From Rubrivivax sp. (lineage in GTDB: Bacteria > Pseudomonadota > Gammaproteobacteria > Burkholderiales > Burkholderiaceae_C): a stretch of 42,087 nt of DNA. A program made the translations under genes and the position numbers. Positions 1 to 42,087 of this stretch are shown in pieces; position 1 is the first letter of the stretch, and the number at the start of each line of letters is the position of its first letter. Location of the stretch: the NCBI GenBank assembly GCA_016790425.1, contig JAEUPF010000067.1, positions 1 through 42,087 on the forward strand, given 5' to 3'. A model generated the notes under the pieces. The model was not told the origin of the DNA and did not search any database. It worked only from the letters and a program-made list of their open reading frames with translations.

Positions 1-930
1 CTTGTTCGGACCGCATCCGCGCCCTTCCTTGATCTCCTGGTCCATGCAGCGGCTGACGAAGTCGCGCGGCGCCAGGTCCTTCAGCGTGGGCGCATAGCGC
101 TCCATGAAGCGCTCGCCGTTGCTGTTGCGCAGGATGGCGCCCTCGCCGCGGCAGCCCTCGGTCAGCAGCACGCCGGCGTTGTGCACGCCGGTGGGGTGGA
201 ACTGCCAGAACTCCATGTCCTGCAGCGGCACGCCGGCGCGCGCCGCCATGCCCAGGCCGTCGCCGGTGTTGATGAAGGCGTTGGTGCTGGCGGCGTAGAT
301 GCGGCCGGCCCCGCCGGTGGCGAAGAGGGTGACCTTGGCCTCGAGGATGTAGACCTCGCCCGTCTCCATCTCGAGCGCGGTGACACCGAGCACGTCGCCG
401 GCGGCGTCGCGGATCAGGTCCAGCGCCATCCACTCGACGAAGAAGTTCGTCTTCGCGCGCACGTTCTGCTGGTACAGCGTGTGCAGCATCGCGTGACCGG
501 TGCGGTCGGCGGCGGCGCAGGCGCGCTGCACCGGCTTTTCGCCGTAGTTGGCGGTGTGGCCGCCGAACGGGCGCTGGTAGATCGTGCCGTCGGGGTTGCG
601 GTCGAACGGCATCCCCATGTGCTCGAGTTCGTAGACGACGCGGCCCGCCTCGCGGCACATGTACTCGATGGCATCCTGGTCGCCGAGCCAGTCGCTGCCC
701 TTGACGGTGTCGTAGAAGTGGTAGTGCCAGTTGTCCTCGGCCATGTTGCCCAGGCTGGCGCCGATGCCGCCCTGCGCGGCCACGGTGTGGCTGCGCGTGG
801 GGAACACCTTGGACAGCACGGCCACGTTGAGCCCCGCCAGCGACAGCTGCAGCGAAGCGCGCATGCCCGAACCGCCGGCGCCGACGACGACGACATCGAA
901 ACGACGCTTGGGAAGGTTGGTCACTTTCAC
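1..930 (-). CDS. sdhA: Succinate dehydrogenase flavoprotein subunit, C-terminus cut by window edge
   Basis: Catalytic FAD subunit of respiratory complex II, oxidising succinate to fumarate at the inner face of the membrane. The 310 visible codons give the N-terminal Rossmann motif [10 protein letters not shown], the HTVAAQGG stretch carrying the histidine to which FAD is covalently bound in this family, and the FHPTG and CRGEGAILR substrate/FAD segments. The frame is open to base 1, so roughly half the protein lies outside. The GTG at 930 overlaps the sdhD stop as GTGA, which suggests translational coupling. A second in-frame GTG at 924 is better spaced from a GGAG, so the start is uncertain by two codons. 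sdhB is expected just beyond the left edge. Confidence 0.97.
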
Positions 931-1289
931 AGTCTCCACAGCACCTGCACCATCCAGCCCGCGTGGCCCAGCAGCCACACGATCGTCAGCACCTGCAGCG
1001 TGAGGCGCGCGCCCACCGGCTTCACGTAGTCCATCCAGATGTCGCGCATGCCCACCCAGGCGTGCCAGGCCAGCGCCACGATGACCGTGAAGGTGAGCAC
1101 CTTCATCCACTGCGCCGAGAAGATGCCGGCCCAGCGGTCGTAGCCCAGCTCGCCGGGCAGCAGCAGCTGCACCAGCAGCACCAGGGTGAACAGCGCCATC
1201 AGCGCCGCCGTGAAGCGCTGGCTCAACCAGTCGCGCAGGCCATAGTGGGCGCCGACGACGACGCGCTTGGATCCGTAGTTCACCGCCAT
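927..1289 (-). CDS. sdhD: Succinate dehydrogenase membrane anchor subunit
   Basis: A 120-residue inner-membrane anchor of complex II that, with SdhC, holds haem b and the ubiquinone site. Three hydrophobic segments are visible (about residues 27-44, 60-80 and 95-117). By alignment with the E. coli protein, H76 in the [10 protein letters not shown] stretch is the haem ligand, and D87-Y88 in WMDYVKP match the quinone-site Asp82-Tyr83. The ATG at 1289 follows sdhC by 41 bases. The stop overlaps the sdhA start by four bases. No anomaly is seen. Confidence 0.95.
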
Positions 1290-1330
1290 GTGTTCACCGC
1301 CGATTCGGTCGCTTCTTGCAGGCCTGCCGC

Positions 1331-1792
1331 TCAGTACCAGCCGAACAGCTTGCCCATCAGCACCAGCGTCAGTGCCAGGCTCGCCGCCAGCGTGACGATG
1401 GCCGACACGCGGCCCTGTTCCTTGCTGACGCTGTGCGTGGCGTCCATCCACAGGTGGCGCACGCCGGCAATCGCATGGTGCAGGTAGGCCCAGATCAGCG
1501 CCAGCGTCATCAGCTTCACCGCCCAGGCCGGGAAGAAGCGGAACCCCGCCGCGTAGGCGGCCCGGAAGCGCTCGTAGCTGACCTCGGACGTGAGGGTCAC
1601 GTCGAAGAGCCAGACGACGAAGGGCAGCAGCAGGAACATCAGCGCACCGCTGGCGCGATGCAGGATCGACACCACGCCGGCCAGCGGCAGCCGGTAGCCG
1701 AGCGCGTCGATGAGGCGCATCGGGCCCGGCCGGGCGGCGGCGCGGCCGCGCGCGCCGGCACCGTTGGCGCCCATCGGGGAGCTGTCTGCCAT
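1331..1792 (-). CDS. sdhC: Succinate dehydrogenase cytochrome b556 subunit
   Basis: A 153-residue haem-b membrane subunit of complex II, first gene of the sdhCDA(B) operon. The signature SILHRASG (residues 42-49) supplies the quinone-binding Ser and Arg of the family. H106 in HAIAGVRHLWMD is the expected haem ligand. Three transmembrane helices are predicted from hydrophobicity. An upstream in-frame ATG at 1828 exists, but GAGGAA eight bases before the ATG at 1792 decides the start. The first 24 residues are polar and Gly/Ala/Arg-rich, a short extension compared with the E. coli protein. Confidence 0.95.
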   Translation of the reverse strand: MADSSPMGANGAGARGRAAARPGPMRLIDALGYRLPLAGVVSILHRASGALMFLLLPFVVWLFDVTLTSEVSYERFRAAYAAGFRFFPAWAVKLMTLALIWAYLHHAIAGVRHLWMDATHSVSKEQGRVSAIVTLAASLALTLVLMGKLFGWY

Positions 1793-1980
1793 GCTGGATG
1801 TTCCTCGCTTGCTGGTGGTTCGCGCCAAGCCGGTTCGGTGGCCGGCCGCCGGCAGTGCCGGCGGCGCGCAAACCGATGAAGTCTATTGCAACGCAGCAGG
1901 CTTACGCGAAGCCTCGACGCCGGCCGCCGCCGCCGCGCGGCGTTGCAGCGCTGCCGCGCCCGGCACGCGGGACGGCAACA
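1793..1980 (-). promoter_or_regulatory. Leader region of the sdh operon
   Basis: The 188 bases between the regulator gene and sdhC carry no gene and must hold the sdh promoter, unless transcription enters from the regulator. The only less GC-rich patch is around 1870-1895 (minus strand TTGCAATAGACTTCAT). I cannot call convincing -35/-10 hexamers. The CATAAGA repeat found upstream of the regulator does not recur here. Confidence 0.35.
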
Positions 1981-2835
1981 TCAACTCAACTCGTTGCGAT
2001 AGTGATGGCTCGCCGTGTGATAGAGGCCGCGGCGCAGTTCGACCGGGCGGTCGCCGTAGGTGAACGAGCGCCGCTCCACCTGAAGCAGTGGCGTGCCTTG
2101 CGGCAGCCGCAACAGCGCCGCCGCTTCCGCACTGGCGGGCACGGCTCGGATGCGCTCCTCGGCGCGGATCATGCGCACCGAGTACTCGGCCTCGAACAGG
2201 CGATACAGCGGCCCGCGCCATTGCTCCAGCTTCGCGGCATCCAGCCCCTTGAACGCCGCGCCGGGCAGCCACAGGTCGTCCAGCACCACCGGCCGCTCGC
2301 CTTCGAGCAGCAGCCGGCGCACCTCGACCACCGGCTCGCCGGGTGCCAGTTGCAGCGCGCGCGCCACTTCCTCGCTGCTGCGCATGCGCCGGCAGTCGAG
2401 CAGCCGCCGATCGAGCGCCGGCGGCGGCCCGCCGACATCGCGTGCCAGGCGCAGGAAGCGGTAGCGCGTGCCTTCTTCGGCATGCGTGGCGACGAAGGTG
2501 CCCTTGCCCTGGCGGCGCACGAGCAGGTTCTCCGCGGCCAGGGCGTCGATGGCCTTGCGCACGGTGCCCTGGCTGACCTTGTAGCGTGCCGCCAACTCGT
2601 GTTCGCTGGGGATCGGCTGCCCCGGCTGCCACTCGCCCAGTTGGAGGCTGCGCAGCAGCAGCGACTTGATCTGCTGGTACAGCGGCACGTACTCGGGCAA
2701 CGCTTCAGAAGCCGCAGGCAAGCCCGCCAGCGAAGCCTCACGCGGCTGCCGTGGCGCGGGCGAAACAGGCATTGCGCTCGTCGCGCTCGACGCGGGAGGT
2801 GCGGCACCCTGGGCCATGCCGCGATTGTCGCGCAT
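1981..2835 (-). CDS. GntR-family (HutC/UTRA) transcriptional regulator
   Basis: A 284-residue regulator. Residues about 48-118 form the winged helix, with the typical [21 protein letters not shown] recognition region and the QGKGTFV wing. Residues about 130-275 form a UTRA ligand-binding domain of the HutC subfamily. It sits between sdhC and mdh, an arrangement I recall as common in Burkholderiales, so control of TCA-cycle genes in response to a carboxylate or related ligand is a reasonable inference. The ligand is unknown. The first 45 residues are Ala/Pro-rich and probably disordered. The start is not firmly decided: the ATG at 2835 has GAGGG only three bases upstream, and an internal ATG at 2817 has no ribosome site. 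Confidence 0.88.
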
Positions 2836-2851
2836 GCGCCCTCTGGTCCTG

Positions 2852-2865
2852 CATAAGACATAAGA
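2852..2865. promoter_or_regulatory. Tandem CATAAGA repeat, candidate GntR operator
   Basis: Two perfect head-to-tail copies of CATAAGA (2852-2858 and 2859-2865; TCTTATG on the other strand) form an AT-rich island in otherwise GC-rich sequence. They lie 17 bases upstream of the regulator start and 124 bases upstream of mdh. The position fits an operator for autoregulation and control of mdh. Binding is inferred, not shown. Confidence 0.5.
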
Positions 2866-2988
2866 GTCGCGTCAGGCCGGTCAGTAGAATCCCGGCCCCA
2901 TCGACAGGCGCCTCGCGCGCGCCGCGTTCGGCCAGCGCCAACCCGAGCGCCAATGCCCTTCCTTCTTTCTTCCTCCAGGAGTCCTGCC

Positions 2989-3975
<987 letters not shown>

Positions 3976-4011
3976 AGCGCGCGGGCAGCACCTGGGCCTG
4001 CCGGCGTCGCG

Positions 4012-4767
4012 GTGCCGCTCGACCTGCCCTGGCCCGACCTCGCGGCGATGATCGCCGCGGTCTCGCTGGGCTACACCCTGTTCGGCTTCGGCGGCTTCGG
4101 CGCCAACATCGTGGCGCTGCCGCTGGCGGCGCACTTCGTGCCGCTACGCTTCGCGGTGCCGATGATGCTGGCGCTGGACATCACCGCGGCTTCGTTCCTC
4201 GGCCTGCGCAACCGCCGTCTGGTCGAAGGGCGCGAACTGCTGCGCCTGCTGCCGTGGCTTCTGACGGGCATGTTCGTCGGCGCCACCGTGCTGGCGCAGG
4301 CCAACGACCGCATCCTGCTGGCGCTGCTGGGCGGCTTCGTGCTGGCGGTGGCGCTGTGGAGCCTGTACGGCACGCGCCAGGGCGCTGCCGCGCAGGCACC
4401 GGCGTCGCCGCGCTGGGCGCTGCCGGTGGGCCTCTCCGGCGGCGTCTTCTCGGCCCTGTTCGGCAGCGGCGGGCCGCTGTACACGCTGTACCTGGCTCGC
4501 CGCGTGCACGACCCGGCGCGGCTGCGCGCCAGCATCGCCACGCTGATCCTCGGCGCGGCGCTGGTGCGCGGCGCGCTCTTCCTCGGCAACGGCCTGCTGG
4601 CGCAGCCCGGGCTCCTGGCCACGTCGCTGGCGCTGGCGCCGGGGGCGGCGCTGGGCTACTTTGCCGGCAGCCGCCTGCACGCGAAGCTGCCCGCGGCGCG
4701 AGTGCGCCAGGGCGTGTGGCTGATGCTCGTCGCCAGCGGCGCCAGCCTGCTGTGGCGTTCGTTGTGA
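4012..4767 (+). CDS. TauE/SafE-family membrane permease
   Basis: A 251-residue polytopic membrane protein with about eight hydrophobic helices and an internal duplication. The [20 protein letters not shown] stretch near residue 24 and [22 protein letters not shown] near residue 143 are the paired half-repeat signatures of the TauE/SafE (DUF81) family. Members export or import sulfite, sulfonates or other small anions; the substrate cannot be read from sequence. The start at GTG 4012, 36 bases after mdh, has no clear ribosome site. An in-frame ATG at 4048 is an alternative. It may be read through from mdh. Confidence 0.85.
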
Positions 4768-4778
4768 ACGCGTGAAGC

Positions 4779-4830
4779 GAAGCGGGTGGCGCGGCGGCCG
4801 CGGGTGAGGCCGCGCCGGACCGCCCGCTTC
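4779..4830. terminator. Large hairpin between convergent permease and galU genes
   Basis: GAAGCGGG (4779-4786) pairs with CCCGCTTC (4823-4830). Inside it, GGCGCGGC (4788-4795) pairs with GCCGCGCC (4809-4816). The outer arm overlaps the galU stop codon. It lies between convergent genes, so it could stop transcription both ways. There is no T-tract, so a pure intrinsic terminator is not certain. Confidence 0.5.
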
Positions 4831-5716
4831 AGCGGATCTGCAGCTCGATCTGCTGCTTCAGGAACTCGCGGAACGCCGGCCCCAGTTCGGGGTGCGTCAG
4901 GGCCAGCGAGACGTTGGCTTCGAGGAAGCCCTCGCGGCTGCCACAGTCGTAGCGCGTGCCTTCGTAGCGATAGGCATGCACCTTCTCGCGCTTGAGCAGC
5001 GCGGCGATGCCGTCGGTGAGCTGGATCTCGCCGCCGACACCGCGCACGTTGTTGGCCAGTTCCTGGAAGATCGCCGGGGTCAGGATGTAGCGCCCGGCCA
5101 CGCCCAGCCGCGACGGCGCCACTTCGGGTGCCGGCTTCTCGACGATGCGGCGCACTTCGACCGTCACGTCGTCGACCGGCACGCCGTCGACGATGCCGTA
5201 GCGGCGCGTCTGGTCCTTGGGCACCTCGCGCACGGCGAGGATCGAGGTGCCCCACTTCTCGTACTGCTGCACCATCTGCGCCAGCACCGGCACCTCGCCG
5301 ATCATCAGGTCGTCGGCCAGCAGCACCGCGAACGGGTCGCCGTTGACGAGCCGGTGCGCGCACATCACCGCGTGCCCCAGGCCCAGCGCCTGCGCCTGGC
5401 GCACGTAGACGCAGTCCATGTCGTCGGGCTTGACCTTGCGCACCAGCGCCAGCAGATCCTGCTTGTTCGCTTCCTCGAGCGCCTGCTCCAGCTCCCACGT
5501 CAGGTCGAAGTGGTCCTCGATCGAGCGCTTGTGGCGGCCGGTGACGAAGATCATCTGCCGCACGCCGGCGGCGTAGGCCTCCTCGACGGCGTACTGGATC
5601 AGCGGCTTGTCGACGACCGGCAGCATCTCCTTGGGCTGCGCCTTCGTGGCCGGCAGGAAACGAGTGCCCAGCCCCGCCACGGGGAAGACGGCCTTGCGGA
5701 TCGGTGCTGCTTTCAT
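4829..5716 (-). CDS. galU: UTP--glucose-1-phosphate uridylyltransferase
   Basis: A 295-residue cytoplasmic enzyme making UDP-glucose from UTP and glucose-1-phosphate, a precursor for LPS, exopolysaccharide and trehalose. The nucleotidyltransferase signature GLGTRFLPATKAQPKEMLP begins at residue 15. The full length matches the family, and the DDLMIG, EKP and RYILTP segments are present. The start ATG at 5716 has only a weak purine stretch upstream. It is transcribed alone. UDP-glucose could feed the sugar cluster at 30.6-37.6 kb, but no direct link is visible. Confidence 0.95.
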   Translation of the reverse strand: MKAAPIRKAVFPVAGLGTRFLPATKAQPKEMLPVVDKPLIQYAVEEAYAAGVRQMIFVTGRHKRSIEDHFDLTWELEQALEEANKQDLLALVRKVKPDDMDCVYVRQAQALGLGHAVMCAHRLVNGDPFAVLLADDLMIGEVPVLAQMVQQYEKWGTSILAVREVPKDQTRRYGIVDGVPVDDVTVEVRRIVEKPAPEVAPSRLGVAGRYILTPAIFQELANNVRGVGGEIQLTDGIAALLKREKVHAYRYEGTRYDCGSREGFLEANVSLALTHPELGPAFREFLKQQIELQIR

Positions 5717-5936
5717 CGCTGGATTGGTGCTGGTCGTGAGCCCCGGCCGTGGAGCAACCGGTGTGCCTGCCGCCGACCGGGCGGCAGCTCCCTGTGGGCC
5801 CGGTCCGCGAAGGCCGAGCCCGGCAATCTTGCACCATGTGCGACGACGGCGGCCCGGCGCGCGTCGTGCAATGCCCCCGGGTTTCGCGCCGGCTTCGCTT
5901 CCGGAGGTCAGAGCAGGCGCGATTGGCGCAATTGCG

Positions 5937-7436
5937 TCACGCCCGGGCCGCCGCGGCGCGGCTGCGGCCGAGCAGTCGCCGCAGCAGCGGCCAGAACCAC
6001 ACGACGAGCGTCAGCGCGCCCAGAGCGCCGGCGATCGGCCGCTCGAAGAAGGCGGCGACGCTGCCGTCGGCCTTCACCAGGCTGGCGAAGAAGTTCTCCT
6101 CGAGCATCGTGCCGAGCACCACGCCCAGGATCGTCGGCGCGATCGGGAAGCCGAAGCGCTCCATGAAGAACGCCACCACGCCGGCCACGAGCATGATGAC
6201 GACGCCGAAGGCGGTGTTGTTGATCGCGAAGCTGCCGACGACGCAGAAGAGCAGGATCAGCGGCATCAGCACCGAACCCGGGATGCGCAGCAGCTGCTTG
6301 GCCGCCTTGATGGCCGCCCAGCCGAGCGGCAGCATCAGCAGCTGCGCCAGGATGAAGACGATGAAGACGGCGTAGATGTTCTGCGGGTTGTGCACGAACA
6401 GCGTCGGGCCCGGGTTCATGTTCTTCAGGTACAGCACGCCGATGGCGATGGCGGTGATCGAGTCGCCCGGGATGCCGAACACGAGCGCCGGGATCCAGGC
6501 GCCGCCGAGCGCGGAGTTGTTCGCCGCGCCCGACTCGACGATGCCCTCGACATGCCCGGTGCCGAACTTCTCCGGCTCCTTGGAGAACTTCTTCGACATC
6601 GCATACGACATCCACGCCGCGATGTCGGCACCGGCGCCGGGCAGCGCGCCGATCGCCGTGCCGAGCGCCGATCCGCGCAGGAGCTGCACGGGGTACTTCT
6701 TCAGCAGCGCCCACATGCCGGCGAAGACGTTGCCGAACGGCCGTTCCACCACCATCACCGCGCGCTCGCTGGCCAGGCTGTAGCGCAGCACCTCGGAGAT
6801 CGCGAACATGCCGATCATCAGCGGGATCATCGAGATGCCGCCGGTCAGCTCGGCGTTGCCGAAGGTGTAGCGCGGCGCGCCGGCCGGGTTGTCCAGCCCG
6901 ACGCAGGAAACGAGCAGGCCCAGCAGCAGCGAGACGATCGCCTTCAGTGGGTCGCTGCCGGCGATGAACACGGCGCACGACAACCCCAGCAGCACGAGCC
7001 AGAAATACTCGAACGAGCTGAACTTCAGCGCCACCTCGGCCAGCGCCGGCGCGGCGACGATCAGCACCAGCACGCCGAAGATGCCGCCCCGCACCGAGAA
7101 CACCAGCCCCGAGCCGAGCGCGAGCTCGGGCCGGCCGCTGCGGGTGATGAGGTAGGCCTCGTCGGTGTAGGCGGCGCTGGCGGGCGTGCCCGGCATGCGC
7201 AGCAGCGCGCTGGGGATGTCGCCGCTGAAGATGGCCATCGCCGTGGCGGTGACGATCGCCGCCACCGCCGGCACCGGCGGCATGAAGAACGTCACCGGCA
7301 CCAGCAGCGCCGTGGCCATCGTCGCCGTCAGGCCGGGGATGGCGCCGACGAAGAGGCCGAAGACCGCCGAGAAAAGGATCACCAGCAGCACGTAGGGCTC
7401 GAAGACGAGCCCGAAAGCGGTGACGACGGCATCCAT
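5937..7436 (-). CDS. tctA: Tripartite tricarboxylate transporter, large permease subunit
   Basis: A 499-residue integral membrane protein with about 12 helices, the main channel subunit of a TTT/TctCBA secondary transporter. The family signatures are present: GAIPGLTATMATALLVP near residue 32, the internal repeat motif LPGAGADIAAWMSYAMSKK, and the AANNSALGGAWIPALVFGIPG stretch. It is third in the run tctC-tctB-tctA and follows tctB by 22 bases. Transport of a tri- or dicarboxylate driven by an ion gradient is the known role; the solute is set by TctC. The 220 bases between it and galU contain no gene. Confidence 0.93.
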   Translation of the reverse strand: MDAVVTAFGLVFEPYVLLVILFSAVFGLFVGAIPGLTATMATALLVPVTFFMPPVPAVAAIVTATAMAIFSGDIPSALLRMPGTPASAAYTDEAYLITRSGRPELALGSGLVFSVRGGIFGVLVLIVAAPALAEVALKFSSFEYFWLVLLGLSCAVFIAGSDPLKAIVSLLLGLLVSCVGLDNPAGAPRYTFGNAELTGGISMIPLMIGMFAISEVLRYSLASERAVMVVERPFGNVFAGMWALLKKYPVQLLRGSALGTAIGALPGAGADIAAWMSYAMSKKFSKEPEKFGTGHVEGIVESGAANNSALGGAWIPALVFGIPGDSITAIAIGVLYLKNMNPGPTLFVHNPQNIYAVFIVFILAQLLMLPLGWAAIKAAKQLLRIPGSVLMPLILLFCVVGSFAINNTAFGVVIMLVAGVVAFFMERFGFPIAPTILGVVLGTMLEENFFASLVKADGSVAAFFERPIAGALGALTLVVWFWPLLRRLLGRSRAAAARA

Positions 7437-7458
7437 CGGCTGCGGCCTCGCGCGCAGG

Positions 7459-7932
7459 TCAGTAGAACGGCCGCAGCACGCCCCACGGCAGCGGCACGCG
7501 CAAGAGCTTGTAGAACACGAAGTGCACGACGAGGGTGCCGCCGATCGACCACAGCAGCGCCGCGCGCCAGCTGGTGCCGAAGGCCAGGCAGCCGGCCAGC
7601 ACCATCAGCGGCGCGACGAGCAGGAAGCCCAGGCGGTCGGCGAACAGCAGGTAGCCCAGCAGCGAAGCGAGCACGATCGCCGCGGCGGCGTAGCGCACCG
7701 GCGGCACGGGTGCCGGCGCGCCGGGCTGAACGTCCGCCTGGGCAGCGCCGCGCGAGCGCCGCAGCACGAGCAGCACGCCGCACACCGCGAGGCCGGCGCC
7801 GACGAGCGTGGGCAGGAAGCCGGCGCCGACCTTCTGCCCGGGCACCGCCGGAAACGCGCGCGCCGTCCAAACGACGAGCGCGCCGAGGGCGGCCAGCGCG
7901 GCGCCGACCGCGCGGTCCGTTCGCTGCGACAC
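7459..7932 (-). CDS. tctB: Tripartite tricarboxylate transporter, small permease subunit
   Basis: A 157-residue four-helix membrane protein of the TctB family. It has a hydrophobic first helix (about residues 9-27), a loop with VGAGFLPTLVG (the GxGFxP pattern typical of TctB), then three helices ending in a short RVPLPWGVLRPFY tail, which is characteristic of the family. It follows tctC by 20 bases and precedes tctA by 22, so the three genes are one transcription unit. Confidence 0.9.
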   Translation of the reverse strand: MSQRTDRAVGAALAALGALVVWTARAFPAVPGQKVGAGFLPTLVGAGLAVCGVLLVLRRSRGAAQADVQPGAPAPVPPVRYAAAAIVLASLLGYLLFADRLGFLLVAPLMVLAGCLAFGTSWRAALLWSIGGTLVVHFVFYKLLRVPLPWGVLRPFY

Positions 7933-7952
7933 CGGCGCGCGTCCGCCCGGCG

Positions 7953-8963
7953 CTACTTGGCCAGGCCCACGGCCGTCATCACCGCCTTCATGTCGGCGTC
8001 GGCCTTGGCCATGAAGGCGGCGAACTCGCTGCCGTTACCCCACAAGAGGCCGAAGCCGCGCTGGGCCATGAAGTCCTTGTATTCCTTGCTGTCGTAGGCC
8101 TTCTTCACCGAGGCTTCCAGGCGCGCCGCCACGTTGGCCGGCAGGCCCTTGGGTGCCGCGATGCCGCGCCAGGCGCCGGTGGCCCAGTCGGAGCCGGTGG
8201 CTTCCTTCAGCGTCGGCACGTTGGGGAACAACGCCGCGCGCTGCGTGGCCATCACCGACAGCGACTTCACCTTGCCCGCTTCGATCAGCGAGCGCGCCTC
8301 CGGCAGCGAGCACGGCACGAACTCCACGCCGCCGGCCACCAGGTCCTGCAGCCCCGGCGCAGCGCCGTTGCTCGGCACCCACGGCACGGCCGCCGGGTCG
8401 ACCTTCGCGTCGCGCAACCAGCCGGCCAGCGCCAGGTGCCAGATGCCGCCCTGGCCGGTGCCCGAAGCCTTGAACTTGCCCGGGTTCGCCTTCACCGCGG
8501 CCAGCACGTCGGCCATCGTCTTGTACGAGGCGTCGGCACGCACCTGGAAGCCGGCCGGGTCGAGGTTCACCAGCGCGATCGGCGTGTAGCTCGCCCCCGA
8601 CAGCTCGGTGAGCTTCTGGTGATGCATCATGGTGATCTCCACCGTGATCATCCCGATCGTGTAGCCGTCGGGCGGCGCGCCGGCGATGGCCGCGTGGCCC
8701 ACCACACCCGAGCCGCCGGTGCGGTTCACCACGTTCACCGGCTGGCCGAGGTCCTTCTCCATCAGGTTGGCGATCATCCGCGCCACCGCATCGGTGCCGC
8801 CGCCGGCACCCCAGGGCACCACCAGCGTCAGCGGGCGGTCCGGGTTCCAGGCCTGGGCCATCGCCGCCGGCGCGCCCAGGGCGCCGAGAGCGGCGAGGCC
8901 GGCGGCCAGGAGCGCGGCGAGGGCGGTGCGGCGGGAGCGCGAAGCGCGCAGGGGCGTGGACAT
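7953..8963 (-). CDS. tctC: Periplasmic tripartite tricarboxylate receptor (Bug family)
   Basis: A 336-residue periplasmic solute-binding protein. A signal peptide (twin Arg/Ser basic start, hydrophobic residues about 13-33, probable cleavage after AMAQA) precedes the Bug fold, with the classic N-terminal RPLTLVVPWGAGGGTDA and the later GHAAIAGAPPDGYTIG segment, which contact the carboxylate ligand. GGAGA nine bases upstream supports the ATG at 8963. As first gene of tctCBA and divergent from a CitE-like lyase, it probably captures the carboxylate that the lyase pathway metabolises. No TctDE two-component genes are adjacent. Confidence 0.92.
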   Translation of the reverse strand: MSTPLRASRSRRTALAALLAAGLAALGALGAPAAMAQAWNPDRPLTLVVPWGAGGGTDAVARMIANLMEKDLGQPVNVVNRTGGSGVVGHAAIAGAPPDGYTIGMITVEITMMHHQKLTELSGASYTPIALVNLDPAGFQVRADASYKTMADVLAAVKANPGKFKASGTGQGGIWHLALAGWLRDAKVDPAAVPWVPSNGAAPGLQDLVAGGVEFVPCSLPEARSLIEAGKVKSLSVMATQRAALFPNVPTLKEATGSDWATGAWRGIAAPKGLPANVAARLEASVKKAYDSKEYKDFMAQRGFGLLWGNGSEFAAFMAKADADMKAVMTAVGLAK

Positions 8964-9079
8964 CGTCGGGTCTCCTAATCGTCATACCTTACGAAGGCGC
9001 GCGCAGACTGCCAGCGTTGCCGCCGGCGCAACAGGCGGGAAAACCCAGCCTGGGGAGACAACCGCCGCGGCTGCACGCC

Positions 9080-9085
9080 TATCAT
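9080..9085 (+). promoter_or_regulatory. TATCAT -10-like hexamer just before the lyase gene
   Basis: TATCAT at 9080-9085 is close to the sigma70 -10 consensus and ends ten bases before the ATG at 9096. If used, transcription would begin at or near the start codon and give a leaderless message. No clear -35 is seen. Confidence 0.35.
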
Positions 9086-9095
9086 GCGGCGCGCC

Positions 9096-10106
9096 ATGAG
9101 CGAACCCACCCCCGCCGCCCATCCGCGCATCGCGCTGTTCGACCCCGACGAGCGGGTCGTCGCTTCGCTGCCGGTGTGCGACCACTACTGCGGCGTCGAG
9201 TCGCGCATGCGCAAGAGCCTGGAGCTGCAAGGCGAGCTCGGCCCGGTGTTCGACGTGACCCTGGACAACGAGGACGGCGCCCCGGTGGGCAGCGAGGTCG
9301 AGCACGCGCAGCTCATCGCCGAGGTGCTGGGCTCGCCGGCCAACCGCTTCGGCCGCGTCGGCGTCCGTCTGCTGCCGGTGGACCACCCCTGCTTCACCGA
9401 GGTGGCGGCCACGGTGCTCAAGGCCGGCCAGCCGCCGGCCTACCTGATGCTGCCCAAGCCGCGCGGCCTGACCGACCTGCAGCGCGCCGCCAAGCTCATC
9501 GTCGACGCCGGCGGTGCGATGGTGCCGCTGCACGCGCTGGTCGAGACGCACGGCGCGCTGGTCGACGTGCAGGCGATGGCGGCGCACCCGCGCATCGAGT
9601 CGCTGAGCTTCGGCCTGATGGACTTCGTCTCGGCGCACCGCGGCGCCATTCCGCAGTCGGCGATGGGCGTCGCCGGGCAGTTCGAGCACCCGCTGGTGCT
9701 GCGCGCCAAGCTCGAGATCGCCGCCGCCTGCCACGCGCACGGCAAGGTGCCCTCGCACTGCGTGGTCACCGAGTTCCGCAACTTCGAGGCGCTGGCGCAG
9801 GCGGCGCAGCGCGCGGCGCGCCAGCTCGGCTACACGCGCAGGTGGAGCATCCACCCGGCACAGGTGCGCATCATCGTCGCCGCCTTCGCGCCCACGGTGG
9901 CCGAAGTGGACATGGCCGTCGAGATCATCGACGCCGCCGAACGCGCGCAGTGGGCGCCGATCCGCCACCGCACGCTGGGCGAAGAGCGGCTGCACGACCG
10001 CGCCAGCTACCGCTACTTCTGGCAGGTGCTCGAGCGGGCCCACCGGACCAGCAGCGCCACCGGCGCGCAGCTGCCCGCCGAAGTGCGCGCGCGCTGGTTC
10101 GCCTGA
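9096..10106 (+). CDS. HpcH/HpaI aldolase / CitE-like acyl-CoA lyase family protein
   Basis: A 336-residue TIM-barrel lyase-family protein. Visible are the LDNEDGAPVG metal-site segment (normally DLEDAV), the RVGVRLLPVDHP strand with its arginine, the VETHGALVDV glutamate strand, FGLMDFVSAHRG, and a C-terminal region with RRWSIHPAQVRII. Relatives cleave citryl-, citramalyl- or malyl-CoA-type esters. The exact substrate is open, and the protein is some 40-50 residues longer than free CitE. It is divergent from tctCBA, which suggests joint use of one carboxylate. The start could also be ATG 9084; 9096 is preferred because of the TATCAT directly upstream. Confidence 0.82.
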   Translation: MSEPTPAAHPRIALFDPDERVVASLPVCDHYCGVESRMRKSLELQGELGPVFDVTLDNEDGAPVGSEVEHAQLIAEVLGSPANRFGRVGVRLLPVDHPCFTEVAATVLKAGQPPAYLMLPKPRGLTDLQRAAKLIVDAGGAMVPLHALVETHGALVDVQAMAAHPRIESLSFGLMDFVSAHRGAIPQSAMGVAGQFEHPLVLRAKLEIAAACHAHGKVPSHCVVTEFRNFEALAQAAQRAARQLGYTRRWSIHPAQVRIIVAAFAPTVAEVDMAVEIIDAAERAQWAPIRHRTLGEERLHDRASYRYFWQVLERAHRTSSATGAQLPAEVRARWFA

Positions 10107-10169
10107 AGGCAGCCCGCGGCACGCCGGGCCAGCCGGGCGCGGCTGACACGGGCCTGAATGGCGCCGGTT

Positions 10170-10186
10170 CTCCCACGCCGTGGGAG
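10170..10186. terminator. Perfect 7-bp hairpin after the lyase gene
   Basis: CTCCCAC, loop GCC, GTGGGAG. It lies 64 bases after the lyase stop. No T-tract follows, so it may be a processing or weak terminator hairpin rather than an intrinsic terminator. Confidence 0.35.
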
Positions 10187-10324
10187 GTTGATCACGCCCG
10201 GCGCTGCACGGGATTCCTCGCTTGCGCACACTGGCGGCCGATATCCGCTTGCGGCTATCCGGCGGTCGCCCGACCGGCCGCGCCTCCCCGGCATCCCTCA
10301 CCCTACCCCTCGCGCAAAAGGCAC

Positions 10325-10471
10325 ATGATCTCCGTCATCCTCGCCCTCGTTCCGCTGCTGTTCGCCACCGGCTTCCTCACCTGGACCATGACCATGGGAG
10401 CGCGCGAGCAGGCCCGTTCCGACAAGTGGGCGCAGGAGTGGGCGCGCAAGCACCACGGCACGACGCACTGA
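10325..10471 (+). CDS. Small single-span membrane protein, unknown function
   Basis: A 48-codon ORF from ATG 10325 to TGA 10471. One hydrophobic segment (about residues 3-24) is followed by a charged, Trp/Lys/His-containing tail, so an inner-membrane anchor with a short soluble tail is likely. AAAAGG three bases before the ATG is a weak ribosome site. A textbook terminator starts 27 bases after the stop, which supports a real, separately terminated gene. I recognise no family. Confidence 0.6.
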   Translation: MISVILALVPLLFATGFLTWTMTMGAREQARSDKWAQEWARKHHGTTH

Positions 10472-10497
10472 GCGGGCGCACCGCCCCTGCTGCAAAG

Positions 10498-10524
10498 AGC
10501 CCGCCCTTGGCGGGCTTTTTCTTT
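10498..10524 (+). terminator. Intrinsic terminator
   Basis: AGCCCGCC (10498-10505), loop CTT, GGCGGGCT (10509-10516), then TTTTCTTT. A perfect 8-bp stem with a T-rich tail; it terminates the small-protein transcript. Confidence 0.93.
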
Positions 10525-10687
10525 GGCCCTGCCGTTTCCGCCGCCGGCGCGGCGCTGCCGCCAGACGTGCGAGGGCGGCCGCGCATTCCATCGCCGGCCT
10601 TGCGGTTTTCCCGCTGGCACGCGCGCGCGCTCGGTGCAAGCCTGCCGTCCCTTCGACAACAACAGGCTCCCCGGGAGCGAGGACAGC

Positions 10688-12199
10688 ATGCACCTTCTGC
10701 CTTCACCCTCGTCGCGCGCGAAGTTCGCCGGCACGTTCGCTGCGGCTTTCGTTGCCGTGCTCGTGTTGGCCGCCTGCGCCGGCAGCCCTTCGGCGCCGCC
10801 CGCGCCCGACGCCGCGACGCTGATCGCGCGTGCCGAGCAGGCGCTCGGCGCGGCGGGCGCCAGCACGCTCACCGTCACCGCCCGCGGCAGCGGCAGCACC
10901 TTCGGTCAGGCCTACGTTCCGAACAACACCTGGCCGGCGCTGAACTACTCGGTGATGACGCGTGCGTTCAATTTCGACACCGGCGCCATGCGCGAGGAGT
11001 ACGGCCGCAGCCGTGCCGAACCCAACGGCGGCGGTGCCGTGCCGCTGATGGGCCAGGGCGAGCAGCGCGTCGTCGGCTTCGTGCGCGAGGGCTTCGCGTG
11101 GAACACGGCCGGCACGGCCGCGGCCGCGGCGCCGCTGGCGGTGCCCGCCCGCCAGCACGACCTGTGGCTGGCCACGCCGCACGGCGCGCTGAAGGCGGCC
11201 AAGCGGTTCAACGCCACCTCGGGCACGCGCACCGTCGAGGGCAAGACCTACAACACGCTCGCCTTCGCCGTGCCCGGCGCCTTCGCCGCGACGCTGCTGC
11301 TGGACGCCGACAACACCGTGGCGCGCATCGACTCGACGCAGCCGCACCCGGTGCTCGGCGACACCGCCGTCGTCACCACCTTCGCCGACTACCGCGACAT
11401 CGGCGGCACGCTGCGCTTCCCGATGCGCATGCGCCAGAACATGGGCGCGTTCGAGGTGTTCGACCTCACCGCGGCACAGGTGACGCTGGGCACGCCGGTG
11501 GACGTCGCCGTACCCGACAACGTGCGCGCCTTCAAGGAGACGGTGGCGACGACCGCGGTGGCCGAGGGCGTGTGGTTCCTGGCCGGCGGCTCGCACAACA
11601 GCGTGGCCATCGAGATGGACAAGGAGATCGTGCTCGTCGAGGCGCCGCTGTACGACGGCCGCACGCTCGCCGTCTTCGCCGCCGCCAACGCGCTGGTGCC
11701 GGGCAAGAAGGTCGGCACGGTCATCAACTCGCACCACCACTTCGACCATTCGGGCGGCCTGCGCACGGCCGTCGGCGAAGGGGCGACGATCGTCGTCAAC
11801 GCTGCCGCCAAGCCCTACTTCGAGCGCGCCTTCGCCAACCCCAACAAGGTGGCGCCCGACCACCTGGCCACCAGCGGCAAGAGCCCGCGCCTGGTCGGCT
11901 TCAGCGGCAAGCACGTCATCGCCGACGGCAAGCGGACGATCGAAGTCCACGAGCTGCAAGGCAGCGTGCACGCCAGCGGCTTCCACATGGTCTGGCTGCC
12001 CAAGGAGCGCCTGCTCATCGAGGCCGACGCCTTCACGCCGGGCCCGCCGAACACGCCCCCGCCGCCGGTGCCCAACGCCAACAACGTGAACCTGGTCCAG
12101 AACATCGAACGCCTGGGGTTCAACGTCGACCGCATCCTGCCGCTGCACAGCCGCGTGGTGCCGATGAGCGAGTTGCTGGCCGCCATCGGCCGCAAGTGA
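10688..12199 (+). CDS. Lipoprotein metallo-beta-lactamase-fold hydrolase
   Basis: A 503-residue exported protein. The signal peptide ends in a lipobox LAAC with C30 as the likely lipidated residue. Residues about 35-270 form an N-terminal beta-rich region of unknown role. Residues about 285-500 are an MBL-fold domain with the zinc motif SHHHFDHSGG (HxHxDH = H349, H351, D353, H354), followed by the LIEADAFTPG strand carrying the bridging aspartate. GAGGA four bases upstream fixes the start at 10688. Substrate unknown; members of this exported group are annotated only as hydrolases. It converges on sbcB with only four bases between stop codons and no visible terminator. Confidence 0.85.
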   Translation: MHLLPSPSSRAKFAGTFAAAFVAVLVLAACAGSPSAPPAPDAATLIARAEQALGAAGASTLTVTARGSGSTFGQAYVPNNTWPALNYSVMTRAFNFDTGAMREEYGRSRAEPNGGGAVPLMGQGEQRVVGFVREGFAWNTAGTAAAAAPLAVPARQHDLWLATPHGALKAAKRFNATSGTRTVEGKTYNTLAFAVPGAFAATLLLDADNTVARIDSTQPHPVLGDTAVVTTFADYRDIGGTLRFPMRMRQNMGAFEVFDLTAAQVTLGTPVDVAVPDNVRAFKETVATTAVAEGVWFLAGGSHNSVAIEMDKEIVLVEAPLYDGRTLAVFAAANALVPGKKVGTVINSHHHFDHSGGLRTAVGEGATIVVNAAAKPYFERAFANPNKVAPDHLATSGKSPRLVGFSGKHVIADGKRTIEVHELQGSVHASGFHMVWLPKERLLIEADAFTPGPPNTPPPPVPNANNVNLVQNIERLGFNVDRILPLHSRVVPMSELLAAIGRK

Positions 12200-12203
12200 C
12201 AGC

Positions 12204-13700
12204 TCAGCGCTGCGGCGAAGGCGGCTCCGGGGCGATCTCGAGGGCGTAGTCCGACAGCGCCTCCAGCAGCGCCAGCGCGCGCGGGTCGTCGCGCTCGCCG
12301 GCCGCTTCGCCGAGCGCGTCGATGCGCTCCTGGTAGGCGGCCAGCGTCAGCGCGCCGCCGCGGCCCTCGTGCAGCCGGGCGGCGCAATGCGCCTGCCAGC
12401 GTTCGCGTTCTTCTTCGGCCAGCGCGGTCGGGAAGTTGCGTGCGCGGTAGCGGAACAGCAGTTCCTCCAGGCGCGCGTCGTTGAACGCCACGCGCCCTTC
12501 GGCCACCTGCCTGGCCAGTGCCTCGGCGCCGAGCTGGCGCAGGCGGTTCAGCAGCCTGCGGTCTTCGTTGCCGAGGAAGCCGCCGTACAGGTCCTCGTCG
12601 ACATCGGTGGCGGGCGTGCCGGGTGGCGGCGCCTCGCGCGTGAACACCTGCTGCCACAGCGCCGAGAGGTCGGGCAGCGCGGCGGCGCGCTCGGCGTGGC
12701 GCAGCGCCGCGGCCAGGTCGATGCCGAAGCGCGCCCCGGCCCGGCCCAGGCGCGTGACGTTGCCGATGACCACCGGCGAGCGGTTGACGTGGATCGTCTT
12801 GATCGGCAGCCGCTGCTCGCCTTCGGGCAGCGCTTCGGCGCGCGTGTACAGCCGCCGCTTCACGCCTTCGGCGTCGAGGTCGGCCAGCTCGCCGGGGTCC
12901 TGCGCGAGGTCCCACACGATCAGTTCGTTGCGGTTCACCGGGTGCGGCGCCAGCGGCCACACCACCGCCAGGCAGCCGCGCTCCACGGGGTAGCGGCCCG
13001 ACAGGTGCACGAACGGCCGCCCGGCACCGATCTCTTCCCACACCGCGTCCTTCTTGCGCAGCTTGAAGCAGAAGTCCCACAGCTTCGGCTGCTGCGCCTT
13101 CACCCGCCGCGCCAGCGCGATCGTCGCGCGCACGTCCGACAGCGCGTCGTGCGCCGCCTCGTGCTGCAAGCCGTTGGCCGCCGTCAGGCGCGCCAGCGCG
13201 AACGAGGCACGGCCGTCGTCACCAGCGGGCCACTCGATCCCCTCGGGCCTGAGCGCCCAGCAGGTGCGCACGACATCCAGCAGGTCCCAGCGGGCGCAGC
13301 CGTTGCTCCACTCGCGCGCATAGGGGTCGATCAGGTTGCGCCAGAAGAGGTGGCGCGTCACCTCGTCGTCGAAGCGGATGCTGTTGTAGCCCACGCCCAC
13401 CGTGCCTTCGCGGGCCAGCTCGGCTTCGATGCGCGCGGCGAATTCGCACTCGGCGACGCCACGCTCGAGCGCCGCCTGCGGCGTGATGCCGGTGAGCAGC
13501 ACGCTCTCGGGGTCGGGCAGGTAGTCGGCGGTCGGGCGGCAGTACAGCACCAGCGGCTCGCCGACCTCGTTCAGCGCCGCGTCGGTGCGCACGCCCGCGA
13601 ACTGCGCCGGGCGGTCGCGCCGCGGCTCCTTGCCGAAGGTCTCGTAGTCGTGCCAGTAGAACGTCAGCGGCGGCTGCGCGGCAAGGGGCTCAGTGGGCAT
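12204..13700 (-). CDS. sbcB: Exodeoxyribonuclease I
   Basis: A 498-residue 3'-5' single-strand DNA exonuclease of recombination and mismatch repair. The DEDD nuclease begins with FYWHDYETFGKEPRRDRPAQ (D18 and E20 are the first metal ligands). The SH3-like and C-terminal helical regions (RRLLNRLRQLG, FRYRARNFPTAL) match ExoI. Length fits the family (about 475-500). It is monocistronic, or read from the small gene upstream at 13769-14080. Confidence 0.94.
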   Translation of the reverse strand: MPTEPLAAQPPLTFYWHDYETFGKEPRRDRPAQFAGVRTDAALNEVGEPLVLYCRPTADYLPDPESVLLTGITPQAALERGVAECEFAARIEAELAREGTVGVGYNSIRFDDEVTRHLFWRNLIDPYAREWSNGCARWDLLDVVRTCWALRPEGIEWPAGDDGRASFALARLTAANGLQHEAAHDALSDVRATIALARRVKAQQPKLWDFCFKLRKKDAVWEEIGAGRPFVHLSGRYPVERGCLAVVWPLAPHPVNRNELIVWDLAQDPGELADLDAEGVKRRLYTRAEALPEGEQRLPIKTIHVNRSPVVIGNVTRLGRAGARFGIDLAAALRHAERAAALPDLSALWQQVFTREAPPPGTPATDVDEDLYGGFLGNEDRRLLNRLRQLGAEALARQVAEGRVAFNDARLEELLFRYRARNFPTALAEEERERWQAHCAARLHEGRGGALTLAAYQERIDALGEAAGERDDPRALALLEALSDYALEIAPEPPSPQR

Positions 13701-13768
13701 GCGGCACGATAGCAGCCGCCCTTGCCTCGCCGCCCGGCATCATGTGAGCCTGCAAACAGGCGCCGCCC

Positions 13769-14080
13769 TCAGAGCGGAATCTCGAACATCTGGTTGCCGC
13801 GGACCCAGGTGGACAGCCCCGCCTTGAGCAGGTCGCGCCGGAATGCAAGGAACTCCGGATCGTTGTTCAGGGCGTCCAGCGTCGCTCCCATCTTGGTGGC
13901 GGAATCGAATCGAGCCGTCCAGACCCATGTTCCGTTCTCCCCGACCTGCACACCCCACAGGCTGACCTGCGCGCCGTGCCTCGTCCACAGCCGCGCGGCG
14001 ACCTTGGTCAACTCGAGGACCGCACCGCTGTCCACGCCCGGATTGGGCCGGAAGAAGTTCTGAATCATTGTCGCGGGCAT
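13769..14080 (-). CDS. Small hypothetical protein, possible dimeric alpha/beta-barrel fold
   Basis: A 103-residue soluble protein. AAGGAG six bases before the ATG at 14080 is a near-perfect ribosome site and fixes the start. The pattern of a strand (NFFRPNPG), helix (LELTKVAARLWTRHG), strand pair (VSLWGVQVGENGTWVWTARF), helix and LNNDPEFLAFRRDLLKAG resembles NIPSNAP/EthD-like dimeric alpha/beta-barrel proteins that measure about 100 residues. This is a fold guess, not an identified family. Codon use looks somewhat less GC-biased than its neighbours. It lies 68 bases upstream of sbcB on the same strand. Confidence 0.7.
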   Translation of the reverse strand: MPATMIQNFFRPNPGVDSGAVLELTKVAARLWTRHGAQVSLWGVQVGENGTWVWTARFDSATKMGATLDALNNDPEFLAFRRDLLKAGLSTWVRGNQMFEIPL

Positions 14081-14313
14081 TTCGATCTCCTTGGTGAGGG
14101 ATGGACTGCGTTGCCGCGTTGACGACCACCGGTGCGCCTGCAACTTTCGGCGACGCCCGCCGAGTGGACTCCGCTGGGCTCGAAGGCCGTCCGGTACAAA
14201 CCCGCGCCCATCATCCTGACGGTGGAGAGGAGACGAGGAGCGGCTGAGGAGCCACGCGGATCAGCCCTGCGCCAGGCGGACCTTCCTTCAGGCCGCACCC
14301 TCCGCGCCCGGCC

Positions 14314-15246
14314 TCAGCGGCTAGCCGCCGTCCCCGGTGTAGTTCGTCCCCCGGGCTGCTGGCGGCTGAACATCACCAGGCCCGCCGCCCCCAGCACCAG
14401 CGCAAAGCCGGTCCAGTCGGCGGCGCCCGGCCGTTCGCCCACCAGCGCCATCGCGCCGAGCACGCCCACCACCGGCACGGCCAGCGCGGTGAGCGAGGAG
14501 ACGGTCGCGCTGGCGCTGTCGAGCAGCCGGTACCACAGCACGTAGGCGAACGCGGTGGCGACGACGCAGTGGTAGCCGAGCGCCACCGCCACCCGTGGCG
14601 AGAGCGTGCGCGGCCAGGTCTCTGCGGCCAGCACGGTGGCGACGGCGCCGCAAGCGCCGCCCAGAGCGAGCTGCCACGCGGTGGCGACGACGCGGTCAGG
14701 CACCGGGGCCGCCCTCTTCGTGACGATGGTGCCCAGCGCCCAGGCCAGCGCCGCGGCCAGTGCGAAGAGCGGCCCGAGCCAGTTCGCGCCCGGCGCCGCG
14801 ATCGACGAAGCCAGCGCCGGCGCCGCCAGCAGCGCGATGCCCGCGGCGCCCAGCATCGCCGCCACCAGCGCGCGCCGGCCGGGCCTTTCGCCCAGCAGCG
14901 GCCAGGCCAGCAGCGTCGAGAGCATCGGCATCGCGTAGGTCAGCACCGCGGCGCGCGAAGTGCTGGTGTTCAGCTGCGCGAACGCGGTGCAGAAGTTGAA
15001 CGCGACGATCGACAGCGCGCCGGCCCCCGCAATGCCTGCCCAATGCGCGCGCGGCGGCACGAGGCGGCGGCGCTGCACGGCGGCCAGCACGAACAGCAGC
15101 AGCGCGCCGCTGCCCAGGCCGACGGTGCGCGCCGCGAACGGCGGCACCTCGCCCAGCACGATCTTGATCGCCGGCCAGTTGAGGCCCCAGCCGAGGGCCA
15201 GGCCGAGGACCATCGGCAGCAGGGCCGCGGCAGGCCTGGCCGCCAC
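14314..15246 (-). CDS. EamA/DMT-family permease
   Basis: About 310 residues with ten hydrophobic helices in two EamA halves. The first half begins GLALGWGLNWPAIKIVLGEVPP and carries TYAMPMLSTLLAWPLLGE. The second has the matching SLTALAVPVVGVLGAMALVGERP. This is the drug/metabolite transporter superfamily, often exporters of amino acids or other small metabolites; the substrate cannot be read. The start is uncertain: GTG 15246 or ATG 15213 (giving 299 residues), neither with a ribosome site. It follows the lytic transglycosylase by 35 bases and is probably cotranscribed. Confidence 0.82.
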   Translation of the reverse strand: MAARPAAALLPMVLGLALGWGLNWPAIKIVLGEVPPFAARTVGLGSGALLLFVLAAVQRRRLVPPRAHWAGIAGAGALSIVAFNFCTAFAQLNTSTSRAAVLTYAMPMLSTLLAWPLLGERPGRRALVAAMLGAAGIALLAAPALASSIAAPGANWLGPLFALAAALAWALGTIVTKRAAPVPDRVVATAWQLALGGACGAVATVLAAETWPRTLSPRVAVALGYHCVVATAFAYVLWYRLLDSASATVSSLTALAVPVVGVLGAMALVGERPGAADWTGFALVLGAAGLVMFSRQQPGGRTTPGTAASR

Positions 15247-15281
15247 CGCGGCAACGGCTGCCGCCGCCGGCGGCGGGCCGT

Positions 15282-16454
15282 TCAGCGGCGGGCTCCCGCA
15301 GCGGCGCTGCCGCTCGTCGCCGCGCCGGCGCCGGCGCCGGCCGAGGCGTACTCGCGCATCGCCGCCAGCCGGCCCGAAGGCGGCGTCTGGCTGGCGTCGA
15401 AGCCGTGCACCCGCCTGCCGTTGAGCGACAGCAGGATCTTGAGCACGTAGTTGCGCGTCTCGGCGAACGGCGGCACGCCGAGGTAGCGCTCGACCGCGCC
15501 TTCGCCGGCGTTGTAGGCGGCCAGCGCCAGCGCCAGGTCGCCTTCGAAGTAGGCGAGCAGCCAGCGCAGGTAGGCCATGCCGCCGCGGATGTTCTGCGCC
15601 GGGTCGGCCACGTTGCGCACGCCGAAGCGGCGCGCCGTCTCGGGCAGCAGTTGCATGAGTCCTTGTGCGTTCTTCGCCGAAACGGCGCCCGGGTCGAAGT
15701 TGCTCTCGGCGGCCATCACCGCCAGCACCAGCGCCGGCTCCAGGCGGTACTCCGGGGCCACCATCTGCACGTAGCTGGAGACGGCGATCGGTGCGCGCTC
15801 CAGCAGCGCACGCGGGATCTGCGGCACGCGGAAGACCTCGCTTGCCGGCGCCTGCGCCGCCGGCCGCGCGCCCGGCAGGCCAGGCAGCACCGGCGCCGGT
15901 TCGGCCGGCTGCTGCACGATCTGCGCGAGGCCGTCGGCCTCGGGCGGGCGCAGGCAAGGCGGCGGCGGGCCCATCGGCGTGCCCAGGCGGGCGGCCATGT
16001 TGCGCGCCTGCGGGTGGCCCTGCTCGGCCGCGGCGGCGAACAGGTGCGCCGCGGTGGCGTCGTTGCGCTCGATGCCGCGGGCGTTGGTCAGCATCCATGC
16101 CAGGCTGTACTGCGCCTCGGCATCGCCATAACGCGCGGCGCGGCAATACAGCTCGGCGGCGCGCAACGCGTCGCGCGGCACGCCTTCGCCGTACTCGAAG
16201 GCGCGCGCTTCGTCGCGCCAGCGCGCCACCTGCGCCGGCACCACCTCGCCGCGCTCGGGCGGCGGTATCGCCGGGCGCGGCAGGTTCTGCAGCGCCAGCG
16301 CCGCGGCCACCGCGGGGTTCACCACGGCGCCGCTGGGAACGTCGGCGCCGGGGCTGACGAACTGCGCCTGGGCGGCCGGCAGGCACAGCGCCAGCGCCAG
16401 CGCCAGCGCCCGCAACGATGCCGCGAACGCCGCCGGCGCCGCGCCGTTCGTCAT
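15282..16454 (-). CDS. Lytic transglycosylase with SEL1-like repeats
   Basis: A 390-residue exported murein hydrolase. A signal peptide (residues about 1-30, cleavage near AAQAQ) is followed by SEL1/TPR-like helical repeats (about 80-155, with GEGVPRDALRAAELY and AQYSLAWMLTNARGI). A Pro/Ala linker leads to an SLT domain (about 235-345) with the catalytic glutamate in MAAESNFDPGAVS and the GLMQLLPETARRFG and YNAGEGAVERY motifs. It cleaves the glycan strand to form 1,6-anhydro ends in the periplasm. The C-terminal 30 residues are Gly/Ala-rich. It is 25 bases downstream of the ketoacyl synthase gene. Confidence 0.92.
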   Translation of the reverse strand: MTNGAAPAAFAASLRALALALALCLPAAQAQFVSPGADVPSGAVVNPAVAAALALQNLPRPAIPPPERGEVVPAQVARWRDEARAFEYGEGVPRDALRAAELYCRAARYGDAEAQYSLAWMLTNARGIERNDATAAHLFAAAAEQGHPQARNMAARLGTPMGPPPPCLRPPEADGLAQIVQQPAEPAPVLPGLPGARPAAQAPASEVFRVPQIPRALLERAPIAVSSYVQMVAPEYRLEPALVLAVMAAESNFDPGAVSAKNAQGLMQLLPETARRFGVRNVADPAQNIRGGMAYLRWLLAYFEGDLALALAAYNAGEGAVERYLGVPPFAETRNYVLKILLSLNGRRVHGFDASQTPPSGRLAAMREYASAGAGAGAATSGSAAAGARR

Positions 16455-16479
16455 GCCGACCCCGCCGCGGCGGCCCGCC

Positions 16480-17645
<1,166 letters not shown>

Positions 17646-17649
<4 letters not shown>

Positions 17650-18371
17650 TTGCGGCCACCCTTGCCCGCCGCGCTGCCGGCCCGGCCGCCCATGCCCGCC
17701 GCCGGCGTGCCGGCACCCGACTGCAGCGCCTCGCTCATGCCCAGCAGCACGCCGCTGACCATCGCGGTGTAGCTCTCGGCCAGCGCCTGCGCCGCGCGCA
17801 TCGATGCGGCGCGCGTGCTCTTCATCGCGCCTTGCATCTGCTCGGCCATGCCGGCCACCTGCTCGGCGGCGGCGCTGGCCTGGGCGCCGGAGAGCGTGCC
17901 GCCAGCCTGCATCTTCTCCAGCACCTGCGTCCAGGCGCCGGCCACCGGCGCGCCGGCCGTGTCAGCGGCCTTCTTCAGCGCCGCGAACATCGTGTCCTCG
18001 ATCTTGTCGAGGTCGGCCATCGCCTTCTTCATGTGCTTGTCGCGCAGGTCGGCGCCTTGCGTGGCCAGCGTCGCCAGCGCCGTGCGGTTGGCCTCCACCG
18101 CCTTCAGCACCGCGGCGTCCATGCCGGCCACGGCCTTGTCCAGCAGCGTCTCGGCGTCGACGCCGGCCATCGTGTTCTTCGCCGCGCCGGCGCTGGCGGC
18201 CTCGGCCACGCCCTTCAGCGCCGACTTGATGTTGGCCAGCGTCAGCGCCCGGCCCTGCAGCGCCGCCAGCGTGGCGTCGCTGACCGCCTTCTTGAGCTGC
18301 TCGCCCTGGCGTGCGCTGGCGTTCTCGAACATGTCGATCAGGGCGTCGGCGTCGACCAGGGGTTTGCTCAT
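17646..18371 (-). CDS. Phasin-like, DUF6781-type helical protein
   Basis: A 241-residue Ala-rich, almost entirely helical protein with long amphipathic segments and a basic Gly-rich tail (GMGGRAGSAAGKGGRK). The order of motifs (RALTLANIKSALKGVAEAASAG, LDKAVAGMDAAVLKAVEA, DLDKIEDTMFAALKKAAD) resembles proteins I know as DUF6781, themselves phasin-like. GAGGAG nine bases before the ATG at 18371 chooses this start over one at 18413. Coupled by ATGA to the ketoacyl synthase. Association with polyhydroxyalkanoate granules or lipid is an inference from composition. Confidence 0.72.
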
Positions 18372-18528
18372 GGCTGGGTTCTCCTCGGGTGGTGTTGACC
18401 GGTCAGGGCGCACGCCGCCGGCGACGCTGTCGTCTCGGCGCGGCGGGTCATTGTGCCGCGGCGAGGCCGCTTTCCCTCGGCCCGCCGCGCGCCAGGCCGG
18501 ACGCAGCGGGCCCGCCGCGGCCGCCGAG

Positions 18529-19476
18529 CTAGCGCGCCGGGGCCGCAGGCTCCAGTCCGTCGCCCACCGGCGCGTTCTCGCTTTGCAGCTCGATGCCCGA
18601 GGCGCGCGCCTGCTGCACGATGAGCTTGGCGAAGTCGCCGTCGTCCAGGCCGTTGCCGATGAGGCTTTGCACGAGGTCGCGCGTCAGCGAGGCCAGCGCC
18701 ATCGGCACCTCGAAGCGGCGGGCGGCGTCGAGGCCGAGGTCGAGGTCCTTGCGCAGCAGCTGCGGCGTGAAGGTGACGTGGAAGTCCAGGTTCACCAGCG
18801 CCGGCGTCTTGTAGCGCGAGAAGGTCGAGCCCATCACGCTCTGGTTGATGAACTCGAGGAAGGCGGCGCGCGGCACGCCGGCCTTCTGCGCCAGCACCGT
18901 GATCTCGGCCAGCGACTGGATCACGACGCCGAGGAAGACGTTGTGGCAGATCTTGACGATGCGCGCCAGCTCGCCCTCGCCGACATAGCTGGCCGCAGGC
19001 GCGACGAGCCGCATCGACGGCAGCGCGGCCTCGAACGCGGCCTGCGGCCCCGAGCAGACGAATGACAGCCGCCCGGCCTTGATGACCTTGGCGTTGCCCG
19101 ACACCGGCGCAGCCAGCATCTGCACACCGCGCGCGGCCAGCAGCTCGCGCAACTCGGCCGAGCCTTCGAGCGAGATCGAGGAGCACTCGACGACGAGCCC
19201 GGGCGCCTGCCGGCCCGACAGCAGCCCGCGCGGGCCGGCGATCACTTCCTTCACGTCGTCCCACGTCGACACCATCACGTAGACGATGTCGCACCCGGCC
19301 AGCTCGGCCAGCTCGCCGGCGATCTTCGCGCCGAGCGCGGCCAGCGGCTCGGCCTTGGCGCGGGTGCGGTTCCACACCGTCAGGTCGGCGCCGCCCCGGG
19401 CCAGCCGCGCGGCCATCGCGTAGCCCATGCGGCCGATGCCGATCCATCCGATGCGGCTCTTGCGCTCACTGCTCAT
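18529..19476 (-). CDS. NAD(P)-dependent beta-hydroxyacid dehydrogenase (3-hydroxyisobutyrate dehydrogenase family)
   Basis: A 315-residue cytoplasmic oxidoreductase. It has the N-terminal Rossmann motif GWIGIGRMGYAMAARL (from residue 10), the substrate loop APVSGNAKVIKAGRL, and the catalytic lysine K175 in RIVKICHNVFLG. The usual KxxNN reads KICHN, so the first of the two asparagines is replaced by His. Family members oxidise 3-hydroxyisobutyrate, tartronate semialdehyde and similar acids; the substrate here is unknown. It follows the M24 gene by 20 bases, forming a two-gene operon facing the LacI regulator. Confidence 0.86.
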   Translation of the reverse strand: MSSERKSRIGWIGIGRMGYAMAARLARGGADLTVWNRTRAKAEPLAALGAKIAGELAELAGCDIVYVMVSTWDDVKEVIAGPRGLLSGRQAPGLVVECSSISLEGSAELRELLAARGVQMLAAPVSGNAKVIKAGRLSFVCSGPQAAFEAALPSMRLVAPAASYVGEGELARIVKICHNVFLGVVIQSLAEITVLAQKAGVPRAAFLEFINQSVMGSTFSRYKTPALVNLDFHVTFTPQLLRKDLDLGLDAARRFEVPMALASLTRDLVQSLIGNGLDDGDFAKLIVQQARASGIELQSENAPVGDGLEPAAPAR

Positions 19477-19496
19477 GGTCTTGGCTCGAATGAAGG

Positions 19497-20852
19497 TCAG
19501 TAGGGGTTGGCGATCGGCAGCTCTTGCGCCGGGTACAGCGAGATCACCTTCGGCCCGCTGGGCGTGAGGATCACCTCCTCCTCGATGCGCGCGGCCGAGA
19601 CGCCGTCGCTGGCCGGGCAGTAGGTCTCGACCGCGAACACCATGCCCGCCTTCAGCTCGATCGGCTCTTCGAGCGAGTTCAGGCGCGAGATCAGCGGCCG
19701 CTCGTGCAGCCCGAGCCCCAGGCCGTGGCAGAAGTTCAGGCCGAACGCGTCCATCTCGGTGCCGAAGGCGATGTCCTGCGCGGTGGGGAACGCGGCGGCC
19801 ACCACCTCGGAGGAGATGCCCGGCTTGAGCAGTTCGATCGCGCGGTCCATCCACTCGCGCGCCCGCTTGTAGGCGTCGAGCTGCGGCTGCGTCGCGCGGC
19901 CGACGCTGAAGGTGCGGTAGTAGCAGGTGCGGTAGCCCATGTACGAATGGATGACGTCGAAAAACGCCTGGTCGCCGGGGCGGATGATGCGGTCGGTGAA
20001 GTTGTGCGGGTGCGGGTTGCAGCGCTCGCCCGAGATGGCGTTGATGGCCTCGACGCAGTCGGAACCCATCTGATAGAGGCGCATCGTCGCCAGCGCGACG
20101 ATGTCGTTCTCGCGCGCGCCCGGCTTCAGCGCCGCGGCGATGTCGTGGTAGACACCGTCGACCATCGCCGCCGCCTGGTTCAGCAGCATCAGCTCGTCGA
20201 TGTTCTTCACTTCGCGCGCCTGCAACATCGTCTGCTGCGCGTCGCGCACGTCGATGCCCAGCTTCTGCAGCTCCAGCATCATCGGCACCTCGACGACGTC
20301 GACCCCGAGCGGCATGTCGCCCACGCCTTCGGCATCGAGCAGCGCCTTGATCTCGCGCGCCGCGGCGCGGAAGAGCTTGCCGTCGCCGCCGACCGCGCCA
20401 CGCAGGCCCAGCAGCCCGGCTCGGCAGTGGTCCTTGCAGATCCAGGGCGTATACAGCTTGTGGTGGCGCGCCGCCGAGCCGAAGTCCCAGATCCACGGGT
20501 CGCCGCCGAGCGTCAGCAGCGAATAGCGGGTGAGCTTGTCGCGCGCCCATTCGCCGATGACGGTGCTCGTGGTGTAGCGGATGTTGTGCTGGTCGAAGCA
20601 CAGGAGCGCGCCGAGTCCCGAGCCCGCCAGCGCCGCGCGCGTGCGCGCCAGGCGGTAGTCGTGCAGGCGGCGGAAGTTGACGCGCTCCTCGAAGTCCACC
20701 TGCATGTGGCCCGGCGCCTGCAGCGGCCGCTCCCAGCCGTGGTTCGGGTCGATGTCGTCCGGGCGGATGACCTTCGGTTCGCTCTTCTTGATGCGGGTTG
20801 CCTTGCGGGTTGCGATGCGGGTTGCCATGCGGGTTGCCATGCGGGTTGCCAT
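19497..20852 (-). CDS. M24 (aminopeptidase P / creatinase fold) protein with altered metal site
   Basis: A 451-residue protein. Residues about 65-200 form a creatinase-type N-terminal domain (NIRYTTSTVIGEWARDK), and residues about 210-445 the pita-bread M24 domain. Three of the usual metal ligands are recognisable: the histidine in CHGLGLGLHERP and glutamates in FAVET and ARIEEEV. D299 in FFDV is the first aspartate. The second aspartate of the usual SDxTRT motif is replaced, the segment reading GYRTCYYRTF, with cysteine at the expected position. So it may not be a peptidase; lyases (DddP) and creatinase are known non-peptidase M24 members, and I cannot choose among them. Residues 1-20 are a MATR tandem repeat. 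Confidence 0.82.
   Translation of the reverse strand: MATRMATRMATRIATRKATRIKKSEPKVIRPDDIDPNHGWERPLQAPGHMQVDFEERVNFRRLHDYRLARTRAALAGSGLGALLCFDQHNIRYTTSTVIGEWARDKLTRYSLLTLGGDPWIWDFGSAARHHKLYTPWICKDHCRAGLLGLRGAVGGDGKLFRAAAREIKALLDAEGVGDMPLGVDVVEVPMMLELQKLGIDVRDAQQTMLQAREVKNIDELMLLNQAAAMVDGVYHDIAAALKPGARENDIVALATMRLYQMGSDCVEAINAISGERCNPHPHNFTDRIIRPGDQAFFDVIHSYMGYRTCYYRTFSVGRATQPQLDAYKRAREWMDRAIELLKPGISSEVVAAAFPTAQDIAFGTEMDAFGLNFCHGLGLGLHERPLISRLNSLEEPIELKAGMVFAVETYCPASDGVSAARIEEEVILTPSGPKVISLYPAQELPIANPY
20793..20852 (-). repeat. Five-copy 12-bp in-frame repeat at the M24 start codon
   Basis: Five units of ATGGCAACCCGC or a one-base variant encode MATR-MATR-MATR-IATR-KATR. The first three are identical, giving three possible ATG starts (20852, 20840, 20828). 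Copy-number change would keep the frame and change only the length of a basic N-terminus and the number of start codons. Confidence 0.93.
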
Positions 20853-20958
20853 GTCGCTTCAGTGTCCGTCGAGGCCCTGGGCGGCCGCCCCGAACGCCGC
20901 CGGGGCCCTCGGCGAGCCGCCGGGGCGCGCGCGGTGCGTTGGCGCCGGTCGCCGGCGT

Positions 20959-20995
20959 GCCGCCAGGCCGCCAGGCCGCCAGGCCGCCAGGCCGC
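20959..20995. repeat. 8-bp tandem repeat GCCGCCAG, four copies plus partial
   Basis: Four perfect copies (20959-20990) followed by GCCGC. It lies in the 300-bp divergent gap between the M24 gene and lacI, nine bases from the first operator-like palindrome and about 107 bases upstream of the M24 start. The 8-bp unit is prone to slippage and could alter spacing in the M24 promoter region. Confidence 0.88.
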
Positions 20996-21003
20996 AGCGT
21001 GGC

Positions 21004-21017
21004 CGCAAACGTTTGCG
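21004..21017. promoter_or_regulatory. LacI/PurR-type operator palindrome
   Basis: CGCAAACGTTTGCG is a perfect 14-bp palindrome with the central CpG typical of LacI-family operators, identical to the core of the E. coli PurR box. It lies 151 bases upstream of the M24 start and 135 bases upstream of lacI. Binding by the neighbouring LacI protein is inferred from position. Confidence 0.82.
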
Positions 21018-21100
21018 TCACGTACCCATTCTGGGCCGGCGCCGGCTTGCGCGCCGCTCCGGTCTTTCCCTGACGGGCGGCCCGCCGCGCCGCCGGGCGA

Positions 21101-21119
21101 CAATCGGCAAACGATTGCC
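21101..21119. promoter_or_regulatory. Second LacI-type operator
   Basis: GGCAAACGATTGCC (21106-21119) matches the first palindrome at GCAAACG and TTGC. The overlapping CAATCG-GCAAA-CGATTG (21101-21117) is itself a perfect inverted repeat. It lies 33 bases before the lacI start and about 102 bases centre to centre from the first site, suggesting autoregulation and possible DNA looping. Confidence 0.65.
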
Positions 21120-21152
21120 CCGACGGCCTGCCCGACCGTTGCCGCTGCCGCC

Positions 21153-22184
21153 ATGCCCCGCCGTTCCACGCTGCCCCCGGCAACGGCCGCGGTGACGATC
21201 CGCGACGTTGCCCGGGCCGCCGGCGTGCATGTCTCCACCGTCTCGCGGGCGCTGGCGCCGGCCGGGCCGGCCGGCGTCAGCGCCGAAGTGGCCGCCGCCA
21301 TCAAGAGCGCCGCGCTGCGGCTGGGCTACCGGCCCAACCGCGCCGCCTCGGCGCTGCGCACCGGCCGCACGCACACCATCGGCGTGCTGCTGCCCGACAT
21401 CGCCAACCCGCTGTTTCCTCCGATCCTCCAGGGCATCGAGGCGCACGCCGCCGCGCGCGGCTCGTTCGTCCTGGTGGCCAATGCCGCCGGTGCCGTGGCG
21501 GTGAAGGCCACGCTCCAGCGCATGCTGGCGCAGCAGGTCGACGGCGTCATCCTCGCCACCGCCGTGCGCCGCGACCCGATGGTGGACTTCATCGTCGAGT
21601 CGGGCTTGAACGCGGTGCTCGTCAACCGCGCCGACGATTCGGGCCGGCTCGCCTCGGTGGTCAGCGACGACCGGCTGGCGATGAGGCTCGTCGTCGAGCA
21701 CCTGGTCGCCCGTGGCTGCGAGCGCCTGGCCCACCTGGCCGGGCCGCAGGACCTCCCCACGGGGCACGGCCGGCGCCTCGCCTTCGAGCAGGCGCTGCGC
21801 GACCTGGGGCGGCGCCCCGGCGGCATCGCGCACTGCAAGGCGTACAGCCGCGAAGCGGGGCGCGACACCACGCAGCGGCTGCTGGCGGCGCGCGCACCGC
21901 GGCCCGACGCGCTGGTGTGCTGCAACGACCTGGTGGCGCTGGGCGCCTACGACGCGCTGGCCGCGGCGGGCCTGCGCGTTCCCGCGGACATCTCGGTCAG
22001 CGGCCACAACGACATGCAGCTGGCCGACCTGGTGCACCCGGCGCTCACCACGGTGCGTCCGCCGTTGCGCGAAATGGGCTGGCGCGCCGCGCAGTTGCTG
22101 TTCGAGCGCCTGGACGGGCTGCCGCTGTCGCCCGCGGCGCTGGTGCTGCCGCCCGAACTGGTGGTACGCGGCTCGACCCGCTGA
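21153..22184 (+). CDS. LacI-family transcriptional regulator
   Basis: A 343-residue repressor-type regulator. The helix-turn-helix (residues about 14-35, TIRDVARAAGVHVSTVSRAL) and hinge helix (RPNRAASALRTGRT) precede a periplasmic-binding-protein-like sensor domain (IGVLLPDIANPLFPPIL, later DALVCCNDLVALGAYDAL, DISVSGHNDMQLADL). The hinge and helix fit binding to CG-centred palindromes like the two upstream. It is divergent from the M24-dehydrogenase operon, its likely target, so the inducer may be a substrate of those enzymes rather than a sugar. Confidence 0.9.
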   Translation: MPRRSTLPPATAAVTIRDVARAAGVHVSTVSRALAPAGPAGVSAEVAAAIKSAALRLGYRPNRAASALRTGRTHTIGVLLPDIANPLFPPILQGIEAHAAARGSFVLVANAAGAVAVKATLQRMLAQQVDGVILATAVRRDPMVDFIVESGLNAVLVNRADDSGRLASVVSDDRLAMRLVVEHLVARGCERLAHLAGPQDLPTGHGRRLAFEQALRDLGRRPGGIAHCKAYSREAGRDTTQRLLAARAPRPDALVCCNDLVALGAYDALAAAGLRVPADISVSGHNDMQLADLVHPALTTVRPPLREMGWRAAQLLFERLDGLPLSPAALVLPPELVVRGSTR

Positions 22185-22187
22185 AGC

Positions 22188-22207
22188 GGGCGGCCGCGGG
22201 GCCGCCC
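22188..22207. terminator. GC hairpin after lacI
   Basis: GGGCGGCC, loop GCGG, GGCCGCCC; perfect 8-bp stem starting three bases after the lacI stop. There is no T-tract, so termination strength is uncertain. Confidence 0.5.
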
Positions 22208-22251
22208 GGAAGCGCCTGGCCGGCAACCGCCGCGCCGGCAGGGCCGCCGAA

Positions 22252-22257
22252 TATCAT
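22252..22257 (+). promoter_or_regulatory. TATCAT -10-like hexamer before the CoA-transferase gene
   Basis: TATCAT stands alone in GC-rich sequence 109 bases upstream of the ATG at 22367, giving a leader of about 100 bases. No good -35 is visible. Confidence 0.3.
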
Positions 22258-22366
22258 CGGCGCTCCCCCCGCCGCGCGGCCCGGTCGCGCGGCGCGCGAG
22301 GCACCGCGATGCCGCTGCCCGGCGGCGCCCGGCACAAGACCAAGGACAACGGAGGAGTCGGCCGCG

Positions 22367-24220
22367 ATGAGTGAATCCTCGCAGCAGGTCTACGCAGCCC
22401 GCCGCTGCACGGCCGAGGAGGCGGTGCGCCTGATCAAGCCGGGCAGCCACGTCTTCGTGGGCAGCGCCTGCGCCACGCCGCGCACGCTGGCGCGCGCGCT
22501 GGAGGGCCTGAACCCGCCGCCGGCCGACCTCGAACTGATCCACTTCATCACCAACGGCGCGCTGCCCACCGATGCCGACGGCCGCGTGCGCACGCACTAC
22601 CGCCATCGCACGTTCTTCGCCGTCAACGAGCTGCGCCAGGCCGTGCGGCAAGGCGCCGCCGAGTACGTGCCCGTGTCCATCGCGCAGGTGCCCGAGCTGA
22701 TGCGCCGCGGCCGCCTGCGCGTCGACGTGGCGCTGGTGCAGGTGTCGCCGCCCGATGAGTTCGGCTACGTCAGCCTGGGCGTCTCGGTGGACGTGACGGC
22801 CGCGGCCCTGGAGTGCGCGAAGCTGGTGATCGCCGAGGTGAACCCGGCGATGCCGTTCACGATGGGCTACTCGACCGTGCACCTGAGCCGCATCGACCAC
22901 TTCGTCGAGGTGGACACGCCGCTGCCCGAGTTCACGCACCCCGCCACCGGCGAGGAGGCGGTGCAGCGCATCGCCCGCTACGTGGCCAGCATCATCGACG
23001 ACGGCTCGACGCTGCAGATCGGCCTGGGCCGCATTCCCAACGAAGCGCTGAAGTACCTGGCCGACCGGCGCGACCTCGGCATCCACTCCGACGTCATCAC
23101 CGACGCCGTGCTGCCGCTGCTGGAGCGCGGCATCGTCACCGGGCGGCTCAAGAGCCAGCAGCGCGGCAAGGTCGTCACCAGCCTCGCCTTCGGCACGCGG
23201 CGGCTGTTCGGCATCGCCGGCCGCAACCCGCTGTTCTCCTTCCAGCCGATGGAGGCCGTGTGCGACCCGCAAACCATCGCCGCCCAGCACAAGATGGTGT
23301 CGGTCACGCAGGTGTTCGCCATCGACCTCACCGGCCAGGCCTGCGCCGACCAGTTCGGCGGCGAGCTGTACGGCGGCGTCGCCGCGCAGGGCGAGTTCCT
23401 GCGCGGCGCGGCGCAGTCCCGGGGCGGCAAGCCGATCCTGTGCCTGGCCGCCACCACCGACGACGGCGAGACCTCGCGCATCCGCACGCAGCTGCTCGTC
23501 GGCGAGGCCGTGACGGTGGCGCGCGCCGACGTGCACTACGTCGTCACCGAGTACGGCGTCGCCTATCTCTTCGGCAAGTCGGTGCGCGAGCGCGCGATCG
23601 CCCTCATCGAGATCGCCCATCCGAAGTTCCGCGCCGAGCTGCTCGAGCAGGCGATGGCGCTGGGCTACCTCGAACCCGGGCAGACGCTGCAGAGCATGCG
23701 CCCCTACCCGGTGGAGGACGAGCGGCGCCCCGCGCTCAGGAACGGCCTGGCGGTGATGCTGCGGCCGGCCCGCGCTTCCGACGCCAGCGGCATCCGCGAC
23801 CTCTTCTTCAAGCTGCCCGAGGAGGACGTGTACACGCGCTTCTTCCGGCGCGTGCGCTCGCTGTCGGCGGAGGACATCCGGCGCCTGTGCAACTTCAACT
23901 ACGAACACGAGGTGGGCTTCGTGGCGGTGAGCGGCCCGCGCGAGCACGAGGTCATCGTCGGCCAGTGCTGCTACTTCGTGAACCCGACCTCGAACCTCGC
24001 CGAGACGGCTTTCCTGGTCGACCCGGCCTGGCAGGGCAGCGGCCTGGGCAGCGCGATGCAGCAGCACATGACGGAGCACGCCAGGGCGCGCGGCGTGCGC
24101 GGCTTCGTTGCCGAAATCCTGGCCCGCAACGCACGCATGATCGCACTGGCCCGCCGCGGCAGCGGCGACGTTCAGGTCGAGCGCGAAGACGACACGGTCT
24201 ACGTCACGCAGCGCTTCTGA
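22367..24220 (+). CDS. Acetyl-CoA hydrolase/transferase fused to a GNAT acetyltransferase
   Basis: A 617-residue two-part protein. Residues about 8-430 are an acetyl-CoA hydrolase/CoA-transferase module (VFVGSACATPRTLARAL, VSPPDEFGYVSLGVSVD, LQIGLGRIPNEALKYL, VTEYGVAYLFGKSVRERA). Residues about 459-617 are a GNAT domain (VMLRPARASDASGIRDLFF, with the acetyl-CoA loop DPAWQGSGLGSAMQQHM). The transferase moves CoA between acetate and another acyl-CoA or hydrolyses it. The GNAT part could acetylate a protein, or act as a sensor of acetyl-CoA. GGAGGAG nine bases upstream fixes the start. This fusion is known in other proteobacteria; the biological role is not settled. Confidence 0.9.
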   Translation: MSESSQQVYAARRCTAEEAVRLIKPGSHVFVGSACATPRTLARALEGLNPPPADLELIHFITNGALPTDADGRVRTHYRHRTFFAVNELRQAVRQGAAEYVPVSIAQVPELMRRGRLRVDVALVQVSPPDEFGYVSLGVSVDVTAAALECAKLVIAEVNPAMPFTMGYSTVHLSRIDHFVEVDTPLPEFTHPATGEEAVQRIARYVASIIDDGSTLQIGLGRIPNEALKYLADRRDLGIHSDVITDAVLPLLERGIVTGRLKSQQRGKVVTSLAFGTRRLFGIAGRNPLFSFQPMEAVCDPQTIAAQHKMVSVTQVFAIDLTGQACADQFGGELYGGVAAQGEFLRGAAQSRGGKPILCLAATTDDGETSRIRTQLLVGEAVTVARADVHYVVTEYGVAYLFGKSVRERAIALIEIAHPKFRAELLEQAMALGYLEPGQTLQSMRPYPVEDERRPALRNGLAVMLRPARASDASGIRDLFFKLPEEDVYTRFFRRVRSLSAEDIRRLCNFNYEHEVGFVAVSGPREHEVIVGQCCYFVNPTSNLAETAFLVDPAWQGSGLGSAMQQHMTEHARARGVRGFVAEILARNARMIALARRGSGDVQVEREDDTVYVTQRF

Positions 24221-24234
24221 GGCGGCGGCCGGCC

Positions 24235-24240
24235 TATCAT
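24235..24240 (+). promoter_or_regulatory. TATCAT -10-like hexamer before serC
   Basis: TATCAT begins 15 bases after the preceding stop codon and 58 bases before the serC ATG. It is followed by an unusually T-rich stretch for this DNA. No convincing -35. It may give serC-serA its own promoter. Confidence 0.35.
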
Positions 24241-24292
24241 TTCCGTCTCTTCATTGCGCCCCAGGCGCCCCCTGCTTCGGAAGGCTTCTCCC

Positions 24293-25375
24293 ATGACCCG
24301 CGTCTTCAACTTCAGCGCCGGCCCCGCCGCGCTGCCCGAACCCGTGCTGCGCCAGGCGGCCGACGAAATGCTCGACTGGCACGGCAGCGGCATGAGCGTG
24401 ATGGAGATGAGCCACCGCGGCAAGGAGTTCATCGCCATCGCCGAGCATGCCGAAGCGGCGCTGCGCCGCCTGCTGGCCGTGCCCGCCAGCCACAAGGTGC
24501 TGTTCATGCAAGGCGGCGCCATCGCCGAGAACGCGATCGTCCCGATGAACCTCCTGCGCGGCAAGGCCGGCATCGACTTCATCGACACCGGCGAGTGGAG
24601 CAGGAAGAGCATCAAGGAAGCGAAGAAGTACGCCCGCGTCAACGTCGCCGCCAGCGCCGCCGACAGCGGCTACACGACGATTCCGCCGCGCGCCAGCTGG
24701 AAGCTCGACCCCGAGGCGGCCTACGTGCACATCTGCAGCAACGAGACGATCGGCGGCGTGCAGTACCACTTCACGCCCGAGGTGGGCACCGTGCCGCTGG
24801 TGGCCGACATGTCCAGCGACATCCTGTCGCGCCCGGTGGACCTCGCGAAGTACGGCCTCGTCTACGCCGGCGCACAGAAGAACATCGGCCCGGCGGGCCT
24901 GACGATCGTCATCGTGCGCGAAGACCTGCTCGGCCAGCCGCACCCGGCGCTGCCTTCGGCCTTCGACTACAAGACCGTGGCCGACAACGACAGCATGTAC
25001 AACACGCCGCCCACCTACGCGATCTACATCGCCGGCCTCGTCTTCGACTGGCTCGAGCGGCAAGGCGGCCTAGCGGCGATGGAGAAGCTCAACCGCGACA
25101 AGGCGGCGCTGCTGTACGACTACCTGGAGACGACGCACTTCTACAAGGCGCCGGTGGCCAGGGACTGCCGCAGCTGGATGAACGTGCCGTTCAAGCTCGC
25201 CGACGAAGCGCTCGACGCGGCGTTTCTCAAGGGCGCCGAAGCCGCCGGCATGGTGCAGTTGAAGGGCCACCGCTCGGTGGGCGGCATGCGCGCCTCGATC
25301 TACAACGCGATGCCCGCCGAAGGCGTGCGCGCGCTGGTGGCCTACATGAAGGACTTCGAGGCGCGCAATGGCTGA
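24293..25375 (+). CDS. serC: Phosphoserine aminotransferase
   Basis: A 360-residue PLP enzyme converting 3-phosphohydroxypyruvate and glutamate to phosphoserine (serine synthesis) and serving pyridoxal phosphate synthesis. It shows the family start [18 protein letters not shown], the FMQGGA phosphate/PLP loop, and the PLP lysine K196 in [12 protein letters not shown]. Full family length. GGAAGG eight bases upstream fixes the ATG at 24293. The stop overlaps serA by eight bases, so the two consecutive serine-pathway enzymes are coupled. Confidence 0.96.
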
Positions 25376-26585
25376 GGGCCATGCCGCGCCCGCCCCGTCG
25401 ACGGTTTCGGGGCGCCTGAACATCCTGGTCCTCAACGCCGTGTCGGCCAGCGGCCTGGCGCGCCTGCCCACCGAGCGCTACCGCGTCGGCAAGGACGTCA
25501 CCGACCCGGCCGCGATCCTCGTGCGCAGCGCCGACCTGCATTCGATGACCATTGCCCCGAGCGTGCAGGCGATCGGCCGCGCCGGCGCCGGCACCAACAA
25601 CATCCCGGTGGCGGCGATGAGCGCGCGCGGCGTCCCGGTGTTCAACGCCCCGGGCGCCAACGCCAACGCGGTGAAGGAACTCGTGCTCGCCGGCCTGCTG
25701 ATGGCGGCGCGCAACCTGGCGCCGGCGCTCGCCTTCGTCGGCAAGCTCGACGCCGCCGACGCGGAACTCGAGCGCACCGTCGAAGACGGCAAGAAGGCCT
25801 TCGCCGGCTTCGAACTCGCCGGGCACACGCTGGGCGTCATCGGCCTGGGCAAGATCGGCTGCCTCGTCGCCGACGCGGCCATCAAGCTGGGCATGCACGT
25901 GCTCGGCTACGACCCCGAGATCACGGTCGATGCGGCCTGGAGCCTGCCCTCGCAGGTCAAGCGCGCCGCCAGCGTCAACGAGGTGCTGCGCAGCGCCCAC
26001 TTCGTCACCGTGCACGTGCCGCTGGTGGAAGCGACGCGCCACCTCGTCAACGAGGGCAACATCGGCCTGATGCGCCAGGGCGCGGTGCTGCTGAACTTCA
26101 GCCGCGAAGGCGTGGTCGCCGACGCGGCGATCCACGACGCGCTCGCTTCGGGGCGGCTCGCCAGCTACGTGTGCGATTTCCCGAGCGCGGCCACGCTCGG
26201 CCACCCGCGCATCGTCGCCTTGCCGCACCTGGGCGCCAGCACCCGCGAGGCCGAGGAGAACTGCGCCGTGATGGTGGTGGACCAGCTGCGCGCGTTCCTC
26301 GAGCACGGCAACGTGGCCAACGCGGTGAACTTCCCGAACGTCAGCATGGAGCGCGAGAGCCATTGGCGGGTGGCCATCGCCAACAGCAACGTTCCCAACA
26401 TGCTCGGCCAGATCAGCACCACCATGGCCAAGGCGGGGCTGAACATCCACAACATGGTCAACAAGTCGCGCGGCACGATGGCCTACACGCTGGTCGATGT
26501 CGACAGCCCCGTGGCCGATGCGGTGCTGGCGACGCTGGCCGACATCGAAGGCGTGCTGTCGGTGCGCTACCTGCCCGAGCCGTGA
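25368..26585 (+). CDS. serA: D-3-phosphoglycerate dehydrogenase with ACT domain
   Basis: A 405-residue NAD-dependent enzyme oxidising 3-phosphoglycerate, the first step of serine synthesis. It has the substrate loop [12 protein letters not shown], the NAD motif [16 protein letters not shown], the catalytic histidine in [14 protein letters not shown], and a C-terminal ACT domain (about 325-405, [20 protein letters not shown]) for serine feedback. The catalytic-domain arrangement is the short type without an intervening domain. The ATG at 25368 lies inside the end of serC. The first 15 residues are an extra Ala/Pro-rich tail. Confidence 0.94.
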
Positions 26586-26586
26586 A

Positions 26587-26613
26587 GCGCCGCGCGCGAG
26601 CCGCAGGCGGCGC
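26587..26613. terminator. GC hairpin after serA
   Basis: GCGCCGC (26587-26593) pairs with GCGGCGC (26607-26613), starting one base after the serA stop. No T-tract; weak or attenuating terminator at best. Confidence 0.35.
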
Positions 26614-26678
26614 CCGCCCGCCCCCGCCGCCGCGACGCCAAGCCAAAGCCCGCGCAAACCAACGCCAGGACAACCGCC

Positions 26679-27524
26679 ATGCTCGCCATCGTCGGAGGCA
26701 CCGGCCTTTATGAACTGCCCGGGCTCGAAGGGCGCGAGCGGCTTGCCGCCGACACGCCGTTCGGCCGCGCCAGCGGCGAAGTGCAGCGCGGCCGCCTGCA
26801 CGGGCACGACATCCTGTTCCTGGCCCGCCACGGCGCCGGCCACCGGCTGCTGCCGCACGAGGTGAACTATCGCGCCAACGTCTTCGCGCTCAAGCGCGCC
26901 GGCGCGACGATGCTGCTGGCCTTCTCGGCCGTAGGCAGCCTCGTGCAGCGCGTGGCGCCGGGCGACCTGGCGATGCCCGAGCAGTATTTCGACTGGACAC
27001 GCGGCTCCCGCGAGCGCAGCTTCTTCGGCGGCGGCGTCGCCGCGCATGTCTCCACCGCCAAACCGGTGAGCGCGCGCCTGGTCGACGCGGTGCAGGCCGC
27101 CGCCGCGTCGATCGGCGTGCCGCTGCACCGCGGCCTCACCTACGCCTGCGTCGAAGGCCCGCGCCTGGGCACGCAGGCCGAGAGCTTCTTCCTGCGCGGC
27201 GCCGGCTGCCACCTGGTCGGCATGACCAACGTGCCCGAGGCTTTCCTGGCCCGCGAAGCGCAGATCGCCTACGCCACCGTGGGCGTCGTCACCGACTACG
27301 ACTGCTGGCTCGACGACCCCGGGCAGCACGCCAGCGTCAGCGCGATCCTGGAGCGTTACGCGAAGACGCTGGAGCAGGCCAGGCGCGTGCTCGACGCGCT
27401 GCTGCGCTCGCCGTTGCCCGAGCCCGAGCCCGAGATCCGCCATGCGCTGGCAGCAGCGCTCATCACGCCCGACACGGCGATGAGCGCGGTGCAGCGCGAA
27501 TGGCTGGGCGTGCTGCGGCGCTGA
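26679..27524 (+). CDS. Methylthioadenosine/methylthioinosine phosphorylase family protein
   Basis: A 281-residue purine nucleoside phosphorylase superfamily II enzyme cleaving a 5'-methylthio-nucleoside with phosphate, to salvage methionine and purine from spermidine synthesis by-products. It has the N-terminal phosphate loop IVGGTGLYELPGL, RHGAGHRLLPHEVNYRAN, the ribose/substrate segment CVEGPRLGTQAE, VGMTNVPEA and VTDYDCWLDD. The TDYDCW element is that of MTA phosphorylase; some proteobacteria instead have a methylthioinosine-specific form, so substrate preference is left open. AGGA eight bases upstream supports the ATG. The NCS2 permease downstream could handle the released base. Confidence 0.88.
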   Translation: MLAIVGGTGLYELPGLEGRERLAADTPFGRASGEVQRGRLHGHDILFLARHGAGHRLLPHEVNYRANVFALKRAGATMLLAFSAVGSLVQRVAPGDLAMPEQYFDWTRGSRERSFFGGGVAAHVSTAKPVSARLVDAVQAAAASIGVPLHRGLTYACVEGPRLGTQAESFFLRGAGCHLVGMTNVPEAFLAREAQIAYATVGVVTDYDCWLDDPGQHASVSAILERYAKTLEQARRVLDALLRSPLPEPEPEIRHALAAALITPDTAMSAVQREWLGVLRR

Positions 27525-27690
27525 GCGCAGCGCCTGTCAGCCGGGTCGCGGCTCGAAGGAAGGCACACCCCGTGTTCCCCCGGCTTGCCGCGCTCGCCGC
27601 CCGGCCGGAGCATCGCGGCCCGGCCATGCGCGGGCTTGCGCGGCGCATCCGCAAAGCGGCGCCCCTGCGACAACGAGGAGGAGACAGGCC

Positions 27691-29025
27691 ATGGGTTCGA
27701 TGCTGAGCTGGCGCGAAGTGCGCCCCGCCCCCGGCGAGGTGGTCGCGCCCGACGAGCGGCTGCCGTGGCCGCAGACCGCGGCGATGGGCGTGCAGCACGT
27801 CATCGCGATGTTCGGCGCCACCGTCCTGGCGCCGATCCTGATGGGGTTCGATCCCAACCTCGCCATCCTGATGAGCGGCATCGGCACCCTCGTCTTCTTC
27901 GTCGTCACCGGCGGCAAGGTGCCGAGCTACCTCGGGTCGAGCTTCGCCTTCATCGGCGTCGTCATCGCCGCCACCGCCTTCGCCGGCAAGGGCGCGAACG
28001 CCAACATCGCCGTGGCGCTGGGCGGCATCATCGCCTGCGGCGTGCTGTACACGCTGATCGGCGCCGTGGTGATGGCCACCGGCACGCGGTGGATCGAGAC
28101 GCTGATGCCGCCGGTGGTCACCGGGTCGGTCGTCGCGGTGATCGGCCTGAACCTCGCCGGCATCCCGGTGAAGAACATGGCGCCCACGTCGTTCGACGCC
28201 TGGATGCAGGCCGTCACCTTCGTCAGCGTGGCGGCGGTCGCGGTGTTCACGCGCGGCATGACGCAGCGCCTGCTGATCCTCGTCGGCCTTGTCGTCGCCA
28301 GCGTCCTCTATGCCGTGCTCGCCAACGGCCTGGGCCTGGGCAAGCCGCTCGACCTCTCCGGCGTCGCCGCCGCCGCCTGGGTCGGCTCGCCGAACCTCAC
28401 CGCGCCGGCGTTCAGCGCCGACGCGATGCTGCTCATCGCGCCGGTGGCGATCATCCTGGTGGCCGAGAACCTCGGCCACCTCAAGGCGGTGAGCGCGATG
28501 ACCGGCCGCAACCTCGATCCGCTGATCGGCCGCGCCTTCGTCGGCGACGGCATCGCGACGATGGTCTCGGGCGCTGCCGGCGGAACCGGCGTCACCACCT
28601 ATGCCGAGAACATCGGCGTCATGGCGGCGACGAAGATCTACTCCACCGCCACCTTCGTCATCGCGGCGCTGATCGCCATCGTGCTCGGCTTCAGCCCCAA
28701 GTTCGGGGCGCTGATCCAGGCGATTCCGCTGGCCGTGATGGGCGGCGTGTCGATCGTCGTCTTCGGCCTGATCGCGGTGGCCGGCGCGCGCATCTGGGTG
28801 GAGAACAGGGTCGACTTCACCGACAACCGCAACCTCGTGCTCGCCGCCATCACGCTGGTGCTGGGCACCGGCGACTACACGCTGAAGTTCGGCGGCTTCA
28901 CGCTCGGCGGCATCGGCACGGCCACCTTCGGCGCAATCCTGTTGTGGGCGCTGCTGCGGCGCGGTGGCAGCGGCAGCAGCGCTGCCGAAGCCGGCCGCCC
29001 GCGCAGCGGCCAAGGCGGGCGCTAG
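27691..29025 (+). CDS. NCS2-family nucleobase:cation symporter (UraA/RutG-like)
   Basis: A 444-residue permease with about 14 hydrophobic segments. It has the family motifs MGVQHVIAMFGATVLAPILMG (after residue 30), the conserved glutamate segment LVAENLGHLKAV, GDGIATMVSGAAGGTGVTTYAENIGVM and a second glutamate region. Members import uracil, xanthine or other nucleobases with protons. The residues seen resemble the uracil/pyrimidine branch, but the base is not certain. GAGGAGGAG seven bases upstream fixes the ATG at 27691. It follows the phosphorylase by 166 bases with no gene in between. Confidence 0.9.
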   Translation: MGSMLSWREVRPAPGEVVAPDERLPWPQTAAMGVQHVIAMFGATVLAPILMGFDPNLAILMSGIGTLVFFVVTGGKVPSYLGSSFAFIGVVIAATAFAGKGANANIAVALGGIIACGVLYTLIGAVVMATGTRWIETLMPPVVTGSVVAVIGLNLAGIPVKNMAPTSFDAWMQAVTFVSVAAVAVFTRGMTQRLLILVGLVVASVLYAVLANGLGLGKPLDLSGVAAAAWVGSPNLTAPAFSADAMLLIAPVAIILVAENLGHLKAVSAMTGRNLDPLIGRAFVGDGIATMVSGAAGGTGVTTYAENIGVMAATKIYSTATFVIAALIAIVLGFSPKFGALIQAIPLAVMGGVSIVVFGLIAVAGARIWVENRVDFTDNRNLVLAAITLVLGTGDYTLKFGGFTLGGIGTATFGAILLWALLRRGGSGSSAAEAGRPRSGQGGR

Positions 29026-29058
29026 CAAGCGCCATCGGAAAGCAGCAAAGCAAGAACG

Positions 29059-29090
29059 AAAAAAGGGCCCCGCGCCGCGGAGCCCTGCTT
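29059..29090. terminator. Bidirectional terminator between permease and thiolase genes
   Basis: AGGGC-C-CCGC pairs with GCGG-A-GCCCT around a 3-base loop (29064-29086, one C-A mismatch). On the minus strand the stem is followed by six T, a good intrinsic terminator for the thiolase gene. On the plus strand it is followed by GCTTTCTCTC, a weaker tail for the permease gene. Confidence 0.85.
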
Positions 29091-29155
29091 TCTCTCGCTT
29101 CTCTCGAAACAGGCCGCAGGCGCCCGCAGGAACGGCGCCGCCCGCTGCCGCGCCT

Positions 29156-30343
29156 TCAGGCGCGCTCGAACACCGCCGCGATGCCCTGGCCGCCGCCGAT
29201 GCACATCGTCACCAGCGCGTACTTGCCCTTGATGCGCTCCAGTTCGTACAGCGCCTTGGTGGCGATGAAGGCGCCCGAGCAGCCGATCGGGTGGCCCAGC
29301 GCGATGGCGCCGCCGTTGGGATTGGTCTTCTTCGGGTCGAGTTCGAGGCCGCGCGACACCGCCAGCGCCTGCGCCGCGAACGCCTCGTTGCTCTCGACCA
29401 CGTCCATCTTGTCCACCGAGAGGCCGGCCTTCTTCAGCGCCATCTTCGACGCCGGGATCGGGCCCTCGCCCATGATCTCGTTGGGCACGCCCGCCACCGC
29501 GTAGCTGACCAGCCGCGCCAGCGGCTTGCCATAGCCGGCCTTGGCTGCCGTCTCGGCATCGGCCAGCACGAAGAACGCGGCGCCGTCGTTGATGCCGCTG
29601 GCGTTGCCGGCGGTGACGGTGCCGTCCTTCTTGAACGCCGGCTTCAGCTTGGCCAGCGTCTCCATCGTCGTGTTGGCCTTGACGTACTCGTCGGTGTCGA
29701 AAGTGACCGGGCCCTTCTTGGTCTCCTTGACGATGGGGAAGATCTGGCTCTTGAAGTGCCCGGCGGCGATGGCCGCAGCGGCGCGCTTCTGGCTCTCCAC
29801 CGCGAAGGCGTCCTGCATCTCGCGCGTCAGGCCCCACTTGGCGGCCAGGTTCTCGGCCGTGATGCCCATGTGGCCGACGCCGAAGGGGTCGGTCAGCGTC
29901 GCCACCATCATGTCCAGCAGCTTGGTGTCACCCATGCGGGCGCCGGTGCGCATCGCCGGGCTCAGGTAGCCGCCGCGGCTCATGCTCTCGACGCCGCCGC
30001 CGACGCCGTAGTCGCAGTCGCCGAGCAGGATGTTCTGCGCCGTCGTCACGATGGCCTGCAGGCCCGAGCTGCACAGCCGGTTCAGGCTCATCGCCACGCT
30101 GTCCATCGGCAGCCCGGCCTGGATGGCGGCCACGCGCGCCACGTACGGGAAGCGGGCCTCGGTGGGGATGGTGTTGCCCACGGTGACGTAGTTGATGACC
30201 TTGGGATCGGCGCCGCTGCGCTTGATCGCCTCCTTCATCACCACGCCGGCCAGCTCGGCCGGTTCCATGTCCGCCAGGCTGCCGCCGAAGCTGCCGATCG
30301 CCGAACGCACCGCGCTCAGCACCACCACGTCACGCTTGCTCAT
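29156..30343 (-). CDS. Acetyl-CoA C-acyltransferase (beta-ketothiolase, BktB-like)
   Basis: A 395-residue thiolase. The nucleophile C91 in NRLCSSGLQAI, the histidine in GGAIALGHPIGCSG and the second cysteine in MCIGGGQG are all present. Similarity through the whole length to the Cupriavidus BktB pattern (for example ARLVSYAVAGVPNEIMG and the end GIAAVFERA) suggests broad-chain condensation or cleavage in PHA synthesis or fatty-acid degradation. AGGAGA six bases before the ATG at 30343 decides the start. It is transcribed alone, divergent from the sugar cluster. Confidence 0.93.
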   Translation of the reverse strand: MSKRDVVVLSAVRSAIGSFGGSLADMEPAELAGVVMKEAIKRSGADPKVINYVTVGNTIPTEARFPYVARVAAIQAGLPMDSVAMSLNRLCSSGLQAIVTTAQNILLGDCDYGVGGGVESMSRGGYLSPAMRTGARMGDTKLLDMMVATLTDPFGVGHMGITAENLAAKWGLTREMQDAFAVESQKRAAAAIAAGHFKSQIFPIVKETKKGPVTFDTDEYVKANTTMETLAKLKPAFKKDGTVTAGNASGINDGAAFFVLADAETAAKAGYGKPLARLVSYAVAGVPNEIMGEGPIPASKMALKKAGLSVDKMDVVESNEAFAAQALAVSRGLELDPKKTNPNGGAIALGHPIGCSGAFIATKALYELERIKGKYALVTMCIGGGQGIAAVFERA

Positions 30344-30420
30344 CTGCCGTCTCCTGCTTGGGGCCCGCCGGGGGCAATGGAAGGATCGGGGGCCGCCCTG
30401 CCGCGCTCGCGCCAATGGCC

Positions 30421-30440
30421 GCGTCTCCCGCCCGAGACGC
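30421..30440. repeat. Inverted repeat 1 with CCGCCC loop
   Basis: GCGTCTC, CCGCCC, GAGACGC: perfect 7-bp arms. It lies 77 bases upstream of the thiolase start and 212 bases upstream of the amidotransferase gene. Confidence 0.75.
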
Positions 30441-30577
30441 GAGTAGAAAGCCCCCGGCTGGCCGGGAGCTTACACCTGCGGCCGGTGCCCCTGCGGGCGC
30501 CGGTCCTGCGCCGGCTCGCCGGGCACCGGGCCCGATCCGCGCCGCGGGAGCGCGCACAAGCGAGCCGGAGAAGCGGG

Positions 30578-30597
30578 CCGAATCCCGCCCGATTCGG
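30578..30597. repeat. Inverted repeat 2 with the same CCGCCC loop
   Basis: CCGAATC, CCGCCC, GATTCGG: perfect 7-bp arms with different stem bases from repeat 1 but the same ten-base apex TCCCGCCCGA. It ends 55 bases before the amidotransferase ATG, so it may be in its 5' leader. Confidence 0.75.
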
Positions 30598-30652
30598 GCC
30601 ATCGCCGGCGCGGCCGCTGGGTACGCTGCAACGATCTCCCGGAGTGCCTTGC

Positions 30653-31996
30653 ATGCCCCCGCTGCCGTCCCCTGCCCCGTCTCCTGCTGCGTCCGAATCC
30701 GGCCCGCTGACCCGCCTGCTGGCACGCCCCGGCGCGGGCGACGCGAACGCCGACGAGCCGGCCGGCAAGCCGTTCGCGCACCTGTCGTACTGCGTGCGCT
30801 GCTGCATTCCGCAGACGCAGGAAGGCGTCGTCTTCGACGAGCTGGGCGTCTGCCAGGCCTGCCAGAGCGCCGAGCAGAAGATCCACATCGACTGGACCCA
30901 GCGCGAGCGGGCGCTGCGCAAGATCCTCGACGACGCCAAGGCCAGGGCCGGCAGCAACTACGACTGCATCATCCCGATCTCCGGCGGCAAGGACAGCACG
31001 TTCCAGCTGCACGTGCTGACCAAGGTCTACGGCATGAAGCCGCTGGCCGTGACCTTCAGCCACAACTGGTTCAGCGAGACCGGTTGGTACAACCTGATGA
31101 ACTCGCTCGAGCAGTTCGACGTGGACCACATCATGTTCACGCCGAACCGGAAGCTCGTGAACAAGCTGGCGCGGCACTCGCTGTTCGGCATCGGCGACGC
31201 CTGCTGGCACTGCCACGCCGGCGTCGGCGCCTTCCCGCTGCAGGTGGCGGTGCGCTTCAACATCCCGCTCCTGATCTGGGGCGAGAGCATCGCCGAGAGT
31301 TCGGGGCGCGCGAGCTACCTCAACCCGGTGCGCAAGTTCGACCGCGAGTACTTCACCAAGGTCAGCGCCAAGCTGCGCCCCGACCAGATGGTGCGCAAGG
31401 CGGAGGAATTCGGCGCCGACTGGGCCGTGACCGAGAAGGACCTGGAACCGTTCAACGTGCCCAGCGCCGAGGACTGCGAGCGCGTCGGCGTGTTCGGCAT
31501 CCACCTGGGCGACTACCTCTTCTGGGACGACGAGCGCCAGACCGAGTTCGTGCGCGACAACTACGGCTGGCGCGAGACGCAGGTCGAAGGCAGCTTCAAG
31601 CGCTACAAGAGCGCCGAGTGCGTGATGCCGGGCGTGCACGACCTCGCCTGCTACCTCAAGCGCGGCTACGGCCGGGCGACCTTCCACGCCAGCGTCGACG
31701 TGCGTGCCGGGCTGCTGAGCCGCGACGAGGCCTTCGAGCTGATTCGCGAGCATGACGCGGTGCGCCCCGAGGGCCTGGACCACTACCTGAAGATCACCGG
31801 CCTCAGCGAAGCCGAGTTCTTCGCCGCGCTGGAGAAGCAGCGCCGGCCCGAGCTGCAAGGCAAGGTCATCCCGATCTACGAGAAGAAGGCGCCCAACGAG
31901 GAGCGGCTGCTGCCCTACCCGCAGCAGCTCATCGAGAAGATGCGCGCCGCCGACGCGAAGGCCGCGAGCCCGCTCGCCAGCGAGGCTTCGGCATGA
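30653..31996 (+). CDS. N-acetyl sugar amidotransferase (WbpG/PseA/WbuX family)
   Basis: A 447-residue ATP-pyrophosphatase-type enzyme. Family members convert a sugar N-acetyl group to acetamidino, using ATP and ammonia, on nucleotide sugars for LPS or flagellin glycans. A zinc-ribbon-like cysteine set (C47, C50, C67, C70) is followed by the PP-loop ISGGKDSTFQLH (from residue 109), the SHNWFSETG segment, CWHCHAGVGAFPL and the C-terminal LKRGYGRATFH pattern. It is longer than the usual 370-380 through a Pro/Ala-rich N-terminus. GGAG eight bases upstream fixes the ATG at 30653. The partners normally supplying ammonia (HisH/HisF-like) are absent. Its stop overlaps the amidase start (ATGA). Confidence 0.9.
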   Translation: MPPLPSPAPSPAASESGPLTRLLARPGAGDANADEPAGKPFAHLSYCVRCCIPQTQEGVVFDELGVCQACQSAEQKIHIDWTQRERALRKILDDAKARAGSNYDCIIPISGGKDSTFQLHVLTKVYGMKPLAVTFSHNWFSETGWYNLMNSLEQFDVDHIMFTPNRKLVNKLARHSLFGIGDACWHCHAGVGAFPLQVAVRFNIPLLIWGESIAESSGRASYLNPVRKFDREYFTKVSAKLRPDQMVRKAEEFGADWAVTEKDLEPFNVPSAEDCERVGVFGIHLGDYLFWDDERQTEFVRDNYGWRETQVEGSFKRYKSAECVMPGVHDLACYLKRGYGRATFHASVDVRAGLLSRDEAFELIREHDAVRPEGLDHYLKITGLSEAEFFAALEKQRRPELQGKVIPIYEKKAPNEERLLPYPQQLIEKMRAADAKAASPLASEASA

Positions 31997-33501
31997 GCGG
32001 CGCAGCCGTCGACTTCCGCCGCCACGGCGTGCGCGAGCTGCTGGCCGGCTATGCCGCGGGCCGCTTCACGCCGCACGACGCGGCCAAGGCCTGCGCCGCT
32101 GCGGTGCAGGCGCAGGAGGCCGCTGTGCACGCCTGGGTCGCCTTCGACGCCGACCGCCTGTCGAGCGCCGCGCAGGCGAGCGCTGCGCGCATCGCGCGCG
32201 GCGAGCCGCTGCGCCTGCTCGAAGGCGTGCCGGTCGCGGTGAAGGACATCTTCAACACCGCCGATTTCCCCACGCAAATGGGCAGTGCGCTGTGGGCCGG
32301 CTTCACGCCGGGCAACGATGCGCGCGCCGTCTTCCACCTGAAGCGCGCCGGCGCCTTGCTGCCGGGCAAGACGGTGACGGCCGAGTTCGCCGTGCACACG
32401 CTGGGCAAGACGATCAACCCCTGGGCGAGCGAGCGCACGCCCGGCACCAGTTCCAGCGGCAGCGCCGTCGCCGTGGCCACCGGCATGGTGCCGGTCGCCC
32501 TGGGCACGCAGACGGCCGGCAGCATCGTGCGCCCGGCCAGCTTCACCGGCACCTGGGGCATGAAGCCGAGCTTCGGCCTGATTCCGCGCACCGGCATGCT
32601 GAAGACGACCGACAGCCTGGACACGGTGGGCTTCTTCGTCGGCCATGCCGCCGACCTCGGCACCGTGCTCGACGCCTTGCGCGTGCACGGGCGCGACTAC
32701 CCGATCAGCGACGCCGCGTTCAACGATCGCGCGCGCCAGGCGGCCCCGGCCGAGCGCAGCACCGCAGCGAGCGCACGACCGTGGCGCGTGGCGCTGCTGC
32801 GCCCTTCGGTGTGGTCGCACGCGCCGGGCTACGCGCGCCAGGCGATCGAAGGCTGGTGCTGGCTGGCGCGGCGCACGCTCGGCGCGCGCATCGAGATCGT
32901 CGAGCCCGAACTGCCGTGGGAGCTCACCGAGTGCCACCGCGTCCACGCCACCATCTACAACCGGGCGCTGGCGTACTACTTCCAGGCCGAGCACGAACGC
33001 GCCGAGCTGGTGTCGCCGGTGATGAACGCACTCATCGAGGCGGGCAGGCGCATCACGCCGGCCGAGTACGAAGCGGCGCTGGCGCGCCAGGTCGAGCTCG
33101 CCCGCACGGCCGAACGCTTCATGCGCGGCTTCGATGTCGCGGTGACGCTCGCCACGGCCGGCGAAGCACCGCTGCGGCACGTCGAGGAAGCGCCGGACTC
33201 GGCGCTGATGTGGACGCTGGCGCAGCTGCCGGCCATCAGCGCGCCGGTGTTCCGCTCGCCGCGCGGCCTGCCGTTCGGGCTGCAGCTGGTGGCGCGGCGC
33301 TACAACGACCCGCTCCTGCTGAAGTTCGTCGCCGAAGCGGTGGCCGCGGGCTTGCTGCCGGCCACGTCGTACGCACAGGCCTACGGCGGCGCGGCGACGC
33401 CGGCGCCGGCGGTGGGCGTGCCGGCGGCGTTCGAAGTCCACTGTGCCGCAGGCGCGGCGGCTCTTGGCGCCGGGCAGTCGGCCGGCGAGGTTGCGGCATG
33501 A
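31993..33501 (+). CDS. Amidase-signature family enzyme
   Basis: A 502-residue hydrolase of the GatA/FAAH family. The Ser-cisSer-Lys triad is intact by motif: K84 in VAVKDIF, S153 in GTSSSGSA and nucleophile S177 in TQTAGSIVRPAS, with the expected 24 residues between the serines. It would release ammonia from, or deacylate, an amide. The start is read from GAGG seven bases before an ATG overlapping the previous stop. The next gene has a nearly identical junction (GAGG, seven bases, ATGA). Its place inside a sugar operon directly after the amidotransferase suggests it supplies ammonia, by analogy with GatA; alternatively it hydrolyses an amide on the sugar. Neither is proven. Confidence 0.88.
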   Translation: MSGAAVDFRRHGVRELLAGYAAGRFTPHDAAKACAAAVQAQEAAVHAWVAFDADRLSSAAQASAARIARGEPLRLLEGVPVAVKDIFNTADFPTQMGSALWAGFTPGNDARAVFHLKRAGALLPGKTVTAEFAVHTLGKTINPWASERTPGTSSSGSAVAVATGMVPVALGTQTAGSIVRPASFTGTWGMKPSFGLIPRTGMLKTTDSLDTVGFFVGHAADLGTVLDALRVHGRDYPISDAAFNDRARQAAPAERSTAASARPWRVALLRPSVWSHAPGYARQAIEGWCWLARRTLGARIEIVEPELPWELTECHRVHATIYNRALAYYFQAEHERAELVSPVMNALIEAGRRITPAEYEAALARQVELARTAERFMRGFDVAVTLATAGEAPLRHVEEAPDSALMWTLAQLPAISAPVFRSPRGLPFGLQLVARRYNDPLLLKFVAEAVAAGLLPATSYAQAYGGAATPAPAVGVPAAFEVHCAAGAAALGAGQSAGEVAA

Positions 33502-34604
33502 ACCTGCAGCAGCTGCGCGTGCTGATCGTCGGCTGCGGCAACATCGCCGGCGGCTTCGACGCCGAGCGGCCGGCGAGCGCGCTGCCGCTGACGCACGCCG
33601 GCGCCTACGTCCGCCACGGCGGCTTCCGCCTCGTCGCCTGCGTCGAGCCGGAGGCCCAGCGGCGCGATGCCTTCATGCAGCGATGGCTGGTCGAGAAGGG
33701 CTATCCGAGCATCGAGACGGCCGCGGCAGCAGGGCCATTCGACGTCGTGAGCCTGTGCTCGCCGACGCCGCTGCACGCGGCGCACATCGCGGCGGCGCTG
33801 TCGCTGCACCCGCGGCTCATCTTCTGCGAGAAGCCGGTCACCCGCTGCGCTGCCGACACCGCCGCCGCGGTGCACGTCTGCGCCGCCGCCGGCGTCAAGC
33901 TCGCCGTCAACCACAACCGCCGCTGGGCACCGGACATCCAGCGCCTCAGCGCCGAGCTGCGAGCGGGCCACTGGGGCGCCGTGCGCTCGGCCATCGGCAT
34001 CTACAACAAGGGCGTGCTGAACAACGGCACGCACCTGGTGGACCTGGTGCAGCTGCTGCTCGGGCCGCTGGAACTGCTGGCCGCCGCAGCCCCGCTCTTC
34101 GACCACTGGCCCGACGACCCCACGGTGCCGGCGCTGCTGCGCACGCAGCAAGGGGTGCCGGTGACGCTGAACGCGGCCCACGCGGCCGACTACGCCGTCT
34201 TCGAGCTGCAGCTGTTCACCGAGCGCGGCATGGTGGCGATGGAAGACGGCGGCGCCGGCTGGCGCGTGCGCCGTGTCGTCGCCAGCCCCCACTTCAAAGG
34301 TTATGCCGTGCTCGACGCCGGCCAGCGCACGGCCGGCGAGTACCTCGCCAGCACGCTGGCCGCGGTGGGCAACGTGCACGACGCGCTGACGCGCGGCACG
34401 GCGCTGGCCAGCACCGGCGAGACGGCGCTGGCGGCGCAGCGCCTGTGCGAGCGGATCAGCCGCACGGCGCGCGCCTTGCCGATGGACGACGACTTCAACA
34501 GCACGCTGAGCCCGGCCACCACGCTGAGCGGCGCCTTCGCCAGCACGCGTTCGCCGGCCTTGCTGCCGACGCTCACCGAGCGCGTGCCTTCGACATCGCA
34601 CTGA
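33498..34604 (+). CDS. Gfo/Idh/MocA-family sugar dehydrogenase
   Basis: A 368-residue NAD(P)-dependent oxidoreductase. It has the nucleotide-binding GCGNIAGGFD (from residue 12), CEKPVTRCAAD with the family EKP motif, and a C-terminal alpha/beta domain with NHNRRWAPD and the NNGTHLVDL histidine segment. In WbpB-type pathways such enzymes oxidise a nucleotide-sugar hydroxyl (often C3) to a ketone for the following aminotransferase, which fits the next gene. The ATG overlaps the amidase stop as ATGA. Confidence 0.88.
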   Translation: MNLQQLRVLIVGCGNIAGGFDAERPASALPLTHAGAYVRHGGFRLVACVEPEAQRRDAFMQRWLVEKGYPSIETAAAAGPFDVVSLCSPTPLHAAHIAAALSLHPRLIFCEKPVTRCAADTAAAVHVCAAAGVKLAVNHNRRWAPDIQRLSAELRAGHWGAVRSAIGIYNKGVLNNGTHLVDLVQLLLGPLELLAAAAPLFDHWPDDPTVPALLRTQQGVPVTLNAAHAADYAVFELQLFTERGMVAMEDGGAGWRVRRVVASPHFKGYAVLDAGQRTAGEYLASTLAAVGNVHDALTRGTALASTGETALAAQRLCERISRTARALPMDDDFNSTLSPATTLSGAFASTRSPALLPTLTERVPSTSH

Positions 34605-34616
34605 CCGGACGCCGAC

Positions 34617-35945
34617 ATGACGCAAGACCGGACTTCCGTCCCCCTGGCTCTCTTCGGCGGCCCGCCGACGATCGAGCGGCCGCTGCCGCCGCCGGCGACG
34701 ATGGGCGAGGACGACGTTGCCGCGGCGAGCGAAGTCATCCGCAGCGGCGTGCTATCGGGCTACATCGGCGCCCCCGGCGACGCGTTCATGGGCGGCCCGC
34801 GCGTGCGCGCCTTCGAGGCGCAGGCGGCCGAGTACTTCGGCGTCAGGCACGCCATCGCCGTCAACTCGTGGACCTCGGGCCTGGTGGCCGCCGTCGGCGC
34901 CATCGGCATCGAGCCCGGCGACGAGATCATCACCACGCCGTGGACGATGGCGGCCACCGCCACGGCCATCGTGCACTGGTGCGGCATCCCGGTCTTCGCC
35001 GACATCGACCGCGAGACCTTCAACATCGACCCGGCCTCGGTCGAGCGGCTCATCGGCCGGCGCACGCGGGCGGTCATCGCGGTGGACATCTTCGGCCAGA
35101 GCGCCGACATGACGGCGCTGCGCGACATCTGCCGCCGCCACGGCCTGAAGCTGCTCGGCGACTGCGCGCAGGCGCCCGGCGCCAAGGTGTTCGACCGCAT
35201 GGCCGGCACGCTGGCCGACATCGGCGGCTACAGCCTGAACTACCACAAGCACATCCACTGCGGCGAAGGCGGCGTCCTCGTCACCGACGACGACCGTCAT
35301 GCCAGGCGCCTGGCGCTGATCCGCAACCACGCCGAGGCCGTCGTGCACAGCGAGCGGCCGGCGGACCTGGCCAACATGCTCGGCTTCAATTTCCGCATGG
35401 GCGAGATCGAGGCGGCCATCGCCTCGGTGCAGCTGGGCAAGCTGGCGCCGCGCGTGGCCGCGCGGCAGCGCGCCGCGGCGCAGCTCGATGCGGGCCTTTC
35501 GGACCTGCCGGGGCTGAAGACGCCGCGCGTCGCCGTGGGCAACACGCACGCCTACTACATCTACGGCCTGCAGCTCGACGTGGCCGCGCTCGGCGTGCCG
35601 CGCGAACGCGTCGTGCGGGCGCTGCAGGCCGAAGGCGTGAGCGGCATCGTCGGCAGCTACCAGAACCTGCACCTGCTGCCGATGTTCCGCCACAAGGTGG
35701 CCTACGGCACCGGCGGCTTCCCATGGGCGAGCCCCTACTGCGAGCGCACCATCCACTACGGCCCCGGCCTGTGCCCGGTGGCCGAGGAGCTGCACGCGCG
35801 CACCTTCCTCGGCCTGGCGCTCGGGCAGTTCGCGCACGGGCCGGAAGCGATCGGCCAGGTCGTCGCCGCGTTCCGCAAGGTCTGGGGCCAGCTCGACCGC
35901 CTGCGCGCCGAGGCGCGGCATCGCGGCGAACCCTGTCCGGCATGA
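34617..35945 (+). CDS. DegT/DnrJ/EryC1/StrS-family sugar aminotransferase
   Basis: A 442-residue PLP enzyme transaminating a keto-sugar. It has the PLP lysine K211 in SLNYHKHIHCGEGG, the GDCAQAPGA aspartate segment (D182), TPWTMAATATAIVHWCGIPVFADID and FNFRMGEIEAAIASVQL. It is longer than typical sugar aminotransferases (about 370), mostly at the N-terminus (FGGPPTIERPLPPP) and C-terminus, like the AHBA/StsC subgroup. A 12-bp gap from the dehydrogenase and an ATGA overlap with the acetyltransferase place it in the operon. The dehydrogenase-aminotransferase-acetyltransferase order matches routes to acetamido sugars. Confidence 0.92.
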   Translation: MTQDRTSVPLALFGGPPTIERPLPPPATMGEDDVAAASEVIRSGVLSGYIGAPGDAFMGGPRVRAFEAQAAEYFGVRHAIAVNSWTSGLVAAVGAIGIEPGDEIITTPWTMAATATAIVHWCGIPVFADIDRETFNIDPASVERLIGRRTRAVIAVDIFGQSADMTALRDICRRHGLKLLGDCAQAPGAKVFDRMAGTLADIGGYSLNYHKHIHCGEGGVLVTDDDRHARRLALIRNHAEAVVHSERPADLANMLGFNFRMGEIEAAIASVQLGKLAPRVAARQRAAAQLDAGLSDLPGLKTPRVAVGNTHAYYIYGLQLDVAALGVPRERVVRALQAEGVSGIVGSYQNLHLLPMFRHKVAYGTGGFPWASPYCERTIHYGPGLCPVAEELHARTFLGLALGQFAHGPEAIGQVVAAFRKVWGQLDRLRAEARHRGEPCPA

Positions 35946-36613
35946 CGAGGATGCCGCCGGCGACGCCGGCCTTGGTCGTGAACGCGGCGTCGCCGCTGCC
36001 GATGCCGGCGACGCCGCTGCCTGCCCTGCTGCAAGGCGCCCGCGTGCGCCTGCGGCCCTTCACCGCCGCCGACATCACCGACACGTACGTCTCGTGGCTC
36101 AACGACCCCGAGGTCGTGCGCTACAGCAACCAGCGCTTCGTCCGCCACACACGCGCCAGTTGCCACCGCTACTTCGAGGGCTTCGCCGCCGGCAGCCCGA
36201 ACCTGTTCGCCAGCCTGCGCGTCGCCAAGGCCGACGCCAGCGAGCGCGGCGAGATCCCGGTGGGCACGCTCACCGCCTACCGCTCGCTGCAGCATGGCAC
36301 CGCCGACGTCGGCATCCTGCTCGGCGAGCGCACCGTGTGGGGCCAAGGCATCGGCCTGGAGGCCTGGCAGCTGCTCACCGACTGGCTGCTGACGACGCCG
36401 GGCCTGCGCAAGGTGACCGCCGGCACGCTCGCCTGCAACGCGGCGATGCTGGCGGTGGCCGAGCGCTCGGGCATGCGGCGCGAAGGCGTGCGCGTCGCGC
36501 AGGAAGTCGTCGCCGGCGTGCCGACCGACATCGTGCACTTCGCGCGCTTTGCGCCGGCGCCGGCGCCGGCATCGGCGCTGCCGCCGCGCCTGCCTTGCGG
36601 CCCCGCGGCATGA
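35942..36613 (+). CDS. GNAT-family N-acetyltransferase
   Basis: A 223-residue acetyltransferase of the RimJ/RimL-like group. Residues about 30-205 hold VRLRPFTAADITDTYVSWLN, the acetyl-CoA motif LLGERTVWGQGIGLEAWQL and AGTLACNAAMLAVAERSGM. Many such proteins in surface-glycan clusters acetylate an amino sugar (PseH-like). Following an aminotransferase, that is the most likely job here. It starts at ATG 35942 inside the aminotransferase stop; ATG 35951 is an alternative with GAGG directly before it. The tail is Ala/Pro-rich. Confidence 0.85.
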   Translation: MTRMPPATPALVVNAASPLPMPATPLPALLQGARVRLRPFTAADITDTYVSWLNDPEVVRYSNQRFVRHTRASCHRYFEGFAAGSPNLFASLRVAKADASERGEIPVGTLTAYRSLQHGTADVGILLGERTVWGQGIGLEAWQLLTDWLLTTPGLRKVTAGTLACNAAMLAVAERSGMRREGVRVAQEVVAGVPTDIVHFARFAPAPAPASALPPRLPCGPAA

Positions 36614-37551
36614 CGCCCGCACTGCGCACGCCGCTGGCGGTGGTGTGCCACGACGCGGGCGCCTGCAACGTCATCCTGCCCTGGTTGCGCCGGCCCGGCC
36701 TGAGCCTGCGCCCGGTGATGGGCGGCCCGGCAGCGCGCCTGTTCGAGGCGGCTGGCAACCATGGCTCGCACCCCGTGGCGGCGGCGCCGGACGAAGCGGC
36801 GCTGGCCGAAGCACTCGACGGCGCGGCAATGCTGCTCAGCGGCACCGGCTGGGCGAGCGACCTCGAGCACCGCGCCCGCCTTCTCGCCCGCGAGCGCGGC
36901 ATCTTCTGCGCTGCGGTGATCGACCATTGGGTCAACTACGGCATGCGCTTCGAACGCGGGGGCCAGACGGTGTGGCCCGACGAGTTCTGGGTCACCGACG
37001 AGCACGCGCTGGCGATCGCCCGCCGCACCTTCCCCGGCGGCGTCGTGCGCTGCCTCGACAACCTCTACCTGCGCGCCGAAGTCGCCGCGATCGCGCCGTT
37101 GCCGCGCGCTGCGCGCGTGCTGGTGGCGCTGGAGCCGGCGCGCAGCGACTGGGGCCGCGGCAGGCCCGGCGAGTTCCAGGCGCTCGACCACTTCATGCGC
37201 GAGCGCGTCGCCGCGGGCATCGCCGCCGAAGTGCCCGTGCGCCTCAGGCCGCATCCTTCCGACGAGGCAGGCAAGTTCGACCACTGGCTCGCCGTGCAGC
37301 GCGAGCGCGGCGCCGATGTCTCGCTCGACCGCCACGCCACGCTCGCCGCGGCCATCGGTGCCAGCACCTGCGTCGTCGGCTGCGAGTCGATGGCGCTCGT
37401 CGTCGCCCTCGGCGCCGGCCGCCGCGTGCTCTGCTCGTTGCCGCCCTGGGCGCCGCCTTGCCGGCTGCCGCACGAAGGCATCGCGCGGCTGGGCACCGCC
37501 GGTGCCGCCGTCGCGCAGTCCGGCCCCGCCAAACTGCAGCCTGTCGGATGA
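36610..37551 (+). CDS. GT-B-like protein of the sugar cluster, function unassigned
   Basis: A 313-residue cytoplasmic protein with no family I can name. The first half reads as a Rossmann-like domain (VVCHDAGACNVILPWLRRPG; WVNYGMRFERGGQTVWPDEFWV). The second half has RLRPHPSDEAGKFDHW and CVVGCESMALVVALGAGRRVL. This layout, histidine-proline then GxxS near an alpha helix, is what GT-B glycosyltransferases and UDP-sugar hydrolases such as PseG show at their donor site. It is coupled to the acetyltransferase by an ATGA overlap and ends the operon. A role in transferring or freeing the modified sugar is inferred. Confidence 0.72.
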   Translation: MTPALRTPLAVVCHDAGACNVILPWLRRPGLSLRPVMGGPAARLFEAAGNHGSHPVAAAPDEAALAEALDGAAMLLSGTGWASDLEHRARLLARERGIFCAAVIDHWVNYGMRFERGGQTVWPDEFWVTDEHALAIARRTFPGGVVRCLDNLYLRAEVAAIAPLPRAARVLVALEPARSDWGRGRPGEFQALDHFMRERVAAGIAAEVPVRLRPHPSDEAGKFDHWLAVQRERGADVSLDRHATLAAAIGASTCVVGCESMALVVALGAGRRVLCSLPPWAPPCRLPHEGIARLGTAGAAVAQSGPAKLQPVG

Positions 37552-37630
37552 CGGCACGCGTCCTGCCCGCCGCGCGGTAGCGTCGCGCCGCCGGCCATCG
37601 TGACGCGATGGCGCTTCGAGGAGGACTGCG

Positions 37631-39310
37631 ATGAAGATGCTGCGCGCCACCGGGCTCGCGTTCCTGATGCTCTTGGGCCTCGGCACAGGCCTGTGGGCGC
37701 CGCGGCCGGCGTTCGCCGCCGAAGACTCCGGCAGCGTGCCGCGGGGACGTCTGGTCAGCGCCGAGTGGCTCAAGGGCCAGCTCGGGCGGCCCGACCTGCT
37801 GCTGCTGGACGCTTCGATGACGCCGGCGCACAAGGCGGCGCACATTCCGGGCGCCGTCGGCGCGGACCTCTATCGCTACGGCCCGGGCGAAGCGACGGCG
37901 GCGCAGTGGCAACAGCGCCTGCAATCCTGGGGCCTGAGCCCGGGCCAGCGCATCGTCGTGTACGACGAGGGCGGCTCGATGATGGGCCCGTGGCTGTTCT
38001 TCGAACTGCTGCATGCCGGCGTGGCGGTGGAGAACCTGTACCTGCTCGACGGCGGCCTGCACCGCTGGCGCTCGGTGGCGGGCGCCGTCACGCAGGAGGC
38101 AACCCCGCCGCCGGCGCGTGGCAGCATCACGGTCGGGGCGCTGCAGGAATCGGTGCGGGTGCGTCTGCCGGAGGTGTTCGCAGCCTCCGGCGCTTCGGGC
38201 CCGGGCGCGGGCACGGCACTCATCGAGGCGCTCGAGCCGGCCTGGCATTTCGGGGGCGCGGCCTTCTTCGATCGCGGCGGGCACATCCCGAACGCGGTGA
38301 TGGCGCCCAGCGGCGACTTCTACAACGCCGACAAGACCTTCAAGTCCGCCGACGAGATCCGGCGCATGATGGGCTACCTCGGCATCGGGCCGGCGCAGCA
38401 GGTGCTCACCTACTGCGGCGGCGGCGTCGCAGCGACGGTGCCCTTCTTTGCGCTCAAGTACATCGCCGACTACCCGCGCGTGCGCGTGTACAAGGAGTCG
38501 CAGCGCGAATGGCTGGCCGACGAGCGGGGGCTGCCGCTGTGGACCTACAGCGCCCCGTTCCAGTGGCGCGAGTCGCGCTGGCTTGCCGGCTGGGGCAGCC
38601 GGATGCTGCGCATGTACTCGGTGGTGAACATCAGCATCGTCGATGTGCGGCCGCCCGAGGCCTTTCGTCAGGGCCACCTGCCGTTCGCGGTCAACGTCCC
38701 GGCCGCGGTGTTCCGCCAGCACGCGCGCAGCCCGGCGCGGCTGGCACAAGCGCTGGCGCAGGCGGGCGTGAAGGCGGGCGACGAGGCCGTCGTGTTCTCC
38801 GACGCCGGCCTGACGCCGGAGGCCGCGCTCGCCTACCTGCTGCTCGAAAGCGTCGGGCAGAACAAGGTGTCGGTGTTCGCGGATTCGCTCGAACGCTGGG
38901 CCGAACTCGGCTACGAGGTGGCGCGGCCTGCGCCACCGGCAACGGCCACGGGACCGGCAACGGCAGCGCCGGCGGCACCGGCTCCCTATGCGGCGAAGCC
39001 GCGCGGCGACGCGTTCGTTCTCGATGCGGCGCCGGCGCGTGGGGCGTACCCGAAGGTCTACGTTGCCGCGGGCCGCGCCACGCCGGCCAGCATGCCCGAC
39101 GGCAAGGTCGTGCGCGTCCCGTTCTCCGACCTCGTCACCGCCAGCGGTGCACCGAAGCCGGCCAAGGACTTGTGGGCGGCCATCAGCAAGGCCGGCGTGC
39201 CGCGCTACGCCGAGGTCGTGCTCTTCGCCGACGACCCGGCGGAGGCGGCGGCGAACTACTTCCTCTTCCGCCTGATGGGCTTCCCGGACGTGAAGGTCTG
39301 GTGGCGGTAG
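37631..39310 (+). CDS. Exported protein with three to four rhodanese-like domains, one catalytic cysteine
   Basis: A 559-residue protein with a signal peptide (residues about 1-30, cleavage near AFAAE). Domain 1 (about 40-145) has VVYDEGGSMMGPW at the active loop, with no cysteine. Domain 2 (about 165-300) has C262 in LTYCGGGVAA, the likely sulfurtransferase cysteine. Domain 3 (about 325-425) has VVFSDAGLTPEA, no cysteine. The last 100 residues (PKVYVAAGRATPAS, VVLFADDPAEAAANYFLF) look like a further degenerate half. Periplasmic sulfur transfer or sulfide detoxification is possible. GAGGAGG before the ATG at 37631 supports the start. It may be a separate transcript from the sugar operon. Confidence 0.87.
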   Translation: MKMLRATGLAFLMLLGLGTGLWAPRPAFAAEDSGSVPRGRLVSAEWLKGQLGRPDLLLLDASMTPAHKAAHIPGAVGADLYRYGPGEATAAQWQQRLQSWGLSPGQRIVVYDEGGSMMGPWLFFELLHAGVAVENLYLLDGGLHRWRSVAGAVTQEATPPPARGSITVGALQESVRVRLPEVFAASGASGPGAGTALIEALEPAWHFGGAAFFDRGGHIPNAVMAPSGDFYNADKTFKSADEIRRMMGYLGIGPAQQVLTYCGGGVAATVPFFALKYIADYPRVRVYKESQREWLADERGLPLWTYSAPFQWRESRWLAGWGSRMLRMYSVVNISIVDVRPPEAFRQGHLPFAVNVPAAVFRQHARSPARLAQALAQAGVKAGDEAVVFSDAGLTPEAALAYLLLESVGQNKVSVFADSLERWAELGYEVARPAPPATATGPATAAPAAPAPYAAKPRGDAFVLDAAPARGAYPKVYVAAGRATPASMPDGKVVRVPFSDLVTASGAPKPAKDLWAAISKAGVPRYAEVVLFADDPAEAAANYFLFRLMGFPDVKVWWR

Positions 39311-39325
39311 GAGAGGCCGGCGGCC

Positions 39326-40171
39326 TCACGCCGCCTGCCGCAGCGCCGGGGCGGCGATGAAGCGCTCGCGCACGGCCGCGAACGCCTGCATGTACTCGGG
39401 CCAGCGCGTGTCGCGCCAGGCACGCTTGAGCGCATCGCTGATGAACGCCTCGTGCGGGTGCTCGCGAAAGCGCGCCGTGCTCCAGCCGAAGCCGAAGGGG
39501 TCGTGCGGCACGCTGCGCCAATGCGGTTGCGTGGCCAGCAGCAGCGAGGCGGCGCGCTCCATCAGGAACACCTTGCGCTGCGCGCCGCCGGCATAGCTGG
39601 TGGGCACGGTCAGCGCCCGCTTCAGCGCGCCCGGCTCGGGGCTCTCGCACGCCGCGAACAGCGCTTCGTTGAGTCCGAGCCACTCGCGCCAGAACGCCGG
39701 CCGGGCGACGAAGTAGTTCGAGAAGACGACCTGGCGCGCGTCCATCACCAGCTGGCGCAGCGGCGCCGGGCGGCCGGCCTGGGCCAGGAAGGCCTCGTAG
39801 GCCTCGATGAGCCCGGCGTCGAACGTCTCGCCTTGCTCGAACACGTTGAGGAAGAAGGCGCCCATGTCCGGCTGCGGCGAGAACAGCAGCACGTCGGCGC
39901 TTGCTGCGTGCTCGGCGACAAAGCGCAAGACCGCGGCGTGCTCCAGCCCCGTCTTGGCGGTGAACTTGGGCGAGAAGAAGCCGTAGAAGGCGCTGTAGTC
40001 GAGGCTGCCTTCGCGCTCGGCCGCCAGCAGGTGGCGGCGGATCGGCCAGTACTCGTACCAGTCGGGCCGCTCGTTCGCCCGGTTGTCGAGCACGAGCCAG
40101 CCCGGGCCGATGCTCGCTCGCGTGGCCTCGTTGTAGGCGATGAGATGCAGGTGGATCGCGGGGGCGGACAT
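39326..40171 (-). CDS. Conserved hypothetical protein
   Basis: A 281-residue soluble protein, not assigned to a named family. It is Trp/Tyr/Phe-rich with a distinctive N-terminus (HLHLIAYNE, then NERPDWYEYWPIRRHLL), FYGFFSPKF, VLLFSPQPDMGAFFLNVFEQGE and SNYFVARPAFWREWL. I recall similar proteins near glycan genes in other beta-proteobacteria, without known activity. The LIAYNE opening recalls glycosyltransferase A-fold starts, but no DxD is evident. It converges on the rhodanese gene with 15 bases between stops. Confidence 0.75.
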   Translation of the reverse strand: MSAPAIHLHLIAYNEATRASIGPGWLVLDNRANERPDWYEYWPIRRHLLAAEREGSLDYSAFYGFFSPKFTAKTGLEHAAVLRFVAEHAASADVLLFSPQPDMGAFFLNVFEQGETFDAGLIEAYEAFLAQAGRPAPLRQLVMDARQVVFSNYFVARPAFWREWLGLNEALFAACESPEPGALKRALTVPTSYAGGAQRKVFLMERAASLLLATQPHWRSVPHDPFGFGWSTARFREHPHEAFISDALKRAWRDTRWPEYMQAFAAVRERFIAAPALRQAA

Positions 40172-40270
40172 CCAGCGAAGGCTACGCGCGGCGGCAGCGC
40201 CGCGATCGGTGGAAGTGGCACCGTCTGCCCCCTCTGCCGCAGGGCAGGACCGGGGTGAGGGCGGCGAAGA

Positions 40271-40324
40271 CCCTCGCCCTCGCCCCCGCCCTCGCCCTCG
40301 CCCCCGCCCTCGCCCTCGCCCCCG
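40271..40324. repeat. 18-bp tandem repeat, three perfect copies
   Basis: CCCTCGCCCTCGCCCCCG at 40271-40288, 40289-40306 and 40307-40324, with a hexameric sub-period. It lies in the 182-bp gap between two minus-strand genes, downstream of the octad-repeat gene. No hairpin and no gene; a strongly pyrimidine-biased strand. Confidence 0.92.
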
Positions 40325-40353
40325 CCCCAGCTTCGGCAGGCGGAGCCCGCCGG

Positions 40354-42087
40354 TCAGATCAGCGGCCCGTTGTTGCGCCAGTCGTCGTCGCTGCCATGGC
40401 GGACCGGGGCGATCGTCGCGGTGCCGGCGCTGGCCACGGCGCCGCTGCCGGCGGCCGCGCCGCTGCCGCCACCACCGCCGGGGAGCAACTCGGCCGGCGC
40501 ATCGGCGAGCAACTCACCGAGCTCGGGTGCCGGCGCCGGCTGCCGCGTGAACCACACGTCGGCCACGTCGCGCGTGGCGCCGTCGGTCGTCGTGTAGCTC
40601 GAGGTCAGGCCGAGCAGGTTGCCGTTGTTCACCGCGCTGCCGGTGGCGTGGTCGAGGCGCAGTTCCGCCACGCCCATCTCCACCAGCCCGCGCAGCTCGC
40701 CGGCATCGGTGACGCCGTCGCCGTTGGCGTCGACCCACACGCGCAGGTCGCGGAAGCGGGCGTCGCCGGCGTTGATCACGCCGTCGTGGTTGCTGTCCAG
40801 CTGCGCCAGCGCGTTGAAGCCGTTGCCCGCGCGCTGCCCGTCGGCCAGCTGCGTGGCGGCGCCGAACAGTTCGCGGCCGTCGTTGATGCGGCCGTCGCCG
40901 TTCAGGTCCATCGCCAGCAGGCCGTCGCCGCGGCCGACCCAGCCCGATTGCTGCGCCTGGCCGGTGCCGCCGAGGTCGAACTTCACGCCGTGCTCGGCGC
41001 TCACCGTCTGCACGCCGTTGCCGTCGAGGTCCAGCACGATCGGCGTCATGCTCACCAGCGCGTTGATCTGGCCGGTGGTCATCGCGGCGATGTCGGCCGT
41101 CTCGAAGGCGTGGATCTGCGTCGTCGTCATCGCGGCGATGTCGGCGGTCTCGATCGTCACCACCTGCGCCGTGGTCAGCGCCACGATCTGCGCCGTGGAC
41201 AAGGCGCGGATCTCGTCGGTGGAGAACGCGGCGATCATGTCCGTTTCCAGCGCCGCGATCTGCGCCGTCGTCAGGGCATGGATCTGCGCCGTCTCCAGCG
41301 AGTTGAACTGCGTCGTCGTCAGCGCGTTGAGGTCGGAAGTCGACAGCGCCGCGATGTCGGCGGTGGTCACCGCCACGAGCTGAGCCGTCGACAGCGACAC
41401 CAGCTGCGCGGTACCGAGCGCGTCGAACTGGGCCGTGGTGAACGCGGCGATCTGCGCCGTGGCCATGCCGGCGAGGTCGGTCGTCTCCAGAGCGGCCACA
41501 TCGGCGGTCTCCAGCGCCCGCACCTGGGCCGTGCTGAACGCGGCCACCTGCGAGCTCGTCAGCGCGGCGATGTCGGCGGTGTCGAAGGCCGCCACCTGCG
41601 CCGTGGTGAGGGCGCGGATCTGCGCGGTCGACAACGTCACCAGGTCGACCGTGTCGAGGCTCGAGATCTGCGTCGTCGTCAGGCCTGCGATCTGGCTCGT
41701 CGTCAGCGCCGCGAACTGGGCCGTGCCGAGCGCGTCGAGGTCGCTCGTGCCCAGCGCCGCGAGCTGCGCGGTGCTCATCGCGACGAGTTGCGCCGTGGTG
41801 AGATTGGCCAGCTGCGTCGTGCCGAGCGCGTCGATCTGCGCGGTGGCGAACGCGGCGATCTGCGCCGTGCCCATCGCTGCGAGGTCGGTCGTCTCGAGCG
41901 CCGCCACGTCGGCCGTTTCCAGCGCCCGCACCTGCGCGGTCGACAGCGCCACCACCTGCGACGAGGTCAGCGCCGCGACATCGGCCGTCTCCAGCGCCGC
42001 CACCTGCGCCGTGGTCAGCGCGCGCACCTGCGCTGTCGTCAGCGCCACCTGGTCAACGGTGTCGAGGCTCGCAATCTGCGTCGTCGT
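40354..42087 (-). CDS. Large octapeptide-repeat protein with C-terminal calcium-binding loops, N-terminus outside window
   Basis: The visible 577 codons are open to the right edge. The first 343 residues are an uninterrupted series of octapeptides with consensus [L/M/F]-x-T-x-[Q/D]-[V/I/L]-x-A (41059-42087). Then follow a DLDGNG loop (near 41020), an EF-hand-like DLNGDGRINDGRE (near 40890), DSNHDGVINAGD (near 40780) and DANGDGVTDAGE (near 40715). The tail is Gly/Ala-rich and ends NNGPLI. The C-terminal block resembles the end region of RTX-type secreted calcium-binding proteins, so type I secretion and a surface or adhesin role are inferred. No N-terminal signal or RTX nonapeptides are visible in this part. 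Confidence 0.88.
   Translation of the reverse strand, partial: TTTQIASLDTVDQVALTTAQVRALTTAQVAALETADVAALTSSQVVALSTAQVRALETADVAALETTDLAAMGTAQIAAFATAQIDALGTTQLANLTTAQLVAMSTAQLAALGTSDLDALGTAQFAALTTSQIAGLTTTQISSLDTVDLVTLSTAQIRALTTAQVAAFDTADIAALTSSQVAAFSTAQVRALETADVAALETTDLAGMATAQIAAFTTAQFDALGTAQLVSLSTAQLVAVTTADIAALSTSDLNALTTTQFNSLETAQIHALTTAQIAALETDMIAAFSTDEIRALSTAQIVALTTAQVVTIETADIAAMTTTQIHAFETADIAAMTTGQINALVSMTPIVLDLDGNGVQTVSAEHGVKFDLGGTGQAQQSGWVGRGDGLLAMDLNGDGRINDGRELFGAATQLADGQRAGNGFNALAQLDSNHDGVINAGDARFRDLRVWVDANGDGVTDAGELRGLVEMGVAELRLDHATGSAVNNGNLLGLTSSYTTTDGATRDVADVWFTRQPAPAPELGELLADAPAELLPGGGGGSGAAAGSGAVASAGTATIAPVRHGSDDDWRNNGPLI
41059..42087 (-). repeat. 24-bp-period coding repeat with 408-bp higher-order unit
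   Basis: 42 complete octads plus seven residues of another. They fall into a super-unit of 17 octads: one copy 42066-41659, a second 41658-41251, and a decayed third from 41250 to 41059. The seven residues at the window edge (TTTQIAS) match position 17 of the super-unit, so a further copy lies beyond the edge. Confidence 0.88.

Follow-up and report, generated by a model that had tools for sequence, protein, structure and literature searches.

A conserved amidase-signature enzyme as candidate ammonia supplier of a WbuX-type N-acetyl sugar amidotransferase

How does an N-acetyl sugar amidotransferase of the WbuX family obtain its ammonia at a locus where the genes of its usual suppliers are missing? 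The question is raised by a Rubrivivax sp. contig (JAEUPF010000067.1), of which we analyzed a stretch of 42,087 nucleotides, referred to below as the window. The WbpG/HisH2/HisF2, WbuX/Y/Z and PseA with HisH/HisF systems share with this locus the PP-loop family, the kind of glycan cluster and the presumed acetamidino product, and all of them have HisH, the glutaminase, and HisF, the channel. The locus of the window carries an amidase-signature protein in their place, directly behind the WbuX gene (Table 1). A first, sequence-only reading had noted the lack of HisH and HisF and had proposed that the amidase replaces them as ammonia source; tblastn with both queries indeed finds neither in the window. 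We consider it rather likely, mainly from comparison of genomes, that WbuX and the amidase make up a two-component N-acetyl sugar amidotransferase in which the amidase would supply the ammonia. A literature search by title and start of abstract, with most subscription papers and preprints outside its coverage, returned no publication on this pair.

Table 1 Positions in the window of the WbuX-amidase pair, its motifs and the genes downstream
Feature	Position	Strand	Evidence and remarks
WbuX/NASAT-family PP-loop N-acetyl sugar amidotransferase	30653..31996	+	447 aa; TIGR03573 321.5 bits, cut-off 203.2
Tetracysteine motif C47, C50, C67, C70 of WbuX	30791..30862	+	all four kept in 14/14 clade rows
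PP-loop SGGKDS, residues 110-115 of WbuX	30980..30997	+	alignment
C184-W-H-C187 of WbuX, with C323 (31619-31621) the extra Cys triad of the subfamily	31202..31213	+	110-row comparison
ATGA shared by the end of WbuX and the start of the amidase	31993..31996	+	4 bp
Amidase-signature enzyme, paired clade	31993..33501	+	502 aa; PF01425 228 bits, cut-off 27
K84, catalytic Lys of amidase	32242..32244	+	alignments
S153, cis-Ser of amidase	32449..32451	+	alignments
S177 (nucleophile) to R180 of amidase	32521..32532	+	alignments
Gfo/Idh/MocA oxidoreductase	33498..34604	+	PF01408 52.9 bits; relatives in 11/14 pair loci, window included
DegT-family sugar aminotransferase, PseC-like, below PseC cut-off	34617..35945	+	PF01041 290.7 bits; TIGR03588 216.7 vs 423.5
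GNAT N-acetyltransferase	35942..36613	+	PF13302 79.4 bits
Conserved 313-aa protein, often with the set	36610..37551	+	no match to Pfam (E up to 5)

The first gene of the pair scores above the curated cut-off of the TIGR03573 family and encodes both the SGGxDS PP-loop and the tetracysteine, the motifs described for the family in an excerpt of PMC10607449. According to the same excerpt, LpNASAT ligates ammonia to the N-acetyl group of its sugar and combines a PP-loop with a zinc tetracysteine, the metal having been detected by ICP-MS; the excerpt names no ammonia source. The window WbuX also matches a protein of solved structure, the N-acetyl sugar amidotransferase 8wex. The neighborhood departs from that of most family members: HisH and HisF beside the gene, a usual but not universal trait of WbuX, were found by tblastn neither in the window nor in the fetched stretches of the other pair loci.

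The second gene belongs to the amidase-signature family by its PF01425 profile match and its Ser-cisSer-Lys triad. The triad had been described as intact from the letters alone, and K84, S153 and S177 align, counted by hand, with the catalytic K62, S131 and S155 of malonamidase E2. An alignment of 15 paired amidases shows these three residues and R180 in every row, along with GTSS and LKT[TA]D. The latter motif is private to the paired enzymes (15/15 versus 0/12 unpaired relatives), and where the paired amidases share GTSS all 12 unpaired relatives have GGSS. Malonamidase E2 (1obi, 1ock), a hydrolase of malonamate, is the nearest solved relative, with 279 bits against the paired-amidase profile, GatA coming next with 203.6; it has the same triad and an Arg three residues past the nucleophile as does the window amidase, but LKT[TA]D is missing from it in the alignment used for the triad. 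This Arg, R158, aligns with R180 of the window amidase and presumably holds the carboxylate of the substrate. Because 11 of the 12 unpaired amidases checked also have a counterpart of R180, the residue is uninformative on this pair in particular. As donor we would guess at a small amide whose carboxylate is held by R180; glutamine might or might not be that amide.

The amidase had also been likened to GatA, a detail that found no support. The GatA model TIGR00132, with its cut-off at 481.1 bits, gives the window amidase 173.8 bits and the true GatA of the same genome (L001) 533.6. We took the KRR and LAD motifs of that GatA to mark the places of R334 and D418 of the yeast enzyme. In the column of the glutamine-binding Asp all 15 paired amidases have Thr or Ser, and of the two candidate Arg columns one is without Arg in 15/15 and the other in 13/15, the alignment being loose at both sites. 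In yeast GatA glutamine is bound through R334 and D418, as stated in an excerpt of PMC4027206. With the model failed, the glutamine site not kept and malonamidase E2 closer than GatA, we rejected the amidase as a GatA orthologue. The likeness to GatCAB would be one of working principle: GatA is likewise a Ser-cisSer-Lys amidase-signature enzyme beside an ATP-using amidotransferase, and the two would work alike if our reading is right, but its partner is GatB whereas that of the window amidase is a PP-loop enzyme.

With the amidase as query the genome collection yielded 15 loci, 12 of which have a WbuX gene immediately upstream in the same orientation. These 12 include loci of Rubrivivax, Ramlibacter, Polaromonas and Massilia as well as of one bin each from Desulfobacteraceae and Ignavibacteria; the amidases of the three loci without WbuX are merely 36-39% identical to the query. 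As the scan had selected for the amidase, searches with WbuX only were added, and they brought four further clade members (G243, G427, G886 and G1224), all four with an amidase in the operon, three pairs being adjacent and one having two genes in between. The genes that separate WbuX from the amidase in G427 code for a methyltransferase and a PIG-L deacetylase. The search for the pair thus bore out the association, since all 16 WbuX of the supported clade, from Burkholderiales, Desulfobacteraceae and other groups, have the amidase in their operon and tblastn finds no HisH or HisF at the pair loci. Among the next-best WbuX places we fetched the best-scoring 11 (L164-L174, with 12 WbuX copies), and HisH and HisF are near in 12/12. 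The clade is rare in the family of the source organism, with a member in 2 of 299 genomes (806 bits, the next score being 307), and plasmids yielded amidases of 37-39% identity only (5 records). The 4-bp ATGA overlap of the window stands exactly as first described. Such a 4-bp overlap, of an amidase ATG with the stop codon of WbuX, is present in 10 of 16 adjacent pairs, start codons of the relatives having been chosen by hand.

The trees give the pairing a single origin. One maximum-likelihood tree was built from 97 WbuX (99 rows less the fragments L042 and L104, shorter than 280 aa). The 14 amidase-paired rows form one clade in it (100/100) and the six AsnB-paired rows a second one (100/100). 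Rows labelled HisHF, the label of all rows outside the amidase, AsnB and none-seen lists, occur throughout the remaining branches. In a 110-row tree built by a quick method, with 14 WbuX sequences added and the long-branch row L070_2 dropped, 16 amidase-paired rows group together (99), and their sister is a group of eight HisHF-paired rows (support 84). The Ignavibacteria WbuX was placed through BLAST identity only (58%). The 15 paired amidases likewise form one clade (100/99) against 19 unpaired ones, strong unpaired matches included; from this tree the misframed unpaired sequences L004 and L062, and also L063, were dropped, L062 and L063 being re-entered as L183 and L184. Conservation across phyla together with the two single clades led us to reject the idea of chance neighbors.

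We also compared the pairwise distances of WbuX and amidase, which correlate closely over 14 pairs (Pearson 0.96, Spearman 0.95). In a 12-locus control the Pearson values were 0.95 for WbuX/amidase, 0.94 for WbuX/DegT and 0.94 for amidase/DegT. The correlation was dropped as proof of co-evolution, since the control gene correlates as well; it indicates a set travelling together and no more.

Within the 110 rows the extra Cys triad of the window WbuX (C184, C187 and C323) is complete in all 16 amidase-paired rows and in the eight HisHF-paired rows of the sister clade, as CWHCH or CWTCH and EC, and in no row outside these 24. C184-x2-C187 with C323 by the PP-loop is reminiscent of TtuA and TtcA. 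The triad was rejected as the reason for the amidase partner, because the HisHF-paired sister clade carries it too. That the sister clade shares the triad yet has HisH and HisF points to a swap of partners inside one Cys-marked subfamily, with HisH/HisF in one branch and the amidase in the other.

How WbuX is partnered in general was surveyed in 399 genomes of the order, 48 of which contain 66 WbuX over the cut-off. Among the matches listed, HisH and HisF lie within 6 kb of at least 59 of these 66 genes, HisH alone near one, and an amidase without HisHF near at least two (the window and G243, picked by eye). The remaining four have an AsnB-type protein directly upstream, starting VCGIAG, MCGIAG or MCGVAG, and the two of these proteins that were scored reach 360 and 366 bits on TIGR01536 (cut-off 267.1). 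The AsnB-type/WbuX pairs resemble the amidase pairs in being a WbuX clade without adjoining HisH/HisF and with a different glutamine amidotransferase; they differ in the asparagine-synthase type of the partner and in forming a separate WbuX clade. A survey of 398 genomes of the phylum added 44 WbuX that pass the cut-off, spread over 35 genomes absent from the first survey, and tblastn of the fetched stretches assigned HisH and/or HisF to 33, an AsnB-type protein to two and an amidase to one. No partner was seen in the fetched stretch of the other eight, five of which are close to the end of a contig and three of which (L102, L114 and L128) are not, so that WbuX may sometimes work without a neighbor. 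The usual arrangement is illustrated by a Sphingomonas locus in an excerpt of PMC11340318, where genes of HisF2 type and HisH type accompany WbuX. At L065 and L066 HisF and WbuX are fused.

HisH and HisF encoded elsewhere, for example those of histidine synthesis, may be borrowed as the real partner of the clade WbuX. The genome of the window does hold both genes, next to two further WbuX copies that lie on contigs C50 and C69. In a count that covered HisH alone in 16 pair genomes, a single full-length HisH above the cut-off was found in seven (G243, G427, G886, G1057, G1058, G1060 and G1062), presumably the histidine one, none in two (G1052 and G1056), and two or more in seven, the genome of the window among them. 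With one HisH in seven genomes and none in two, a dedicated second HisH is therefore not needed for the pair to persist.

Set against these results, the earlier proposal of a two-component system keeps the exchange of HisH/HisF for an amidase, which gained good comparative support from the single WbuX and amidase clades, the HisHF-paired sister and the AsnB parallel, and loses its GatA-like element. In the mechanism that we favor, ATP would be bound at the PP-loop of WbuX and the N-acetyl group of a nonulosonate-type sugar activated, and WbuX would then exchange the N-acetyl oxygen for ammonia to give an acetamidino group, both steps being predicted from the family. The amidase would release the ammonia from a small amide and pass it to WbuX, possibly in direct contact, a job done elsewhere by HisH plus HisF. 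Ammonia supply is the best reading of the amidase because the partner types seen beside WbuX are all amide-hydrolysing and only the amidase accompanies each clade member that could be read. A HisF-like channel protein was seen at none of the pair loci, which counts against it.

The amidase could instead act on the sugar, removing an N-acyl group or hydrolysing a nonulosonate amide before or after WbuX, which would then rely on dissolved ammonia or on that provided in trans by another protein. A new substrate would indeed demand a clade of amidases with a private motif such as LKT[TA]D, malonamidase E2 is a lone hydrolase, and the PIG-L de-N-acetylase between the two genes at L116 makes acyl editing likely in at least one such operon. 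We nevertheless regard this alternative as unlikely, for the other sugar genes vary between loci and the amidase does not, the sister subfamily has HisH/HisF at the place of the amidase, and a lone full-length HisH is kept in seven of the 16 genomes. Quite improbable in our view is an amidase serving an unrelated metabolism and coupled to WbuX through operon history only, the amidotransferase running on free ammonia. A single origin, joint occurrence across phyla and catalytic residues intact in 15/15 would be hard to explain in this way, as would the fact that HisH/HisF, the AsnB type and the amidase, which all stand beside WbuX, are all amide-hydrolysing kinds; what speaks for it are the WbuX without visible partner and the ability of the synthetase subunits of amidotransferases, in most cases, to use free ammonia in vitro. 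The notion that the clade WbuX is a sulfur-inserting enzyme whose product the amidase processes is very improbable, since its score is well over the TIGR03573 cut-off and the same Cys triad in eight HisHF-paired WbuX points to ammonia, even if TtuA is the only other PDB match of WbuX (E 0.024, PP-loop region only) and a sulfur transferase and TtuA are named as top structural relatives of LpNASAT in an excerpt of PMC10607449.

Should the amidase indeed feed WbuX, it would be a new ammonia feed for an amidating enzyme of bacterial surface sugars, in a partnership that is like that of GatA with GatB but does not descend from it. Added to the AsnB-paired clade, it would turn WbuX into a natural experiment in which one synthetase accepts unrelated ammonia sources, and the pair would mark likely acetamidino-sugar loci that a HisH/HisF-based search misses. 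Possible, although we hold it doubtful, is the wider view of WbuX as a module fitted with three unrelated ammonia generators (HisH/HisF, AsnB type and amidase), the amidase version of which would not act on glutamine in the manner of GatA but perhaps on another amide, giving a non-glutamine nitrogen donor.

The acceptor first suggested for the pair was a UDP-N-acetyl sugar. A nonulosonate is the likelier one, because genes for nonulosonate synthase and PseB flank several of the loci. Such nonulosonate (pseudaminic-type) genes at pair loci include PseI, with above-cut-off scores of 496 and 509 bits at L043 and L064, and PseB at L041 (519 bits). A NeuB/PseI-type synthase (E up to 1e-30) was found in 17/17 pair genomes versus 6/14 control genomes; it exceeds the PseI cut-off in three of the 17, the genome of the window not being among them, and in the latter the NeuB/PseI-type synthase lies on another contig, C117. 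On this evidence the sugar is probably a nonulosonate and the window WbuX a PseA-like enzyme.

The four genes downstream of the pair in the window vary in order or strand between pair loci, and some or all of them are absent from G427 and G1224. An additional AsnB-like gene in the vicinity of the pair at L045 and L159 counts against the amidase as ammonia supplier. At L050 and L051 the contig stops within the amidase gene. The pair of L050 lies behind a Maf/PseD-like protein (PseD model 99.7 bits, cut-off 670; Maf N-terminal domain 24.1 bits, cut-off 23.5), and a protein that by eye reads as flagellin is also found ahead of it.

Six rows of WbuX, the PP-loop N-acetyl sugar amidotransferase, have an AsnB-type protein (an asparagine-synthase-type glutamine amidotransferase) immediately upstream, and not HisH/HisF. 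In the tree these six AsnB-paired sequences form a single clade with a support of 100/100. In two loci, L065 and L066, HisF and WbuX are naturally fused into a single open reading frame, and in L163 the WbuX that precedes the amidase is extended at its N-terminus by about 240 aa. Both the amidase-paired WbuX clade and its HisHF-paired sister clade have an extra Cys triad (CxxC plus C). It follows the PP-loop in an arrangement much like that of Fe-S PP-loop enzymes.

In the pair locus of genome G427 (L116), WbuX and the amidase are separated by genes for a methyltransferase and a PIG-L de-N-acetylase. One WbuX/HisHF block recurs with equal scores on contigs C26 and C35 of genome G386, which is likely to be an assembly duplication. 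In L041 a true PseB adjoins a NeuB-type synthase that falls below both the PseI and NeuB cut-offs; this synthase perhaps represents an unnamed nonulosonate branch.

Among the further genes of the window, a 313-aa protein without Pfam match, which by eye may be a glycosyltransferase, has relatives in pair loci (12 loci with the window included). A 281-aa protein, also without Pfam match, has look-alikes, judged by eye, in the same place in L040 and L041. The ALTTAQ-repeat protein, matched by Pfam in 12 stretches, is a possible glycosylation target. Repeat proteins resembling it by eye lie downstream in L037, L040 and L041.

Coordinates of the features in the window and in loci fetched from other genomes (L numbers)
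Feature	Locus	Position	Strand	Length
AsnB-type + WbuX	L065	4973-8004		
AsnB-type + WbuX	L066	13722-16675		
AsnB-type + WbuX	L067	9014-11981		
AsnB-type + WbuX	L068	7258-10220		
AsnB-type + WbuX	L125	1630-4586		
AsnB-type + WbuX	L126	2192-5169		
HisF-WbuX fusion	L065	15810-17885		691 aa
HisF-WbuX fusion	L066	1367-3436		689 aa
Extended WbuX	L163	159-1979	+	
WbuX CxxC	window	31202-31213		
WbuX third Cys	window	31619-31621		
Methyltransferase + PIG-L	L116	2320-3881	-	
NeuB-type synthase	L041	6268-7386	+	
313-aa protein	window	36610-37551	+	313 aa
281-aa protein	window	39326-40171	-	281 aa
281-aa look-alike	L040	17094-17954		
281-aa look-alike	L041	15187-16023		
ALTTAQ-repeat protein	window	40354-42087	-
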